Source: Candidatus Zixiibacteriota bacterium
GTDB lineage: Bacteria > Zixibacteria > MSB-5A5 > JAABVY01
Assembly (NCBI GenBank): GCA_011056555.1
Contig: DSEQ01000035.1
Coordinates: forward strand, 62,001-126,000
Length of the DNA: 64,000 nucleotides
Direction: 5' to 3'
The notes below the pieces were generated by a model. The model searched no databases. It was not told the origin of the DNA and saw only the letters and a program-made list of their open reading frames with translations. Within the stretch, counting starts at the first letter, position 1. Every line of letters begins with the position of its first letter. Positions 1 through 64,000 of the stretch are shown piece by piece. Both the position numbers and the translations under genes were made by a program.

Positions 1-1206
<1,206 letters not shown>

Positions 1207-1264
1207 TCAAATCTATATGCAAAGTACCCACAAATGGGTTGCGTTTATTCAATTTAAAACCGTG

Positions 1265-2140
1265 CTACTTGTTAAGCGCTTCGGCACCGGATACGATTTC
1301 CAGCAATTCACTTGTAATACTGGCCTGCCGGGCCTTGTTACGCTGCAGGGTCAGCTGCTCAATCATCTCTCCCGCATTCTTGGTGGCCGAACCCATGGCC
1401 AGCATACGCGTGCCGTGCTCGGATGCTATCGCATCGGCAACCGCCATCTGCACCAGTACCAGCGCATAGCTGGGAAGCAGCTGCTTGAATATTGTCTCCG
1501 GATCGGGCTCGAAGATATATTCCTTTGCCGCAGCATACTCCTCTTTTTCAACAGCCTCCTCGAACTCAGCCCTGATCGGCAAAAACTGCGTCTCAGTTAT
1601 CCGGAATGAGGCCATCGATAAAAAGGCAGTATAGATAAAGACGATACGATCAACATCGCCGGAGATAAACATCTCCGAGAGATCATTGGTAATCTGCCGG
1701 ACTTTGCCGATATCGAATTTTCCATCGAAATCCCTGTAACTGCCCAGTATCTTGTAATCACGGCGCTTGTAAAAATTAATCGCCTTCTTGCCGATCAGGA
1801 TTAGGCCGACATCCAGGTCGGGATGATCGGCAACCCACAGATTGGTGCGCCTGAAGATATTGCTGTTATATGATCCGCACAGGCCCCTGTCGGATGAAAT
1901 AACAACCAGCGCAACCTTATTCCCTTCCCGCTGCTCGAAATAGGGATGCTCCACGGCCCCGGAAGCTTCGGATAGATGGGCCAGCATCTCCTGCATCTTT
2001 CTGGCATAGGGACGGAACGATTCGATCTGCTGCTGGGCTTTCCTGAGTCTGGCGGCAGCAACCATCTCCATAGTCTTGGTTATCTGCTTGGTCGATTCAA
2101 CAGCACGGATTCGTTTTCTGATATCTCTCAGTGAAAGCAT
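1265..2140 (-). CDS. atpG: F1 ATP synthase gamma subunit
   Basis: Central rotary shaft linking the c-ring to the alpha3beta3 head. The 291-residue length is normal for the family. The N-terminal coiled coil starts MLSLRDIRKRIRAVES and is followed by KQITKTMEMVAAARLRKAQ, the strongly conserved gamma signature. The C-terminal coiled coil contains ASEHGTRMLAMGSATKNAGEM and ends with NKARQASITSELLEIVSGA, where the conserved family signature lies. The gene sits 3 bp after atpA and before atpD, the canonical order. I see no cysteine-pair redox insertion of the chloroplast type. Function and start are secure. Confidence 0.98.
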   Translation of the reverse strand: MLSLRDIRKRIRAVESTKQITKTMEMVAAARLRKAQQQIESFRPYARKMQEMLAHLSEASGAVEHPYFEQREGNKVALVVISSDRGLCGSYNSNIFRRTNLWVADHPDLDVGLILIGKKAINFYKRRDYKILGSYRDFDGKFDIGKVRQITNDLSEMFISGDVDRIVFIYTAFLSMASFRITETQFLPIRAEFEEAVEKEEYAAAKEYIFEPDPETIFKQLLPSYALVLVQMAVADAIASEHGTRMLAMGSATKNAGEMIEQLTLQRNKARQASITSELLEIVSGAEALNK

Positions 2141-2143
2141 TAA

Positions 2144-3673
2144 TTATCCCTTTGATAATCCCTTCTCGGCCATGAATTTCTCTTTGAAGGCCTCGGTACC
2201 GGCCCGCAGTTGTTTCTCATTCTCCTCGGAGATTATCTTATCCTGAGCAATCTTATGGCCCACATCAGGATAATCAGATTCCATAAACTTAAGATATTCC
2301 TGTTCGAAATTGGAAACCAAATCGGTGGGGACATCATCCATGTAGCCTTGACCGCCGGCCCAGATGATCATAACCTGCTGCTCCATCGGCATAGGCACAT
2401 ACTGCCCCTGCTTCAAAATTTCAACCATCTTTTCACCACGCGTCAGTTGCCTCAAAGTGGCCTTATCCAGATCAGATCCAAATTGTGCAAAAGCGGCCAG
2501 CTCACGATACTGAGCCAGGTCCAGACGCAGCCTTCCCGCGACCTTCTTCATGGCCTTGGTCTGAGCGTTGCCGCCCACACGCGAGACTGAAATACCCACG
2601 TTGATGGCGGGACGAATACCCGAATAGAACAGCTCTCCCTCTAAGAAAATCTGGCCGTCTGTAATCGAAATAACATTGGTCGGAATATAGGCCGACACGT
2701 CCCCTGCCTGGGTCTCAATAACCGGCAGGGCGGTAAGCGATCCGCCGCCCAGTTCATCATTTAATTTGGCGGCACGTTCCAGAAGACGCGAATGCAGATA
2801 GAACACGTCACCCGGATAAGCCTCACGTCCCGGAGGACGCCTCAAAAGCAGTGAGAGCTGACGATAAGCATTGGCATGCTTGGACAAATCGTCGTAAACC
2901 ACCAGAGCATGACGCTGGGTCTGCATGAACTCCTCGCCCATAGCGCATCCGGAATAGGGGGCCAGATACTGCAATGGTGCAGGATCGGTGGCGGGCGCGG
3001 AAATTACGGTTGTATATTCCATGGCCCCGTGCCTTTCCAGAATATCCACAATCTGCGCAACAGTCGAGGACTTTTGACCGATCGCCACATAGATACAGTA
3101 AATATCGGAATTTTTCTGATTGATAATCGTATCGATGGCAACGGCGGTCTTGCCTGTCTGGCGGTCGCCGATGATCAGCTCACGCTGCCCTCTTCCGATC
3201 GGAATCATCGAGTCAATTGCCTTCAGGCCTGTCTGTACCGGCTCTTTCACCGGCTGCCTCTGAACCACGTTGGGGGGAACAACTTCTGTCGGACGATACT
3301 TATCGGTTACGATCGGACCCTTGCCGTCGATCGGCTGACCGAGAGCGTTGACAACGCGCCCCACCAGGGCGTCTCCCACCGGGACTGATGCGATTCTGCC
3401 GGTACGCTTGACTGTATCGCCTTCTTTTATATTCGTATCGGAACCGAAGATAGCGACACCGACATTATCCTCCTCAAGGTTCAGGATCAGTCCCATAATA
3501 TCGCCGGGGAACATAACAAGCTCCGACATCATAGCGTCCTCAAGGCCCCAAACACGAGCGATCCCGTCACCAATCTGGAGGATCGTACCCACCGACTCCA
3601 TCTTGAGAGTGGTTTCGTATTTGGAGATCTCCTGCCTGATTATGGAGCTTACTTCTTCTGGTTTTAATCCCAT
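2144..3673 (-). CDS. atpA: F1 ATP synthase alpha subunit
   Basis: Non-catalytic nucleotide-binding subunit of the F1 head. It has 509 residues, the usual size. The P-loop GDRQTGKT is near residues 169-176, and the alpha signature [14 protein letters not shown] is present in the C-terminal third. Two positions that vary from E. coli are conservative. The start ATG at 3673 is preceded by a GGAG Shine-Dalgarno in CGGAGATTAATATG. It lies between atpH (66 bp upstream) and atpG (3 bp downstream), in the standard operon order. Cytoplasmic face of the membrane-bound complex. No frameshift or truncation. Confidence 0.98.
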
Positions 3674-3738
3674 ATTAATCTCCGTCTATATCAAGAAAAT
3701 CGTTTTCAAAAAATCTTTATATCAAAACGCCGATAATA

Positions 3739-4287
3739 TCAATGCACTTTCACGTCCAGCAGCCTGTCGCGCAGGATCTGAAGATCATGCCGAATCGATT
3801 TGTCGATAATCTGGCTTCCGAGGTATACGATCATCCCGCCCAGAATCTGGGGCCTGACAAATTTGCTCATTAGAATCTTTTTCCCGGTCTTTTGCTCCAG
3901 TTTCTTCTGCAAAGCCCTGGTCTCTTCCTCGGTCAGTTCGATTGCTGTTTCGACACGGGTTTTCAGGAAGCCCTGGCTCTCCAGGACCAGATCATTGAAA
4001 GCCTCAGCGATTTCGATCATGTACTTGCTCCTGCGCTTTTCAATGATAAAATCGATAAATCTTTTCACCGGCGGAGACACACGATCAGCAAAGACGGCCT
4101 TTATAACCTCTTCCTTATCCTGATCCCTTATCTGGGGAGCAGTCAGAAAATTCAAAAGCGTTTTGTCCTGCTTGCACACTTCGGCGATAGAGCGCATCTC
4201 TTCCGCGATCGTATCGATCATATTCTTTTCCAGCGCCAGCTCAAAAAGGCCGACAGCATACCTCTTGGCAACCTCTGAGGAAATCAC
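3739..4287 (-). CDS. atpH: F1 ATP synthase delta subunit
   Basis: Delta (OSCP-type) subunit, which clamps the top of F1 to the peripheral stalk b dimer. It has 182 residues, the family norm. The all-alpha N-terminal domain begins MISSEVAKRYAVGLFELA. The C-terminal part has the conserved family end DPQILGGMIVYLGSQIIDKSI-like (here RPQILGGMIVYLGSQ), preceding RHDLQILRDRLL. The first base of its ATG is the last base of the atpF stop region: the two genes meet at 4287, a sign of translational coupling. It precedes atpA by 66 bp. Nothing odd. Confidence 0.96.
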   Translation of the reverse strand: MISSEVAKRYAVGLFELALEKNMIDTIAEEMRSIAEVCKQDKTLLNFLTAPQIRDQDKEEVIKAVFADRVSPPVKRFIDFIIEKRRSKYMIEIAEAFNDLVLESQGFLKTRVETAIELTEEETRALQKKLEQKTGKKILMSKFVRPQILGGMIVYLGSQIIDKSIRHDLQILRDRLLDVKVH

Positions 4288-4775
4288 TATGCTTTCTCCA
4301 CATCATCAATGAAATTTGTGATCAACTGGCGATGTTTCTGGTCGTCGAGCCGCTCCAGGATCAGTTTTTCGGTTGCACCGATGGTCATGCTGACCAGGTC
4401 CTCCTTCAACTGGACCTTGGCCTTCTCCACATCGCGCTGCAGCTCCGATTTGGCCTTTTCAATCAGTTCCCGTGATTCCTTTCGGGCGGAATCCTTGATT
4501 TCGGTCGCAACTTGCTGGCCCTCTTTCACCGCCTCCTGAATCTTCCTGCGCGCCTCGGCATCGATCTCCTTCAGCTTCTCTTCGTATTCAGAGAGAAGCT
4601 GCTCGGATTTTTTACGGTCCTCGGCGGCCTCGTCAAAATCCGACTGGATTTTTTGGCGCCTTTCCTCAAGAATATTTATGATGGGCTGCCAGGCAAATTT
4701 CTTCAGAATCCAGAGTGCAATCAGAAAACCGACGGCATGCGTCAAGAGCATTTGCCATTTGCCGATATCCTCCAC
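4287..4775 (-). CDS. atpF: F0 ATP synthase subunit b
   Basis: Peripheral-stalk subunit. One N-terminal membrane helix (about residues 8-26, LLTHAVGFLIALWILKKF) is followed by a long, charged, coiled-coil helix rich in Glu, Lys and Arg (residues 35-150). The 162-residue length is normal for b. Only one b-type gene is present in the operon, so the stalk is probably a b homodimer and not a b/b-prime heterodimer. The gene lies 70 bp after atpE and overlaps atpH at the stop/start. Start ATG at 4775 follows AAAGGAGTTACTG, a good ribosome binding site. Confidence 0.96.
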   Translation of the reverse strand: MEDIGKWQMLLTHAVGFLIALWILKKFAWQPIINILEERRQKIQSDFDEAAEDRKKSEQLLSEYEEKLKEIDAEARRKIQEAVKEGQQVATEIKDSARKESRELIEKAKSELQRDVEKAKVQLKEDLVSMTIGATEKLILERLDDQKHRQLITNFIDDVEKA

Positions 4776-4845
4776 AGTAACTCCTTTGCAAAGAATTTAC
4801 AGATGGGATGAAGCGTATGGCTCCATCCCATGCAGTAAACTTTTC

Positions 4846-5085
4846 TTAGTGCGCACCAATTTTACCAGACAGAATAAAGAAGCCGACCAGCGAATAAATC
4901 GTCAGAGCTTCGATGAGGGCGGCACCGATAATCATACCGACCTGAATCTTGCCCGCGGCTTCGGGCTGACGACCCATGGCTTCCATTGCTGATCCAACGG
5001 CGCGTCCCAAACCGAGACCCGAACCGATAGCAGCCAGGGCCAGGCCGATTGGCAACGAAAACGATAAAGCAGTCGAGAAATCCAT
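4846..5085 (-). CDS. atpE: F0 ATP synthase subunit c, proton-type
   Basis: Rotor-ring subunit with two membrane helices joined by the conserved polar loop GRQPEAAG (residues 38-45). The ion-binding carboxylate is Glu59 in helix 2. Sodium-type rings carry a Gln in helix 1 and Ser/Thr right after the Glu; here the matching positions are Leu26 and Ala60, so the sodium ligand set is missing although a Tyr (64) is kept. I infer a proton-driven enzyme. At 79 residues it has normal length and no duplicated hairpin. ATG at 5085 follows AGGAGG. It sits between atpB and atpF. Confidence 0.97.
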
Positions 5086-5112
5086 CTATCCTCCTACGGT
5101 GTTGTTTGAATG

Positions 5113-5919
5113 TTAATGTTCTTCATGTTCCTCATGCGGCAGCATCATCGAAAAATATACCGCCGCTAAAAGCGTAAATACCAACGCCTGTATAGTCGAT
5201 GTTAATAATGCCAGGAAGTAAAAAGGCAGCTGCAACGGCAGCCCCACCGGGGAGCCGATAAAGGCCAGAACCATCACTCCCAGACCTGTGAAAGCCGCCA
5301 GAAGCACGTCTTCACCGGTGATATTTCCAAAAAGTCGCAGGGAGAGCGAAAGCGGTTTAGCCAGCTCACCTATTATATGAATCGGTAAATTAAGAGGTAC
5401 CAGCGCCCACGTAATGGCGCTCCGGGGCTCGCCCGCAAGGTGGTCAAGATACCTGAGGAACCCCATACGGCGCATGCCCGTGTACTGCACATACAGAAAA
5501 ACTATGATCGCCAGGGGAGCGGTGGTAGCCCAGTTTGCTGTTGGAGACTTGCCGAAGGGAATCAGCCCGAACCAGTTCATCAGGAGAATATACATGAACA
5601 GAGTACCCAGAAACGGGGTATAGTGCCTGCCCCATCTGTCTCCCAGAATCGAAATAAAGAAACTCTGGAATCCCTCCACAATCATCTCCAGCAGATTCTG
5701 CAATTTCCCAGGATGCAATGATCTTTTGGCATAGACCCTCATGGATACAGCGCACATGAAAATCAGAACCAGAAAACCAAAAATCACATCCTTGTATTCA
5801 AACAGGAAATTGACAAACGGCCCTGTCAGGTAGATGTGCAGAAATTCAATGAAATGCGGAAGCTCCGGGGTTCCTCCCTCGTGAGCGGTAACCAGATTTG
5901 TTATACCAGGAATTATCAT
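5113..5919 (-). CDS. atpB: F0 ATP synthase subunit a
   Basis: Stator channel subunit that feeds protons to and from the c-ring. It has 268 residues with about six membrane helices. The essential arginine is Arg195 in SLSLRLFGNITGED, the signature of the family. The preceding stretch HIIGELAKPL is also typical. The C-terminus ends in a charged His/Glu run (MMLPHEEHEEH). It starts 3 bp inside the end of the ATP_synt_I-like gene (overlap 5916-5919), which suggests coupled translation, and precedes atpE by 27 bp. Confidence 0.97.
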   Translation of the reverse strand: MIIPGITNLVTAHEGGTPELPHFIEFLHIYLTGPFVNFLFEYKDVIFGFLVLIFMCAVSMRVYAKRSLHPGKLQNLLEMIVEGFQSFFISILGDRWGRHYTPFLGTLFMYILLMNWFGLIPFGKSPTANWATTAPLAIIVFLYVQYTGMRRMGFLRYLDHLAGEPRSAITWALVPLNLPIHIIGELAKPLSLSLRLFGNITGEDVLLAAFTGLGVMVLAFIGSPVGLPLQLPFYFLALLTSTIQALVFTLLAAVYFSMMLPHEEHEEH

Positions 5920-6332
5920 CCCTCAACCCGTTTTTCATTTAAGTTAAAATTTTTGAAGCCGCCTTCCATAACAAGCAGACCCAGGGCCTTAAAAACAACC
6001 ACCACAAATATCAGGCTGAATCCGGCCACAAAGGAAACCACCGGGAACCATCCCAGCCACAGGACCAGAAAACCCGCTCCATACAAAATTGGAAATTTAA
6101 TCAATGCGAGCAGCGCCAGTTTGCCGGCATTTCTATCGCCGGTAGTGAGGTAGTTTACTATAAACTCTCTTATAAACCAGAGGTTGGCACATCCCCATAA
6201 TACGCCTGTGAAAATGCCCAGGCTGTAGGTCCAGTCAAAATAATAGCTTCCGAATATGAATACCAGTGCCCCGAGAAGAAGCGTTGTTTTGATGACTCTA
6301 TTTATAAAATCAAGGCCCATAGATGCATTCAA
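5916..6332 (-). CDS. atpI: ATP synthase I-like small membrane protein (atpI family)
   Basis: A 138-residue protein with four predicted membrane helices, in the position where many bacteria encode AtpI. AtpI proteins are thought to help assemble the c-ring or to supply magnesium; the exact role in this organism is inferred from position. Helices lie near residues 14-32, 35-52, 67-87 and 95-118, and the N-terminus is short and charged. The gene overlaps atpZ by 4 bp upstream and atpB by 4 bp downstream, so all three are probably translated as a coupled unit. Sequence identity to named AtpI proteins cannot be judged here; fold and place agree with the ATP_synt_I family. Confidence 0.75.
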   Translation of the reverse strand: MNASMGLDFINRVIKTTLLLGALVFIFGSYYFDWTYSLGIFTGVLWGCANLWFIREFIVNYLTTGDRNAGKLALLALIKFPILYGAGFLVLWLGWFPVVSFVAGFSLIFVVVVFKALGLLVMEGGFKNFNLNEKRVEG

Positions 6333-6568
6333 ACTTTTTCTGAAACTCTCTTAACGAGGCTGTAAACTTCCTTTCCTGCAGCGATAAAACCAAAAACTAT
6401 AAAGAGATACATTAAATAAGGTTCTGTTCCTAACCACTCATCCAGATATTTTCCGATAAACCATCCGACGATCGGCCCGACCGCAAGCAGAAACGGTATT
6501 GCGACCAGCATCGAAAGCTGCCCATAAAGGGAGACTTTATCTTCTTTTTTCTCTGGCACCACATCCAA
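6329..6568 (-). CDS. atpZ: AtpZ-like F0F1 ATPase accessory protein
   Basis: First gene of the operon: 79 residues, two membrane helices forming a hairpin (about 18-37 and 49-67), with the motif GPIVGWFIGKYLDEWLGT typical of the AtpZ/AtpI (putative magnesium or calcium transporter) family. The only in-frame start near the beginning is TTG at 6568, or GTG codons at 6562 and 6559; there is no convincing Shine-Dalgarno. The predicted transcription start is only about 7 nt upstream, so translation may begin on a very short leader. It overlaps the next gene by 4 bp. Confidence 0.8.
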   Translation of the reverse strand: MDVVPEKKEDKVSLYGQLSMLVAIPFLLAVGPIVGWFIGKYLDEWLGTEPYLMYLFIVFGFIAAGKEVYSLVKRVSEKV

Positions 6569-6581
6569 AAATTAAATTGCT

Positions 6582-6609
6582 AATATATACTTAGCCGGAA
6601 TACTGTCAA
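6582..6609 (-). promoter_or_regulatory. Promoter of the atp operon
   Basis: On the minus strand TTGACA (6604-6609) and TATATT (6582-6587) are separated by 16 bp, near-perfect sigma-70 elements directly upstream of atpZ. The expected start point is near 6575. Nothing else in the 170 bp gap offers a better match. Confidence 0.75.
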
Positions 6610-6672
6610 GTCTTTTTTGTTATATTTTTCACAAATAACCCCAAATAAGACCACAAGTTAGAGCAATAAATA

Positions 6673-6696
6673 AATTTTGTAGCAATCTACAAAATT
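6673..6696. repeat. Perfect 10-bp inverted repeat between the kinase gene and the atp promoter
   Basis: AATTTTGTAG, four bases, then CTACAAAATT. It lies about 45 bp past the histidine kinase stop and about 64 bp upstream of the atp -35 box. As RNA it would form an AT-rich hairpin followed by a weak U tract, so it may end the kinase transcript. As DNA it could be an operator. I cannot choose between the two. Confidence 0.5.
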
Positions 6697-6741
6697 CGGA
6701 GAATAAATGACATGCGGGAAAGAAATTTACTGGAGCGGTGA

Positions 6742-8484
6742 TTATTCGGAGGCTCCGGTCCGGAGGGGCTCTTGCTCAATATCATGTTCACTTTCTTCGG
6801 GACGTATCATTCCTTTGAAGTACTTGATAAGCGTGAATTTAAAGATTGTGCCGCCATGCGGAGAGGTCTCCACCCAGATTCTGCCGCCCATATTGTCCAC
6901 CAGCCTGCGGACTATGGCAAGGCCTAAGCCGGTGCCCTCTTTTTTGGTTGAGAAAAACGGACTGAAAATCCTGTCCTTGACTTCGCGGGTCATGCCTCCG
7001 CCATCGTCAATTACCGACAGAATCACCTGATCTGTATAGATCGGGGAATTACCCTCGATTTTTATTTTCACGCTGCCTTTGTCGCTTTCGATCGCTTCCA
7101 GGGCGTTCACCACCAGGTTGAACAGAACCTGCCTGATCTGTTCGTCATCGCCGGAAACATAAATAGTGGTATCATCGGATTCGCTTCTGAGTTTGATTTT
7201 TTCCCTGTATGATGTATGGTTGCGGGCGATCTCGATTACATCGCTCACGAGCCGGTTGATTTCCACCTTGCCGAAATTGGGCGTTTTGACACGGGCATAT
7301 ACCAGAAAATCGGTCAGGATATTGCTCAGGCGGCTGGATTCTTTGACGATCAAATCCATCAACCTCTGGTTCTCCCCTTCCGGGTTCAGCTCCTGTTTCA
7401 GGATCTCCACCGATCCCGATATCGACGCCAGGGGATTTCGGATCTCATGCGCGATGGAGGCGGAAAGCTCGCCTACTGCGGCCAAACGGTCGGCATGGCG
7501 CATCTTCTCCTCCATCTTCTTGGCGTCGGTAAGATTCTGGAAAATTCCTATGACCCCGCGTACCCCGCGCACCTCATCCTCGAGTACCGAGGTTGAGATT
7601 CCGATCGGGATTTCCTCCCCCTCATTGTCGCATATGGTGATCTCACAGCGGCTTTCAAGCTGGGATGATTTCAATACAGACAATATCTTTTCGGAAAACT
7701 GGGGCATTCTATCGGCGAAGACTTCCAGACAATTCTTACCCTTTATCTTGTTTTCCTTCAACCCGGTGATCCTCTCCGCGGCCTCGTTAAAATAAATAAT
7801 GCGCCCAAAATGATCGATTGTAATCAAGCCGGAATGAAGATGCTTCAGGATCTCATCTGTCTCCAGTTGCACCCTGGCCAGCGATTCCGAGGCCCGACGC
7901 AGTTCCCGTTCCTTGCTCCTTATTTTCTGGGAGAGATAGCCGGAGACAAAAGCGACAAGATAGAAAACGCAGATGTACAGAAACAGGGTGTAAAAAAGTT
8001 CATCGTTGGAACTGTATATCTTCTTGATAAATTCGAGGTCCAGAGTTCTCGGTAGCTCCGCCTCTGAACCGGTCAATACCACCAATCCATAAGTAAGCGA
8101 GGCCATGGTGGCGGTGAGCAGTGTGCCGATTAGCTGGTAGCTCATGGCCGCTGAGACAATCGTCATCAGGAACAGGGCGGTGAAGGGGCTGGTGATATTC
8201 CCGGTGGCCTTTATGATCGAAGCCTCCACTATGACTTCGGAAATGATCTGCAGAAATACCAGGAACTGTGTCAGGCGGGGCATCCTGGAGGGCAGTTTCA
8301 GCGCCAGGGAAAGCAAAAAGACCAATGTCAGGATGCTGTAGATAAAAAAAGGTGTGGATATAGCCGCCTGGCGCTGCTGGGTCAGAAGAACTACGCCTAC
8401 AACTATTAAAAATATGGCCAGGCGCAGCGGCAGAAACCAGCCGCTCTTCAATTCCTGACCATAAGATGTTTTCCTGCTTTCCAT
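6742..8484 (-). CDS. PilS/NtrB-like membrane sensor histidine kinase
   Basis: A 580-residue kinase. Residues about 15-190 form roughly six membrane helices with little periplasmic sequence, as in PilS, followed by a PAS domain (about 205-320, with GLITIDHFGRIIYFNEAA), a HisKA dimerisation helix with phospho-acceptor His346 in SIAHEIRNPLASI, and a HATPase domain with N box NLVVNALEA (about 457-465), the G1 box DDGGGM and G2 box GTGLGLAIV. The layout and its place 50 bp downstream of pilC suggest control of pilus genes or motors, as PilS does. No response regulator or sigma-54 activator gene lies next to it in this window, so its partner is unknown. Confidence 0.85.
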   Translation of the reverse strand: MESRKTSYGQELKSGWFLPLRLAIFLIVVGVVLLTQQRQAAISTPFFIYSILTLVFLLSLALKLPSRMPRLTQFLVFLQIISEVIVEASIIKATGNITSPFTALFLMTIVSAAMSYQLIGTLLTATMASLTYGLVVLTGSEAELPRTLDLEFIKKIYSSNDELFYTLFLYICVFYLVAFVSGYLSQKIRSKERELRRASESLARVQLETDEILKHLHSGLITIDHFGRIIYFNEAAERITGLKENKIKGKNCLEVFADRMPQFSEKILSVLKSSQLESRCEITICDNEGEEIPIGISTSVLEDEVRGVRGVIGIFQNLTDAKKMEEKMRHADRLAAVGELSASIAHEIRNPLASISGSVEILKQELNPEGENQRLMDLIVKESSRLSNILTDFLVYARVKTPNFGKVEINRLVSDVIEIARNHTSYREKIKLRSESDDTTIYVSGDDEQIRQVLFNLVVNALEAIESDKGSVKIKIEGNSPIYTDQVILSVIDDGGGMTREVKDRIFSPFFSTKKEGTGLGLAIVRRLVDNMGGRIWVETSPHGGTIFKFTLIKYFKGMIRPEESEHDIEQEPLRTGASE

Positions 8485-8494
8485 GACAACAAAT

Positions 8495-8523
8495 ATGGGC
8501 GTCCCCTTGCAGGAACGCCCATC
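8495..8523 (-). terminator. Hairpin between pilC and the histidine kinase gene
   Basis: A GC-rich stem (ATGGGCGT paired with ACGCCCAT) lies in the 50 bp gap just before the kinase start. It lacks a proper U run, so it may attenuate transcription or stabilise RNA ends more than terminate. Confidence 0.4.
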
Positions 8524-8534
8524 AACATTCTCAA

Positions 8535-9734
8535 TTATTTGATCTGGCCGATGATGTCGAACATCGGCAGATACATGGCAATCATAATACCGCCGATAAC
8601 GACACCGATGAAGACGATAACTATCGGCTCGATCAGGGATGTCAGGGCGGCAACAGCAGCATCTACTTCTTCATCGTAGAAGTCTGCTATCTTCGCCAGC
8701 ATATCATCCAGCCCGCCGGTTTTCTCACCCACAGAAATCATCTGGACCACCATTGGGGGAAACACTCCCGACTCCTTCAGCGGCTGGGTGATGGTTTCAC
8801 CTTCGGCGATCGAGAGCATTGATCTCCTGACCGCGTTCTGGATTACCATATTACCCGCTGTCTTGGCCGTGATTTCCAGGGCTTCCAGAATCGATACGCC
8901 GGAAGACAGAAGCGTGCCGAGTGTGCGCGTGAACCTGGCCACCGCTGTTTTGCGGATCAGGTTTCCGAAGCCAGGCAGCTTCAGTTTAAGTGTGTCCCAG
9001 TACAGCCGCGCCGATCTGTTTCGCAGCGCAATCCTGAAGCCCACAACGAAGGCGACGGCTCCCCCGATCATAATGAGGAAATAGTCGTTCACGAAATTCG
9101 AAACGCCCATCACAATCCTTGTCGGCTCGGGCAGCGTCCCGCCCAGATCCGTGAACATCTTGGCAAATGTCGGCACCACAAACTTCAACATTGCGAGGGT
9201 AACGCCTATGGCCACGATTACGACCACTATCGGGTACACCAGCGCGCCTTTGACCTTGCGTGCCAGGGCATCGGCCTTTTCACGGTAGTTTGCCAGACGA
9301 ACGAGGATAACGTCCAGAGCGCCGCCTGTCTCACCGGCCTCCACCATGTTGACAAACAGGTCGTCAAAAATCTTCTTGTGTCTGCCCAGGGCTTCGGAAA
9401 GCGTCGTACCGGACTGCACCGATTCTTTAATATCCGCAACAACTCTGCGGAATTCTGCCGATTCCATCTGCTGGGAGAGAATATCGAGACACTGCACCAT
9501 AGGAAGTCCGGCACCAATCATGGTGGCGAACTGCCGGGTAAACCGTGAGATTTCGATCTTCTTGATTCCAGTACCGATCTTGAGATTTATATTGGTCGGT
9601 TTGCGTGAAATCGAGCTGGCGAAAATCTTATTCTGCCTCAGGATCTTTTCCATCTCAGCTTTGTTCTTGGCCTTGTAAGTTCCGCTTACCTGGCCTCCTG
9701 AAGCCGATTTCCCCTTGTATTCAAAAGTTGGCAA
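8535..9734 (-). CDS. pilC: Type IV pilus inner membrane platform protein PilC
   Basis: A 399-residue GspF/PilC family protein. This is the membrane platform on which PilB and PilT act to add or remove pilin. Two T2SSF domains are visible (about 68-190 and 270-390), each with the typical G.PL.......G.FP....... pattern, here SGVFPPMVVQMISVGEKTG in the second copy. Three membrane helices are expected, near 168-190, 220-245 and 370-395. The start is TTG at 9734, chosen because AAGGAGGTAACC sits immediately before it and MPTFEYKGKSASG is the conserved family beginning. It follows pilT by 25 bp. Confidence 0.95.
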   Translation of the reverse strand: MPTFEYKGKSASGGQVSGTYKAKNKAEMEKILRQNKIFASSISRKPTNINLKIGTGIKKIEISRFTRQFATMIGAGLPMVQCLDILSQQMESAEFRRVVADIKESVQSGTTLSEALGRHKKIFDDLFVNMVEAGETGGALDVILVRLANYREKADALARKVKGALVYPIVVVIVAIGVTLAMLKFVVPTFAKMFTDLGGTLPEPTRIVMGVSNFVNDYFLIMIGGAVAFVVGFRIALRNRSARLYWDTLKLKLPGFGNLIRKTAVARFTRTLGTLLSSGVSILEALEITAKTAGNMVIQNAVRRSMLSIAEGETITQPLKESGVFPPMVVQMISVGEKTGGLDDMLAKIADFYDEEVDAAVAALTSLIEPIVIVFIGVVIGGIMIAMYLPMFDIIGQIK

Positions 9735-9759
9735 GGTTACCTCCTTGCTTTATTATTCT

Positions 9760-10839
9760 TTACACTCTCACCGACGTTTCCGTCTTGCGTGATATTATCT
9801 CGTTCAATTCATCCACATTCGAACTCCGTCCAACCGCATCACCATGCGTAATCTTGCGCGACAGATACAGTTCTCCCAGTGACTGGTTCATGGTGCGCAT
9901 ACCATATTTCTGTCCGGCCTGGATGGACGAATATATCTGGTGTATCTTGTCATCACGTATAATAGCCCTGATGGCCGGCGTTGCCACCATTATCTCCATC
10001 GCCAGGGCCCGGCCTCCCCCCATCCTTGGTATAAGCTGCTGCACCACCACCGCCTGGAGTACGAACGATAATGTTACCCGGACCTGCTCCTGCTGATTGG
10101 TCGGGAAGACGTCCACAATTCTGTTTATTGACTCTGCGGCAGAGTTTGTGTGCAAAGTCGCGAACACGAGGTGTCCGGTTTCTGAGATGTTCAGGGCCGC
10201 TTCGATAGTCTCCAGGTCACGCATCTCACCTATCAGCACCACATCCGGATCTTCTCGCAGGGCATACTTCAATGCCATAGCGAATGATTTCGTGTCCCCA
10301 TGCACCTCTCTCTGGTTCACGATACAGCCGATATGCCTGTGTAAGTATTCGATCGGATCTTCAACCGTCAATATATGCTCATTGCGCTCGCGATTGACCT
10401 TATCTATGAGAGCCGCCAGGGTGGTGGATTTGCCCGATCCTGTGGGTCCGCAGATAAGAACCAGACCCCGTGGATAACTGGCAAATTCCTGAATTACCTT
10501 GGGAATGCCGAGTTCCTCAAATGACTTTACCTTATATGGAATTGTCCGCATCGATACGGCTACATTACCTCTCTGTACAAAAACATTGCAGCGGAAACGA
10601 GACAGGTTTTCAATCCCGAAGGACAGGTCAAGTTCCGAATTCTCCTCGAATTTCAGCTTCTGCTTTTCATTCATCATCGAATAGGCCAGCTTCTTGGTAA
10701 TTTCAGGGGTAAGCCTGTCAAATTCCATTTTTACCAGCTTGCCGTCCACCCTTATCATTGGCGGAGCGCCGACAGTCAGGTGCAGGTCGGAGGCGCCCTT
10801 TTTTACCATAATTTCCAATAGCTCGCGCAGTGATACCAT
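9760..10839 (-). CDS. pilT: Type IV pilus retraction ATPase PilT
   Basis: A hexameric secretion ATPase that drives pilus retraction. It has 359 residues, typical of PilT. Walker A GPTGSGKS is at 131-138; Asp-box residues are in EDPIEYLH and Walker B in DPDVVLIGEMRD. The C-terminal AIRAIIRDDK motif matches the AIRNLIRE box that marks PilT as opposed to PilB. The start ATG at 10839 lies after GGGGTTGATAT. It sits between pilB (31 bp upstream) and pilC, so extension motor, retraction motor and platform are made together. Confidence 0.95.
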   Translation of the reverse strand: MVSLRELLEIMVKKGASDLHLTVGAPPMIRVDGKLVKMEFDRLTPEITKKLAYSMMNEKQKLKFEENSELDLSFGIENLSRFRCNVFVQRGNVAVSMRTIPYKVKSFEELGIPKVIQEFASYPRGLVLICGPTGSGKSTTLAALIDKVNRERNEHILTVEDPIEYLHRHIGCIVNQREVHGDTKSFAMALKYALREDPDVVLIGEMRDLETIEAALNISETGHLVFATLHTNSAAESINRIVDVFPTNQQEQVRVTLSFVLQAVVVQQLIPRMGGGRALAMEIMVATPAIRAIIRDDKIHQIYSSIQAGQKYGMRTMNQSLGELYLSRKITHGDAVGRSSNVDELNEIISRKTETSVRV

Positions 10840-10870
10840 ATATCAACCCCGTTTCTATAAATTTATTTGC

Positions 10871-12568
10871 TTATTCAGCCGATTTCGACATAACTTCCTG
10901 AATATTTGTAATGCCGCGCCTCAGCTTCTCGATCGCCGCCTGGCGCAATGTCAACATACCTTCCTTTATCGCCTGGGCCCGTATATCCGGCACCGTGGCC
11001 TTTTCCAGAATCATTCTTTCCATTGCAGGAGTGATCGGCATCACCTCAAAAATTCCGGTTCTTCCCGACATCCCGGTATCGTTGCAATCAGAACAACCGG
11101 CGCCGTCATAAACCTTGAAGCCGGCGACCTGGTCCTCGGGCACACCCAGTTTGATCAACGTCTCGGCATCAACCTCGACTTCCCGCCTGCAGGACTGGCA
11201 GATCTTCCTGATCATTCGCTGTGCCATGATCAGCCTGGTTGACGACGCCACCAGGAAGGGCGGGATACCCATATCGGTCAACCTGCTGACAGTGGAGGGA
11301 GCGTCATTGGTATGAATGGTCGAGAAAACCAGATGTCCCGTGAGAGCCGCCCGGATTGCAATCTCCGCGGTCTCGGTATCACGAACCTCACCGACCATTA
11401 TAATGTCCGGGTCCTGACGCAGGAAAGACCTCAATGAGGCGGCAAAAGTCAGACCTATATCGGAGCGCACCGCCACCTGGTTGATCCCGTCAAAGTTGAA
11501 CTCTACTGGATCCTCGGCGGTCATGATATTGACATCGTTTGTATTGATCTGCTTCAACGCCGAATACAGGGTGGTGGTCTTACCCGATCCGGTAGGTCCT
11601 GTCACCAGGATGATGCCGTAGGGCTCGTGGATTGCCCGCTCGAACGCCTTCAATGCCTGCGGTTCGAATCCCAGCATGGTCAGGTCCACCATCAGAGACT
11701 TGGGATCCAGAATACGCATAACCACTTTCTCACCGAAGATGGTCGGTAGAACTGACACACGCAGGTCGACAGCCCTTCCGGCCACCTTGACCTTAATACG
11801 GCCATCCTGGGGAAGCCTTCGTTCGGAAATATCCAGATCAGCCATGATCTTCACACGGGAAATGATCGCAGCCCGGTACTTGAAGGGCAGCGGGGTCATC
11901 TCCTGCAGCTTGCCGTCAATCCTGAATCTCACCCTGATACGTCTCTCGTAACATTCGATGTGAATATCCGAGGCGCCTTTACGGATAGCGTCGGCGATAA
12001 TCGAGTCGACCAGTTTAACCAGCGGCTTGTCCTGCACCTGGGAGGCCAGATCCTGCTCCGTCAGACCTTCGTCGGTGGACTGCTCGATCAACTCCAGATC
12101 GGAATCTTCGATGTCCTTCAGGACATCCGAAAATCCGCCGCCCTCATGGTAATAATTATCGATCGCCTTCGAGATCGCCTCCTGAGGGGAGATCACGGGC
12201 TGGATATAACATCCGGTTATGAACTTGATCGCATCCAGAACATATATATTGTTCGGATCCGATATGGCCACAACCAGGGTCTTACCCAGTTTGCTGACGG
12301 CGATCACATTGAACTTACGCGCAATATCAAGCGGAATAAGCTTGACAACCTCAGGATTTAATTCGATATCCTGAAGTCTGAGGGCGCCGATATTCAACTG
12401 TTTCCCGATAAAAGCGGAGATTTCATCGGTGTCATCAAGCGCGCCGATCCTGATCAGTGCCTGATCCAGGCGCACCTCGCCGGATTTGGCAATCTGCTGC
12501 GCTTTTTTTAGTTGTTCGTCCGTGATCTTGCCGGCAGTAACCAGCATTGTTCCAAGATCGCCAGGCAT
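10871..12568 (-). CDS. pilB: Type IV pilus extension ATPase PilB
   Basis: A GspE/PilB family assembly ATPase of 565 residues. The N-terminal MshEN-like domain (1-140) is the part that binds cyclic di-GMP in some homologues; here the two RLGxxL motifs read DLGTML and RLDQAL, so ligand binding is doubtful. The ATPase core has Walker A GPTGSGKT at 324-331 and Walker B DPDIIMVGEVRD. A zinc module has two CxxC pairs, CQSC and CSDC (about 460-500). Absence of the AIRNLIRE box and presence of the zinc module separate it from PilT. It starts 16 bp after the Roadblock gene that follows the GTPase. Confidence 0.95.
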   Translation of the reverse strand: MPGDLGTMLVTAGKITDEQLKKAQQIAKSGEVRLDQALIRIGALDDTDEISAFIGKQLNIGALRLQDIELNPEVVKLIPLDIARKFNVIAVSKLGKTLVVAISDPNNIYVLDAIKFITGCYIQPVISPQEAISKAIDNYYHEGGGFSDVLKDIEDSDLELIEQSTDEGLTEQDLASQVQDKPLVKLVDSIIADAIRKGASDIHIECYERRIRVRFRIDGKLQEMTPLPFKYRAAIISRVKIMADLDISERRLPQDGRIKVKVAGRAVDLRVSVLPTIFGEKVVMRILDPKSLMVDLTMLGFEPQALKAFERAIHEPYGIILVTGPTGSGKTTTLYSALKQINTNDVNIMTAEDPVEFNFDGINQVAVRSDIGLTFAASLRSFLRQDPDIIMVGEVRDTETAEIAIRAALTGHLVFSTIHTNDAPSTVSRLTDMGIPPFLVASSTRLIMAQRMIRKICQSCRREVEVDAETLIKLGVPEDQVAGFKVYDGAGCSDCNDTGMSGRTGIFEVMPITPAMERMILEKATVPDIRAQAIKEGMLTLRQAAIEKLRRGITNIQEVMSKSAE

Positions 12569-12584
12569 TTCTTCCTTCTGCTAA

Positions 12585-13073
12585 TTAATCTTGAAAAATG
12601 TCATCCAATTTACTTTCAGCGGAGTCGGCAAAATCATCCGAAAGGCCGTCATCATCAGCGCCTTTCTTCGAGAGCGCAAGCTCAAAAATCTGATTAAGCT
12701 CTTCCGCCGTCTCCTTTGAATAAAGACGGACCATGCCGATAGTGGTGCGATCGTCAAAAATCACCACCAGTATCGTTCTCTCGTTGATGAGAGACATATG
12801 GATATGGTCCCTTTTGCCCTGATGAAAGAGAACGGAAAATTCCGGTTCTCCAACCAGACGGGCGATCTCCTTGGTGGAAGCAAATGAACCGGCCAGCAAG
12901 GCTGCCAGAGCAGTTGTATCCAGCGAATGGGTGAATCCCTGCCTGGTAATCAAGTGGCCATCTTTATCAACCAGAAGAGCACACTTGGCCTCGGAGCCCT
13001 TCAGGAGCTTCCTGAGAGCTCCGTCGATTTTGGCAGTCTCCTCTTGATAGACTATCAAACCGTCACCTGCCAC
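12585..13073 (-). CDS. Roadblock/LC7 domain protein with acidic tail
   Basis: A 162-residue Roadblock/LC7 protein. Residues about 12-125 show the alpha-beta pattern of the fold: CALLVDKDGHLITRQG for the first strand pair, LAALLAGSFASTKEIARLV for the main helix and HIHMSLINERTILVVIF for the central strands. In known systems such proteins (for example MglB) act on small Ras-like GTPases. The last 30 residues are acidic and probably disordered. The start is GTG at 13073 with AGGAGGT seven bases upstream. It lies 17 bp after the GTPase gene and 16 bp before pilB, so it physically links the GTPase block and the pilus motor genes. Confidence 0.85.
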   Translation of the reverse strand: MAGDGLIVYQEETAKIDGALRKLLKGSEAKCALLVDKDGHLITRQGFTHSLDTTALAALLAGSFASTKEIARLVGEPEFSVLFHQGKRDHIHMSLINERTILVVIFDDRTTIGMVRLYSKETAEELNQIFELALSKKGADDDGLSDDFADSAESKLDDIFQD

Positions 13074-13090
13074 TTTTTTTACCTCCTGAT

Positions 13091-14419
13091 CTATTTTTTG
13101 CCGAACAGCCGGAATAAGAAGAAACCTTTTTTCTTCTTCTTATCCTGTCTCAATCTCACCGAGGCGGCCATCTTGGGCCGGTTGGAAGGAAGTTCGAACA
13201 TCTCTTCATCAACTTCAGCATCTTCCTGCTCGGGCTCTTCGGCGCTTACTTCTTCTATATCTTCTGGTTCCTCGTCTGCGTCTGCAGACTGGGACTCTTT
13301 TTCGGGCACTGCTTCAGTTTCAGCGAACTGCTGATCCACATCCGGTTTCACGGTCTCCTCTGCTGTATGATGGGCCTGGGCCGCTTCCTCGGTACCGTTA
13401 TCAGCCATAACATTCTCTTCGAAACCTTCATCCGGACCGGGGTCAATTTCCTCATTGGTCGGGCGGCTGGAGATCTGCTCTTCGTTTTCCCGGTTTTCAG
13501 TCTGCGGCCTGTCTGCCAGGGCCGCCGCCGTTGCGCCGGACTCGGCGCTGGCCGCAACCTTATGCGGTTCGGAGTATGACCGCTCGGGAGTATGAACCGG
13601 TTCTGCTCTCTCGAATGAGGAGTGCTCCGGTTCCGGCCGCGGAGCCGGAGTGGGCGCCGGACTGTCCGGCCGGGAATCGGCCGCCGGCCTCTGCGCTTCA
13701 GGCTCCGGTTCTTTCTGAATCGGAATCTTGTCGGTCTGCGGTTCGCTTGGTTTGGGAATAGTCTGCGGAACAGGCTGCTCAGCTGACGGCTGTTTCACGT
13801 GCTCCGTTTTACTCTCCTCGATCTTCTTGGCAGTATCCGACTTTTTGGCTTTCTCCAGGATCATCTTGATTATCAGCTTCAATGTATCGAAAACGCCCGT
13901 GCCTTTATGGGCCGAGCTTTCGAATACGGGCCAGTTCCTGCTGTTCAGAAGCTGATTGAGCTCCTCTATCGACATGATATCAGGAAGATCCCGCTTATTA
14001 TATTGAAGCACCATGGGTATTTTGTCCAGGTCGTATCCGTATTCCTGGAGGTTCTCTATCAGGTTGTTCAAGCTCTCCACATTTTCATCAGCTTTGTCTC
14101 TCTGGCTGTCGGCCACAAAGATCAGCCCGTCCACCCCGCGCAGCACAAGCTTACGGGTAGCGTTATAGAAGACCTGGCCCGGCACAGTATAGAGCTGAAA
14201 GCGCGTTGTAAAGCCGTTAATCGTACCTATATTGATAGGCAAGAAATCGAAATACAGAGTTCTGTCGGCGTCTGTCGCCAGGCTGATGAGATCGCCGCGG
14301 GTCGTACCAGGAACCTTGCTATGGATATAAATCAGGTTCGTGGTCTTACCCGAGAGACCCGGTCCATAATAAACGATTTTGCAGCTGACTTCTTTGTTGG
14401 CATAATTAATTGCGACCAT
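13091..14419 (-). CDS. MglA-type Ras-like GTPase with long disordered C-terminal tail
   Basis: Residues 1-195 are an MglA-family small GTPase: G1 GPGLSGKT at 19-26, G3 region TVPGQVFY at 78-85 with the Thr in place of the usual Asp as in Myxococcus MglA, G4 NKRD at 141-144 and G5 SSAHKG near 168. In Myxococcus, MglA sets the leading pole and controls type IV pili. Known MglA proteins end near residue 195; this one continues to 442. The added part is Pro/Glu/Ala-rich and acidic, with no recognisable domain, and closes with a run of five lysines followed by GFFLFRLFGKK, a basic and aromatic end that could touch membranes. Flanked by two Roadblock genes and upstream of pilB. Confidence 0.92.
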   Translation of the reverse strand: MVAINYANKEVSCKIVYYGPGLSGKTTNLIYIHSKVPGTTRGDLISLATDADRTLYFDFLPINIGTINGFTTRFQLYTVPGQVFYNATRKLVLRGVDGLIFVADSQRDKADENVESLNNLIENLQEYGYDLDKIPMVLQYNKRDLPDIMSIEELNQLLNSRNWPVFESSAHKGTGVFDTLKLIIKMILEKAKKSDTAKKIEESKTEHVKQPSAEQPVPQTIPKPSEPQTDKIPIQKEPEPEAQRPAADSRPDSPAPTPAPRPEPEHSSFERAEPVHTPERSYSEPHKVAASAESGATAAALADRPQTENRENEEQISSRPTNEEIDPGPDEGFEENVMADNGTEEAAQAHHTAEETVKPDVDQQFAETEAVPEKESQSADADEEPEDIEEVSAEEPEQEDAEVDEEMFELPSNRPKMAASVRLRQDKKKKKGFFLFRLFGKK

Positions 14420-14440
14420 ATTCTCAAGCCCAGCCTTTCA

Positions 14441-14776
14441 TTAGGACTCTAAACGGTTCAATGCATTGCGAATTTCCAGCCTGACCAGGCCGATATTCAC
14501 ATCCTCCTCTGTCTTAACCACAAGTATGCCTGGCTTGGAGGCGGTCAAAAACAGGTTGCCTCCTTCAGCTTCTATGGTGACCTGCTCCAGTTCATGGTGT
14601 TTCAGGCGCTCCAGCGACTTCTTTACCGAACTGGTGATCGAGGCGGCCAGTGCACCGACAGCCTCGTCCTTATCGACCGTATCCATATCGGCGGCGATAA
14701 TGATACCGTCCATCCCCACCAACATACTCCCGGTCACCCCGGAGGTGCGATTCAAATCAGCTAAAACTTCGTACAT
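14441..14776 (-). CDS. Roadblock/LC7 domain protein, MglB-like
   Basis: A 111-residue single-domain Roadblock protein, the size expected for MglB-like regulators. The pattern LNRTSGVTGSMLVGMDGIIIAAD, then AVGALAASITSSVKKSLERL, then LFLTASKPGILVVKT matches the family. MglB is the GTPase-activating partner of MglA; I infer the same relation to the GTPase gene 22 bp downstream. The start is ATG at 14776, because GGGAGG lies six bases before it; an in-frame ATG six codons earlier (14794) has no such site. The gene begins inside the end of the preceding membrane-protein gene (20 bp overlap), implying coupled translation. Confidence 0.88.
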   Translation of the reverse strand: MYEVLADLNRTSGVTGSMLVGMDGIIIAADMDTVDKDEAVGALAASITSSVKKSLERLKHHELEQVTIEAEGGNLFLTASKPGILVVKTEEDVNIGLVRLEIRNALNRLES

Positions 14777-15707
14777 AACTTTCCTCCCGAGCATTAATAT
14801 CGGGCTTAATGCTGTATCGTTCTTGATAAATTCTTCTAACCATATTGGCCGCCTGGGACACTCTCACTTTCTCGGTCTCGCCCGATTCCTTATCGGCGGC
14901 AACGAAAAGATAAAGCTCTTCGGCTTTCACGACATGTATTCTGTATGTATTGAGGGTCAGTTCGAATCCCTCAAACTCGAAATCCCCGGCCCTGCGCAGG
15001 GGCTCGTCAAGCTCATCAACAAGAAACTTTCCCACAGCAGACCATAAATCTCTCAAGCTCTTATTATTGCCGAAAAACGACACCGGAAGTCCCCTGGAAT
15101 CGATCAGGACTGCAAAGCGCACTGCCGAGGTCTCCCCCACATATTTCAGAGCCTCATCGAATCCGCTGAATGGTTTTTCGGCTGCGGCTGATTTGAGCCC
15201 GATGATTTTGCGGTCCTTCATATCGTCCGCGGCAGCTTTGGGCTTTTGCGGCGGAGGCTCGGCGCTTATTTGATCAGCGGTCTGAAAAACCGCCTGTGTC
15301 TTTGGTTCGGTCTGCAGGTCCAGAAGCCGCTTCAGAGCCGGCATGAGAATAAACGGGAATGAGATAACCTGCAAAAGCATGGCCGGTTTGTACTTGAATA
15401 TTCCCGCCGCGAAAGCTTCAGCCGGCGGGGCGGCATACATGAGCACAACCAGGAGCGCGAAAACCGCGCCTGTCACCAGCCTCGAGAAGAGACAGATCGT
15501 CCCGGAAATAAAAATATTATTGAACGTCGCGCCTTTCAGGAAAGCTGAAAATATGATCCAGTAGAAAACCAGCTCTATCAGCAAAAACAGCAAAGGCGAA
15601 ATGCTCAGCGCCAGCCCCAGACTTCGCGGATAAAAAATCAACGGCACCACTGCCACAATTGCGGCCATAAGGACTGCCTGCCTGTATTCCTGATTTCGAT
15701 CTTGCAT
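14757..15707 (-). CDS. Membrane-anchored protein with C-terminal Roadblock-like domain
   Basis: Not a named family that I recognise. The first 130 residues form about four membrane helices (13-28, 33-58, 67-92, 105-122). A charged linker rich in Pro, Ala and Lys follows (130-175). Residues about 180-300 look like a Roadblock fold: FAVLIDSRGLPVSFFG as the first hairpin, LRDLWSAVGKFLVDEL as the helix and TYRIHVVKAEELYLFVAAD as later strands. This would place a GTPase-interacting surface on the inner membrane. Start ATG at 15707 follows GAGGGGAAAAT. It overlaps the MglB-like gene and follows the TPR-Roadblock gene by 13 bp. Confidence 0.7.
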   Translation of the reverse strand: MQDRNQEYRQAVLMAAIVAVVPLIFYPRSLGLALSISPLLFLLIELVFYWIIFSAFLKGATFNNIFISGTICLFSRLVTGAVFALLVVLMYAAPPAEAFAAGIFKYKPAMLLQVISFPFILMPALKRLLDLQTEPKTQAVFQTADQISAEPPPQKPKAAADDMKDRKIIGLKSAAAEKPFSGFDEALKYVGETSAVRFAVLIDSRGLPVSFFGNNKSLRDLWSAVGKFLVDELDEPLRRAGDFEFEGFELTLNTYRIHVVKAEELYLFVAADKESGETEKVRVSQAANMVRRIYQERYSIKPDINAREESYVRSFS

Positions 15708-15720
15708 ATTTTCCCCTCAG

Positions 15721-16584
15721 TTATATCTCGGCTATCTGAGCCAAAACTTTGGAAAGCTTCAGTTTCAGTGAACCCAGGTTGACATTCTCCGACATTACCA
15801 GTACCAGAATCTGATTGCCGGTATGGATCATCCAGATTTTTTCACCTTCCAGCTCGATAAGAACCTGTTTCACCCTGCCGAATCTTACCGACCCTACATT
15901 TTCATTAGCAAAGCGGTATATTTCGGTTGACAGAGCAGCATAGGAATCCTGATCAAAATATTCGGGCAGATCGGCCTCGACCATCATGCCGTTGTGATTC
16001 GTGAAGAAACAAGCGTTCATGCCGGGGAAGCTGGCGATTTTGTTCAGGGCTTCGGTGGAATTCAGGGTGGGCTGCATATTTTCTTTCTGCAGCAAATCCT
16101 TATCCTCCGCCAAAGCGCGAGACTCGAACAGCCTGCGCGACTCCATTTCCTTTTTCTTCTGCTCCAGTCGGCCCCTCTCGATCCTACCCAGCAGTTCATT
16201 CAACTGCTCGTTCTGCGGATCTGTAGAAAGAAGCTCATTAACAAGGACCTTGGCTTCATCCAGTTTACCTTGCTTGGTCTTAATTTTCGCATTGAGCATG
16301 TCGGTTGCGCGTGTGCGGCCATCATAGTTAATGGCTTCCTTTAATTCACTTTCCGCCCAATCATACATCTTGCGATCAAAATTTATCTTGGCCATTATCA
16401 GGTGTCCCGCGCCGTACTCGGGATGAATTCGAAGGCCTTGCCGGCAAACTCTGAAAGCCTTATCCAACTCTCCATTTTTTCGATAAGCGTCGGCCAATGC
16501 AGCGAATATCTGAGAATTTGGATTCTCATCCAGAATTCCTCTGCATTTGCTAATGCGCTCATCGAGGGCTGCTTGGTTAAGCAT
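15721..16584 (-). CDS. TPR-Roadblock fusion protein
   Basis: A 287-residue soluble protein. Residues 5-140 hold three to four tetratricopeptide repeats (FAALADAYRKNGELDKAFRV, AGHLIMAKINFDRKMYDWAE and following). A charged coiled-coil stretch lies at 140-175, and residues 175-287 form a Roadblock-like domain (NACFFTNHNGMMVEADLP, then KIWMIHTGNQILVLVMSENVNLGSL). TPRs bind partner proteins, so this may be an adaptor that brings a Roadblock surface to another component. Start ATG at 16584 follows GGAGGAGATGTA. Fourth Roadblock-type product of the cluster. Confidence 0.8.
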   Translation of the reverse strand: MLNQAALDERISKCRGILDENPNSQIFAALADAYRKNGELDKAFRVCRQGLRIHPEYGAGHLIMAKINFDRKMYDWAESELKEAINYDGRTRATDMLNAKIKTKQGKLDEAKVLVNELLSTDPQNEQLNELLGRIERGRLEQKKKEMESRRLFESRALAEDKDLLQKENMQPTLNSTEALNKIASFPGMNACFFTNHNGMMVEADLPEYFDQDSYAALSTEIYRFANENVGSVRFGRVKQVLIELEGEKIWMIHTGNQILVLVMSENVNLGSLKLKLSKVLAQIAEI

Positions 16585-16621
16585 TACATCTCCTCCCGGA
16601 AGGAAGCATCGCTTCTGTGCC

Positions 16622-17005
16622 TCAACTTAAGACCTTCTTAATTCTTACAACTCCCAAAAGCAGCAGGAATACTCCCGCCAGCCTTACGGTCGCAACTATC
16701 GCCTGATTGAGACCACCTATCTCAAGGGTAGCCATCAGGTCAATCAACTGGCCCAGGCACAAAATAATAAAAGCGATTGCCAGCATCTGCCATCCGGAGG
16801 CAAGTTCGCCCCCGCGCAGAAGCGAAAATATTTTCATCGCTACAAAAAAGCAGACCAACACTACCAGTAAAATCAGCCCGTTGAATAGCACGCCCACATC
16901 GGAACCGCCGGAAGCCGCGTCTGCCATCAGAGCGGACGGCAAAAATAATAGTGCTGCCAGGGCAAATATTAATAACCTGCTTATATACATCTCCACCTCA
17001 CGCAT
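16622..17005 (-). CDS. Small four-helix membrane protein of unknown function
   Basis: A 127-residue hydrophobic protein with a signal-like first helix (LLIFALAALLFLPSALMA) and three further helices near 42-63, 74-93 and 104-121. I do not recognise a family. Two starts are possible: ATG at 17005, overlapping the DUF4388 gene by 8 bp, or ATG at 16990, which has GAGGTGG just upstream and begins directly with the hydrophobic segment. The second is at least as likely. Its place between the DUF4388 and TPR-Roadblock genes suggests it belongs to the same membrane-linked module. Confidence 0.65.
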   Translation of the reverse strand: MREVEMYISRLLIFALAALLFLPSALMADAASGGSDVGVLFNGLILLVVLVCFFVAMKIFSLLRGGELASGWQMLAIAFIILCLGQLIDLMATLEIGGLNQAIVATVRLAGVFLLLLGVVRIKKVLS

Positions 17006-18188
17006 TCTTAACCTGACGAAATTCGGTCAGGGCTCTGGCTAAATCTCTTTCTATTCCAAATTTCTTATTGATTTCACGCTTCTCGGCCAGGGGCATGGCT
17101 ATCTCTTTCCTTATTTCTGAGGCCACCTGACGCCGCACATTGTCTCCCAGTAAAGAGGAAACCAGGCTCATCTGGTCGGTCAGGATCTGGTTCAGACCGC
17201 TCAACATACGATAGACCTGGGCCTCCTTGGGAATCTTCTGAACCGTGGTCTTGAATTTATTGAAAGTCGTGCGGAAATCGGATGAAGTCGAGTTAGAGAA
17301 AAAGCCCCAGACTCCAGTGCTGTAGCGTGACAGATGTTCCCGGACCTTCTGGTTGTCGGGGCCAAGTTTCTGATCCAGGTTTCTCCTGATCGCCGCAAAA
17401 CAACTCGAATAAAGTCTCAGAAGAAGCCACCAGAGGCTGTCATCATCTCCGAACTGCTCCGTTTTGCTCTCTTTCTTGATACCGGCGACCTCGATCAGTC
17501 CGGCCTGCAGGAGCTGATGTAAGCCGCGTTTGGTGATAAACTCTCCCACCGGCGATTCCGAGACTATATCAGGAACCGTCCGCTCACCATTTATCAGCGA
17601 TAAAACCTGGAACTGATCCAGGGAGATGGTTACCTCCCCCGTTTTTGTCTCGGGAGTCAGCACCACCCTGAGAAGTTCCTCATCTTTGGGAAGCCCTTTT
17701 GTGATTTCCACCCATTCGTCAATTCGACGGGTCCCCTCCATCAGCATATTCATTGTATTCAGCTCGACGAAGAATTCCTTTTCGGGCGGCAGCTTGCCTT
17801 CCTGGAAGACGAATTCGCCTTCGTGCCAGCTGAAAAGGTTAAAGACAATCTCTTCAACCTGCAGCTTCAAAATTTTACCGATTTCATTATGGTCGATAAG
17901 CTCCATATCGACAAGAACCATACCCAGTTTCTTGCCTGTGCTTTTATGGAGATGCAGCGCTCTTTCCAGATCTATCCTGGATATACGCCCCTGCTTCAAA
18001 AGCAGATTGCCAAGGAAGTCCTCCTCGGCATTTTTGGAGTATGCCCCGATTATGTTGCCGTCTTTAAAACAGATCTCTTTCTGGATTTTTCCCTTGGTGA
18101 TGACCAGGATTCCAGTCTTCTTTCCGCTCGACAACAACTGTAAAATATCTGGAAACGCAACCGTCTTAAGATTGCCGGTAAAGCTCAT
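16998..18188 (-). CDS. DUF4388 (PATAN) domain protein
   Basis: A 396-residue protein whose first about 100 residues match DUF4388/PATAN: SFTGNLKTVAFPDILQLLSS, then KTGILVITKGKIQKEICFKDGNIIGAYS. These domains are common in delta-proteobacteria and cyanobacteria, often fused to receiver domains, and are thought to mediate protein contacts. A second region (about 190-245, DQFQVLSLINGERTVPDIV) resembles a winged-helix segment usual in this family. The C-terminal 150 residues are helical with no recognised domain. First gene of the cluster that leads to the GTPase and pilus genes; its own promoter is not obvious in the 146 bp upstream gap. Confidence 0.8.
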   Translation of the reverse strand: MSFTGNLKTVAFPDILQLLSSGKKTGILVITKGKIQKEICFKDGNIIGAYSKNAEEDFLGNLLLKQGRISRIDLERALHLHKSTGKKLGMVLVDMELIDHNEIGKILKLQVEEIVFNLFSWHEGEFVFQEGKLPPEKEFFVELNTMNMLMEGTRRIDEWVEITKGLPKDEELLRVVLTPETKTGEVTISLDQFQVLSLINGERTVPDIVSESPVGEFITKRGLHQLLQAGLIEVAGIKKESKTEQFGDDDSLWWLLLRLYSSCFAAIRRNLDQKLGPDNQKVREHLSRYSTGVWGFFSNSTSSDFRTTFNKFKTTVQKIPKEAQVYRMLSGLNQILTDQMSLVSSLLGDNVRRQVASEIRKEIAMPLAEKREINKKFGIERDLARALTEFRQVKNA

Positions 18189-18334
18189 AGGATTAATCCT
18201 GTTTTTTTCAAATAGACGACCTACTCTTTCTCTAATTTTATCGGGATATACCTGAGTTAACTTTACGAATAAAGTGGATTTAACACAAAAAGATGCGCTG
18301 ATTTTTATTGGAGCTGTCCAATACTCATGTAGTT

Positions 18335-20560
18335 CTAATCTGTCTGCCTATAATTACAGTCGAGAACTGGATTTATGCTGATCCCGGAAGGCTTCAGCTC
18401 GATTCTGACAGCCCCGCACTCGCGTACATTGTAAAAATCAATTTTTTTTCCGGAAATATGATTTATGATCTTCTCATACCCCGGGGGAGACCAATAAAGC
18501 GACCTGTAACTGCAAAATATTAATGTTTCCATCTTAAAATGTCTGATTGACTCTATGAAACCCTTACTTATATAGGCCGGCTCCGGTATAATCAAAATAT
18601 CCGGCTTGAGCTCAAGAGTGCTCAGCACACCCAGTTCTTTATGCGACAATAAGATCACTGCATTTTTATCGGAATGGCTCACAACCGCTCCGATAAGCCT
18701 GTTTTCCTCCTCCAACATTAATAGCGATATTTCCTCTGCCTTCCTGGGGCCGGCGCTCCGTGAACTATCAGTCCGCTCCTCAGTATCCATTCCGCCGGAT
18801 ATCTCCTCTATCCGCCCAATCCCCTCATTTATTAAGTATGAGCGAATAGTATTCATCTCAGGCGAATCTAAAGCGTTGACAAAGGAACCCTCCTTTATCA
18901 TATAATCGCTTCCATTGCAGCAGCTTACATGTACTGCGGGATGACTTCCGCAATCCAGCACAGTAATCGACGGGTTTCTGTTGAAGGAGCTGATGCTCCC
19001 CCTCCAGATAATTACATTCGCGGAAACCAGGACCACAGCCAATAGATACCGCAGACTGCGTATCTCTTTCAGGGACCTGAAGGCCAGAAACAGGGCCAGG
19101 TAGTAAAGCCCAACCATATACCATTCCGGTGAGGGCATCTCAATTTTAGCCAGTGGTAGTTCTGCAAAAAAATCAACAGATTTGATTGTGAATGCCAGGA
19201 GCTGGTCCGAGACTTTGCCGAGCAGATATCCCAGGGGCTGGAACCATCCCAATAAGACCAGGAAAATCGAAAGCACAACCGCCATACCGGCCAGCGGTAC
19301 AACCAGCAGGTTGGCAATTAATCCTATAATCGGTATGGAGTTGAAATTTACTGCAAGAATTGGGGCAACCGCCAGTTGAGCCACAAGCGAGGATAGAAAT
19401 GTCATCAGGATAAAGCTCGGGAGCTTTTTGCGCAGCGATCCGGAAGGAGATAATCTGCCATAAATTATTGGCAGAAAATAAACCAGACCGAACGTAGCCG
19501 CAAAGGAAAGCTGAAACCCGACATCCCATAACATCAGCGGCTCAAAAATAAGAATCAGGATTGCCGCCATCGATAGTATGTTTATATAATTCACCCTGCG
19601 GTAAGCCAGGCGCCCCAGAAGATAAAGCGAAATCATTACCGAAGCCCGCACAACCGAGGGCTGGTTGTACGAAAGATAGCTGAACAGGATTATCACCACC
19701 AGGGAAATTATATGCCGCTGTCTCGAGGGTACCCACAACAAAAGCAGGATAAGCTCAACAGTGCCGATCACCAGGGCGACATTTGAACCGGATACCGCCA
19801 GCAGGTGTAACGTTCCGGAGTCCCTGAAATCCGTGTGAATCTCGGATGGAATGAAACGAATCTCTCCTATCAAAAAACCGGCTATTAGAGACTTCTGCGG
19901 TGAGTCAATATGTTTGTCGAAGATCTTCAGAATGTATTTTCTTAAAGGAATCACCACCTTAGTAAGAAATATATTGCCGGCCTGCTCATCAATCACATTT
20001 ATGTCATGAGGAGCGGAGACATACAGGATACTGCCGATCTTCCTGTTGGCCAGATATCTCCGGTAATCAAACGCCCCCGGATTGCGAGCGGAGATCGGGG
20101 TCGACAAAAAGCCGCGGGCGACGATATAATCGGCATAACTGAAACCGGAGGACATATATTTCAGCCTGACCAGTGCCCTGCCGGAGACAGTTATTTTTTT
20201 GTCTTCCATAAAGATGGTGTCCGCTCTTATGGTAAGTAGAGTCTTCTCAGACCTGATATCCGGTTCGCGGATAATCTCCCCCTTCAGTGTAACCCATTCT
20301 CCCGGATCATTAAAAAGACTAACATCATTGGGAGACGCGGGCGATACCTCCAGGCCAATACGAAAGATCCCCGCCACGAAGAGCGCTGCCGCTGCAATGA
20401 TCCACGCCAGGTTCATATTGCCCTTGAGGTGGATTATCAATCCAGCGGCAAAGAACGTAATTGAGAATACAAACAGAAGCAGCTCGGGAATCGGCATCGA
20501 CCGTCCGATCCAGATTCCGGAAATAAATAAAAGAGCGCTCCAAAATGCCGGGAGCTTCAT
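18335..20560 (-). CDS. comEC: ComEC/Rec2 DNA-uptake channel with degenerate C-terminal domain
   Basis: A 741-residue inner membrane protein with the DUF4131 N-terminal region (1-180) and the ComEC competence domain (about 215-490, GFLIGEIRFIPSEIHTDFRDSGTLHLLAVSGSNVAL shows the conserved AVSG core). ComEC carries single-stranded DNA into the cytoplasm during transformation. The C-terminal region starts as in metallo-beta-lactamase-fold ComEC proteins (SITVLDCGSHPAVHV in place of VTFLDVGQGDA), but I find no HxHxDH zinc motif, so the nuclease part seems dead. Its stop-start junction with murJ is TAATG. Pilus genes nearby fit a role in competence, though pilus-mediated motility is equally possible. 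Confidence 0.85.
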   Translation of the reverse strand: MKLPAFWSALLFISGIWIGRSMPIPELLLFVFSITFFAAGLIIHLKGNMNLAWIIAAAALFVAGIFRIGLEVSPASPNDVSLFNDPGEWVTLKGEIIREPDIRSEKTLLTIRADTIFMEDKKITVSGRALVRLKYMSSGFSYADYIVARGFLSTPISARNPGAFDYRRYLANRKIGSILYVSAPHDINVIDEQAGNIFLTKVVIPLRKYILKIFDKHIDSPQKSLIAGFLIGEIRFIPSEIHTDFRDSGTLHLLAVSGSNVALVIGTVELILLLLWVPSRQRHIISLVVIILFSYLSYNQPSVVRASVMISLYLLGRLAYRRVNYINILSMAAILILIFEPLMLWDVGFQLSFAATFGLVYFLPIIYGRLSPSGSLRKKLPSFILMTFLSSLVAQLAVAPILAVNFNSIPIIGLIANLLVVPLAGMAVVLSIFLVLLGWFQPLGYLLGKVSDQLLAFTIKSVDFFAELPLAKIEMPSPEWYMVGLYYLALFLAFRSLKEIRSLRYLLAVVLVSANVIIWRGSISSFNRNPSITVLDCGSHPAVHVSCCNGSDYMIKEGSFVNALDSPEMNTIRSYLINEGIGRIEEISGGMDTEERTDSSRSAGPRKAEEISLLMLEEENRLIGAVVSHSDKNAVILLSHKELGVLSTLELKPDILIIPEPAYISKGFIESIRHFKMETLIFCSYRSLYWSPPGYEKIINHISGKKIDFYNVRECGAVRIELKPSGISINPVLDCNYRQTD

Positions 20561-22131
20561 TATTTAATCCTTCTGAAGATCTCCTGCAAACCTTTAAGCT
20601 GTTCGATGCGTGTCAGTTTTGCCAGCGCTATGTAGATTATTATAGCGCCTGCCAGTAAAATAAGCAAATTAATTATGCGGATTCCCAAGCCGGTATCCTG
20701 CAGGCCAAAAGTAAGAAACCTGTCCCACAGAAGCAGGAATCCCACCAGGACCGCATTTATAAACAATATTTTCACGAGCGCCTTTAAGTGTGGACGAATT
20801 ATCAGTTCGGGAATCCGGGCTTTCAACATAAATAAGAGGATGGTGATATTGACAAAACCGGATATTGAAGCGGCCAGCGCCAGGCCCTTGTATCCCAGAC
20901 TATCCTTGAGCATGTAACAGAGAAAGACATTGATGGCCACCGAAAATATCGACGCCGTAATCGGGCGTGCGGTCTGCTTGAAGGCGTAGAATACCGGAAC
21001 AGTGATCCGGACCGAGGCATAAGCCATCAAGCCGATTGAATAGAAAGCCAGGGCCGAGGAGGCCCCCAGGGTATCGGAATAATCGAACTGACCATGCTGG
21101 AAAAGTACGGCGATAATAGCTCTGCCGCCAAAAATCAGTAGAGCCGAGGCCGGTATCACCAAAAATAACCCCAGCTTCAGTGAACGCATATAGGCTCTGG
21201 CCATATCGGCGCGGTTATCCAGTGCGGCATAGCGGGAGATCTCCGGAAGGGTTACCGTGGCTATCGCGAGCGCAAACATGCCCAGCGGCAGATGCATCAG
21301 GCGGAATGCATAATTTAAATAGGCCACCGCACCCTGCTGGAGCGAGGCTGCTATCCTGGTGACGATGAAGACGTTGATCTGGGTGGCGGAGAAGCCGACT
21401 GCCATAGGAATCATCAGAATTATAATCTTCCTGAAGGCCGGATCGCCGAAGTCGAAGCTGAGCCTGAACCTGAAGCCCTGTTTTAAGGCAGTGGGTATTT
21501 GAAATAGAAGCTGACCCAGCCCGCCCAGGATCACGCCGATTGCCATGCCGATAATGGGGGGATCGAAAAAGGGACAGATGAAAAAGCCCGCGAATATCAT
21601 CCCCAGATTCAACATCATGGGAGCGAAGGCCGGCACGCCGAAAATACCGAGGGAGTTCAGAATGCCCATCACCAGGGCCGCGATCGACACCAAAAGCAAA
21701 AAGGGCATCATGATACGGGCCAGGTCAGTTGTCAGGGACAGCTTCCCGGGCACATCTCCAAATCCCCCCGCAATCAGTTCGACCACATCCGGAGCGAAGA
21801 TTATGCCTGCCACAACTATAAGGGTGACAACGGACAATAAAAAACTCAGGAAAATCTGCGCCACCCTGTAGGCCTCGGACCGGCCCTCTTTCGTAATCTT
21901 TTCGGTTAATGTGGGAATTAATGCCGCAGACAGGGCGCCCTCGGCAAACATGTCCCTGAGGAGATTGGGGATTCTGAAGGCGGCCACAAAAGCATCGGCA
22001 GCCATACCCGCCCCAAACAAATACGCGAAAACCTGTTCCCTTACCAGGCCGAGTATACGGGAAGCCAGCGTTCCCGCCGATACTCTGCCTGCAGACCTTA
22101 TGCTTTTGTGTGCGCTGGAACTATTTTCCAT
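20560..22131 (-). CDS. murJ: Lipid II flippase MurJ
   Basis: A 523-residue MviN/MurJ family protein with 14 predicted membrane helices, which moves lipid II across the inner membrane for peptidoglycan synthesis. The N-terminus has the family signature GTLASRILGLVREQVFAYLFG followed by DAFVAAFRIPNLLRDMFAEGALSAALIP, nearly canonical. The start ATG at 22131 lies 62 bp from the divergent rpsT start. The gene overlaps comEC by one base (TAATG), so comEC is probably translated by re-initiation. Confidence 0.95.
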   Translation of the reverse strand: MENSSSAHKSIRSAGRVSAGTLASRILGLVREQVFAYLFGAGMAADAFVAAFRIPNLLRDMFAEGALSAALIPTLTEKITKEGRSEAYRVAQIFLSFLLSVVTLIVVAGIIFAPDVVELIAGGFGDVPGKLSLTTDLARIMMPFLLLVSIAALVMGILNSLGIFGVPAFAPMMLNLGMIFAGFFICPFFDPPIIGMAIGVILGGLGQLLFQIPTALKQGFRFRLSFDFGDPAFRKIIILMIPMAVGFSATQINVFIVTRIAASLQQGAVAYLNYAFRLMHLPLGMFALAIATVTLPEISRYAALDNRADMARAYMRSLKLGLFLVIPASALLIFGGRAIIAVLFQHGQFDYSDTLGASSALAFYSIGLMAYASVRITVPVFYAFKQTARPITASIFSVAINVFLCYMLKDSLGYKGLALAASISGFVNITILLFMLKARIPELIIRPHLKALVKILFINAVLVGFLLLWDRFLTFGLQDTGLGIRIINLLILLAGAIIIYIALAKLTRIEQLKGLQEIFRRIK

Positions 22132-22159
22132 TTGACAAACATAATCTTAAGTCTATATT
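22132..22159 (+). promoter_or_regulatory. Promoter of rpsT
   Basis: TTGACA (22132-22137), 16 bp, TATATT (22154-22159), directly upstream of the S20 gene, giving a leader of about 25 nt. The -35 box abuts the start codon of the divergent murJ gene. Confidence 0.8.
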
Positions 22160-22192
22160 AATGCGATTAAAATTTTAAGAAAGAGGTGTTTT

Positions 22193-22462
22193 TTGGCACA
22201 TCATAAGGCAACCAAGAAAGCGATCAGGACCTCGGCCAAAAGGAATCTTAGAAATCGAACTTACAAGTCGAAAATAAAAACCGTTCTAAAAGAATTCGAA
22301 CAGGCCGAGTCCAGGGAAGAAAAAGAAAAGAAACTGAGAAAGGCACAGCAGATAATGGACCGCGCTGCCAAGCGCAATGTACTAAAGAAAAATGCTGTGG
22401 CCAGAAAGGTTTCGAAGCTGCATAAACAGCTTCAGGAAACGGAAAATCAGGCTGAGGCTTAA
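22193..22462 (+). CDS. rpsT: 30S ribosomal protein S20
   Basis: Binds 16S rRNA early in 30S assembly. It has 89 residues, strongly basic and helical, with the conserved opening AHHKATKKAIRTSAKRNLRN and the later RAAKRNVLKKNAVARKVSKL that fits the family. The start is TTG at 22193, preceded by AAGAGGTG; S20 genes often use TTG, and in E. coli this serves autoregulation, so the same could apply here (inference). Lone plus-strand gene between murJ and the ParB-like gene. No clear terminator was found after it. Confidence 0.97.
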   Translation: MAHHKATKKAIRTSAKRNLRNRTYKSKIKTVLKEFEQAESREEKEKKLRKAQQIMDRAAKRNVLKKNAVARKVSKLHKQLQETENQAEA

Positions 22463-22548
22463 ATATCAGGGGCTGTGAAGGGCTCTTCGAATTATTCGGG
22501 CTAATCTGTATTCATAGCGGCGCTGTCATCGATATCAAAGATTCCCGG

Positions 22549-23460
22549 TCATTCCAGATATAATCCGGAATCGGGAGATTTTATATCTTCGGGTTCCGAC
22601 GCTCTGACTTTCTGATGCCTCGATTTCCCCATGAAATACACCTTTCCCCCATATACGGTGGATTTGTCAGACTGCATCCGAAACCTGAGAAGCTCTCTCA
22701 GAAAAGCCTTCTTCTCTTCCACACGGACGGGGGAATTGAGCACCTGCAGGGGAAAATCCAGGCCTACGACACGATTGTCGGCGCAGATATTCAGGCAGTC
22801 CGGAGGAAACAGGACTTTTGCCCGGGCCAATTCCAGGATTTGATCGTGTCTGTAAAATGGGAGCAGGATCAGCGCCGAGCCGAGATTAAAAATCTCGGAT
22901 GATTCTATGAAAAGCCGATCGGGATAAATTTTCAGGTGCATGCTGAAAGACTGATATGATTCTATAAAGCTATTCAATGAGGAGACCTGCCCGATCAATT
23001 CCCCGGGCCGGGGTACAATCCTGTACGACTGGCCGTCTATGAATGTGCACCTTAAAGAAATAAGCTCATCTTCTTTATTCCAGACAGCATCGTAGTCAAT
23101 TTCTTCCAGCTTGAGGTGGAGAATTTCGGAAAGTCCCCTGAGATATTCGAGGTTGAAGTTTCCCACCAGGTGGTACCAGGCAAGGAAATTCGAATCATCG
23201 CACTCATCGGGGATTTCCTGAACAACCGCGCTCTTGATACCCATCGCCCTCAAGGCTTCAAAGCAATTGATGTCATTCAGAAGCAGATACCGACCATCTT
23301 CCTCAGCCGAAACAAGCAGCGGATTTGCCTGGTAGCCGGTTCTATATAGCTCTCTTTTTATTTCAGGGATTCTTGATGATACGGTCTTCTCGACCGGTAC
23401 CAGCTTCTCGAGCGACAATATGTTTAAATGAAATGGCAACACATTAAATTCCTTGTTCAA
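22549..23460 (-). CDS. ParB-fold protein distantly like SbnI/SerK
   Basis: A 303-residue soluble protein. Residues about 12-85 match a ParB N-terminal-like fold: LEKLVPVEKTVSSRIPEIKR, then GYQANPLLVSAEEDGRYLLL, then NCFEALRAMGIKSAVVQ. A later segment (about 230-262, VLFPPDCLNICADNRVVGLD) recalls the end of SbnI/SerK free-serine kinases. The usual DGHHR-type motif after the strand is replaced by LNDINCFEAL, so the known catalysis is doubtful. It could be a kinase relative or a regulator. It converges on rpsT and has no functional neighbour. Confidence 0.5.
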   Translation of the reverse strand: MNKEFNVLPFHLNILSLEKLVPVEKTVSSRIPEIKRELYRTGYQANPLLVSAEEDGRYLLLNDINCFEALRAMGIKSAVVQEIPDECDDSNFLAWYHLVGNFNLEYLRGLSEILHLKLEEIDYDAVWNKEDELISLRCTFIDGQSYRIVPRPGELIGQVSSLNSFIESYQSFSMHLKIYPDRLFIESSEIFNLGSALILLPFYRHDQILELARAKVLFPPDCLNICADNRVVGLDFPLQVLNSPVRVEEKKAFLRELLRFRMQSDKSTVYGGKVYFMGKSRHQKVRASEPEDIKSPDSGLYLE

Positions 23461-23643
23461 AAATGAAGCAAAGCCTATGCCGCATCTGTTTAGAAGACTT
23501 GAATATTTGCAGTAAGGGCGTTTTACAGCCCATTGAAGGACAATAGCTTACAAGAACGAATTGAAACGGACATCGAAAAGGTGAATGCGATCAATTAAAG
23601 CCTTTTAAATTGCAATAGTTTGCATAAAAAGTTCATATTGCTA

Positions 23644-24753
23644 TTACAATGCGATTCTAAAGAGGTCGTAGTGGGAAATGACCCAGAGAGTTTCTCCCTC
23701 GCTGGCGAACTGAACTTTGGGAAAGCCCTTGCTCCAGCTGGTATATGAAACGTCAACAGAGCCCATGATTTCTCCTGCGGGATCGACAATCACAACTTTT
23801 CCGGTATTATATCTTTCCGAAAACGGATAGTCGGAACCGCTGTCAACCGCAATTCCGATTGCGGTTCTGCCGGTTTCGCTGTCATAATCGCAGGAGCTGA
23901 GATGATGATATGAGCTTACGGGATTATATTGCCAGAGCGGTTTCAGATCGGGGATACTGTAACAGACTGCATTGTCGTCGGACATCACAACAGCCCGGGT
24001 GTTATCGTCCGATATAATTATCTCCCGTATTTTAGAGGTATTCAGCTCGGCCGAATTGGTCTTGCTGGTCTGGTAATAGAGATTCAGGTGACCGCCGTTG
24101 GAGGCCAGCACCAGCCTGCCATTTTGATTGAGTGCGAAATTGCGTCCGCTGTTGAGCCTGTAATAAAGGTCCCCGGAAGGGCTGAACGCATACAGACCCG
24201 AGTCGGCACTGTAGGCAAAAAACAGGCTGCCGTCTCGGCAGAATCGGCCGTCAAGGTAATTGGTGAGCTTGTACGTTCCGGTAATATTGCCGGACTCGTC
24301 ATAAAAATATAATTCTGTTTCCGGTAATCCCTCGGTTCCTTCGATTCCCACCATGCGGGGAGAATTGTCATTCAGAATGAATTTCAATGCCCCGGGGTCA
24401 TCAATAGAATAGAGATTTTCCCCCTCCGGGGTAAACATGGAGAGCCCGATAACTCGATACTGATCGGCCGAACGATCGACGAATTCCGAGGCCGCCCAGT
24501 AATTTCCGCCGGGAGAGGTAAAGACCTTCTCATTGCCTTTGATTCTCTTATCCAGAATACGGTTGGAGGGCGGTGAGTAAACTTCTACTTTTTTATATTG
24601 GGTAATGTACATATAACCGTCAGGTGAGCCCATTAAATTTGCCCGTGACGGCCATGTCTTGACCTTTTCGAGTTCATATTGCCGGGCATGCAGAGTCCCT
24701 GCGGGAATGATTAGTGCTGTCAGGATCAGTAATGCAAGTTTCTTTATTATCAT
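23644..24753 (-). CDS. Secreted propeller-like protein of unknown function
   Basis: A 369-residue protein with a signal peptide (MIIKKLALLILTALIIPAGTLHA). The rest has recurring short blocks of the kind G.YMYITQYKKVEVY, GSLFFAYSADSGLYAF, RLVLASNGGHLNLY and RTAIGIAVDSG, each about 40 residues apart, which suggests a beta-propeller of WD40 or YVTN type. No catalytic motif is visible. It is probably periplasmic or surface exposed. Start ATG at 24753 after GGGGAGTCGAGA. No close partner; the flanking genes are unrelated. Confidence 0.6.
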   Translation of the reverse strand: MIIKKLALLILTALIIPAGTLHARQYELEKVKTWPSRANLMGSPDGYMYITQYKKVEVYSPPSNRILDKRIKGNEKVFTSPGGNYWAASEFVDRSADQYRVIGLSMFTPEGENLYSIDDPGALKFILNDNSPRMVGIEGTEGLPETELYFYDESGNITGTYKLTNYLDGRFCRDGSLFFAYSADSGLYAFSPSGDLYYRLNSGRNFALNQNGRLVLASNGGHLNLYYQTSKTNSAELNTSKIREIIISDDNTRAVVMSDDNAVCYSIPDLKPLWQYNPVSSYHHLSSCDYDSETGRTAIGIAVDSGSDYPFSERYNTGKVVIVDPAGEIMGSVDVSYTSWSKGFPKVQFASEGETLWVISHYDLFRIAL

Positions 24754-24879
24754 TCTCGACTCCCCGAAATTTCCGATAGCCTGTTCAAGGTTTTAACATG
24801 CTTCAGTCAGACATGTTCCAGATGATCTCGGGATGTCGGGCAATGGGTGTCAAACGATGCAGCAAAAGCCGGCTTTTCT

Positions 24880-25365
24880 TCAATCCGTTCTGAACATGTC
24901 GCTTTCTCCCCCCTTGCTTCCCAGTGCGGAATCGTTCCCCTTCTGGCCGAAATCGAAATCAAGGTCAAGTTTCAGTTTCAACGCGGGCAGATCGGGAACG
25001 AGTCCGGCGGCGCGGTTTTCGGCGCGCGGAATCCAGGAAAGCGTCATTTCGAATTTCCGCAGGTACATCAGAACCGTATCCCGATAGACTTTATCCCTGG
25101 CAGAAACAGGAGCGTTATGATTCACCTCTTCTATCAGTTGAGAGGCATCGGAGAGGAGCTGAATTTTCTGTTTGGAAAGCATTTCCTTGTTTTTCTCAAC
25201 GAATTTGACCGCCATTATGGCGGCGGTATATTCGCACTCTCTCTGATTGCCCTCGAATTGCGTGCGATAAATGACGCCCAGATCGGGCAGCATAATGCTG
25301 ATAACACCCTTTCCCGGGCGGTCATTTAAGGTCTCAAAGCATTTTCCGTAGAAGTATAATTTCAT
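24880..25365 (-). CDS. RNase H-fold protein lacking two catalytic carboxylates
   Basis: A 161-residue protein with the RNase HI pattern: first strand MKLYFYGKCFE, GKGVISIM second strand, helix beginning at Glu45 in ECEYTAAIMAVKFV, strand KIQLLSDASQLIEEV with Asp73, and the end WIPRAENRAAGLV. RNase H needs a DEDD set. Here the first Asp is Tyr6 and the last (after N..A) is Gly121, while Glu45 and Asp73 remain. The last 35 residues are charged and probably unstructured. It may be a non-catalytic nucleic-acid-binding relative. Start ATG at 25365; convergent gene orientation gives no clue. Confidence 0.6.
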   Translation of the reverse strand: MKLYFYGKCFETLNDRPGKGVISIMLPDLGVIYRTQFEGNQRECEYTAAIMAVKFVEKNKEMLSKQKIQLLSDASQLIEEVNHNAPVSARDKVYRDTVLMYLRKFEMTLSWIPRAENRAAGLVPDLPALKLKLDLDFDFGQKGNDSALGSKGGESDMFRTD

Positions 25366-25420
25366 AACCGCCTCTGAGGGTCAATTTTGCAAAATCTGTG
25401 CCGATGAAAATGGCTGCAAA

Positions 25421-25447
25421 AAAGCGGCCATGCAGCTGCGGCCGCTC
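25421..25447 (-). terminator. Rho-independent terminator after the hotdog gene
   Basis: On the minus strand AGCGGCC, ten bases, GGCCGCT, then TTTTTTG. It lies about 120 bp past the thioesterase stop and upstream of the RNase H-like gene, separating the two transcripts. Confidence 0.8.
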
Positions 25448-25566
25448 TCAGTTAATATGTTGATATATTTGCAATTGGAGGATTTGCCCGAAAAGAATCG
25501 GAATCACAGGGATATAACGTTCTTTCATTAATTATGAATAACTATGCATATTTCTGCAATCAGGCA

Positions 25567-25998
25567 TTATTTCAGCGAGCGGGCCAGGGTATCAGCCAGT
25601 TCGCCCCTGGCCTGAACATATGTACCCGATGCTGTGCCGGCAATTTCGCCGTTTACCCGGGCGATGCCCTCGGTTTTATAGACACGTCCCTTACATTCTT
25701 TTACCCTGCCGCTCAGCTTTATGATCTGATCCACATAAATCGGCCGTTTAAACTTTACTTCCATCGCCGCGGTCACCGCCAGGATTCCGTCCTTCAATAC
25801 CGCCTTGATCATAACCTCATCCAGAAGCGAGGCCAGAATTCCCCCATGCAGCACCTCGGCATAACCCACAAATCGCTCTTCCACCCTGTATTCGGTGGTC
25901 ACCGAACCGTCCTCCTGTACATAGAACCTGGCCTTCAGGCCGCATGAGTTTTCATCACCGCAGACAAAACACTCACTGAATTTGGCAACTTCTCTCAT
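25567..25998 (-). CDS. PaaI/YigI-like hotdog-fold thioesterase
   Basis: A 143-residue single hotdog domain. The motif LHGGILASLLDEVM (GG after His, then Asp) is the acyl-CoA thioesterase signature of the PaaI/4HBT superfamily. An N-terminal CFVCGDEN segment is common in the DUF4442/PaaI relatives that begin with a CxxCG element. It probably hydrolyses an acyl- or aryl-CoA ester; the substrate cannot be read from the sequence. The start is ATG at 25998, with GGAGGG four bases upstream; an upstream in-frame ATG at 26058 would add 20 unlikely residues. Confidence 0.8.
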   Translation of the reverse strand: MREVAKFSECFVCGDENSCGLKARFYVQEDGSVTTEYRVEERFVGYAEVLHGGILASLLDEVMIKAVLKDGILAVTAAMEVKFKRPIYVDQIIKLSGRVKECKGRVYKTEGIARVNGEIAGTASGTYVQARGELADTLARSLK

Positions 25999-26071
25999 AT
26001 ATCCCTCCGAATTCCTGAAAGTAAAAGCGCATGCTGTCATCTGCAAGACTTTTTTCATTAAATGGAATATT

Positions 26072-26101
26072 AAAAAAGCCCCCGTTTTAGACGGAGGCTC
26101 T
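26072..26101 (-). terminator. Rho-independent terminator after the lipoprotein gene
   Basis: On the minus strand GCCTCCGT, TCTAA-type loop, ACGGGGGC, then TTTTTT. One mismatch in the stem. It lies 24 bp past the stop of the lipoprotein gene. Confidence 0.85.
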
Positions 26102-26124
26102 GGAGTGAAGTGCTGATCTGTATT

Positions 26125-26988
26125 CTAAAGATTGTGATCGAAAGTCCAGCGGATATTGCCGCAGGTGGCGATTATTTCCGCTATATTCCCATTGAGAGTA
26201 ATATCGATAATCCAGTCCTGTTGCATGATATTGGTATCGTCGCCATTGGTGGTACTGACCGTGTATGTCAGATCAGACTGGATCTGCCCATCAATGCGGC
26301 TGTAATGATCCCAGTCATTGAGATAATTGCGTGTCAGCTCAATATCGCTGAAGGTGATGTCGAAATCAAACTGCTCGGTAATATCCGAACCATACTGGCT
26401 ATATGAACGGGTTGTGATTATCTCTCCCGTTCCGCCCGCCGAGGCAACATAGGTATCGACATCATTTATATCCACACGGGTTATGAATCCCATGCTGACA
26501 TCCTCGTTTGCGCTGCTGTTATCGAGTGCATAGGAACCCCGGTATTTGATTTCATCTATACCGCTGAAACTGTTCGGCAGGGGCCGGCCGTTAATAAGAA
26601 ATGCCATGCTGTCGTAAAAGATCTCACTCCCCGAGGCGGTCAGATGAACGACGTACATTGTATGCCACCCGTCTGAATAACCATAGTCGGCGCTGTCCTC
26701 GGGATTGAGCGGACCCCACCAAATATCATTATCGGGATCATCAAGAATCGATGAGTCAATCGGGAATCCCCATGGATTGGTTAGCGGATTGTGAATATTA
26801 TGAATGATCGAATCCACCATATCATCCAGGTCACTCCTGACCGCGGTGAAAACGGGATCATCCAGATCGCCTTCCACCATTATCGGGCCGATAGTGTCGG
26901 ATGAGCAGGCCCAGAACATGGTAAACAGGAGCATAAAACCGACTCCAGTTAGAACCGTCAAAATGCCCAGATACTTCTTGTTATACAT
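26125..26988 (-). CDS. Lipoprotein of unknown function
   Basis: A 287-residue protein with a type II signal peptide: MYNKKYLGILTVLTGVGF then LLFTMFWACSSD, giving a lipidated Cys at residue 28. The mature part has mostly beta-strand-like, acidic sequence with repeated WDxxSxIDG-type ends and no recognised domain. The start is ATG at 26988 with GAGAGGG two bases upstream; the longer reading frame to 27033 would run into argF. It lies 28 bp after argF but has its own strong terminator. Location probably inner or outer membrane facing the periplasm. Confidence 0.65.
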   Translation of the reverse strand: MYNKKYLGILTVLTGVGFMLLFTMFWACSSDTIGPIMVEGDLDDPVFTAVRSDLDDMVDSIIHNIHNPLTNPWGFPIDSSILDDPDNDIWWGPLNPEDSADYGYSDGWHTMYVVHLTASGSEIFYDSMAFLINGRPLPNSFSGIDEIKYRGSYALDNSSANEDVSMGFITRVDINDVDTYVASAGGTGEIITTRSYSQYGSDITEQFDFDITFSDIELTRNYLNDWDHYSRIDGQIQSDLTYTVSTTNGDDTNIMQQDWIIDITLNGNIAEIIATCGNIRWTFDHNL

Positions 26989-27016
26989 AACCCTCTCCCC
27001 TGCAAAATATTTTACA

Positions 27017-27928
27017 TCAGGTCTTGTTTTCAAGCAGCGTAGCCATTATCGCTTTCTGGATGTGCAGGCGGTTTTCGGCTTCATCAAAAACGACGGAATG
27101 AGGACCATCCATGACTTCATCGGTTATCTCCTGTCCTCTGTTGGCTGGAAGACAATGCATTACCATCACACCGGGTTTGGCATTATTCAGCAGATCATTG
27201 TTAACCTGGAATTCTGATAATAGTTTTGCCTTCTCCTCCGCCTGATGTTTCTGGCCCATGCTGGCCCACACATCTGTATAGATGATATCGGCATCACTGA
27301 CTGCATCTTTAGGATTGTGATGGATTTCTATTTTCGACCTGCCAGCCTTCCTGGCCTTCTCCATCAGCGCTTCATCAGGCAGGGTTTTGGGAGATGTTCC
27401 GAGCCTGAGGTTCATTTTGAAAAGGCAGGAAAGATTCAAAAAGGAATTGAATACATTATTGCCGTCCCCGAGAAATGCTATCGTGAGGTCCTCGAATTTG
27501 CCGGTTTTTTCATAATATGTGAAGATGTCCCCCATAACCTGGCAGGGATGGGTGAGATCAGTCAGACCGTTGACAACTGGAACAGTGGCATATTTGGCCA
27601 GTTCTTCGACATTCTTATGGTCAAAAGTGCGGATCATGATCAGGCCCACATAACGGGACATCACCTTGGCAACATCATAGATCGACTCACGCACCCCCAG
27701 CTCAATCTCTTTATCGGTGATATAAAGGGAATTACCCCCCAGCTGGTTTATACCGACTTCAAACGAAATCCTGGTTCTGAGAGAGGGTTTGTGGAAGATG
27801 CAGGCCGCCGTTTTGCCTTCTAACGGTTTGGGGGCGACCTCGCCATCCTTCATCTTTTTGCAGAATTTCAGAAGCTCAATAGCCTCATCTCGGGTAAAGT
27901 CTGTTATCTGCAGAAAATCCTTGGTCAT
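27017..27928 (-). CDS. argF: Ornithine carbamoyltransferase
   Basis: Transfers the carbamoyl group from carbamoyl phosphate to ornithine, making citrulline in arginine synthesis. It has 303 residues, the normal size. Carbamoyl-phosphate motif SLRTR at 49-53, HPCQ at 127-130, and the ornithine loop HCLPANRGQEIT at 258-269, which matches OTCase and not the aspartate or N-acetylornithine enzymes. Start ATG at 27928 after AAGGAGATAGGAG. It is isolated from other arg genes in this window and is transcribed divergently from the LiaF-like gene. Confidence 0.95.
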   Translation of the reverse strand: MTKDFLQITDFTRDEAIELLKFCKKMKDGEVAPKPLEGKTAACIFHKPSLRTRISFEVGINQLGGNSLYITDKEIELGVRESIYDVAKVMSRYVGLIMIRTFDHKNVEELAKYATVPVVNGLTDLTHPCQVMGDIFTYYEKTGKFEDLTIAFLGDGNNVFNSFLNLSCLFKMNLRLGTSPKTLPDEALMEKARKAGRSKIEIHHNPKDAVSDADIIYTDVWASMGQKHQAEEKAKLLSEFQVNNDLLNNAKPGVMVMHCLPANRGQEITDEVMDGPHSVVFDEAENRLHIQKAIMATLLENKT

Positions 27929-27969
27929 CTCCTATCTCCTTTTTTTGTTGTTCCGATTTCTGACCGCCT

Positions 27970-27997
27970 AAAATATCGTTTATAGGTTTACTGTCAA
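27970..27997 (-). promoter_or_regulatory. Promoter of argF
   Basis: Minus strand TTGACA (27992-27997), 16 bp, TATTTT (27970-27975). It gives a leader of about 35 nt to the argF start. I see no clear ARG-box palindrome next to it. Confidence 0.65.
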
Positions 27998-28035
27998 GCA
28001 GATTGATTATCCCGTTGACCGCAGCCACAAATATC

Positions 28036-28063
28036 TTGAAAATTGACATTAAAGAGGTATATT
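28036..28063 (+). promoter_or_regulatory. Promoter of the LiaF-like/glycosyltransferase pair
   Basis: TTGAAA (28036-28041), 16 bp, TATATT (28058-28063), with a leader of about 40 nt before the start at 28110. It diverges from the argF promoter with about 40 bp between the two -35 boxes. Confidence 0.6.
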
Positions 28064-28109
28064 CAGGACTGATATTAGCTGCAAAGACAATCCTGAATGG
28101 AGCTGAAAT

Positions 28110-28682
28110 ATGCAGGGGATTTTTTCAACGGTTCTTGTGGGGCTGCTTCTGATCTTTTTCGGGATACTATTCCTGCTGGATCAGACCGGTACTATTGACT
28201 TCGATTTCTGGAATTTTGTGGGCGATATATGGCCGGTGGCGTTAATCATTCTGGGTCTCTGGATCATCTATAATCAGGCTCGCGGCGATAAATCGGATTC
28301 ATGGGACGCTTCCCTGGTGTCAGGCAGGAAGGTCTTCGGCAACATCGATGCTACTCCCGATTCCATAGACTCGAAAGGTCTCGACTACGATGTCACTTTT
28401 GGGGACATTCATATCTATCTGACCAAAACCGAATTCACATCGGGGGAAAACAGGATCAAGGTATCGGTTGGATTTGGTGAGGTGAATATTATCCTCCCCG
28501 ATAATATCCCGTGCAAAATATACAGCTCCTGCGGAATCGGCGATATCAAAATGTTCGGCGAAAGTTCCAGCGGCCTCCCGGCTAAGCGGGAATATGTTGA
28601 CGACAACTATGAATCATCAGAAAAGAAGATCAATATAAGAGCCAGGTGCGGGCTGGGCGACATCCGCATCAAGAGGGCCTGA
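28110..28682 (+). CDS. LiaF-like membrane protein
   Basis: A 190-residue protein. Two membrane helices (about 4-22 and 36-55) resemble the DUF5668/LiaF N-terminal hairpin; the phrase GDIWPVALIILGLWII is typical of it. Residues about 72-190 form a right-handed beta pattern with repeated short motifs KVSVGFGEVNIILP and RARCGLGDIRI, as in the C-terminal domain of LiaF/YvqF, which senses envelope stress in Firmicutes. Outside Firmicutes the role is unknown. No LiaSR-type two-component genes are adjacent. The gene ends 15 bp before the glycosyltransferase gene. Confidence 0.7.
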   Translation: MQGIFSTVLVGLLLIFFGILFLLDQTGTIDFDFWNFVGDIWPVALIILGLWIIYNQARGDKSDSWDASLVSGRKVFGNIDATPDSIDSKGLDYDVTFGDIHIYLTKTEFTSGENRIKVSVGFGEVNIILPDNIPCKIYSSCGIGDIKMFGESSSGLPAKREYVDDNYESSEKKINIRARCGLGDIRIKRA

Positions 28683-28697
28683 TTTCACGGCGCTGTC

Positions 28698-29921
28698 ATG
28701 AAAGCTGTGATCCTGACACAATATTTTCCGCCCGAGATGGGGGCGGCCCAAAACAGGATTCATTCGCTTGCAAAAGCATTTCATAAAAGAGGCCACCACA
28801 TTACGGTATTGACCGCGTTACCAAACTATCCCACCGGCAAAATTTTCGATGATTATAGAAATCATTATAAATATAAGGAAAACATTGACGGGGTCGAGGT
28901 AATCCGCTCCTGGCTCTATGTCCACAGATCCCGCAATGCCCTGTCTTCAGCGCTGTCATATCTCAGCTTCGCACTGACAGCTTATGATGTCGGCTCGCGA
29001 GAAATTGCATCCGCCAACCTGCTCCTGTGGGAATACCCTCCTCCCTTTTTGGGACATACTGCCGGGAAACTTGCAAAAAGATGGAACGCCGGACTGGTGA
29101 CAAATATTGCCGATCTCTGGACTCATGCGCTGGAGGAACAAAAGGTTTTGAAGTCCAGATATATTCTGGAAAAGATCAGCGCCTTCGAGAAAAGCATTAT
29201 GCAAAAAAGCATGGCCGTAACCGGTCAGACCGAGGGGGTGCTGTCCGATATTAAGGCGCGCCTTCCGGAAAGCGATCCGATTCTGTGGCCCAATGGCGCC
29301 GACCCGGATTTGTTCAGGCCCATGACTCCCTCCTCTCAAATGCAGACTCGCTACGATGTCAGAGGGAAATTTGTGGTCGGCTATTCGGGTCTGCATGGAC
29401 GCAATCATAATCTGAAGCTGCTCCTGGATGCGGCCAGAATATTGCAACCAGAAAATGATATTGTTTTCACGTTGTGCGGTGACGGATTTGAAAAACAGAA
29501 GCTGATTACCTATGCCATGCAGAACGGGCTGAGCAATGTTCATTTCCACGATCCGATCCCCCACAGTCGGCTCCCCGAACTTCTCTCTCTGTTTGATGTC
29601 GGCGTGGTTATTCACCGCGACCTGCCCGGACTGAAGGTGGTCAGGTCTGCCAAACTGTTTGAGCTCATGTCAATGCAGATTCCAATCCTGCATTGCCCTG
29701 TAAGCGAGGGGGCTGAGATTGTGCGAAAGGCTGATGCCGGTCTGGTCGTGGAGGAGGAGGATCCTCGGAAGATAGCCGATACTATTATCTCCATGCGCAA
29801 TTCTGCAAAGCTCGCCGAATGGGGGAAAAACGGCCGCAAGCATGTGATCGAGAACTTTGACCGCAATGAGATTTCACTGGAGCTGGTGCAAAAACTGGAA
29901 AAGTTAGTCGGGCAGGCTTAA
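28698..29921 (+). CDS. Family 4 glycosyltransferase, WbuB-like
   Basis: A 407-residue GT-B glycosyltransferase. The N-terminal domain has TQYFPPEMGAAQNRIHSLAKA and HHITVLTALPNYPTGKI, as in the WbuB subgroup that transfers N-acetylfucosamine-type sugars in O-antigen synthesis; the true sugar is unknown. The C-terminal domain includes GYSGLHGRNHNLKLLLDA and the GT4 Glu motif region PVSEGAEIVRKADAGLVV. Cytosolic, acting at the inner membrane. It converges on the methyltransferase gene and shares the four bases TTAA with its stop codon. Confidence 0.85.
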   Translation: MKAVILTQYFPPEMGAAQNRIHSLAKAFHKRGHHITVLTALPNYPTGKIFDDYRNHYKYKENIDGVEVIRSWLYVHRSRNALSSALSYLSFALTAYDVGSREIASANLLLWEYPPPFLGHTAGKLAKRWNAGLVTNIADLWTHALEEQKVLKSRYILEKISAFEKSIMQKSMAVTGQTEGVLSDIKARLPESDPILWPNGADPDLFRPMTPSSQMQTRYDVRGKFVVGYSGLHGRNHNLKLLLDAARILQPENDIVFTLCGDGFEKQKLITYAMQNGLSNVHFHDPIPHSRLPELLSLFDVGVVIHRDLPGLKVVRSAKLFELMSMQIPILHCPVSEGAEIVRKADAGLVVEEEDPRKIADTIISMRNSAKLAEWGKNGRKHVIENFDRNEISLELVQKLEKLVGQA

Positions 29922-30583
29922 TCGCAGTCGAACCTTACAAAGTAATCCATCCCGCTGCCCCTGATCTTGGTAATTTCAAAATCTTTAAAGCCTATCTTCC
30001 TGGCGAGCGTTTCGATTCTTGCGCGATTATAAAAATAGACCGGGCAGCGTTTGTAGGCATAGCGCACTTTTCTAATGGGGGTGCGCCAGACCGAAATCGA
30101 GGGAAAACTCGCCAGCACGCATCGGTTGCTGATATTTTTCATTTTTAAAAGGAACGTCTCGGGATCGGCGACATAGTCGAAGACCCCCATGGCAATTGAA
30201 ATATCATAATTCTGATCCGGCTCGTACTCCATAAAATCAGCAACTACATAGGATACTTGCACTCCCCCGGGCGGCTCACCCACCAGATTTTCGGCCAGGT
30301 CGAGCATTGGTTTTGAAAAATCAAGGGCTGTGATCCGAGGCACTCCCAGTTCAACATAGGCCTTCAGATACTGCCCCGGCCCCACGCCGATATCGATCAG
30401 GGACTGCGGCTTTTCGTGCTGTATCTCGCGCAGGGTCAAGACAAATCTCTCTTTAAGGTCGGGACGCAGAAGCTTATCCAGCAGTCTTCCGAAAGCCGAT
30501 TTCTCCCCCGTATATATCGAATTGAAAAGATCTGAGGCTCGCTCAAAGTAGTCGCGAACTTTTTCGGCATCGTTGGCAGGCAC
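29918..30583 (-). CDS. Class I SAM-dependent methyltransferase
   Basis: A 221-residue Rossmann-fold methyltransferase. Motif I is LIDIGVGPGQYLKAY (about 72-86), then LDFSKPMLDLAEN (motif II acidic residue) and VADFMEYEPDQNYDISIAMGVFDYV with motif III/post-III features. The substrate cannot be named; a UbiE/COQ5-like or small-molecule type is plausible. The start is GTG at 30583. The gene follows hslU by 30 bp on the same strand and may be transcribed with it, although no functional link is known. Confidence 0.8.
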   Translation of the reverse strand: MPANDAEKVRDYFERASDLFNSIYTGEKSAFGRLLDKLLRPDLKERFVLTLREIQHEKPQSLIDIGVGPGQYLKAYVELGVPRITALDFSKPMLDLAENLVGEPPGGVQVSYVVADFMEYEPDQNYDISIAMGVFDYVADPETFLLKMKNISNRCVLASFPSISVWRTPIRKVRYAYKRCPVYFYNRARIETLARKIGFKDFEITKIRGSGMDYFVRFDCD

Positions 30584-30613
30584 TTGCTTTCTCCCCGAAG
30601 AGGTGAATTCCAG

Positions 30614-31984
30614 TTAGAGAATATATTTGCTCAAATCCTCGTCCTCGACAATTTCAGCCAGGCGATTTTTGACCTTCTCCCTGGAAATCCTGATCTTTTT
30701 GGCGCCGCCCTCCGGAAGGCTGAACATCTCCTCCTCCAGAAGATTGTTCATGACAGTATGCAGCCGCCGGGCGCCAATATTTTCCGAGCGGGAGTTCACT
30801 GTATCCGCTATCTCGGCCACCTCTTCGATTGCGGCATCATCAAAACTGAGAGTCACACCTTCGGTTTCCATCAGGGCGACATATTGCTTGACCAGGGCGT
30901 TTTTCGGCTCGGTTAGAATACGGATGAACTCGTCCTTGCTGAGGCTGTCGAGCTCCACACGGATCGGAAAGCGCCCCTGCAATTCAGGGATCAAATCCGA
31001 GGGCTTGGTGGCATGAAATGCGCCGGCGGCAATGAATAATATGTGATCTGTCCGGATCATGCCATGTTTGGTCATAACATTACTGCCCTCAACTATAGGA
31101 AGAATATCGCGCTGGACGCCCTCCCGGGAGACATCCGGGCTGCTCGTCGCGGCCTCGCTCGAGGCAATCTTGTCGAGCTCATCAATAAAGATTATACCTG
31201 AATTCTCGACTCTGAATTTGGCCAGCTCGACCACCTCGTCCATGTCCAGCAGTCTGGCAATCTCCTCCTGCACCAGAACTTTGCGGGCATCCTCCACCGA
31301 GAGCTTTTTACGCTTTCTCTTCTGGGGGCCCATGCCGGAAAACATCTCCTGCAGATTAATCCCCATCTCCTCCATCCCCATGGGAGAGAACACCTCCACA
31401 ATCGGGAAACGATTCTGGGGAATCTCGACCTCTATTATGCGGTCATCCATTTCACCTTTTGCCAGAAGATCGGCCATCTTTTCACGCGTTCTTTTCCATG
31501 ACTCATCTTCGGCCACAGGTGCTTCCGCGGTGCCGCTGCCGGTACTGATCTGGGCTTTGCCTGGAGGGGGCGGAATCAAAATATCCAGAATACGTTTCTC
31601 AACCATCCTTTCCGCCTTCTCACGATGCTTCTCACCCATCTCTTTCTTGACCATATTGACAGCCAGATCGGTCAGATCGCGCACCATCGATTCCACATCA
31701 CGCCCGACATAGCCGACCTCGGTAAACTTGGAAGCCTCAACCTTTATAAACGGGGCGTGCGCCAGAAACGCCAGGCGCCTGGCGATTTCAGTCTTGCCCA
31801 CGCCGGTGGGGCCGATCATGATAATATTATTGGGAAGAATCTCATCCTTCAATTCGTTGGTAACCTGTTGACGGCGCCACCTGTTTCGAAGCGCAATTGC
31901 CACCGCCTTTTTGGCCTGGTCCTGGCCGATAATGTATTTATCGAGTTCGGATACTATCTGTTTCGGAGTCAGTTCATCTTTCAT
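30614..31984 (-). CDS. hslU: HslU unfoldase ATPase of the HslVU protease
   Basis: AAA+ ring that unfolds proteins and passes them into HslV. The length of 456 residues is normal. Walker A is GPTGVGKT (about 57-64); the pore loop GYVGRDVE is near 91; the I domain lies about 110-245; Walker B is FIDELDKIA. The C-terminal end DLSKYIL matches the tail that docks into HslV. In most bacteria hslV and hslU are adjacent; here a 57-residue gene and a transporter lie between them. Its own promoter is seen at 32006-32033. Start ATG at 31984 after GAGGTGAAAT. Confidence 0.97.
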
Positions 31985-32005
31985 ATTTCACCTCGTAAAG
32001 CCCCA

Positions 32006-32033
32006 AATGTAAGGCATAATTGTGTAAAGTCAA
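32006..32033 (-). promoter_or_regulatory. Promoter of hslU
   Basis: Minus strand TTGACT (32028-32033), 16 bp, TACATT (32006-32011), 22 bp ahead of the hslU start. It lets hslU be made apart from hslV. No heat-shock (CIRCE or sigma-32) element was recognised. Confidence 0.65.
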
Positions 32034-32123
32034 GCAGATTAGAAAACTGCCGAATCGTATTCTTATGGATTGGTGGGATGAGAACATTAGCTGAGCTCAG
32101 GATAAGCGCGCGCCTGCGCCATC

Positions 32124-33626
32124 CTAAGGTGCGACCGCCCAATCGGGAAAGGCACCCAGCTCCACGCCCAGAATTATACGTCCCATGAAATAGAAAGCCA
32201 GACTTATCAGAAACACGCCGAAGAGATTCAGCACAATTCCCGCCTTTGCCATAGTTGCAATCCTGAAGTCCCCTCCGCCATAGACTATCGCATTGGGCGG
32301 AGTCGCAACAGGAAGCATAAATGCGCAGGAGGCCGAAAGAGTCGCAGGAACCATCAGAAGTAACGGATTTACTCCAATTCCGATCGCCACCCCCGCTATG
32401 ATCGGCAGAATGGTCTGTGTGGTGGCAGTATTCGAGGTGAGTTCCGTTAAAAAAGTCATCGTGAGACATATTACGGCTATAATCAAAAGCGGATGGAAAG
32501 CCGCCAGCCCGCCCAGCTGGCTTCCGATCCAGACCGACAGCCCGGAGGCCTTAAAGGCATAGGCCAGCGCAAAACCGCCCCCGAATAAAATCACGATGCC
32601 CCATGGCAGCGAGACAGCGGTTTTCCAATCCATGATCATGCGCCCCGGCCGCGTTCTTGACGGTATCAAGAATAAAATCAGAGCCATGCTGATCGATACT
32701 GTGCCGTCATCTATAAATTCCGGTACCGGCAGGAGGGTCGACCATCCGGGAATCACAAAATCCCCTACCGGAATCGGATTCCGGAACAGCCACAAAAAAG
32801 CAAGGATCATAAAATCAATCATGACCACTTTTTCCTCATAGGAGAACGGTCCCAGCTTCTTGTATTCCTCAATGAAAATGCTCCTGTTGGCCGCTTTGCG
32901 GCCTTTCCCCATCCGGGCTTTGAAGGACATAAAGGCCCAGATAAAGAGAAGAAATACCAATGATATCGGCAGGGAAAATATAATCCAGCCCGCAAACGAG
33001 ATCTCCGGCGCCATCGGAAATGTCTCCTCGAATATCTTTGCAAAGGCCAGGTTGGGGGGTGTGCCGATCAACGTTGCCATGCCGCCCACAGAAGAGGCGT
33101 ATGCAGTTCCCAGGAGCAGGCTGGTGGCGACCTTGTCCACACCTTGTTTCTCAAAGCTGTCTTTCAGCCTGGCGATAACAGCCATCGCAATCGGCAGCAT
33201 CATCATGACAGTAGCTGTATTGGAAATCCACATCGACAAAAAAAATGAAGCTGCCATGAAACCGAGGATGATCCTTGAGGGACTGGTTCCGATCAAGAGC
33301 ATGATTTTGAGAGCTATCCGTTTATGCAGATTCCAGCGTTGCAGCGCCAGCGCAATCATAAATCCGCCCATAAATAAGAAAATAATATGGTTGAAATACT
33401 TGCCGGCAATTTCCCGCCCCTCAGCGACGCCCAGAAGCGGGAACAGCGCCACCGGCAGAAGAGCTGTGGCTGCAATCGGGATAGCCTCGGTAATCCACCA
33501 CACAGCCATCCATACGGCAACCGCCGCAGTCAGGGTAACATTTCGATTATCAGGATCGAGATCGAAAAAGAGGATGATTACCAGGGCCAGGAGAGGTCCT
33601 GCTATAATTGCAATCTTTTTGGCCAT
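32124..33626 (-). CDS. DASS/SLC13 family sodium-coupled anion transporter
   Basis: A 500-residue transporter with 11-12 membrane helices. Two SNT motifs (WISNTATVMMMLP and LTSNTATTQTILP) mark the two inverted repeats of the divalent anion:sodium symporter fold, as in VcINDY. Likely substrates are C4-dicarboxylates or sulfate; sequence alone does not decide. The start is ATG at 33626; a TTG five codons earlier (33641) is possible but has no ribosome binding site. It sits between the 57-residue orphan and hslU, an unusual place for a transporter. Confidence 0.9.
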   Translation of the reverse strand: MAKKIAIIAGPLLALVIILFFDLDPDNRNVTLTAAVAVWMAVWWITEAIPIAATALLPVALFPLLGVAEGREIAGKYFNHIIFLFMGGFMIALALQRWNLHKRIALKIMLLIGTSPSRIILGFMAASFFLSMWISNTATVMMMLPIAMAVIARLKDSFEKQGVDKVATSLLLGTAYASSVGGMATLIGTPPNLAFAKIFEETFPMAPEISFAGWIIFSLPISLVFLLFIWAFMSFKARMGKGRKAANRSIFIEEYKKLGPFSYEEKVVMIDFMILAFLWLFRNPIPVGDFVIPGWSTLLPVPEFIDDGTVSISMALILFLIPSRTRPGRMIMDWKTAVSLPWGIVILFGGGFALAYAFKASGLSVWIGSQLGGLAAFHPLLIIAVICLTMTFLTELTSNTATTQTILPIIAGVAIGIGVNPLLLMVPATLSASCAFMLPVATPPNAIVYGGGDFRIATMAKAGIVLNLFGVFLISLAFYFMGRIILGVELGAFPDWAVAP

Positions 33627-33650
33627 ACAAACCCGCGGCAAAGGACTAAC

Positions 33651-33824
33651 TTATCCGGTAATCTCCCGCATCAGATTCTGTAATTCATCGGAATCGAGAG
33701 ATTTAATCTTTTTTAGAAAATCTGCCGACTCAGTCCCCTTGAGTACTTTTGCCAGGCCCTTCTTGGAATATATATAAACCTGGCGATCCCCGGTTACACG
33801 ATAGAAATATTTATTTTCAGACAT
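33651..33824 (-). CDS. Small hypothetical protein between hslV and the transporter
   Basis: A 57-residue frame beginning MSENKYFYRVTGDRQVYIY, in line with the operon. ATG at 33824 is 5 bp after the hslV stop and its stop lies 24 bp before the transporter start, exactly filling the gap. Composition is that of a real globular small protein (Lys/Glu/Asp-rich with aromatic residues at the start: a short beta-hairpin then two helices ending LQNLMREITG). I do not recognise a family. The Shine-Dalgarno is weak, so coupling to hslV translation is likely. Confidence 0.6.
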   Translation of the reverse strand: MSENKYFYRVTGDRQVYIYSKKGLAKVLKGTESADFLKKIKSLDSDELQNLMREITG

Positions 33825-33829
33825 AGATT

Positions 33830-34360
33830 CTAAAGCGTTTCAACAGTTATATTGTCATTAGTGTAAATGCAGATTTCAGCTGCAATTTCAAGCGCCTTGC
33901 GCGCGATATTTTCCGCGCTCATCCTGGTATTCTTCATCAGGGCTCGTGCCGCCGCCAGAGCATAGGGCCCGCCCGAACCGATAGCCACTATACCATCATC
34001 CGGCTCGATCACATCCCCATCCCCTGATATGACAAGCGCGTGGGTCTTATTCAGGGCCACCAGCAACGCCTCCAGGCGGCGCAGGTATTTATCGGTGCGC
34101 CACTCCTTGGCAAGCTCAACTGCGGCACGGGGAAGGTTTCCGCGGAATTCCTCGATCTTCCCTTCAAATCTTCCAAACAGGGTAAATGCGTCGGCGGCAG
34201 TGCCGGCGAAGCCGGCCAGGATGTTGTCGTCGTCCAGCTTACGGATTTTATTGGCAGTCCTTTTCATTATGGTATCTTCCATGGTCACCTGGCCATCCCC
34301 GGCAATGGCCGCCTTACCATTATGCAGAATGCCCAGAATTGTGGTCGCATGATATATCAT
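33830..34360 (-). CDS. hslV: HslV peptidase of the HslVU protease
   Basis: Threonine protease of the proteasome beta family forming the double hexamer core. It has 176 residues. The propeptide MIYHA is removed so that Thr6 becomes the N-terminal nucleophile ([21 protein letters not shown]). Lys and Asp partners are seen in [11 protein letters not shown] and GDGQVT. It follows xerC by 11 bp, in the frequent order xerC-hslV, but hslU is 1.8 kb further on. Start ATG at 34360 after AAAGGAGC. Confidence 0.96.
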
Positions 34361-34371
34361 AAAAGCTCCTT

Positions 34372-35271
34372 TTATGCTCGCGGATGAGATTTTTTGTATA
34401 CTTTTTTCAGGCGCTCCAGTGAGACATGAGTGTAAATCTGCGTGGTCGATAACGATGCATGTCCCAGAAGCTCCTTGACGGCCGAGAGATCGGCGCCGCC
34501 GTCCAGAAGATGGGTGGCAAAGGCATGCCTGAATGAGTGCGGTGAAAACTTCTTCATAAGTCCGGAAGCGCTGGAATATTTGCGCACGATCCGTGCCACC
34601 GAGCGTGGGCTGAGCCTCCTGCCCCGCCGGTTTAAGAATACAGCCTCGGGATCATATTGATCGAGTTCCCCATCCCGCTTTTCAAGGTACTCTTTCAAGC
34701 TTTGCAGGGCAATTCTGCCGATCGGCACCACTCGCTCTTTATTCCCCTTGCCGATTACACGCAACATGCCAGCGTTCAAATCCAGATTTGAGGCAGAAAG
34801 TCCCGACAGTTCCGCCAAACGCATGCCGGTTGAATAAAACAGCTCCATGACAGCCCGGTCACGTTTCTCCTGCAGGCTATTGCCGGTCGGTAAATCGAGT
34901 ATTTCTGCAATCTGATCACGCGAGGCTACTTCCGGCAGCGGTTTGGAATATTTAACCCGCTTGATGCGGGAGCCCCAGTCGCTCTTCAGGATCCTGGCCT
35001 GGTGCAGGAATTTGAAATAGCTTTTGAGCGCCGATTGCATCCGTGCGATCGACCTGTTGCCGATTTCGCGGGAACGCAGATATTGAAGAAACAGCCTGAA
35101 ATTGTCGCTGAATTCTTTATCAAGCCTGATTTGAGAGAGATTCAATTTTTTGAAAAAGTCCTGGAAGGAAGATATATCCTTGTTGTAAGCAATGAGGGTC
35201 TGGGGGGAATAATTTTTTTCGCTTTTGAGGTATTCAATAAATTGCTCGAGATGTTTTCTACTTAACGGCAT
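34372..35271 (-). CDS. xerC: Tyrosine recombinase XerC/XerD
   Basis: A 299-residue site-specific recombinase that resolves chromosome dimers. The N-terminal SAM-like domain (1-90) is followed by the catalytic domain with Arg in [12 protein letters not shown], Lys in [12 protein letters not shown], His-x-x-Arg in [15 protein letters not shown], His in [15 protein letters not shown] and the nucleophilic Tyr in the same segment. Upstream topA and downstream hslV are the common xerC context. It overlaps topA by 14 bp. No dif site was identified in the window. Whether it is XerC or XerD cannot be settled from this window. Confidence 0.92.
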
Positions 35272-37570
35272 TTTCCAGCCTTTCGGCCGCTTCCTCTTCC
35301 TCTACTTTCTCAACAAAGTTACATTCTGGACATTTAAAATGCAAGCCGTCTTTTTTGGTATTTTTCTCGAGCATGAAATAATGGCCGCAGGAGGGGCACT
35401 CCTTATTGACCGGCTTGTTCCAGACGGCATAGTCGCATTTAGGATATCTGGAACATCCATAGAATATTTTACCGCGCCGTGAACGTCTCTCGACCAGCTC
35501 ACCATCACATCCCTTGCGCGGGCATTTTACACCGGTCGAGACAGCTTCGGTATAATCGCAGTCTGGATATGTGCTGCAGGCGATAAAGCGCCCGAAACGG
35601 CCGCTTCTTATGACAAGCTTATTGCCGCATTTGGGGCAATCGCGATCAAGCTCCTCAATACCATTCTCTCCATTGAGCGGCTTGGTATTCTTGCATTCAG
35701 GGTAGGCGCTGCAGGCCAGGAATTTGCCGTTACGGCCCCACTTGACAACCATGGGTGCGCCGCATTTCTCACAAACCTCGTCTGTTTCTTCCTGCGTGCG
35801 GGCTTTTATCTCCTTCAGCTTGGGAGCGATTTCATCCAGCGTCTTCGAGAGCGGAGCGTAGAACTCCCTGAGCACATCCACCCAGTTATCTTTACCTTCC
35901 TCGATCTTATCCAGCTCATCTTCCATATGAGCGGTGAATTCTATATTAAAAATATGCGGAAAATATTCCCTCAGGATGCCATTAACCGTCCGGCCCAGCT
36001 CGGTCGGAATCAGGGCCCTTTTCTCGGAATCCACATATTTCCTGTTCTTCAGGGTATATATAATCTGTGCATAAGTCGACGGGCGCCCGATACCGTTTTG
36101 TTCCAGTTCACGAACCAGACTGGCCTCGGAAAACCTCGGCGGAGGTTTTGTGAAATGCTGTGTCGGGAGCAGGTCCTCCAGCTTCAGCTTCTCTCCCTCT
36201 TCCAGCTCCGGCAGTACCTGGGGTTCATCCTCACCATTATCCTTGCCATTACCATTGGCGGCCTTGTACACTTTCAGGAAGCCGTCGAAAACAAGCTGCG
36301 AGGTGCCGGCGCGGAAAAGATATTTGCCGGCTTCTATATCTACTGAGATATTTTCATAGACGGCCGGTACCATCTGCGAGGCCACAAAGCGGGCATATAT
36401 GAGATTATAGAGGCGGTACTGGTCGCGGGTCAAAAATTCTTTAATTTCATCGGGATGATGCTCGAGCGATGTCGGACGGATCGCCTCATGCGCTTCCTGG
36501 GAGGATTTCCTGGATTTATAGACCCGGGGTGAATCCGGGAGATATTTTTCACCATAACGTTCCTTTATATAGCTCCTCGCCTGTCCCAGGGCTTCGTTGG
36601 AAAGCCGCACCGAATCTGTACGCATGTAGGTTATCAGGCCGACCGACCCGGCCTTGCCCAGGTCGATACCCTCGTAAAGCTGCTGGGCTATATACATGGT
36701 CTTCTGAGGGGCGAATCTTAGACGGCTGGAGGCATCCTGCTGCATGGTCGAGGTTATGAAAGGAGGATATGGATTTCTTTTCTTCTTCTCTTTCTTGACC
36801 GAGGCAATCTTAAATTCCTGCTGCCTGATGTCGTTACAGATCTCATCAGATTCTTTTTCTGATCCGATTTTGAAATCCTCGCCCTCAATTTTATGCAGCA
36901 TGGCATAAAACTTATTCTCCTTACCGGACAAAAGCTCAGCCTTTACCTTCCAGTATTCTTCCGGCTCGAACTTTTCTATTTCCTCTTCGCGCTCGCACAG
37001 GATTTTCAGCGCCACCGACTGCACCCGTCCGGCCGAAAGACCGCGCAGGACGGTCTTCCACAGGATCGGGGAAACCTTGTAACCCACCAGGCGGTCGAGT
37101 ATACGCCGCGCCTGCTGAGCCATAACCTTATCATCATTGATGGGTCCGGCATTGTCCATGGCCTTCTTGACAGCTGATTTGGTGAGCTCGTTATAAGATA
37201 CGCGATATATATTATTGTTGACCCCGCTCAGCCTGCCATACAGATGATAGGCAATCGCCTCTCCCTCACGGTCAGGGTCGGGTGCAAGATAAACATTGCC
37301 CGACTTTCTGGCCTCTCTGGCAATTTCATCGATCACCTTTTTCTTGCCCCTGATGACCATATAGTTGGGAGTAAAGTCATCATCCACATCAACACCCAGC
37401 CGGCTCTTGGGAAGGTCGATGATGTGGCCCTTGGTGGCCATAACCTTATACTTCTTTCCCAAAAACTTCTTGAGAGTTTTGGTCTTGGTGGGGGACTCCA
37501 CCACCAGCAGGTCGGTAGCAGCTTTTGACCCGGTCTTAGACCCGGTCCTCTTTTTCTTCTTAACGCCCAA
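35258..37570 (-). CDS. topA: DNA topoisomerase I
   Basis: Type IA topoisomerase that relaxes negative supercoils. It has 770 residues. The Toprim domain has LLVVESPTKTKTL and the DPDREGEAIAYHL acidic triad; the active tyrosine is Tyr315 in GLITYMRTDS. The C-terminal part holds three Topo_C_ZnRpt zinc motifs (CEKCG, CPKCG and CPRKGC, each with a second Cys pair), then a fourth CPSCG...CPEC element. The start overlaps the end of rpoZ by 11 bp. The N-terminus is lysine-rich. It is complete and probably part of the yicC-gmk-rpoZ operon. Confidence 0.97.
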   Translation of the reverse strand: MGVKKKKRTGSKTGSKAATDLLVVESPTKTKTLKKFLGKKYKVMATKGHIIDLPKSRLGVDVDDDFTPNYMVIRGKKKVIDEIAREARKSGNVYLAPDPDREGEAIAYHLYGRLSGVNNNIYRVSYNELTKSAVKKAMDNAGPINDDKVMAQQARRILDRLVGYKVSPILWKTVLRGLSAGRVQSVALKILCEREEEIEKFEPEEYWKVKAELLSGKENKFYAMLHKIEGEDFKIGSEKESDEICNDIRQQEFKIASVKKEKKKRNPYPPFITSTMQQDASSRLRFAPQKTMYIAQQLYEGIDLGKAGSVGLITYMRTDSVRLSNEALGQARSYIKERYGEKYLPDSPRVYKSRKSSQEAHEAIRPTSLEHHPDEIKEFLTRDQYRLYNLIYARFVASQMVPAVYENISVDIEAGKYLFRAGTSQLVFDGFLKVYKAANGNGKDNGEDEPQVLPELEEGEKLKLEDLLPTQHFTKPPPRFSEASLVRELEQNGIGRPSTYAQIIYTLKNRKYVDSEKRALIPTELGRTVNGILREYFPHIFNIEFTAHMEDELDKIEEGKDNWVDVLREFYAPLSKTLDEIAPKLKEIKARTQEETDEVCEKCGAPMVVKWGRNGKFLACSAYPECKNTKPLNGENGIEELDRDCPKCGNKLVIRSGRFGRFIACSTYPDCDYTEAVSTGVKCPRKGCDGELVERRSRRGKIFYGCSRYPKCDYAVWNKPVNKECPSCGHYFMLEKNTKKDGLHFKCPECNFVEKVEEEEAAERLENAVK

Positions 37571-37775
37571 TCTTTATCTTCCCGTCGATTAATTCCTCAA
37601 TCGCCCGCGTTGTCACTTTACGGGGATCAATATCGATTTCGTCATTTTCCGGCATTAACTCCAGCTTGGCAACCCTTTCGGCGTTGATACGCCTGGCGCG
37701 CTTGGCCGCCACTATCACGGCCGCGTAGCGATTTTTGATTACCTTATCAAGTTCATCTAATTTGACTCGTGCCAT
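37560..37775 (-). CDS. rpoZ: RNA polymerase omega subunit
   Basis: A 71-residue protein beginning MARVKLDELDKVIKNRYAAVIVAAKRARRIN, the typical omega opening in which the helix binds the beta-prime C-terminus. The ATG at 37775 has GGGAGGATCG right before it; a further ATG at 37787 would be part of that ribosome binding site, so the short form is preferred. It follows gmk by 20 bp, the usual pairing. Omega helps fold RNA polymerase and binds ppGpp in proteobacteria; that property is not judged here. Confidence 0.93.
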   Translation of the reverse strand: MARVKLDELDKVIKNRYAAVIVAAKRARRINAERVAKLELMPENDEIDIDPRKVTTRAIEELIDGKIKIGR

Positions 37776-37795
37776 CGATCCTCCCATGAAAATGG

Positions 37796-38407
37796 CTATA
37801 TTTTAGTAACTACGTTTCTGGATGTTTTCAATGATTCCGCTTCCAATATTGACTCAATCTGGCTGACAGTTGTATCCACATCTGCGTTAACCACCGTGTA
37901 ATCATATTTCGTCCGCATCTCAATTTCCTTTAATGCCAGGGCCAGCCTTTTATCCATTTCCTCTCTGGAATCACGCTTTCTTAACTTCAGTCTTCTTTTA
38001 AGTTCATTTAACGATGGTGGAAGTATAAATATTGCAGCTGCATCGGGATACGACTTCTTTATCGCACGGCCGCCCTGCACATCAATATCAAACAACACAA
38101 CCTTCTTTTGGGCCAGGTATTTTTCCACCTGTTCCACAGGTGTCCCATAATAATGACCATATACCCTAGCCCATTCAACAAACCAGCCTTGTTCCAATTT
38201 TGTTTCAAATTCTTCATTTTTCATGAAAAAATAATCTCGCCCCTCCCGTTCCCCCTTTGCCTTGGGACGGGTGGTGGCAGATATCGACATTCTTATGTTG
38301 TCATGGCGTTTGAGCAGGCCCCTGCAGATAGTGGTCTTGCCCGCACCCGAGGGCGCGGAGATCACCACCAGCATCGGACCCTTGATATATTTTTTACGCG
38401 TTGACAT
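37796..38407 (-). CDS. gmk: Guanylate kinase
   Basis: Phosphorylates GMP to GDP with ATP. It has 203 residues; P-loop SAPSGAGKTT is at about 17-26, the GMP-binding segment SATTRPKAKGEREGRDYFF follows, and the lid contains LIDVQG-like FDIDVQGG. The gene starts directly at the yicC stop (38407/38408) with no gap, and is followed by rpoZ. Nothing unusual in the sequence. Confidence 0.97.
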   Translation of the reverse strand: MSTRKKYIKGPMLVVISAPSGAGKTTICRGLLKRHDNIRMSISATTRPKAKGEREGRDYFFMKNEEFETKLEQGWFVEWARVYGHYYGTPVEQVEKYLAQKKVVLFDIDVQGGRAIKKSYPDAAAIFILPPSLNELKRRLKLRKRDSREEMDKRLALALKEIEMRTKYDYTVVNADVDTTVSQIESILEAESLKTSRNVVTKI

Positions 38408-39289
38408 CTATTCCAGATTCTGGACCTGCTCCCTGACTTTCTCGATCTCCTCCTTCATCATGATTACGTTCCTGGAGATTTCAGGCGAGATCGACTTTGA
38501 ACCAATGGTATTGGCTTCTCTATAAAGTTCCTGTAATATAAAGTTCATCTTTTTGCCAATCGGCTCATCAGATTCATAAGCATTACGGAACATCTCCAGA
38601 TGGCTCTTTATCCTCACGCATTCCTCAGTAATGTCCGATTTATCGGCAATCATGGCCGCTTCATTGGCCACCATTTCATCGGATACAGGCACTTCGGCCA
38701 GAAGTTCCCGCAATCGTGATTTTAGTTTCTCATTATAGAGCTGGATATTCGCTCTTGAGGATGCCTCCGCTTCAAGCATGGACCGCTCAATTCGATCGAT
38801 ATGCTTGGTTATATCCTCCATCAGCCTTTTGCCTTCCGCCGCGCGCATCTTGATAAAATCATCCAGGGCTGGCCTGAGACAGGATATTATCTCATCTTTG
38901 AGCTTCTCTTCGTCCATCTCCTCTTCCGAGGGTTTGATCAGGTCAGGGAGCCCCACAAACTGGTTGATATCGATATCTCCGGGAAGCTCCAGTTCCTCTT
39001 TCAAATTTGAGAAAATCTTATGGTACATTATGGCCACATCTTTATTCAGCTCCAACCTGGCAGCCAGGGATTCGGCGGATTCCTCAATATTCACCACAAT
39101 TATAACTTTTCCGCGTCGGACTCTTTCCAGCACAATTTCTTTCAGGCAGGATTCAAGATGCGAGATGCTCTTGGGCAGCCTGATCATCACCTCGCAATAG
39201 CGATTGTTGAGTGAATTGATCTCAATTAAAATCCGGCGCCCGTTCTTCTCACATTCGGCTCGCCCATATCCTGTCATCGAATATATCAT
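38408..39289 (-). CDS. yicC: YicC family endoribonuclease
   Basis: A 293-residue YicC/YloC family protein. The family has been shown to act as an endoribonuclease in E. coli, targeting the small RNA RyhB. The N-terminus has the conserved MTGYGRAECEKNGRRILIEINSLNNRYCEV, and the C-terminal domain ends SISPEISRNVIMMKEEIEKVREQVQNLE with the helical family tail. Start ATG at 39289 after AAAGGG. It heads the run yicC-gmk-rpoZ-topA, a classic arrangement, from the promoter at 39315-39343. Confidence 0.95.
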   Translation of the reverse strand: MIYSMTGYGRAECEKNGRRILIEINSLNNRYCEVMIRLPKSISHLESCLKEIVLERVRRGKVIIVVNIEESAESLAARLELNKDVAIMYHKIFSNLKEELELPGDIDINQFVGLPDLIKPSEEEMDEEKLKDEIISCLRPALDDFIKMRAAEGKRLMEDITKHIDRIERSMLEAEASSRANIQLYNEKLKSRLRELLAEVPVSDEMVANEAAMIADKSDITEECVRIKSHLEMFRNAYESDEPIGKKMNFILQELYREANTIGSKSISPEISRNVIMMKEEIEKVREQVQNLE

Positions 39290-39314
39290 TAAATACCCTT
39301 TCTAAAAAGTATCA

Positions 39315-39343
39315 ACCATAATCTATTTTTCGGGCTTTGTCAA
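39315..39343 (-). promoter_or_regulatory. Promoter of the yicC-gmk-rpoZ operon
   Basis: Minus strand TTGACA (39338-39343), 17 bp, TATGGT (39315-39320), with a short leader before the yicC start at 39289. Confidence 0.7.
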
Positions 39344-39499
39344 TAATTTATGAATTGCATGCCGCAAATTAATATATGTCGTCATAGCCCCAGATAAGCT
39401 TATTATTGGGTGCTCCCCCTCGCCGCAGATCAATCATTCTCAGGTTAAATATACGGTTGCTATGAATGGATTTTGATAAATACTTTTATTTTAAAGCGC

Positions 39500-39546
39500 T
39501 TGCGTTCTCCTACTATTTTATTATATTAACATAAAGCATTATGCTT
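39500..39546 (+). promoter_or_regulatory. Promoter of sixA with a palindrome at the start point
   Basis: TTGCGT (39500-39505), 16 bp, TATATT (39522-39527). A 13-base palindrome AAGCAT-T-ATGCTT (39534-39546) lies right over the expected start point and may be an operator (inference). Confidence 0.5.
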
Positions 39547-39582
39547 AATTAACTTATGGTTAATCAAACAAAGGGGACAGTC

Positions 39583-40053
39583 ATGAGATTTTACATTGTA
39601 AGGCACGCTCAGGCAAAATCCAAGGAAGAAGATCCTGAAAGGCCTCTCACTCAGATAGGCCGTCAGGAGATCAAACAGACCGGCTCGCTTGCCGCCGAGA
39701 GGGAGATGAAGAATGTCACCAGGATATTCCACAGCGGCAAAACGAGGGCAAAAGAAACCGCCCAACTTCTGGCGGAGCACACCAATCCCGACATAAAACC
39801 GGAGGCCGCGGATGGCCTGCTGCCGCAAGATGATCCGAAAATCTGGGCCGATAAGCTCAAAAGCGGAGAATTTGGAGGGGATATTGCAGTTGTGGGACAC
39901 CTTCCGCATGTGGCCCGCCTGGCTACTAATCTGCTGTGCAAAGACGCCGACGAGGATTTCTTCGATCCGCACGGCGCCTCCATCTTCTGCCTGGAGCAGG
40001 ATGAAGACAAGAAATGGCTCTTGAAATGGATGATCACACCTGAGACCGTGTGA
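39583..40053 (+). CDS. sixA: SixA-like phosphohistidine phosphatase
   Basis: A 156-residue histidine phosphatase. The RHG-type motif is RHAQAKSKE (residues 7-15) and the second His lies in VVGHLPHVARLA. In E. coli SixA removes phosphate from the His of phosphotransferase proteins such as NPr. Here the target is unknown. The start is ATG at 39583 with AAAGGGG six bases upstream; an upstream in-frame ATG at 39556 has no such site. A strong terminator follows. No PTS genes are nearby. Confidence 0.85.
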   Translation: MRFYIVRHAQAKSKEEDPERPLTQIGRQEIKQTGSLAAEREMKNVTRIFHSGKTRAKETAQLLAEHTNPDIKPEAADGLLPQDDPKIWADKLKSGEFGGDIAVVGHLPHVARLATNLLCKDADEDFFDPHGASIFCLEQDEDKKWLLKWMITPETV

Positions 40054-40080
40054 GTTATTGGATAATCCACCATTAAAGTT

Positions 40081-40115
40081 AAAGCCCGTTCTGCTCATGC
40101 CGAACGGGCTTTTTA
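40081..40115 (+). terminator. Terminator between sixA and the C10 protease gene
   Basis: AAAGCCCGTTC, ten bases, GAACGGGCTTT then TTAT: an 11-bp perfect stem. It serves sixA and, given the A run on its left side, probably the convergent protease gene too. Confidence 0.9.
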
Positions 40116-40137
40116 TCTATATCTGATATCAAGAGAA

Positions 40138-42495
40138 TCAGCAATCAGGGACACCATCGCTATTGGTATCGCAGGGATTGTTGCCGCCGATGAATACATA
40201 ATTTATGATCCAGACCGCATCGCTGACATTCACGGACGAATCGCAATTTGCGTCCCCTGTCCACATTGGATCGGGTGCATCGCCGTCGACAAAGACATAG
40301 TTAATTATAAATACCGCATCGGAAACATTGCACTGTTGATCCCCGTTGGAATCACCGCACATTCTCTCGCAGGCATCCCCCACACCGTCTTCATCGCTGT
40401 CAACCTGATCGGGATTATAGGTATCGGGACAATTATCATCGCTCTCACAGACGCCATCCTGGTCGGCGTCATTTTCTTCATCTAAAGGACAGGGATCGCA
40501 GATATCACCCATGCCGTCAGAATCCGTGTCAAGCTGCTCCGGATTAAATGCGGTCGGGCAGTTGTCCGGCGGGCAGTCGTTGTCGCTGTGACCTTCATCC
40601 CCGTAGCCGTCCCCATCCTGATCAAAGCAGACCGAATCGGGGGAATGTATTGTGATTACAAATATGCCCGTATCAGCCAGGGGCGGATCACCGGAGTCGA
40701 GCATTCGCACTTTGAACACGAAGGTCGAAGCATAATTCGGCGTGCCGGTAATTGTACCGACTTTGTCTCCATTGAATATACAGCCGTATGGTATCTGAGC
40801 GCCGGCGACAAGACTCCAATAGTATGGAGGTATTCCGCCCACGCCCTCGAGTTGATAAAAATACTCATAGCTGTAATAGCCGTCCGGAGGCTCATCTCCG
40901 GTTATATGCACCTCGCCGTCGCAGGCGTCACCGATTCCATCACCATTGACATCCCCCTGGTCCGGATTGGGAGTGTCGGGGCAATTATCGCAGGCATTGC
41001 CGAAACCGTCGGAATCGTTGTCATCCTGGCCTACATTACCCACCAGCCAGCAATTATCGTCTTCGTTGAGGATACCATCACCATCGGCATCAGGATCACA
41101 TACATCACCCATGCCGTCTAAATCCACATCGCTCTGATCTGGATTGTATGTGTCAATACAGTTATCGCAGACATCCCCTACGCCGTCACTGTCCATATCT
41201 TCCTGTCCAGGGTTATAGTCGACCGGGCAGTTGTCCTCGTCGTTCAGGTAACCATCATCATCCGCATCCTGCACCGGCATAACATTGATGAACATCCACT
41301 CCGAACCGGGCCCTCCGGGATAATAAAGATTGTCGACCGTGTACCAGGCATTATTCCATCCTCCCCAGCCGTAATTCATATGGATCTGGTTATAGGCGCC
41401 GGAGATTCTCCAGCCGTCGCAGACAATCGCATGCGTGGGAATAGTATAGGGCATTGGACGGCCCGCGTCTATTTCAGAGGCGATCAGATCGAACCAGCCC
41501 TGGGCAGTATAGCTGCCCCGATAGGCAGTCTGAATTGACTGGTCATAACGGAAATAATTGGTCCAGACATTTTCGTTGGGCCAGGTTCCTGAACCATCCA
41601 CGCCATAGTCCATTTCATGTGCCACGCCCACTTCATAAGCAATCTCCGAGAGAGCCTCAACCTGAGCGCTGGTACATCCGCCGCTGCAATCAGGAGGCAT
41701 ATTGGCCCAATCATATTCATCTGAGAAGTCAGCGGACAAATATTGAGCATTTATACCGCCATCTCCGTTCCACCAGTATGTCTTGGTGCCGGTCCCGGCC
41801 GGGGGCCATTGCCAGTACCACATTATCTGGCTGGCCGCGGTGGCCACACAACCGACCACACAACGTCCGCCGTCACCTAAGGGGCAGAGCGCATTATAGG
41901 GATAGCCCTGGTGCCATTCATTGGGAAAGAGAAGTATTTCGCCTTCGGTCAGGGCGCCTTTGCCCTCCATCGCTATGCTGTTCATAAAATCTTCTGAAGG
42001 CACGGCATAAATATCCCAGGCCCCGCGATGCTCGTTAATCTGATCCGTCTGAACCGCATCGATACTGCCGTATTCTTCTATGAAACCGTTAATCTTGTGA
42101 CTCAGGACATCGCGAAACATCTGCATGAATCCGCCCTCCTGAGTGATCGAGATATCAGAGGTCTCGGAATAAGCTTTAATCGGTGGAAGTTCCTTGAGCG
42201 CCGGCACGACTATAAAACCGGACGGCTCGACCGAGTACAGACGTCCCACCAGCCGGCCTTCAACAGTTATATCATCGCGCTGGATAATCTGCGGGCTTAT
42301 ATCCTCCGCCCAGGCTCCACGATGATAGACCATGTAACTGAGCCAGTTTTCAGCGGCCAGATCCATCTCGGATTTGGAGGCTGTCTCGGCTGAGAGACTG
42401 GAAGTTAAAAAAGTGATAATCAAGAATGAGATGGTAAGTATCGTCAGGATACCAAAATATGAATTTTTTCTGCTGGGGCACGGCATATTTGACAA
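40138..42495 (-). CDS. Secreted C10 family (streptopain-type) cysteine protease with TSP3 repeats and dockerin-like tail
   Basis: A 785-residue secreted protein. Signal peptide about 10-38; a Spi-like propeptide to about 175; C10 protease domain about 185-405 with catalytic Cys216 in RCVVGCVATAASQIM, His355 in PTHAIVCDGW and the MNYGWGGW segment, all matching SpeB. Acidic calcium-binding thrombospondin type 3 repeats occupy 411-528 and 626-712, around an Ig-like domain (531-617). The last 73 residues are a two-copy dockerin-like module. TTG start at 42495 after GGAGGTGC. The promoter at 42555-42582 is a perfect consensus. It is probably an extracellular protease or autoprocessing factor. Confidence 0.9.
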   Translation of the reverse strand: MSNMPCPSRKNSYFGILTILTISFLIITFLTSSLSAETASKSEMDLAAENWLSYMVYHRGAWAEDISPQIIQRDDITVEGRLVGRLYSVEPSGFIVVPALKELPPIKAYSETSDISITQEGGFMQMFRDVLSHKINGFIEEYGSIDAVQTDQINEHRGAWDIYAVPSEDFMNSIAMEGKGALTEGEILLFPNEWHQGYPYNALCPLGDGGRCVVGCVATAASQIMWYWQWPPAGTGTKTYWWNGDGGINAQYLSADFSDEYDWANMPPDCSGGCTSAQVEALSEIAYEVGVAHEMDYGVDGSGTWPNENVWTNYFRYDQSIQTAYRGSYTAQGWFDLIASEIDAGRPMPYTIPTHAIVCDGWRISGAYNQIHMNYGWGGWNNAWYTVDNLYYPGGPGSEWMFINVMPVQDADDDGYLNDEDNCPVDYNPGQEDMDSDGVGDVCDNCIDTYNPDQSDVDLDGMGDVCDPDADGDGILNEDDNCWLVGNVGQDDNDSDGFGNACDNCPDTPNPDQGDVNGDGIGDACDGEVHITGDEPPDGYYSYEYFYQLEGVGGIPPYYWSLVAGAQIPYGCIFNGDKVGTITGTPNYASTFVFKVRMLDSGDPPLADTGIFVITIHSPDSVCFDQDGDGYGDEGHSDNDCPPDNCPTAFNPEQLDTDSDGMGDICDPCPLDEENDADQDGVCESDDNCPDTYNPDQVDSDEDGVGDACERMCGDSNGDQQCNVSDAVFIINYVFVDGDAPDPMWTGDANCDSSVNVSDAVWIINYVFIGGNNPCDTNSDGVPDC
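40912..41265 (-). repeat. Thrombospondin type 3 repeat block
   Basis: Codes for residues 411-528 of the C10 protease: repeated DxDxDG and DNCP elements of about 12-15 residues, a calcium-binding spacer. A second shorter block lies at about 40360-40620. Confidence 0.85.
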
Positions 42496-42554
42496 TTTAG
42501 CACCTCCATAGCTTGTGCGGTCGGTAATGGTACGAAGTATAAAATTCCAATTTA

Positions 42555-42582
42555 ATTATACCGCAAAGTTGATTTTTGTCAA
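42555..42582 (-). promoter_or_regulatory. Consensus promoter of the C10 protease gene
   Basis: Minus strand TTGACA (42577-42582), 16 bp, TATAAT (42555-42560): both hexamers perfect. The leader is about 55 nt. Strong constitutive expression is expected unless a regulator acts. Confidence 0.85.
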
Positions 42583-42722
42583 GGATTGTTTTGCCTCCAT
42601 ACATCCATATAACGCAACATCTTAGTCAACGATTTGAAATATGTTCAGAACATCCGAATATGGTTTTATCGGCATTGGAGATTGAACTGGAGGAAATCCA
42701 TGCCTGATGGTTTATAAAAAAA

Positions 42723-42808
42723 TGCCGGAGGCCGGAATCGAACCGGCACGGGGGGTGAACCCCACTGGATTTTGAGTCCAGCGCGTCTACCAGTTTCACC
42801 ACTCCGGC
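42723..42808 (-). tRNA. tRNA-Leu, anticodon CAA
   Basis: An 86-nt class II tRNA with acceptor GCCGGAG paired with CTCCGGC, a D arm with TGGTGAAACTGGTAGAC, anticodon stem CTGGA/TCCAG with loop CTCAAAA (anticodon CAA), a long variable arm TGGGGTTCACCCCC and T arm GGTTCGATTCC. The terminal CCA is not encoded. A run of seven T follows almost at once and may end transcription. Confidence 0.97.
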
Positions 42809-42819
42809 ATTCGTAAGCC

Positions 42820-42848
42820 TATATATACAAGCAGTATTTAAATTTCAA
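42820..42848 (-). promoter_or_regulatory. Promoter of tRNA-Leu
   Basis: Minus strand TTGAAA (42843-42848), 17 bp, TATATA (42820-42825), about 12 bp from the mature 5 prime end. Confidence 0.7.
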
Positions 42849-42951
42849 GCTATTTTTTATACGATATTAACCCTGTCCCTGCGGTATGAGCGAGGGATCA
42901 CAATCCGCCTCCGGCCGCTCAAGACCCCCGCTACGAATTTATGCAGATTTC

Positions 42952-43836
42952 CTACTCCAGAAACAACTTATATATCAATAACTTCGTGCTGACCTCTTTT
43001 ACGCTGTCATCCTCAGCCGGAGAATCATAATAGATATACTCGATACGACCCTGAATCAGCTGCTTCGGAACAATTTCGGTACAGGCGGCATCCGCCCAGC
43101 CATAAGAATTGTCCCCTATAATAAGGTAACTGTCCTCCGGAATCGTAACTGTATGTACTTCTTCCCTTTCAACGATATCTGTCTGATCCAGCCGCATCTC
43201 CGGCACCTCCACCGGCTCGATCCCCTCGGTCAGAATCTGGTAACCATCCAGGAAAATAGCATTATTCCTGATCTCGATCTCCTTCTCCCCGGCCCATACA
43301 CGACCGATCGAAAGACGGCCATCAAAGCGCGCGTTGCGATACAGCACTATCTCATCAGGCTTTGGCTCCTCGAGCCAGTAATGTACACGGCTGACATAGA
43401 GCACATCGTTACGATCATAAGTCCCCTGCATACAGTCAACATCGACCTGATAAAATTTATACATAAGCTGCCCCGGAAGGCTGGTCAGTATCAGACCGAC
43501 CATCAAAACTACCATATAGAAAATCCAGTTGTTGGTGACTCTAGCCTGATATTGCTCTTTCTGGCGATGGGCGATTACAATGGCTTGCACAATCGCCAGG
43601 ATATAAACGGCATACCTGAAGATCACCAGCTTCTCGGGAAGATCGGGGGAGACCACAGACATAAGTACATGCGACAGCACTACAAGCATTATTATCAACA
43701 GGGCCAGGATTGTCTGCCCGGTGTAAAGCTGTCCCATGCCCGGAAAAACGATCCCCATCACCCCGGCCAGCCAGACCTTGCGCGGGCCGGTATCGATCAG
43801 ACGGTTAGCGGAGATATTGTCGCTTTTTTCTACCAA
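42952..43836 (-). CDS. Signal peptidase I-like membrane protein with replaced catalytic residues
   Basis: A 294-residue protein. The first 125 residues contain four membrane helices (22-42, 43-60, 70-90, 104-120) with GIVFPGMGQLYTGQ, a TM2/DUF5683-like hairpin. Residues 125-280 follow the signal peptidase I boxes: VDCMQGTYDRNDVLYVSR (box B), a stretch in place of the KRVIGLPGD lysine box (LSIGRVWAGEKE), GDNSYGWADA (box E) and the family beta end. The catalytic Ser is Cys135 and the general-base Lys is Gly178. It therefore looks inactive as a standard peptidase, or uses another mechanism. It starts 7 bp inside the end of the PBP1A gene. Confidence 0.75.
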   Translation of the reverse strand: MVEKSDNISANRLIDTGPRKVWLAGVMGIVFPGMGQLYTGQTILALLIIMLVVLSHVLMSVVSPDLPEKLVIFRYAVYILAIVQAIVIAHRQKEQYQARVTNNWIFYMVVLMVGLILTSLPGQLMYKFYQVDVDCMQGTYDRNDVLYVSRVHYWLEEPKPDEIVLYRNARFDGRLSIGRVWAGEKEIEIRNNAIFLDGYQILTEGIEPVEVPEMRLDQTDIVEREEVHTVTIPEDSYLIIGDNSYGWADAACTEIVPKQLIQGRIEYIYYDSPAEDDSVKEVSTKLLIYKLFLE

Positions 43837-46034
43837 TTTTGAATGCCGTCATCGGTTGTATCGGGCGTACTGATATTGAAATCCTTCTTATTCTGATCCG
43901 TGAAGACCCCTGATGAGGGATGTATGTGGCAATATGTTTTTGGCAATGTCTTCCTGGTGAATATCTCGCGCCCGACATCCACACATTTATCTGTAGCCAG
44001 CTCTCCGGAATCATAGCAGACATGTGCGTATCTGATACCATCCGGTGCCTGGAAATGCGCCTCGGGTGTATCTCCGGGAATATTTTCGTGGGCCGCAATC
44101 ATGATTTTGGTCCAGACCGGCAAAGCGTTCTTTGCGCCGGTCTGGTTTATTCCGATAGAGAGTTTAACATCGAAGCCCACCCAGACCGTTGATGTTATCT
44201 GCGGAGTATAACCCGAGAACCAGTTATCGGCGAAATTATCGCTGGTTCCAGTCTTGCCCCCGGCCTCCCGATGGAATCCGCGCCAGCGTGCCCCATGTCC
44301 TGTTCCCTGAGGTTCATCCATCACCGACTTCATCATATCGACCATGATATATGCGGTCTCCGGGCTGAGCACTTCTTCTTTTTCAGGGACCGGATTCTCC
44401 TCAAGTATATTGCCGTAGCGGTCGACCACCTTGTAAATAAATCTCGGCCTGACCTTTACACCACCGTTCGGGAAGACCGAATAGGCCTGCGCCAGGTCGA
44501 TCAAACGCACCTCGCTGGTCCCGATCGCCAGGGACAGGTCGGGCGAGAGATGGGAGGTGATACCCATCTTCCGGGCATAGAATATGGCCTGCTGGGGCTG
44601 AATCATATTCAGGAGCTTAATTGCGATCAGGTTGCGGGAACGATAGAAACCCTCCCGCAGACTCATCTTGCCGTCGAATTTGCTGTCGAAATTATGAGGG
44701 CGCCATTCCTTGGCTCCCGGTATGGTATAGACCACCGGTGTGTCCCACATCTGCATACAGGGGGAATAGCCATTGTCGATTGCGGCGGTATATACAAAGG
44801 GCTTGAACGCTGACCCCGGCTGCAGCAATGACTGCACCGCACGGTTGAATTTGGTATCGCCGAAGTCCTTTCCGCCCACCATGGCCAGGATGTCGCCGGT
44901 TGCATTCTCGAGCACGATACTGGCGGCCTGAATCTGCCGGTGCCTGTATGCGGTTGAATCCCCTTCCTCATCATAATATTTAACAGAGTATTCCGCAAAA
45001 TCCGGATGGTCCGGAGTATAGGTGGAGTCGATTCGGTTCTGTATCAGGTCGGTCTGCTCCTTGATCGCATCCTCCGCAACCTTCTGGATATATGGGTTCA
45101 GCGTGGTATAGACAGAAAGCCCACCGGAATATACTGTCGAATCTCCGTAAGTGTCCACCAGGTACTGGCGCACGTACTCTGAAAAATACTGGCCGTAGGT
45201 CTCCGGCCTGTTGGAGAGATCCAGCTCTATCGGAATCTGCTTCAGGCTGTCGGCCTCCTCAGCCGTGAGCTTCTTATTTTCGGCCATTAATTCCAGAATC
45301 GCATTGCGCCGTTTTAGAGCTTTTTCAGGGTAACGGATGGGCGAATAGCCATACGGCGCCTGGATCAAACCGGCCAGAAGCGCCGATTCCTCTATCGTTA
45401 ATTCCTCGACATCCTTGTTGAAATAATTCTTGGCCGCCTCGAATATACCGAAAGAACGATTGCCGAAATCGTACTGATTGAGATACATTTCCAGAATCTC
45501 GTTCTTGGAGTACAGCCGTTCGATCTTAATAGCGGTCAGGGCTTCCTTGATTTTCCTCCCCAGGCTGACGTCCCGGTTTAAGAAAAGCATGCGTGACAGT
45601 TGCTGCGTGATTGTGGAGGCGCCCTGAGAACCGAAGCCGTGCAGAATATTCTTCAGGACCGCACGAAAAACGTCCCGCGACGATATGCCCCAGTGATTGT
45701 AAAAATTCTTATCCTCAGCGGAAAGAAGCGCATCAACCATATGCTGCGGAATGCGGTCATAACCTACCAGGTTGCGTTGTTCCGCAAAATACTTCTGGAT
45801 GACCGATCCGTCACGCGCATAAATCCTGGTAACCAGCGATGGCTCAATGTTGTAGAGCCTGTCTATTGCCGGCAGTTCATGGTTATAAACATGGATTACA
45901 TAGGCAGAAAGAATTCCGCTTGTGACCAGAAATATGCCTAACACGCCGATAAGAATATACTTGCGCGACAGGAATTTTCTGCCGTTTTTTGCGTTCGGCT
46001 CAGTCCGGCCATTTTTCATTCTTCGTCTTTGCAT
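43830..46034 (-). CDS. Class A penicillin-binding protein 1A
   Basis: A 734-residue bifunctional peptidoglycan synthase. One N-terminal membrane helix (25-50); GT51 glycosyltransferase domain with Glu107 in SAEDKNFYNHWG and the GASTITQQLSRML motif at 138-151; transpeptidase domain with Ser408 and Lys411 in SAFKPFVY, the SxN box in YRSRNLIAIK and KTGTS further on. The enzyme polymerises and crosslinks murein at the outer face of the inner membrane. ATG at 46034. It is coupled to the next gene, the signal peptidase-like protein (overlap 43830-43836), an association worth noting. Confidence 0.95.
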   Translation of the reverse strand: MQRRRMKNGRTEPNAKNGRKFLSRKYILIGVLGIFLVTSGILSAYVIHVYNHELPAIDRLYNIEPSLVTRIYARDGSVIQKYFAEQRNLVGYDRIPQHMVDALLSAEDKNFYNHWGISSRDVFRAVLKNILHGFGSQGASTITQQLSRMLFLNRDVSLGRKIKEALTAIKIERLYSKNEILEMYLNQYDFGNRSFGIFEAAKNYFNKDVEELTIEESALLAGLIQAPYGYSPIRYPEKALKRRNAILELMAENKKLTAEEADSLKQIPIELDLSNRPETYGQYFSEYVRQYLVDTYGDSTVYSGGLSVYTTLNPYIQKVAEDAIKEQTDLIQNRIDSTYTPDHPDFAEYSVKYYDEEGDSTAYRHRQIQAASIVLENATGDILAMVGGKDFGDTKFNRAVQSLLQPGSAFKPFVYTAAIDNGYSPCMQMWDTPVVYTIPGAKEWRPHNFDSKFDGKMSLREGFYRSRNLIAIKLLNMIQPQQAIFYARKMGITSHLSPDLSLAIGTSEVRLIDLAQAYSVFPNGGVKVRPRFIYKVVDRYGNILEENPVPEKEEVLSPETAYIMVDMMKSVMDEPQGTGHGARWRGFHREAGGKTGTSDNFADNWFSGYTPQITSTVWVGFDVKLSIGINQTGAKNALPVWTKIMIAAHENIPGDTPEAHFQAPDGIRYAHVCYDSGELATDKCVDVGREIFTRKTLPKTYCHIHPSSGVFTDQNKKDFNISTPDTTDDGIQNW

Positions 46035-46075
46035 ACTTAAGATTATACAGTGTTCAATGAATTACGCATCAAAAA

Positions 46076-46104
46076 AATATAATTCCAATTACTATAGAAT
46101 TCAA
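46076..46104 (-). promoter_or_regulatory. Promoter upstream of the PBP1A gene
   Basis: Minus strand TTGAAT (46099-46104), 17 bp, TATATT (46076-46081), in the 97 bp gap before the PBP1A start at 46034. Confidence 0.55.
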
Positions 46105-46131
46105 CGGATTACATTTCGTTTTGATCCGGAT

Positions 46132-47817
46132 TTATTTTGCTTCCAGCCGGATGTTTTCAGTCTCGAAGCGCGCCCGTACGGAGACAGTGTCGTCAAAAAA
46201 GAAGTACGGCTCAGAATACTGCAGCCCCTGCAAATCTCCTGAAAAGTGAACCCCGTTGCTGTCAAGATCGTCAAAACCATAGAAAAAGTAATTTCCCGCC
46301 GGCACCTCCACCGCAAAGCGCATAGAATCATCCAGCGCAAAAGCGACTCTTGACTTGCGATCGGTGCTGGCAATATAGAGTAGAGGATTTACCATATTTC
46401 CGATGCCCGTTACAGTACCCGATATTGAGCCGTAATCCTCGATGTCTTTTGTCCTGAATGCATAAGTCATAATGGTATCTCCGGCGCTGTTCTTCCCGGA
46501 CCGGTCTTTAATAGAGCGCAGATTCAGAAATAATGAATACTCCGCCCCCGTACCCAGAGTATCGTCAGATTGAGCACGAAATACAGTACCTTCGGCCTGA
46601 ACCCAGAAGTTTCTTAAATAACTGGAGTCGCCTGTAAGCAGATATATAAGCGAGGTATCGGCACCCTCTATTATTATCGGTTCTGAAAACAGGAATTCAA
46701 AATCGGAATCATGCGGGAAATCAGTCTGCCCCTCGCTCGGTCTCGATCTCACCAGCCTGGGCGGCTGCTCATCTTCGAATACATCCACCTCAAAAGAGGC
46801 GGTATCCAATTCCTGGGATAAAGGCTTGCCCTTTACGGACTTTATATCGGTCGCTTCCAGCCTGTAAATGCCCCCGGCCAGGGTGAATTCGGGCACCAGC
46901 ATTATTAGATCGGATGAATCCTGCAAGGCAAAGGTGTACGCCAATTCAATCAGGGAATCATTCTCCGGCCCTCTAACCTTAAATTTCTCGGCAGAGAGGC
47001 TGGAGGCCAAAACAAGATCCGATACTTCAACTGCAATAAGCAAATCCGTTGTATAATCGGCAGATACGACCCTCAAACCGGCCGTGTCCTGGCTGGAAAG
47101 CACGAAATTCAGGCCCCGCACCTCCGGATGAGCCGAATCGATTACAGCGGGCATTATGGGAATTCCTATCTGGTCAGCCTGTGGATCGAAAGTTCGATCC
47201 GAGGCGACATCCCTGACTGCGAAACAAAGATATTTTCCATCTGCAAGATATTCGAATTTATAGTAGCCGGAGTCATCGGACTGCGTGACATACAGCGGCT
47301 GACGGTCGAATATGCTGAAGCCGCTGTCATATGGAAACGCCCACAGGTCGGCACTTTTAAAAGGCCTGTGATCCTGTACGGTATATCCCCGGATACTGCC
47401 CGTATCCAGAACTTCGCCGGTGGAGAAAGCCAGCCTGTATGGCTGTTCCAGCTTGTTGTTGCGGAGGTCGGAAAGCTGTGTCTTCAGGGTAATCAGGTAG
47501 GTCCTGTCTTCCATTAGTTTCTCTTCGAATTTTATTTTCAGGGTGCTGCCGTCCCAGTCCAGATCGGGAAATTTTTCCGGCTCGGGCACTATCAGCAGTG
47601 ATCTGGCGGCGTCCTCTTTTTTTATTTTCTCCGAGAACTCGATTCGTATTTCAGTGTCGGTGGCTACTCCTAGGGCACGCTGTTCGGGGGATGTGGAAAC
47701 TACTTCCGGCGGAGTCTCGTCGGGCGGCCCGCCAGGCGGAAATTCAATTTTTGCACATGAAAGCAAGATCAGCGATGAAAATAGATAAACAAGAAAAAGG
47801 CTGGCCAGTCTGTTCAC
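46132..47817 (-). CDS. Ig-like domain lipoprotein
   Basis: A 561-residue protein with a lipoprotein signal (lipobox LLSC, Cys21). After CAKIEFPPGGPPDETPPEVVS comes a SbsA-type Ig-like (Big_5) domain (about 35-135, with STSPEQRALGVATDTEIRIEFSE). A second such block appears near 340-450 (RLVRSRPSEGQTDFPHDSDFE). Proteins of this make-up are common in the Bacteroidota-Zixibacteria range with no firm function; adhesion or envelope structure is possible. It overlaps the TPR lipoprotein stop by 4 bp, so the two are coupled. Confidence 0.75.
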   Translation of the reverse strand: MNRLASLFLVYLFSSLILLSCAKIEFPPGGPPDETPPEVVSTSPEQRALGVATDTEIRIEFSEKIKKEDAARSLLIVPEPEKFPDLDWDGSTLKIKFEEKLMEDRTYLITLKTQLSDLRNNKLEQPYRLAFSTGEVLDTGSIRGYTVQDHRPFKSADLWAFPYDSGFSIFDRQPLYVTQSDDSGYYKFEYLADGKYLCFAVRDVASDRTFDPQADQIGIPIMPAVIDSAHPEVRGLNFVLSSQDTAGLRVVSADYTTDLLIAVEVSDLVLASSLSAEKFKVRGPENDSLIELAYTFALQDSSDLIMLVPEFTLAGGIYRLEATDIKSVKGKPLSQELDTASFEVDVFEDEQPPRLVRSRPSEGQTDFPHDSDFEFLFSEPIIIEGADTSLIYLLTGDSSYLRNFWVQAEGTVFRAQSDDTLGTGAEYSLFLNLRSIKDRSGKNSAGDTIMTYAFRTKDIEDYGSISGTVTGIGNMVNPLLYIASTDRKSRVAFALDDSMRFAVEVPAGNYFFYGFDDLDSNGVHFSGDLQGLQYSEPYFFFDDTVSVRARFETENIRLEAK

Positions 47818-49508
47818 CGGTCCAATTTCTCCCTTATTGCAACATTGTCCGGATCAACCCCCAGCGCCTTCTGCCAGGTCCTGCGGGCCTCCTCTTCCCT
47901 GCCCTGGGCCTGATATATTTCCGCCAGGTGGTCGTACAATTCGACGTCAGGATTGTCCATAAGTTCAATTGCTTGCTGAATATAACTTTCCGCCTTTTCC
48001 AGCTTGCCCAGCTTGAACATCACCCACCCATAGCTGTCCAGGTAGGCGGGATTCAATGAATCTTTCTCCAGGGCGCGTTCGATCATATCCTCTGCCCGCG
48101 CCAGATTGATCCCGCTGTCGGCATACATGTAGCCCAGATAATTCAGGGCGGGATGGAAATCCTGATCTAATTCGAGTATCTGCTCGAAGTGGGCCACCGA
48201 TTTATCAAACTCTCCGATCCGCTCGTAGGCGGAAGCTAAGGTGAAGAGAGCGCCGATGTCGGTCGTGCTTGTATCAACCACACCCTCCAGAATGTTGACC
48301 ACGCTCTGGTACTGCTCCAGTTGAGCATAATAACGGGAAAGGTATATCTGCAGCTCTGTACGCCCGCTGGACACTCGTTCCATGCCCTCGCGCATTATAT
48401 CGACTGACATCTGCAGCGAATCCTGGGCACGGTATATTTCTGCCAGGTTGATCCAGCCATCCGGTATGGAATCCACCAGATCGACTACTTTCCAGAAATT
48501 CGATTTGGCATCCTCAAGCCTGTTCTCAAAAACAGCGATTCTTCCCAGGTAATAATATGGGAAGAAATTTGTCGGGTCCAGTTCGGCCTGCATATTAAAC
48601 ATGCGCCGGGCCAGCTCGGCCTCATTAAGGTCGATGGCCATGGTGCCCAGTTGTCCCAGAAGTCTGGAGCGGTTGGGATACTCCTCGGCGATTTTCTCAA
48701 TCTCCGCCACGGCCGCCTCTTTCTCTTCGTTCTGAATATAGGTTTCGATCAGCTCCAGGCGAGCATCCAGACTTCCGGCCGCCACCTTAATATAATCCTG
48801 CAGTACGGCCTGCGCGGAATCACTCTTGCCGGCGGCGTTAAGCACCCTGGAAAGCAGCATATAAGCATCCTTATTCTCAGCGCTGGGATCGGCGCGCAGC
48901 GATCTTTGGAAGGTCTCGATCGCTTTGGACGTGTCGTTATTCTGTATGTGCAGTTCGCCCAGTTCATTTATAATCTGAGTGCTGCCGTTCAAGCGCACCA
49001 TGCGCTCATAATTCTTTATGGCCTTGTCGATCTCTCCCACCTGACGATAGTAATTGCCCAGATACCAGTAAGGATTGATATTGGTCGGGTCCAGCCTTGC
49101 GCCCAGTTCATAATACTTGAGGGCCAGTTCCCAGTTGCCGAGGGAACGCTGAACATCCGCCTTCATCAAAACCGACTCGGAATAAATGTCCTCGATCGGC
49201 TCCAGGAGTTTCCAGGCCACTTCATACTCGCGCATGCCCATCCTGATATTGGCCAGCGCCACCCGGATTTCATAGTTATCAGGATCATACCTGAGCGCAT
49301 TTTTGTAGTAATTTATGGCCAGCTCATAATTCTCTTCCAGCTCGGCTACGACACCGGATATATAATGATAAAAGGCCGCCTGGGACATCGGCTCTTCTTT
49401 CAATTCCTGCTTGCTGAGATTCTCTGAAACAACCTTCGGCTTGGGTCCGCATGCTCCCGCTGCAAGAAGTATGAAAATTGCAACCAGTATGTAGCTTAGT
49501 TTTCTCAT
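47814..49508 (-). CDS. TPR-rich lipoprotein
   Basis: A 564-residue protein with lipobox AGAC (Cys20) and then about 12 tetratricopeptide repeats over residues 45-560 (for example ELAINYYKNALRYDPDNYEIR and NPYWYLGNYYRQVGEIDKA). Such lipoproteins, like PilF/PilW or NlpI, act as scaffolds at the outer membrane. The gene is 35 bp after tyrS and overlaps the Ig-like gene. No pilus gene is adjacent here, so a pilus role is not implied. Confidence 0.82.
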   Translation of the reverse strand: MRKLSYILVAIFILLAAGACGPKPKVVSENLSKQELKEEPMSQAAFYHYISGVVAELEENYELAINYYKNALRYDPDNYEIRVALANIRMGMREYEVAWKLLEPIEDIYSESVLMKADVQRSLGNWELALKYYELGARLDPTNINPYWYLGNYYRQVGEIDKAIKNYERMVRLNGSTQIINELGELHIQNNDTSKAIETFQRSLRADPSAENKDAYMLLSRVLNAAGKSDSAQAVLQDYIKVAAGSLDARLELIETYIQNEEKEAAVAEIEKIAEEYPNRSRLLGQLGTMAIDLNEAELARRMFNMQAELDPTNFFPYYYLGRIAVFENRLEDAKSNFWKVVDLVDSIPDGWINLAEIYRAQDSLQMSVDIMREGMERVSSGRTELQIYLSRYYAQLEQYQSVVNILEGVVDTSTTDIGALFTLASAYERIGEFDKSVAHFEQILELDQDFHPALNYLGYMYADSGINLARAEDMIERALEKDSLNPAYLDSYGWVMFKLGKLEKAESYIQQAIELMDNPDVELYDHLAEIYQAQGREEEARRTWQKALGVDPDNVAIREKLDR

Positions 49509-49543
49509 CTCGTTGTATTTAACCGATTGAGAGCTGTAAAGTT

Positions 49544-50770
49544 CTAATTTATAATCAGTTTTGCCCAGCGCAGCTTGCCGACTTTGAGTATGTGCTCTCC
49601 CTCGAAGGGAAGGCTGGTGGCAAACTCACTCTGCTTCTCGCCGTCAATCTGGAATCCGCCCTGCTTGATCAGGTTCCTGGCCTTGCTGGAGGAATCCATC
49701 AAACCATGATCGGCCAGAAACTTGGGCCAGTAAATCTCATTTGTGTCCGCGAAATCCGATTGCCTGACCTTTATCTCCGGCATATCATCCGGGATTTCAC
49801 GTTTGGAAAAAACACTTTCGAAATCGGCACGTGCTTTCTGTGCCGCATCCTTCGAATGATACATCTCGATGATGGTCTCGCCCAGCTCCTTCTTATACAT
49901 CATCGGATTTGTCTTCCCCCTTTCAATCTCGCGAGCCATAATATCGAGCTTGGTCTGATCCGCATCCGTACACAGGCGAAAGTAGCTCACAATCAGGTCA
50001 TCCGGTATCGACATGATCTTCCCGAAGATTTCCTTCGGATCCTCGGCAATTCCGATGTAGTTACCAATCGACTTGGACATCCTCTGCACCCCGTCAATTC
50101 CTTCCAGAATTGGGAGGGTCAGCGCCACCTGCGGCTCAACTCCAAAGGCCTCCTGAATCTGCCGGCCGGTCAGAAGATTAAACAGCTGCTCGGTTCCGCC
50201 GATCTCGATATCCGCTTTTATTGCTACTGAATCGTATGCTTGCATTAATGGATAAAGCAATTCATGTACCGCGATCGGCGCCCCGGATTTGTAGCGCTTT
50301 TCGAAATCATCCCGTTCCAGTATGCGTGCAACCGTAATTTGCGAGGCCAGCCTGAGAATATCGGCAAAGCTCATCTGGGCGAACCACTCGCCATTATAGT
50401 GCACCTCGGTCTTCTCCCTGTCTATCAGCTTGAAAAACTGGTTCTGGTATGTCTCCGCATTCTCGGCGACCTGCTCGCGGGTGAGCTGCGGACGGGTTGC
50501 GGAACGGCCCGAGGGATCGCCCACCATGGCGGTATAATCGCCAATTATGAGCACAATCGTGTGGCCTAAGTCCTGAAACTGCTTGAGCTTGCGAAGGCCT
50601 ACGGTATGCCCCAGATGGATGTCCGGAGCGGTGGGGTCAAAGCCCTGTTTGACCCTTAATGGTTTGCCCTCTTTTATGGCGCGTTTGAGCTTATTTTCCA
50701 GCTCGCCTTCGGGAAGGAGATCGACAGTATTTGATTTTATAATCTCGAGTTGCTTCTCAAATGATAACAT
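49544..50770 (-). CDS. tyrS: Tyrosyl-tRNA synthetase
   Basis: Class I aminoacyl-tRNA synthetase joining tyrosine to tRNA-Tyr. It has 408 residues. The HIGH motif is [10 protein letters not shown] (about 47-56) and the KMSKS motif is [11 protein letters not shown] (about 228). A C-terminal S4 RNA-binding domain occupies the last 70 residues ([14 protein letters not shown]). The length and motif spacing match the TyrZ-like group. Start ATG at 50770 after AAGGAAATAT. The promoter lies at 50819-50847. No T-box leader is seen. Confidence 0.96.
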
Positions 50771-50818
50771 ATATTTCCTTCTAACTTATTCTATCGGAAC
50801 AATTCGCCGTAAGTTCAG

Positions 50819-50847
50819 GATATAAGCAGTTCAACGGCAAATTGCAA
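50819..50847 (-). promoter_or_regulatory. Promoter of tyrS
   Basis: Minus strand TTGCAA (50842-50847), 17 bp, TATATC (50819-50824), leader about 42 nt. Confidence 0.55.
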
Positions 50848-50910
50848 GCAGATTTTCGCCTGCCCGGCCGAACCTGTCTTAAACAGAATATTTCCAGAAC
50901 CGTTGCATAT

Positions 50911-50939
50911 TTGATACACTATTATCGATTTTTTAAAAT
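50911..50939 (+). promoter_or_regulatory. Possible promoter of the outer membrane protein gene
   Basis: TTGATA (50911-50916), 17 bp, TAAAAT (50934-50939). The inverted repeat ATCGATTT/AAATCGAT straddles the -10 box, so a repressor could act here. Confidence 0.45.
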
Positions 50940-51119
50940 GAAATCGATTTATATAGATTTTCATGGGAATATAGCCTTCCCGTAAATGTAGAATTATTAA
51001 AGCCGGCAATCGCCGGAAGAAACATTTCCTGATTAAAAGAGCATGAGGCATGCTTATTGCATCAGCAATGCATAGAGTTAACATATTTCAAATATCACTC
51101 ATAGGAAAAGGAGTCGAAA

Positions 51120-51866
51120 ATGACCGGGAGGCAAAGAATCACAATTGGGATCTGTCTCATATCCATCTTAACCCTGACAGGGTTCTTTAATCAGGGGCAG
51201 GCAGAACACCGGGAGAATTACCTCGTGCGCGGATCATGGTCGATGCAATTTGGAATCGTCCAGGACTTCACACTTAAGGCTTTTAATGGCGGGCTGATCT
51301 CCGTCAAGAGACATCTTTCCCCCAGCACCGCTCTGAGAATGGGACTGACTTTTAATGGCGATGTGGGAGATCAATCCAGTGAGAACCTGGACGAATATCA
51401 ACAATTTGGCGTTCAAAATCTTGTTATTCGCACAACTGACGGCAACACCAGCGGAATTTCATTGAGCCTGTCGACCCAGCTGATGGTCTACTCATCCATC
51501 GAAAAATCCATAAACCTCTATTTCGGCATCGGCCCGAATTTCAATTACAGCCTCGACAAAGAGGAATTCGATGTGGAATACATCTACGAGGATCTTCCCG
51601 AACGGGATGGCTACCAGGATCGGCTTCTGCGCTCATGGTCAATCGGGTTTTTAGGCTCATGGGGTGTGGAATGGTTCGCCACCAGGAAGATCAGCTTCAT
51701 AGCGGAATATGGCGCTCGTGCAGAGTATAATTCTGTTTATCGCGAGAGAAGCTCGCTTGAATTCGTGGATGAAATTTCCAGAAGGGATTCATTTACTGAA
51801 GATCGTCATGATTTCCGTTTCATCACAGATGCGGTGAAATTCGGAATATCGCTGTATTTTAATTAG
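51120..51866 (+). CDS. Predicted outer membrane beta-barrel protein
   Basis: A 248-residue protein with a signal peptide (residues 1-29, MTGRQRITIGICLISILTL). The mature chain alternates polar and hydrophobic residues in strands of about 10 (SMQFGIVQDFTLKAF, NLYFGIGPNFNYSL, WSIGFLGSWGVEWFA) and ends in FGISLYFN, with the terminal aromatic residue typical of barrel proteins. No family is recognised. Start ATG at 51120 after AAAAGGAGTCGAAA. It converges on the bacilliredoxin gene, sharing TTAG at the stops. Confidence 0.7.
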   Translation: MTGRQRITIGICLISILTLTGFFNQGQAEHRENYLVRGSWSMQFGIVQDFTLKAFNGGLISVKRHLSPSTALRMGLTFNGDVGDQSSENLDEYQQFGVQNLVIRTTDGNTSGISLSLSTQLMVYSSIEKSINLYFGIGPNFNYSLDKEEFDVEYIYEDLPERDGYQDRLLRSWSIGFLGSWGVEWFATRKISFIAEYGARAEYNSVYRERSSLEFVDEISRRDSFTEDRHDFRFITDAVKFGISLYFN

Positions 51867-52219
51867 GATTCTTCCTCACCAGATTTCAATATTTTCAACG
51901 CGCCCATTATGGTATCCCGCGTGATGCCGTAATGGGTTGCGCTCCATATAGGTACGCCGTTGTTGATAAGAATTATCTGTGGCGATTGGTGTTCCACTCT
52001 CAGTTTTTGGGCTATATCAGTGGAAAGCGGCCTGTTTTCACGCACCATGATGCGCCTGAATTGCAACTCAGGTTTCTCCTCCGAAAGTTCCTGCACTGCC
52101 CTCCAGGCACCGCGCGAGATATTGCAGCTGCTGGAGTGCTTGTAAATATAGACCGGCGTTTCCCTGCTGTCCTGCAGAGCTTTATCAAAATCCGCTATAT
52201 TTTCCAGATCCTTCAGCAT
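51863..52219 (-). CDS. BrxC/YtxJ-like monothiol bacilliredoxin
   Basis: A 118-residue thioredoxin-fold protein with one active-site cysteine: VYIYKHSSSCNISRGAW (Cys33), the YtxJ/DUF2847 pattern HS..C.IS. In Firmicutes and Bacteroidota these enzymes remove bacillithiol from proteins after oxidative stress. Presence here implies that the organism makes bacillithiol or a similar thiol, but no biosynthetic bsh genes are in the window. Start ATG at 52219. It lies tail to tail with the outer membrane protein gene. Confidence 0.8.
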   Translation of the reverse strand: MLKDLENIADFDKALQDSRETPVYIYKHSSSCNISRGAWRAVQELSEEKPELQFRRIMVRENRPLSTDIAQKLRVEHQSPQIILINNGVPIWSATHYGITRDTIMGALKILKSGEEES

Positions 52220-52646
52220 TGTTCCTCCACCTCTGTTATTAATCGAACATTTCCAATCCGATTCTTAGAATATAATCAGATTACGACTGAAAAACATCAA
52301 AATAGCAATAAAATCTCCAAAAAAGATTCCTTTGAATCGTATTGATTATAAAGCAGATAAACCCAACATGGATGTTAATTTCGGTCGCCTTTTGGATGGG
52401 ACCCCTTAAAATGCCTGATCGCTATTATCGAAGTCTACTAAATTGCTTGAAATTCTCCCTTAAAGTCAATGGATTGTACTGTTTTATATTGCCAAAACGG
52501 AGATTTATATTATATTAAATCCGTATACATATATATGAATTGCTACATTTGGGACCGACATTTTTTTATTTATACCTTTACCAGTGGTACCCGTGATAAA
52601 TATTTTTAAAATAATTTCACCATAAAAATCAATAGGAAGGATTTTC
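52220..52646. other. 430-bp AT-rich divergent region before the gingipain gene
   Basis: No gene is supported here. A weak plus-strand promoter is possible: TTGCCA (52489-52494), 16 bp, TATATT (52511-52516), leaving a leader of about 125 nt before the protease gene. The leader is AT-rich with no clear riboswitch or strong hairpin. Confidence 0.6.
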
Positions 52647-55600
52647 ATGCGCACGAAACTGCTATTGGCTGCTATCGTGGTTTTTCTGTCCGTAAGCATG
52701 CTCGCGGCAGAGACCATCGATCTGGGGGCAGCTGATAAACAGCTCAATGTTGAGGTGCTGGAATCCAACGATCAAAGGACCGTGGTCAAATTCGATATCG
52801 GCTCCTTTGAGCAGGAAACAGTTAATATCAACGGAGAGTCCTATTATCAGTTGAGACTCGGAGACGAGTCGTTTCTATTGAATGCCGCGGAACCGGAACT
52901 CCCGCGAGTCTGCCGCAGCATTATTATTCCCGATGATGCAAAGATGCGGGTCAGCATCCTTGCCTCGGAATATACCGATTTCGAGAATTACCCGGTGGTT
53001 CCATCCAAGGGTAATCTCCTCAGAAATGTTAATCCGGATGATGTTCCCTATACCTTCGGCGAAGTTTATTCGACCGACGCATTCTATCCGGGAGAACTCG
53101 CAAATATCCGCGATCCCTATATCATCAGGGACTTCCGCGGGACAACAATTGATCTCAACGCTTTCCAGTACAACCCGGTCACACAGAGACTGCGTGTGTA
53201 CACCTCGGTCACAGTGGAGATTGCCAATGTCGGCCCGGGAGTCATCAATGTTCTGCAGAACGCTGACCGCACAAAAATTGTCGAGGACTTCAAGCAGATT
53301 TACTCCCGCCGCTTTATCAACTACGATTTCCAGACCGACAAGTACACCATGCTGACTGAATCCGGCGACATGCTGATCATCTGCTATGACGCCTTTATGG
53401 CCGATATGCAGCCCTTTGTGGACTGGAAGATGCAGAAGGGTATCAAAACCACTATGGTCGGTACCTCCACTGCCGGTACAACAAGCTCGGCGATCAAAAG
53501 CTATATTCAAAGTTTCTTCGATGCCGACAGCACAAATCTGGCCTTCGTTCTGCTTGTCGGTGATGCCGCCCAGATACCCAGCCCGTATGCTTCCGGCGGC
53601 TCATCCGACCCCAGCTACGGTAAGGTCGTTGGCACTGACGTTAACCCCGATATCCTGATAGGAAGATTCTCGGCCGAGACCGTGGCACATGTCCAGACCC
53701 AGGTTACCAAGTCCGTGGAATACGAGCAGAATCCATACGGAGCAGACTGGTTCCACAAGGGAACGGGCATTGCCTCCGATGACGGCGCAGGTATCGGTCA
53801 CAACGGCGAAGCCGACAATGTCCACATGGGCTATATTCGTGATGATATGCTGGCACATACATATACATTGGTGGATGAAATTTATGAACCCACCGGCACC
53901 GATGTTATGGTGACTAATGCTCTCAATAATGGTCGTTCATATGTAAATTATTGCGGACACGGGAGTACGACCTCCTGGAGCACAACCGGCTTCAACAACA
54001 CCGACGTGAACAATCTGACCAACGACAACATGCTGCCGTTTATCATAAGCGTAGCCTGCGTCAATGGTGATTTTGACGGTTACACCTGCTTTGCCGAGGC
54101 CTGGGCCAGGGCAACTAACGGTTCCGAGCCCACCGGCGCTGTGGCAAGCTTCATGGCTTCTATTAACCAGTCCTGGGCTCCGCCAATGTGGGGACAGGAT
54201 GAGGTCTGTGACCTCCTGATGGCTGAGACACGTACAACCTTTGGTTCGCTCTGCTTTAACGGCTCTGCCTACGTGATCGAGCAGTCCGGTGCAGTCGATA
54301 TCTCGGATACATGGCTTGTCTTCGGCGATCCATCACTGCAGTGCAGAACCGATAATCCGGTAGCGATGACCGTCAACTACAATCCCGCCTGCTTCTTCAA
54401 CGTTCCCACTTACGACGTTGAAGTTGTAGGCGTTGAAGGCGCCCTCTGCGCTCTTTATGCCGATGGCGTGCTCTACGGCTCAGCCTACACAGGCGCTGAC
54501 GGTATGGCCACCATCAACCTGAACCAGTTCCTGCCGATCGGCAGCGATGTTACTTTAACCGTTACAGCTTACAATAAATCGACCTTTACCGCCTCGATCA
54601 CTCCGGCCTCTGATCTGGCCATTGTGCACACTCCCTTGCAGGATACCAAGGATACCCTGAACGATTATCAGGTCAACTGCACAATCTACTCCAGCGACAC
54701 CATCACCCAAAACGATGTCATCCTGCATTACGACGTTGGCGCAGGTTATGTCGATGAGGTTATGTCGCAGGTCAAGATCATCACCGAAGATTATCAGGCC
54801 TACATACCGGTTCAGGCTGCCGGAACTTCAATAAGTTACTTCATCACAGCCAGCAACCAGGGCGGGTTCTATGATACCACGGATGTCTTCACATTCGAGG
54901 TTATCGATTACCAGATGATCCTGGAGCCGGATGAAGCGGGAGTGACCGCTCCCGTTGACGATACGGCCTGGTATGATATGCGGGTCACCAATGATGGTGT
55001 TCTGGCCGATGATTATACCCTGGCGGTCACAGGAGACGAGTGGCCCACGGAAATCCGCGATGCAACCGGTACAACGGTCATATCATCATCCGGGACTCTC
55101 CTGGGTGATGAGTATCTCGATTTCAAGGTCATGGTGGTTGTCCCTGCCACGCTGGAGGGAGAATTTGATGAAATCCAACTTACTGCGACCTCAACCGGCG
55201 AACCGACACTGTTTGAGACCACGACTATAACCACGACATCAGCCGGAATGCCCTGGCCGATACCATTTAGCGATAATTTTGTAACGACCACATTTGACAT
55301 GACCAAATGGGAATCGGTGGCCGAGGCCGAAATCAACTCACTCGGTATCGACGAGCCCAGCGCGCCGTATAGCGTCAACTTGAACGGCCAGTCTATCGGC
55401 GGCGATGCGATCGAGACCGAGAAGATCAATCTTAAAGACGAATCCAATGTTATTGTCAAATACTATTACCAGCAGACCGGCGGCGGCGAGTCGCCTGATG
55501 CAGGTGATGATTTAATTATCGAATATCTCGACGGTACCGATACATGGGTAGAGATCAACCGCCATCTTGGCGCCGATCCCGATATGACTGAATTCGAGGA

Positions 55601-57830
55601 AGTCGAACTTGGTCTTCCCGCCGGCGCCATGCATGCCGAGTTCCGCCTGAAAATCAGATGTACCGCTACCTCCGGCAATTACGATGACTGGTTCGTGGAT
55701 GATATCTATGTCGGTCATCCTTCAGATTATGATGTCCGCATAATTCCTTCCATGCAGAGCCAGTATGGTCCCGCCGGAGACAGCGCCGCTTATACGCTTA
55801 CAATTATCAATAAGGGCTTCCTGGACGACAACTTCGATCTTACCTTCGACGGTGACTGGAACGTGGCCTTCTTCGATGAGGCATTAAGCGGTGAAATTAA
55901 CGCCACCGGCGTCGTTGCGGGCGGCGATTCTATCAATGTCATCGTGAAAGTGGAAGTTCCCGCAGGTACACCGCTGCATACTGTAAACAGCACGACTATC
56001 TGGGCTACCTCGCAGGGTGATGCCAATATGCAGGCGTTTGCCCTGGTAGAGACCATCTCGGCCGGATTCCCGGCGGCGATACCATGGTACGAGACCTTCC
56101 CGGATGATACCCTGTATACTCAGCACTGGTTTACTTTTGAGGGCGCGGAGGTAACCTCCGAGGCCCCGGGTACTCCCTCGCAGCCTTACAGTTTCAATCT
56201 TGACGGCGGTGTTGATACAGTGGAAACCCAGCTGATCGACCTTTCCGGCCAGTCCGGAGTGCTGCTCTCATATTACTATGAGATGGGCGGCATGCAGGAT
56301 CCGCCGGAATATGGCGATAACCTGTGGATCGAATATCTTAATAATGCGGGCACCTGGATGGCCCTGCACTCACACGAGGGCGGCGGAGAGGCCATGCAAG
56401 AATTCGAATATGTCAGCCTCGAGCTTCCTGTGGATGCACATCACTCCGGCCTGCAGATCAGAATGCGAACCTTCGGATCAAACGCCGGCGAGGATAACTG
56501 GTATGTCGACAATATCCGGGTCGATTACCCACCCTCAATGTCTGTCTCCGGAGAGTCCATGACCGAGACCCTGCTTCAGGGTGATTCGGCCATGCACGAA
56601 ATGGTGATAGAGAACACCGGCCAGGGCGGCCTGATATACCAGATTGATCTGGTACCGCATCTGCGTGATAATTTTGTCTTCGCCAAGCCGGCCGAAGGCC
56701 AGGCAGAACCGGCCAGCCACGATTACCCTGAGGTCGTCTATGAAGATGTGGCCAAGGGTGAAGATATCAACTTCACAGGCTATCCGGTGACACGCGGTAT
56801 GGGCGGACCGGATAACTTCGGTTACTACTGGGTCGATTCCGATGATCCCAATGGGCCTGCTTTTGAGTGGGTCGACATCTCATCGACCGGGACAGATTAT
56901 GCCGGTGACCTGGCGGATGACAATTATATCGGACCCATCTCAATCGGCTTTGACTTCGTCTATTATGGCACGACCTATAACGAGGTTTACATCGGGTCCA
57001 ACGGCATTGTCGGTTTCACGGCAACTTCAATGGAAGCCCGCACGCCGCGTCCGATACCCACTGCCACAGTGCCGAATGCGATCCTGGCATTGCTCTGGGA
57101 TGATTTGAATCCAACCGATGCTGACAATCCGGGAGTACATCTCTACGTCGGACAGACCGGCGACATGTTTGTGATCCAGTTCGTGGATTATCCCGAATAT
57201 CGCGCTGATCCCGGGGATGTCTTCACGGGCGAAGTCATTCTCTATAATGATGGACGGATCCGGTACCAGTACCAGTCGATTGCGTCCGGTTTCGATGTGC
57301 TCGGATGCGCGGTCGGAATAGAGAATCATTATGGCGATGACGGTCTCGAGGTGGCTTATCTCACCAGCTACCTGAAGGACGGTCTGGCGATCGAATTCTT
57401 CAAACCTTATGACTGGATGGTGCTGGACAAGCTGGAAGGCGAGGTTGCCCCGGGAGCATCCGACACGATCGAATGTCTCTTCAGAACTACAATGGATCTC
57501 GAACCCGGCACATATACCGCCGATATGATCATAAACAACAACGATCCGGTCAACGACCCCACGACAATTCCCATGGAACTGATTGTGCTTGAAAATATAC
57601 CCTATATCTGCGGTGACGCCGATGGAAGTGAAACCGTTAATGTTAGCGACGCCGTCACGGTTATCAATTACGTATTCGTGTCCGGCACCGCCCCCGACCC
57701 GATGGAGGCTGCGGACACCAATTGTGATGGGGCTGTAAATGTCTCAGATGCCGTCAATATCATTAACTACGTCTTCGTCGGTGGAAATGCGCCCTGCGAC
57801 ACCAATGGCGACGGAGAACCCGATTGTTAA
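52647..57830 (+). CDS. Gingipain-type (C25) secreted cysteine protease with dockerin-like tail
   Basis: A 1727-residue secreted protease. Signal peptide 1-20; propeptide to about 230; C25 catalytic domain about 240-590 with His438 in NYCGHGSTTSW and Cys471 in ISVACVNGDF, exactly 33 residues apart as in gingipain R. Ig-like stretches follow, then two MAM- or jelly-roll-like blocks (about 885-1030 and 1150-1295) each ending in DDWFVDD or DNWYVDN, and a later beta-rich region. The last 73 residues (1655-1727) are a two-copy dockerin-like module, gaplessly alignable with that of the C10 protease. No Por C-terminal sorting domain is visible. Strong terminator follows. Confidence 0.9.
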   Translation: MRTKLLLAAIVVFLSVSMLAAETIDLGAADKQLNVEVLESNDQRTVVKFDIGSFEQETVNINGESYYQLRLGDESFLLNAAEPELPRVCRSIIIPDDAKMRVSILASEYTDFENYPVVPSKGNLLRNVNPDDVPYTFGEVYSTDAFYPGELANIRDPYIIRDFRGTTIDLNAFQYNPVTQRLRVYTSVTVEIANVGPGVINVLQNADRTKIVEDFKQIYSRRFINYDFQTDKYTMLTESGDMLIICYDAFMADMQPFVDWKMQKGIKTTMVGTSTAGTTSSAIKSYIQSFFDADSTNLAFVLLVGDAAQIPSPYASGGSSDPSYGKVVGTDVNPDILIGRFSAETVAHVQTQVTKSVEYEQNPYGADWFHKGTGIASDDGAGIGHNGEADNVHMGYIRDDMLAHTYTLVDEIYEPTGTDVMVTNALNNGRSYVNYCGHGSTTSWSTTGFNNTDVNNLTNDNMLPFIISVACVNGDFDGYTCFAEAWARATNGSEPTGAVASFMASINQSWAPPMWGQDEVCDLLMAETRTTFGSLCFNGSAYVIEQSGAVDISDTWLVFGDPSLQCRTDNPVAMTVNYNPACFFNVPTYDVEVVGVEGALCALYADGVLYGSAYTGADGMATINLNQFLPIGSDVTLTVTAYNKSTFTASITPASDLAIVHTPLQDTKDTLNDYQVNCTIYSSDTITQNDVILHYDVGAGYVDEVMSQVKIITEDYQAYIPVQAAGTSISYFITASNQGGFYDTTDVFTFEVIDYQMILEPDEAGVTAPVDDTAWYDMRVTNDGVLADDYTLAVTGDEWPTEIRDATGTTVISSSGTLLGDEYLDFKVMVVVPATLEGEFDEIQLTATSTGEPTLFETTTITTTSAGMPWPIPFSDNFVTTTFDMTKWESVAEAEINSLGIDEPSAPYSVNLNGQSIGGDAIETEKINLKDESNVIVKYYYQQTGGGESPDAGDDLIIEYLDGTDTWVEINRHLGADPDMTEFEEVELGLPAGAMHAEFRLKIRCTATSGNYDDWFVDDIYVGHPSDYDVRIIPSMQSQYGPAGDSAAYTLTIINKGFLDDNFDLTFDGDWNVAFFDEALSGEINATGVVAGGDSINVIVKVEVPAGTPLHTVNSTTIWATSQGDANMQAFALVETISAGFPAAIPWYETFPDDTLYTQHWFTFEGAEVTSEAPGTPSQPYSFNLDGGVDTVETQLIDLSGQSGVLLSYYYEMGGMQDPPEYGDNLWIEYLNNAGTWMALHSHEGGGEAMQEFEYVSLELPVDAHHSGLQIRMRTFGSNAGEDNWYVDNIRVDYPPSMSVSGESMTETLLQGDSAMHEMVIENTGQGGLIYQIDLVPHLRDNFVFAKPAEGQAEPASHDYPEVVYEDVAKGEDINFTGYPVTRGMGGPDNFGYYWVDSDDPNGPAFEWVDISSTGTDYAGDLADDNYIGPISIGFDFVYYGTTYNEVYIGSNGIVGFTATSMEARTPRPIPTATVPNAILALLWDDLNPTDADNPGVHLYVGQTGDMFVIQFVDYPEYRADPGDVFTGEVILYNDGRIRYQYQSIASGFDVLGCAVGIENHYGDDGLEVAYLTSYLKDGLAIEFFKPYDWMVLDKLEGEVAPGASDTIECLFRTTMDLEPGTYTADMIINNNDPVNDPTTIPMELIVLENIPYICGDADGSETVNVSDAVTVINYVFVSGTAPDPMEAADTNCDGAVNVSDAVNIINYVFVGGNAPCDTNGDGEPDC

Positions 57831-57849
57831 GAATATAACAATTGCTATA

Positions 57850-57883
57850 AAAAACCGTCCGGCTCGGGCCGGACGGTTTTTTT
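57850..57883 (+). terminator. Terminator of the gingipain gene
   Basis: AAAACCGTCCGGC, short loop, GCCGGACGGTTTT then TTT: a long perfect stem with a T run, 20 bp past the stop. Confidence 0.92.
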
Positions 57884-57898
57884 ATTTCCGCATCAAAA

Positions 57899-57930
57899 AA
57901 AATAGCCCGGCCTCGGCCGGACTATTTTTT
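57899..57930 (-). terminator. Terminator of the small basic protein gene
   Basis: Minus strand AATAGTCCGGCC, very short loop, GGCCGGGCTATT, then a run of T. One G-U pair. It begins right after the stop codon and sits back to back with the gingipain terminator. Confidence 0.88.
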
Positions 57931-58024
57931 ATCTAACTTTCTTTTTGTGTCGATCGCGTTTTCTTCTCTTTTTCCTCTTATGAGTTTTGATCTTCTGACG
58001 CTTTCTCTTTTTTCCAGATGGCAT
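57929..58024 (-). CDS. Tiny basic ribosomal-type protein (AURKAIP1/COX24-like, compare bS22)
   Basis: A 31-residue peptide, MPSGKKRKRQKIKTHKRKKR followed by RKRDRHKKKVR: 20 of 31 residues are Lys or Arg. The form MPSGKKRKR..K..THKRKKR is known in bacteria as the AURKAIP1/COX24-domain small protein, related to mitochondrial mS38 and, by name, to mycobacterial bS22. It probably binds 16S rRNA near the decoding region (inference from those relatives). ATG at 58024 has AGGAGGT five bases before it, and a strong terminator follows directly. Below the length that automatic gene finders usually keep. Confidence 0.85.
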   Translation of the reverse strand: MPSGKKRKRQKIKTHKRKKRRKRDRHKKKVR

Positions 58025-58060
58025 TCAACCTCCTGCTATCGTATCAAAAATTAATGCTCC

Positions 58061-58088
58061 AAGGTAACATATTAGATACGAAAAGCAA
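58061..58088 (-). promoter_or_regulatory. Possible promoter of the small basic protein gene
   Basis: Minus strand TTGCTT (58083-58088), 16 bp, TACCTT (58061-58066), between HU and the 31-residue gene. Weak -10 box. Confidence 0.35.
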
Positions 58089-58095
58089 GCGCTTT

Positions 58096-58386
58096 TTATT
58101 GGTCAAGCGGCAGTTTTGTAATCATATTCTTGAACTCATTCGACGGCTTAAAGACCGGAACCTTGCGATCCGGAACCGGAACCTCTTCTCCTGTCCTTGG
58201 ATTACGGGCTTTCCTGGCCTTACGGAGCTTTATCTTGAAGGTGCCGAAACCGCGAATTTCGATGTTGTTTCCAACTTCCATGGATTTCTTCACCGTATCC
58301 AGAAAGGTGTCGACAACGACAGCCACATCTGTCCGGGTCAGGCCGGTTTTCTCCGCAACCTGCTCTACCAAATCTGCTTTGGTCAT
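58096..58386 (-). CDS. HU/IHF family DNA-binding protein
   Basis: A 96-residue nucleoid protein beginning MTKADLVEQVAEKTGLTRTD. The beta-arm segment GFGTFKIKLRKARKARNPRTG and the following VPVPDRKVPVFKPSNEFKNMI are the HU signature. It bends and compacts DNA. The start is ATG at 58386 with AAGGAGGGAAAT upstream; a longer reading frame to 58518 is part of the fmdB gene on the same strand in another frame and is rejected. It lies 35 bp after fmdB. It may be the sole HU, since no other copy is in the window. Confidence 0.95.
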   Translation of the reverse strand: MTKADLVEQVAEKTGLTRTDVAVVVDTFLDTVKKSMEVGNNIEIRGFGTFKIKLRKARKARNPRTGEEVPVPDRKVPVFKPSNEFKNMITKLPLDQ

Positions 58387-58420
58387 ATTTCCCTCCTTAA
58401 AAATTATTCTATCTCTTCCT

Positions 58421-58645
58421 TTATTTGCAACCTTTACACTTCGCCGGACTGGAACTGCAGCCCGAGCAGGCAGGTGATCCGGCTGACGATACAAAGCCCG
58501 CTCCCGACGAAAAACCAAATACCGAAAACTTCTTCTCGCAATCTCCGGACCGGCATTGCGGGCAGCTCACTTCCTCCTCCGAGGCTCTGACAAGCTCTTC
58601 AAATTCATCTCCGCATTGTCTGCAAACATATTCGTAAATCGGCAT
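58421..58645 (-). CDS. FmdB family zinc ribbon protein
   Basis: A 74-residue protein starting MPIYEYVCRQCGDEFEELVR with a second Cys pair in CPQCRSGDCEKKFSVFG: a rubredoxin-like zinc ribbon of the FmdB/CxxC_CxxC_SSSS family, suggested regulators of amidase/formamidase genes or general zinc-ribbon helpers. The C-terminus is Ser/Gly-rich with further cysteines (CSGCSSSPAKCKGCK). ATG at 58645 with AGGTG six bases upstream, 6 bp past the sppA stop. It is probably cotranscribed with sppA. Confidence 0.88.
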   Translation of the reverse strand: MPIYEYVCRQCGDEFEELVRASEEEVSCPQCRSGDCEKKFSVFGFSSGAGFVSSAGSPACSGCSSSPAKCKGCK

Positions 58646-58650
58646 TATCA

Positions 58651-59547
58651 TCACCTGTAAAGATACATCAGCGTGGGACCGCTGAACAGCCCGGTTTCCA
58701 CGTATGTCTGCTTCAGGCTGCCGAGCAGATCCCAGAGCGACGGTTGCCGCTCAACCCTGGGGCGAATGCGCTTTATGTCGCCCTCGATCCCGGCCAGATC
58801 TGCCAGGTACTCGATTGCAGCCTCCTGGCTGCCGAGAGCGTCAACAAGTCCCAGCTCGAGTGCCTGGTTGCCCGTGAATATCGAACCATCGGCAATCCTG
58901 ATCACTTCCTCATGCTCCAGCCCGCGGTCCTTCACCACCACATCCACGAACTGGGAGTAGATATCATTTATGGCCGCCTGCAGCATCACGCTGTCCTCGC
59001 GGGTGGGCTGGCGGAAAGGTGAGCCCACATCCTTGACATCGCCCGACTTGATGGTCTCGTGCTCCACCCCGATCTTGCCCATCAGCTCTTCCAGAACCGG
59101 ATATTGCAGTATCACTCCGATGGAGCCGGTCAATGTTCCCGGGTTGGCAAAGACATAATCTCCCGAACAGGCAATATAATATCCGCCCGAGGCCGCCACA
59201 GAACCCATTGAAACGACAACCGGTTTATTGTATTCTTCTCTTATCCTCTTGACCTCGTCATAGATTTCCTGCGCCGGACTGACTATTCCCCCAGGCGAAT
59301 TTATTCGAAGCAGGATGCCCTTGACCGAACCGTTTTCGGCAAACTCCCGTAACTGGCGCACGGTACTCTCCGATTCTAAAATCTGTCCCTCTATGGTCAC
59401 AATCGCAATCCTGTCGCCGAATCCAATCCAGGTCGTGCGCGTGCCGGTACCCATCATGCCCATGATTCCGATTATGAAAAAAACCAGAAAGAGGATTAGA
59501 AATCCACCGGCTACCACGATCAATATGACATTCCGACTTCCGGCCAA
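58651..59547 (-). CDS. sppA: Signal peptide peptidase SppA
   Basis: Membrane serine protease that degrades leftover signal peptides. It has 298 residues, the short (Bacillus-type) form with one S49 domain. N-terminal membrane helix about 8-33. The catalytic Ser120 is in VAASGGYY and Lys172 in SGDVKDV, 52 residues apart as in the Bacillus enzyme. The start is TTG at 59547, one base after the transglycosylase stop, with only a weak ribosome binding site; translation may be coupled. It stands in an operon of envelope genes. Confidence 0.93.
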   Translation of the reverse strand: MAGSRNVILIVVAGGFLILFLVFFIIGIMGMMGTGTRTTWIGFGDRIAIVTIEGQILESESTVRQLREFAENGSVKGILLRINSPGGIVSPAQEIYDEVKRIREEYNKPVVVSMGSVAASGGYYIACSGDYVFANPGTLTGSIGVILQYPVLEELMGKIGVEHETIKSGDVKDVGSPFRQPTREDSVMLQAAINDIYSQFVDVVVKDRGLEHEEVIRIADGSIFTGNQALELGLVDALGSQEAAIEYLADLAGIEGDIKRIRPRVERQPSLWDLLGSLKQTYVETGLFSGPTLMYLYR

Positions 59548-59548
59548 A

Positions 59549-62194
59549 TCACTTAGCCTTTATTTTCAATTTTTCGCCCACGCGCAGGTTGCGCGGGTTT
59601 ATGTGATTATTGAGATTGATTATCTCGTGTGTCGAGGTTCCGAAAGTTTGTGCAATCTCCCATAAGGTGTCACCCCTTCGGACGACGTAAACAACGATAT
59701 CATCCGCCGCCATCCCGAAAGGGACATTCAATTTCTCCCCCGTATACAAAGTTTTATATCTGGAGATACCATTTAAAGCACAGATTTCATCCACCGTCGT
59801 GCCGTAGCTGTTGGCAATCGTGGTCAGATTCTCTCCTCTTGCAACCGTGTGGACTGCAAGCTGGTTTCCCGAGCCGGTGCCGGCGCTGGCCGTGCCGTTT
59901 CCCGAAGAATTACTTCCGGGGATCTTTAGTTTCTGACCGGGATAGATTGGACTTCGGCTGGAAATCCCGTTCAACCGGCAGATTGCGCTTACCGTCGTAC
60001 CGTAATTGCGGGCCAGAAATGTAAGATTCTGACCGCGCCTGACCGTATGCGTGAAATAGCCGGATTCGCTCTCGGCATTTACGGCATGGGCTTTGAAAGC
60101 AGAGGAGGGCTCCTTGCCCGGAATTTTTAATTTCTGGCCGGGATACAGAGTTGTTCTGCTTGAAATCCCGTTGGCCCTGCATATCTCTGAAACCGACGTT
60201 CCATACTTGTCCGCAAGATATGAAAGGTTCTGGCCTCTTCTGATGGTGTGATTGAAATACTCCCCGGTATAGGGCTGGCTCGATGAGCTCGCATAGGCCT
60301 CACCGGAAGGGCTGCCGGGAATTTTCAGCCTCTGGCCAATTACCAGCGTTTTACGGCGCGAGATACCGTTCATATTGCAGATATCAGTGATGGTTGTTCC
60401 GTAACGGCTTGCCAGCTTATAGAGAGCATCTCCCCTCCTGATCGTATGATAGAAAAAATCTCCTTGAGCCTGGCTTTTTCCAGAGTAACCGGGAATGGCA
60501 AGTCTCTGTCCCACAGAGAGAACATTTCTATTGCGCAGATTATTGGCGCTTGCAATTGCATTCACGGAGGTTCCAAATCCGCTGGCGATGCTGTTGAGAT
60601 TATCCCCGGGACGTACAATATACACATCACCGGTCAATTCATAGCTCCGCGAGGCATAACTTGTGCCCCTGTCGAGAGGCACCGGAACCATCAAGCTGTT
60701 GCCGACATAAATCCTGTATGGCCATCTGAGTTCATTGGTCTGTATAATAGCGGCTTGCGATACGCCGTATTTCCTGGCTATAGAGGAAACCGTCTCGCCG
60801 CGCCTGATTCTATGACGGACCCAGCTGGTTTCCTTGGGAGATTTCATGTTGCCGTAATCAGCATAGAACTGGCTCGATTTTCCAACCGGGATTCGGAGCT
60901 TGAATTGTTTCATTTTGGGAGGGGTATAATCCCGCAAAATTGCCGGGTTAAGCTCCTTAATCTTCTGAACAGATACTCCGGTCGCTTTGGCTATATCATC
61001 CAGATATACCGCTCGATCGATTGTGACCACATCCCATTTGAGCGGCTCCCCATATTGAATGTCGAATCCATATCTCTCGGGCTGCTTGGCGATTATGGTT
61101 GCGGCCATATACTTAGGCACAAAATTGCGCATCTGGGAATTGCGGATTCTCCAATCCCAGTAATCCTTGCCCCTGTTCCTGCTGTTGTTTTTCATCAGGT
61201 TAACATTGCGCAGTCCGCCATTATAGGCTGTCAGGGCTAAACGCCAGTCTCCAGTGGTCTCATAAAGGTACTTGAGTAATTTTGCTGCTGCCCGGGTGGC
61301 CCTTTCAAAATCGCGCCGTTCATCGTACCACCAGTTCATCTTCAAACCCCAGTCTTTGGCTGTGTAGGACATAAACTGCCAGAATCCGATGGCTGCCACA
61401 CTTGAATAGGCGCGCGATGAAAATCCGCTTTCGATAATTGGAAGGTAGACCAGATCATGAGGCACACCTTCCTCTTCTAATATCTTCTCCATCAAGGGAA
61501 TATACATGCCCGAACGTGCCAGCCAGATTTCCATATTTTTTCGGGCAGAGGTCTGAAAATATATTATCCACTTCTTCACCCGGTCGTTCAAGACAATCGG
61601 CATATCGTAAGTGACTTCCTGAATACCGGCGTCAGTCGTCACGATCGTATCCCTGGCAAAACCGGTCAGGCTGTCCAGGAGTGCAAACTTCTCGTCGATC
61701 GCAAAAGGCGAGGCCTCCTCCGACAGGATATTCAGGTTAAACAGTGTCAGTTTGTAATCCGAGGCAATTTCATTCATCAACCTGCGATAGCTATGCTCGA
61801 GTATGATCATCTCGGCATCGGTGGTATCGAACGTCAGATCCATGGAGGTCAAAATCTCAATTGCCTTCTCAAAATTATACTGGGCTTCATCCCAGTTCTT
61901 TTTCAGGTTGGCGGCCACGCCAAAAGCATAATACTCCTCGGCCAGACTGAATTTATATCTTATATCTTCATCCGTAATCTGGCTTTCCGGAGCTTGGGGA
62001 TCCTCAAATTCTAAAATGTCCGTCGAGTCTTCAAACTCATCCGATGTGAAATAGTATTCCTCCTGCTCATCATATGTCTCCTCTACGGGCGGCAGGTCAG
62101 CCTCTGCTGTGCCATAGTCACGCACATGGGAACTGCATGATAGTATGGCTGCGAGTCCTAATAGTAAGGCGATTCTAAACAGCTCTCTCATCAA
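59549..62194 (-). CDS. MltD-like lytic transglycosylase lipoprotein with seven LysM repeats
   Basis: An 881-residue lipoprotein (lipobox ILSC, Cys20). Residues about 25-215 are acidic with helical repeats; the SLT domain (about 240-345) carries catalytic Glu255 in LPIIESGFSS and the AIGFWQFM and LALTAYNGG motifs. Seven LysM domains follow at about 459-506, 523-569, 581-627, 647-693, 713-760, 779-825 and 834-881. The enzyme cuts peptidoglycan glycan strands to anhydro products; MltD of E. coli has two LysM, so this copy is unusually rich. It lies 1 bp upstream of sppA in the same operon. Confidence 0.93.
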   Translation of the reverse strand: MMRELFRIALLLGLAAILSCSSHVRDYGTAEADLPPVEETYDEQEEYYFTSDEFEDSTDILEFEDPQAPESQITDEDIRYKFSLAEEYYAFGVAANLKKNWDEAQYNFEKAIEILTSMDLTFDTTDAEMIILEHSYRRLMNEIASDYKLTLFNLNILSEEASPFAIDEKFALLDSLTGFARDTIVTTDAGIQEVTYDMPIVLNDRVKKWIIYFQTSARKNMEIWLARSGMYIPLMEKILEEEGVPHDLVYLPIIESGFSSRAYSSVAAIGFWQFMSYTAKDWGLKMNWWYDERRDFERATRAAAKLLKYLYETTGDWRLALTAYNGGLRNVNLMKNNSRNRGKDYWDWRIRNSQMRNFVPKYMAATIIAKQPERYGFDIQYGEPLKWDVVTIDRAVYLDDIAKATGVSVQKIKELNPAILRDYTPPKMKQFKLRIPVGKSSQFYADYGNMKSPKETSWVRHRIRRGETVSSIARKYGVSQAAIIQTNELRWPYRIYVGNSLMVPVPLDRGTSYASRSYELTGDVYIVRPGDNLNSIASGFGTSVNAIASANNLRNRNVLSVGQRLAIPGYSGKSQAQGDFFYHTIRRGDALYKLASRYGTTITDICNMNGISRRKTLVIGQRLKIPGSPSGEAYASSSSQPYTGEYFNHTIRRGQNLSYLADKYGTSVSEICRANGISSRTTLYPGQKLKIPGKEPSSAFKAHAVNAESESGYFTHTVRRGQNLTFLARNYGTTVSAICRLNGISSRSPIYPGQKLKIPGSNSSGNGTASAGTGSGNQLAVHTVARGENLTTIANSYGTTVDEICALNGISRYKTLYTGEKLNVPFGMAADDIVVYVVRRGDTLWEIAQTFGTSTHEIINLNNHINPRNLRVGEKLKIKAK
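59552..60820 (-). repeat. Seven tandem LysM-coding repeats
   Basis: About 130-200 bp units coding for LysM domains; copies 3 to 6 are most alike (HTIRRGxxL...YGT...IC..NGIS...KIPG), suggesting recent duplication inside the gene. Confidence 0.8.
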
Positions 62195-62319
62195 AATACC
62201 CTTCCGATAAGTTCTATCCTTAGCAACCTATTGATTGACAACATAATGAAAAAATTGTTAAGTCTCTTTGTCAAGATATTTTTAAAGTTATCCGTATCAG
62301 CTATGCTATTTTTATAAAT

Positions 62320-62333
62320 CGGCAAATTTGCCG
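62320..62333. repeat. Palindrome after miaA
   Basis: CGGCAAATTTGCCG, a perfect 14-base palindrome just past the miaA stop, followed on the minus strand by a short, weak U tract. It may be a weak terminator or a binding site. Confidence 0.4.
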
Positions 62334-62339
62334 GATAAC

Positions 62340-63269
62340 TTACTGCTTAGTAAATAGTTCCACTATCTTTTCAGCTTTTTCTTGATCTTTAGCCGAAATC
62401 CATGTAATCCCGCTTACCCGTTTGAACCAGGTCAGCTGGCGTTTGGCATAGTTTCGGTGAGCTTGTTTTATCTTTGCGATACCCTCCTTACGGTCTATTT
62501 GTCCTTTAACATATTTATATAAATAATTATACCCCATAAACTTCTGAAAGTTTCTTGAATTTAATTTGGAAGCCGAAATTAATCTCTCGGTCTCCTCGAT
62601 CCAACCTTCTTCCAGCATCTTATCCACACGGCTATTTATGCGTTCATACAGTTCCCTTCGAGGCACGTTCAGCCCAAATGTGATAAATTTATAGCAGGAT
62701 TCGGGATATTCTCCTTTTTCGGACAATTCCGATTTTTTTATGCCCGACAGCTCATAAATCTCCAGCGCCCGAATTATTCTGAATCTGTCGGAAACTGATA
62801 TTTTTTCTGCTGACTCCGGATCGACCGTATTGAGCCGATTCCAGAGACGCTCATTTCCATATTCCTCGGCCTCTTCTTCCAGCTTTTGCCTGAACTCCTG
62901 ATCATTTTCGGGCACCTCAAAAAAACCCTCAGTCAGGGCGCGATAATAAAGTCCAGTGCCCCCGACCACAAGAGGCTGCTTTCCTCTCTCGAAGATATCC
63001 TCGATTGCGTTCAATGCCATCTGCCTATATCTATACGCTGAAAAGACTTCCCCTATTTCTGCTATATTAATTAAATGGTGTCGGACCTGCCTTTGTTCCT
63101 CTTCGTCAGGCTTGGCGGTGCCGATATCGAGTTCCTTATAGATTTGACGCGAGTCACAGGATACGACCTCTCCATTTAACCTTTGACACAATTCAATGGC
63201 CAGGCCGGTTTTGCCGACTCCGGTCGGCCCCAGAAGCCCCAGCACTTTTTTCTTGTCTCTACCTTCCAA
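62340..63269 (-). CDS. miaA: tRNA dimethylallyltransferase MiaA
   Basis: Adds a dimethylallyl group to A37 of tRNAs reading UNN codons. It has 309 residues. P-loop GPTGVGKT is at about 14-21; the catalytic Asp region SCDSRQIYKELDIGTAKP and the substrate segment RHHLINIAE follow. The C-terminus has RNYAKRQLTWFKR, the conserved family end. It overlaps the mutL stop by 11 bp, the classic mutL-miaA arrangement. The annotated start is TTG at 63269; a GTG eight codons later (63245) is an alternative. Confidence 0.95.
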   Translation of the reverse strand: MEGRDKKKVLGLLGPTGVGKTGLAIELCQRLNGEVVSCDSRQIYKELDIGTAKPDEEEQRQVRHHLINIAEIGEVFSAYRYRQMALNAIEDIFERGKQPLVVGGTGLYYRALTEGFFEVPENDQEFRQKLEEEAEEYGNERLWNRLNTVDPESAEKISVSDRFRIIRALEIYELSGIKKSELSEKGEYPESCYKFITFGLNVPRRELYERINSRVDKMLEEGWIEETERLISASKLNSRNFQKFMGYNYLYKYVKGQIDRKEGIAKIKQAHRNYAKRQLTWFKRVSGITWISAKDQEKAEKIVELFTKQ

Positions 63270-64000
63270 ACTGCGATCTCAATCCCTCGACTGTATAGCG
63301 GATTATGGTTGGACGGCCATGGGGACATATATATGGATTTTCCGACTTGAACAGCTCCCGCACAAGCCCCCGCATCATCTCCTCGGAAAGATTATCTCCT
63401 CCACGCACCGCGGCATGGCAGGCAAAACGCTGCGCCGCAAGCTTGAAGCGGTCCTCGGACTCATCGCCATATTCCATCAAATCAGAAAGCAGATCCCGCA
63501 CCAGTGTCTCGGGATTCTTGCCGGAGGCCACGGCGGGAACAGCATATATCGCCAGCGACCGCGGCCCGAACCGTTCTAATTCAAAGCCGAGATTATTCAA
63601 AAGCTCGAAATACTCCTCCGCCCCGGAGATCATGCCGGGCTCCATTTCGATATTCACCGGCATTAGAAGCTTCTGCGAGGACATCTTCTGGTGTTCGAAT
63701 GATTTAAGCGCGCGCTCATATAGAATCCGCTCATGGGCGGCATGCTGATCTATGATGGTAATCTGGTCGCGCGAGAAAGCAATAATAAACATGTGGGCAA
63801 ATTGCTCGACTCGATAAGGTGTGAGCTCAAAGACAGATTCTTCCCTTGTACTTTTTTCGACTATCGTACTCCGCTCATCGGCTGGTTTCGATGCAAGGCT
63901 CTCGCTTGCATCTCCTGTCTTTCTCTCGGGTGTCGGCCTGATATTCTCAAGGCTGGCCGGGGATTTTCCGGTGTGCATCTTGAATGCCCGCTGGTTTTCA
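63259..64000 (-). CDS. mutL: DNA mismatch repair protein MutL, C-terminal part
   Basis: Only the last 247 codons are present; the gene starts beyond the right edge. They cover the linker and the C-terminal dimerisation domain with the endonuclease motif DQHAAHERILYE, then FACHAAVRGGDNLS and the zinc-binding region ICPHGRPT. The motif shows that this MutL nicks the daughter strand itself, which is usual in bacteria without MutH. The stop is TAG at 63259. It overlaps miaA. Confidence 0.95.
   Translation of the reverse strand, partial: ENQRAFKMHTGKSPASLENIRPTPERKTGDASESLASKPADERSTIVEKSTREESVFELTPYRVEQFAHMFIIAFSRDQITIIDQHAAHERILYERALKSFEHQKMSSQKLLMPVNIEMEPGMISGAEEYFELLNNLGFELERFGPRSLAIYAVPAVASGKNPETLVRDLLSDLMEYGDESEDRFKLAAQRFACHAAVRGGDNLSEEMMRGLVRELFKSENPYICPHGRPTIIRYTVEGLRSQFGR

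What the first reader, a model, noticed from the sequence alone, without database searches (positions are those of the whole stretch)
42952..43836. Signal peptidase I-like protein with Ser to Cys and Lys to Gly changes, coupled to PBP1A
The boxes of signal peptidase I are recognisable, but the catalytic Ser aligns with Cys135 and the lysine base with Gly178. Four added membrane helices precede it. Its start overlaps the end of the PBP1A gene. It could be a non-proteolytic scaffold for the synthase, or a cysteine enzyme.
Basis: partly seen in the sequence, partly recalled or inferred. Interest (0 to 1): 0.65.

Follow-up and report, generated by a model that had tools for sequence, protein, structure and literature searches.

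The report
Dead signal peptidase partnered with PBP1A
This bacterium (candidate phylum Zixibacteria) makes a membrane protein shaped like a signal peptidase but with its cutting machinery replaced, and its gene overlaps that of a cell-wall-building enzyme, which suggests that an old protease fold now serves as a non-cutting partner of the wall synthase.

Summary
Window 43836..42952 (-) encodes a 294-residue S26 (signal peptidase I) homologue. Cys135 and Gly178 sit at the positions of catalytic Ser90 and Lys145 of E. coli LepB. No displaced Ser-Lys pair was found, and the active-site loop is also rewritten (Ser278 to Trp, Arg282 to Ala). Orthologues at 84% and 47% identity keep the Cys, have Gly or Ala for Lys, and share the rewritten loop; each overlaps the PBP1A stop by 7 nt with the same TTG start. 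A more distant, contig-truncated copy in another family also sits on the PBP1A stop; it has Ser with Gly for Lys. dN/dS is 0.076. Some 39 other zixibacterial PBP1A loci and about 250 genomes outside the phylum lack it. The genomes keep 2-3 other S26 genes. The best-covered fold match is SipA of S. pyogenes, a dead signal peptidase (Asp/Gly) needed for sortase pilus assembly. Best reading: a non-proteolytic membrane partner of PBP1A. A cysteine protease is unlikely: no general base, and the Cys is not universal in the clade. The PBP1A partnership is inferred from synteny and overlap, not shown. The extra helices belong to a wider zixibacterial fusion family in which the dyad was lost repeatedly.

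The parts
42952..43836 (-). Pseudo-signal-peptidase gene (294 aa, TTG start): TM2/DUF5683-like membrane module plus inactive S26 domain
   Evidence: ORF; PF10502 and TIGR02227 above cut-off; orthologues at 84% and 47% identity; dN/dS 0.076
43830..46034 (-). PBP1A gene (734 aa), transglycosylase plus transpeptidase; SxxK, SxN and KTG motifs readable in the translation (LLQPGSAFKPF, SRN, KTGTSD)
   Evidence: TIGR02074 593 bits, PF00912 and PF00905; motifs read directly from the translation
43830..43836 (-). 7-nt overlap TTGGTAG: the TTG start of the pseudo-peptidase lies inside the end of PBP1A; same junction in G001 and G003, and a TTG overlapping the TGA stop in G039
43564..43776 (-). Residues 21-91: added membrane module (helices 21-30, 34-38, 42-61, 67-91)
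   Evidence: AlphaFold2 secondary structure, hydropathy, weak PF18935 similarity below its cut-off
43462..43527 (-). Residues 104-125: transmembrane helix in the place of the signal-peptidase membrane anchor
43024..43461 (-). Residues 126-271: extracytoplasmic S26 beta domain
   Evidence: residue blocks 131-200 at mean pLDDT 78-93; low-confidence loop 203-223; Foldseek to signal peptidases and SipA
43432..43434 (-). [quoted passage not shown]
43303..43305 (-). Gly178 codon (GGT) at the position of the general base Lys145 (box D); the following Arg is kept
43066..43116 (-). Box E, residues 241-257, GDNSYGWADAACTEIVP in place of GDNRDxSxDSRxWGxVP: Ser278 to Trp247, Arg282 to Ala251, Tyr283 to Cys252; GDN and Asp280 kept

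Best explanation
The protein is a catalytically dead type I signal peptidase homologue. It is made by translational coupling with PBP1A and works as a non-proteolytic membrane partner of that class A penicillin-binding protein. Proposed mechanism: ribosomes finishing PBP1A re-initiate at the overlapping TTG, so the two proteins are made together and at a linked ratio. The membrane module holds the S26 domain against the outer face of the membrane beside the transglycosylase domain. The former peptide cleft, or the surface around it, binds a segment of PBP1A or of another wall-assembly protein without cutting it, and so stabilises, positions or gates the synthase. Shown here: loss of the dyad and of supporting residues, conservation under purifying selection, conserved overlap with PBP1A in two families, S26 fold by prediction, other S26 genes in the same genomes including canonical Ser-Lys copies in the host. 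Inferred: co-translation, physical contact with PBP1A, peptide binding, effect on synthesis.
For: Dyad absent in all members seen: Cys/Gly, Cys/Gly, Cys/Ala and Ser/Gly. Box E, which in active enzymes helps hold the base and binds the substrate (PMC4049620, PMC12984324), is rewritten identically in three orthologues as GDNSYGWAD. dN/dS 0.076 for membrane and outer parts alike. PBP1A is the upstream neighbour with start and stop overlapping in G000, G001, G003 and G039. The S26 tree joins the four at 99/91, while the PBP1A tree puts G039 with its own family f6 at 97/97, so a recent transfer of the whole cassette or a stray contig is not supported. PBP1A adjacency is specific: 39 other zixibacterial PBP1A downstream regions, a few cut short by contig ends, show no S26 gene. 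Each of the four genomes has two or three other S26 genes, of which canonical Ser-Lys copies are seen in the host (L001, L002). Precedent: SipA (Asp/Gly) has no detectable peptidase activity, keeps its peptide cleft, and is essential for pilus assembly by a sortase, another envelope transpeptidase (PMC4049620). SipA chain 4n31_A is the best-covered fold match (TM-score by target 0.72).
Against: No interaction data. Overlap also serves efficient expression of unrelated genes. Only four genomes carry it, and most Zixibacteria do without it, so PBP1A does not need it in general. The G039 copy is cut by the contig end before box E, keeps Ser, and joins the clade on a long branch. The other fused S26 proteins, several also without the dyad, are not near PBP1A, so inactivity alone does not point to PBP1A.
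Confidence: 0.55

Rival explanations
1. Dead signal-peptidase homologue whose job is unrelated to PBP1A, for example binding signal peptides or membrane-protein ends as a secretion chaperone or decoy; the PBP1A overlap is only a convenient expression arrangement.
For: The same membrane-module plus S26 architecture, several with lost dyads (Gly/Met, Val/Gln, Phe/Met, Gly/Lys, Ser/Asp, Ser/Glu), occurs in at least ten zixibacterial loci away from PBP1A. The peptide-binding cleft is the retained feature in SipA (PMC4049620).
Against: The pairing and stop-start overlap persist between families f1 and f6 while PBP1A has diverged to 57% identity. The PBP1A-linked copies form their own clade.
Confidence: 0.27
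2. Cysteine-dependent peptidase or acyl-transfer enzyme: Cys135 is the nucleophile and something other than Lys activates it.
For: Cys is conserved in the three f1 orthologues at exactly the nucleophile position. From memory, LepB with Ser90 changed to Cys keeps some activity, so the fold can carry a thiol nucleophile. GDN, which positions the nucleophile (PMC12984324), is kept.
Against: The base is Gly or Ala, Ser278 is Trp, and no His or Lys takes their place in the boxes. The G039 relative has Ser with Gly instead. In SipA, mutating the residue at the nucleophile position had no effect (PMC4049620).
Confidence: 0.08
3. Cys135 and Cys252, the only two cysteines and both in or next to the old active site, form a disulfide or bind a metal, stapling the pseudo-active site as a structural or redox-switch element. 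This is a sub-mechanism compatible with the best explanation rather than a separate function.
For: Exactly two cysteines in G000 and G001, and both positions kept in G003, which has a third next to the second. Position 252 corresponds to LepB Tyr283, in box E. No other S26 protein of the phylum in the motif table has Cys at either position.
Against: Neither DsbB nor VKOR was detected in the four genomes, so a standard disulfide-making route was not found. The tool gave no coordinates, so the distance between the sulfurs was not measured.
Confidence: 0.3
4. Sequencing or assembly error, or a decaying pseudogene.
For: The genomes are fragmented assemblies; the closest named record is a metagenome assembly.
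Against: Same residues in independent genomes, intact frame, dN/dS 0.076.
Confidence: 0.01

Closest known systems
SipA of Streptococcus pyogenes (PDB 4n31, 4k8w; PMC4049620)
   Same: S26 fold; nucleophile replaced and Lys replaced by Gly; Ser278 equivalent replaced; encoded with an envelope transpeptidase (a sortase) and functions without detectable proteolysis
   Different: Asp instead of Cys at the nucleophile; LepB Gly272 is Asn in SipA but Gly here; no extra membrane module; partner is a sortase and pilins, not a PBP. Related by fold, not shown to be its orthologue.
SpsA of Staphylococcus aureus (PMC12445088)
   Same: Signal peptidase I homologue lacking two catalytic residues beside an active paralogue in the same genome
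   Different: Dispensable; no PBP link or extra helices reported in the text read
Type I signal peptidase LepB/SpsB (Peptidase_S26, TIGR02227)
   Same: Boxes B, D and E recognisable, membrane anchor and beta domain; profile scores above curated cut-offs
   Different: Catalytic Ser and Lys, Ser278 and Arg282 absent; not an active signal peptidase by sequence
Zixibacterial TM2-module/S26 fusion proteins
   Same: Same architecture; several also lack the dyad
   Different: Not next to PBP1A; keep canonical box E (Asp-Ser-Arg); 17-24% identity
Known class A PBP partners (LpoA, LpoB, LpoP; from memory)
   Same: Gene or protein partner that modulates a bifunctional PBP
   Different: Those are outer-membrane lipoproteins with other folds; none known to me has a signal-peptidase fold

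Membership tests
Type I signal peptidase (S26A, active) | S26 beta fold with membrane anchor | tested here: met
   PF10502 and TIGR02227 above cut-off; Foldseek to SpsB, LepB, SipA
Type I signal peptidase (S26A, active) | Catalytic Ser in box B | tested here: not met
   Cys135
Type I signal peptidase (S26A, active) | General-base Lys in box D | tested here: not met
   Gly178; Gly/Ala in orthologues
Type I signal peptidase (S26A, active) | Box E Ser278/Asp280/Arg282 | tested here: not met
   Trp247/Asp249/Ala251; only Asp kept
Type I signal peptidase (S26A, active) | Cleaves signal peptides | not testable with these tools
   Needs biochemistry
SipA-like dead signal peptidase | S26 fold without Ser-Lys dyad | tested here: met
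SipA-like dead signal peptidase | Gene next to a sortase and pilins | tested here: not met
   Neighbours are PBP1A, a tRNA-Leu gene and a C10 peptidase; so analogy, not membership
SipA-like dead signal peptidase | Conserved peptide-binding cleft | tested here: inconclusive
   GDN kept, but Ser88, Tyr143 and Ser278 equivalents changed; no coordinates to compare clefts
Cysteine peptidase | Nucleophilic Cys with a general base in place | tested here: inconclusive
   Cys present in three orthologues, Ser in G039; no conserved His or Lys at the base position
Class A PBP activator | Binds and changes activity of the PBP | not testable with these tools
   Only conserved gene overlap shown

The most novel reading that the evidence does not exclude
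A signal-peptidase fold, stripped of catalysis, has become a dedicated, translationally coupled membrane regulator of a class A PBP in Zixibacteria: a new kind of PBP partner, and a second pairing, parallel to SipA with its sortase, of a dead signal peptidase with an envelope transpeptidase.
Probability: 0.45. Interest if true: 0.65.

Novelty: new variant of a known kind. Interest (0 to 1): 0.48.

Why it matters
Dead signal peptidases are known mainly from SipA and SpsA, and how SipA helps a sortase is unsolved in the work read here. A separate lineage in Zixibacteria, tied by an overlapping gene to a bifunctional wall synthase, would suggest that the fold is reused as a non-cutting holder of membrane-near protein segments during wall or surface assembly. 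It would also give PBP1A a new class of partner. The repeated loss of the dyad in the wider zixibacterial fusion family offers a natural series for asking which parts of the fold matter once cutting is gone.

Tried and rejected
Displaced Ser-Lys pair elsewhere in the protein: rejected by consistent alignment of boxes B, D and E. Lipobox reading of Cys135: the preceding DVD does not fit. Recent transfer of the cassette or a misbinned contig as the source of the G039 copy: its PBP1A groups with its own family f6, so not supported. Wider spread: the genome-contig scan returned only the G001 contig, and 387 genomes, about 250 of them outside the phylum, gave no further hit of comparable strength. 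The same-genus genome G002 lacks both this gene and PBP1A, which looks like incompleteness (83% complete). Oxidative folding route for the two Cys: no VKOR or DsbB found. The viral fold library gave only ordinary S26 and LexA-like hits. Literature searches for an inactive signal peptidase linked to a PBP found none in the open-access library.

Full report
What is there. The minus strand of the window carries, in order, a TPR lipoprotein (49508-47814), a Big_5 (Ig-like) lipoprotein (47817-46132), PBP1A (46034-43830), and the finding itself (43836-42952), followed by tRNA-Leu(CAA) (42809-42722) and a secreted C10 peptidase with thrombospondin-3 repeats and a dockerin domain. The nearest public record is a contig of Candidatus Zixiibacteriota bacterium Bin_249, so the window comes from a zixibacterial genome.

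Alignment. The 294-residue product scores above the curated cut-offs of PF10502 and of the signal-peptidase equivalog TIGR02227, so automatic annotation would call it signal peptidase I. Residue-level alignments agree with one another: box B reads VDVDCM for IPSGSM, box D reads SIGRVWA for YIKRAVG, and box E reads GDNSYGWADAACTEIVP for GDNRDNSADSRYWGFVP. Thus Ser90 is Cys, Lys145 is Gly, Ser278 is Trp, Arg282 is Ala and Tyr283 is Cys. GDN and Asp280 remain. No alternative Ser-Lys pair was found.

Orthologues. G001 (same genus, 84%) and G003 (same family, 47%) have Cys at the nucleophile, Gly and Ala at the base, and the same GDNSYGWAD loop with the second Cys. Between G000 and G001 dN/dS is 0.076, equal in the membrane and outer parts, against 0.047 for PBP1A. 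This is a maintained protein, not a relic. A fourth relative in G039 (another family, contig-truncated after box D) has Ser with Gly, so within the clade the Lys is lost in every member and Cys is not universal. That argues against a Cys-based enzyme. If the tree is right, it suggests that the base was lost first, but this order is inferred from four sequences.

PBP1A link. In G000, G001 and G003 the junction reads AATTGGTAG: the TTG start lies within the last codons of PBP1A. In G039 a TTG overlaps the TGA stop. The G003 gene is at a contig end that carries the PBP1A tail, read from the junction DNA; the main PBP1A hit lies at the end of another contig. Forty PBP1A downstream regions from across the phylum were fetched. 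Apart from G039, none shows an S26 gene after PBP1A, although a few were cut short by contig ends. The S26 tree unites the four PBP1A-linked copies (99/91, with a long-branch warning). The PBP1A tree, from C-terminal parts, puts G039 with its own family (97/97), so the pairing either dates to a common ancestor of families f1 and f6 and was lost elsewhere, or the S26 gene moved alone to the same spot. Either way the position beside PBP1A is selected or very old.

Wider family. At least ten other zixibacterial proteins share the TM2/DUF5683-like module ahead of the S26 domain. At least four have intact dyads; others have Gly/Met, Val/Gln, Phe/Met, Gly/Lys, Ser/Asp or Ser/Glu. All those with a complete box E keep its Asp-Ser-Arg. 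None of those examined adjoins PBP1A. So the extra helices are not an adaptation to PBP1A, and loss of catalysis has happened more than once in this architecture.

Structure. AlphaFold2 on a 50-row alignment gave mean pLDDT 79 and pTM 0.67, with a poor loop at 203-223. Foldseek found signal peptidases (SpsB, LepB) and SipA. Whole-length TM-scores are low, probably because the membrane module is not in the targets and the domain placement is loose, but SipA 4n31_A is covered at TM-score 0.72 by target length. The fold assignment is secure; side-chain geometry was not available.

How it likely works. The host has two canonical Ser-Lys signal peptidase genes elsewhere (L001, L002), so this gene is unlikely to be needed for ordinary signal-peptide removal. 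The SipA work provides the closest precedent: Asp and Gly at the dyad, no detectable peptidase activity, mutation of the nucleophile-position residue without effect, a conserved peptide cleft, and an essential role beside a sortase by an unsolved mechanism (PMC4049620). The most economical reading is that the zixibacterial protein likewise binds without cutting, and that its client is PBP1A or something PBP1A acts with. Dead enzyme: shown by sequence to the extent sequence can. Coupled expression: strongly suggested. Contact with PBP1A and its effect: inferred.

The two cysteines. They are the only ones in the host protein, both in or beside the former active site, and both retained in the three orthologues. 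A disulfide or a shared metal is possible, but neither DsbB nor VKOR was detected in the genomes and distances could not be measured. It is left open.

Verdict. Observation confirmed, with the helix count corrected. The non-proteolytic interpretation is favoured, the cysteine-enzyme interpretation disfavoured, and the PBP1A scaffold role plausible but unproven. New variant of a known kind (dead signal peptidases), with a new partner.

Noticed in passing
G000 contig C11, L003:1399-2061: A second unusual S26 protein in the same genome: Ser replaced by Ala (KITTPAM), Lys and box E kept, with what reads like a lipobox (INISC) near its N-terminus, so perhaps a lipoprotein-anchored inactive signal peptidase.
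   Followed up: partly
L038, L008, L014, L045, L041, L072 (other zixibacterial families): TM2-module/S26 fusion proteins in which the Ser-Lys dyad was lost in different ways while box E Asp-Ser-Arg stayed intact; a recurrent trend toward dead signal peptidases in this phylum.
   Followed up: partly
L041:1480-2586 (G112): Fusion protein in which the TM2-like membrane module is duplicated in tandem ahead of the S26 domain.
   Followed up: no
L071:3727-6041 and L073:3966-6292: Two intact-dyad fusion S26 genes lie just downstream of genes that look like PilX-type pilin proteins, suggesting dedicated processing or assembly of pilins.
   Followed up: no
G000, G001, G003, G039: No DsbB or VKOR family match, although PBP1A tails across the phylum carry conserved Cys residues (in the host followed by CHIH), which may bind metal.
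   Followed up: partly
window 40138-42495: Secreted C10 (streptopain-type) peptidase with thrombospondin-3 repeats and a dockerin C-terminus; a second large secreted protein at 52647-57830 ends in a similar dockerin-like repeat.
   Followed up: partly
window 46132-49508: A TPR lipoprotein and a Big_5 lipoprotein overlap each other by 4 nt just upstream of PBP1A on the same strand; the TPR protein could be an LpoA/LpoP-like PBP regulator.
   Followed up: no
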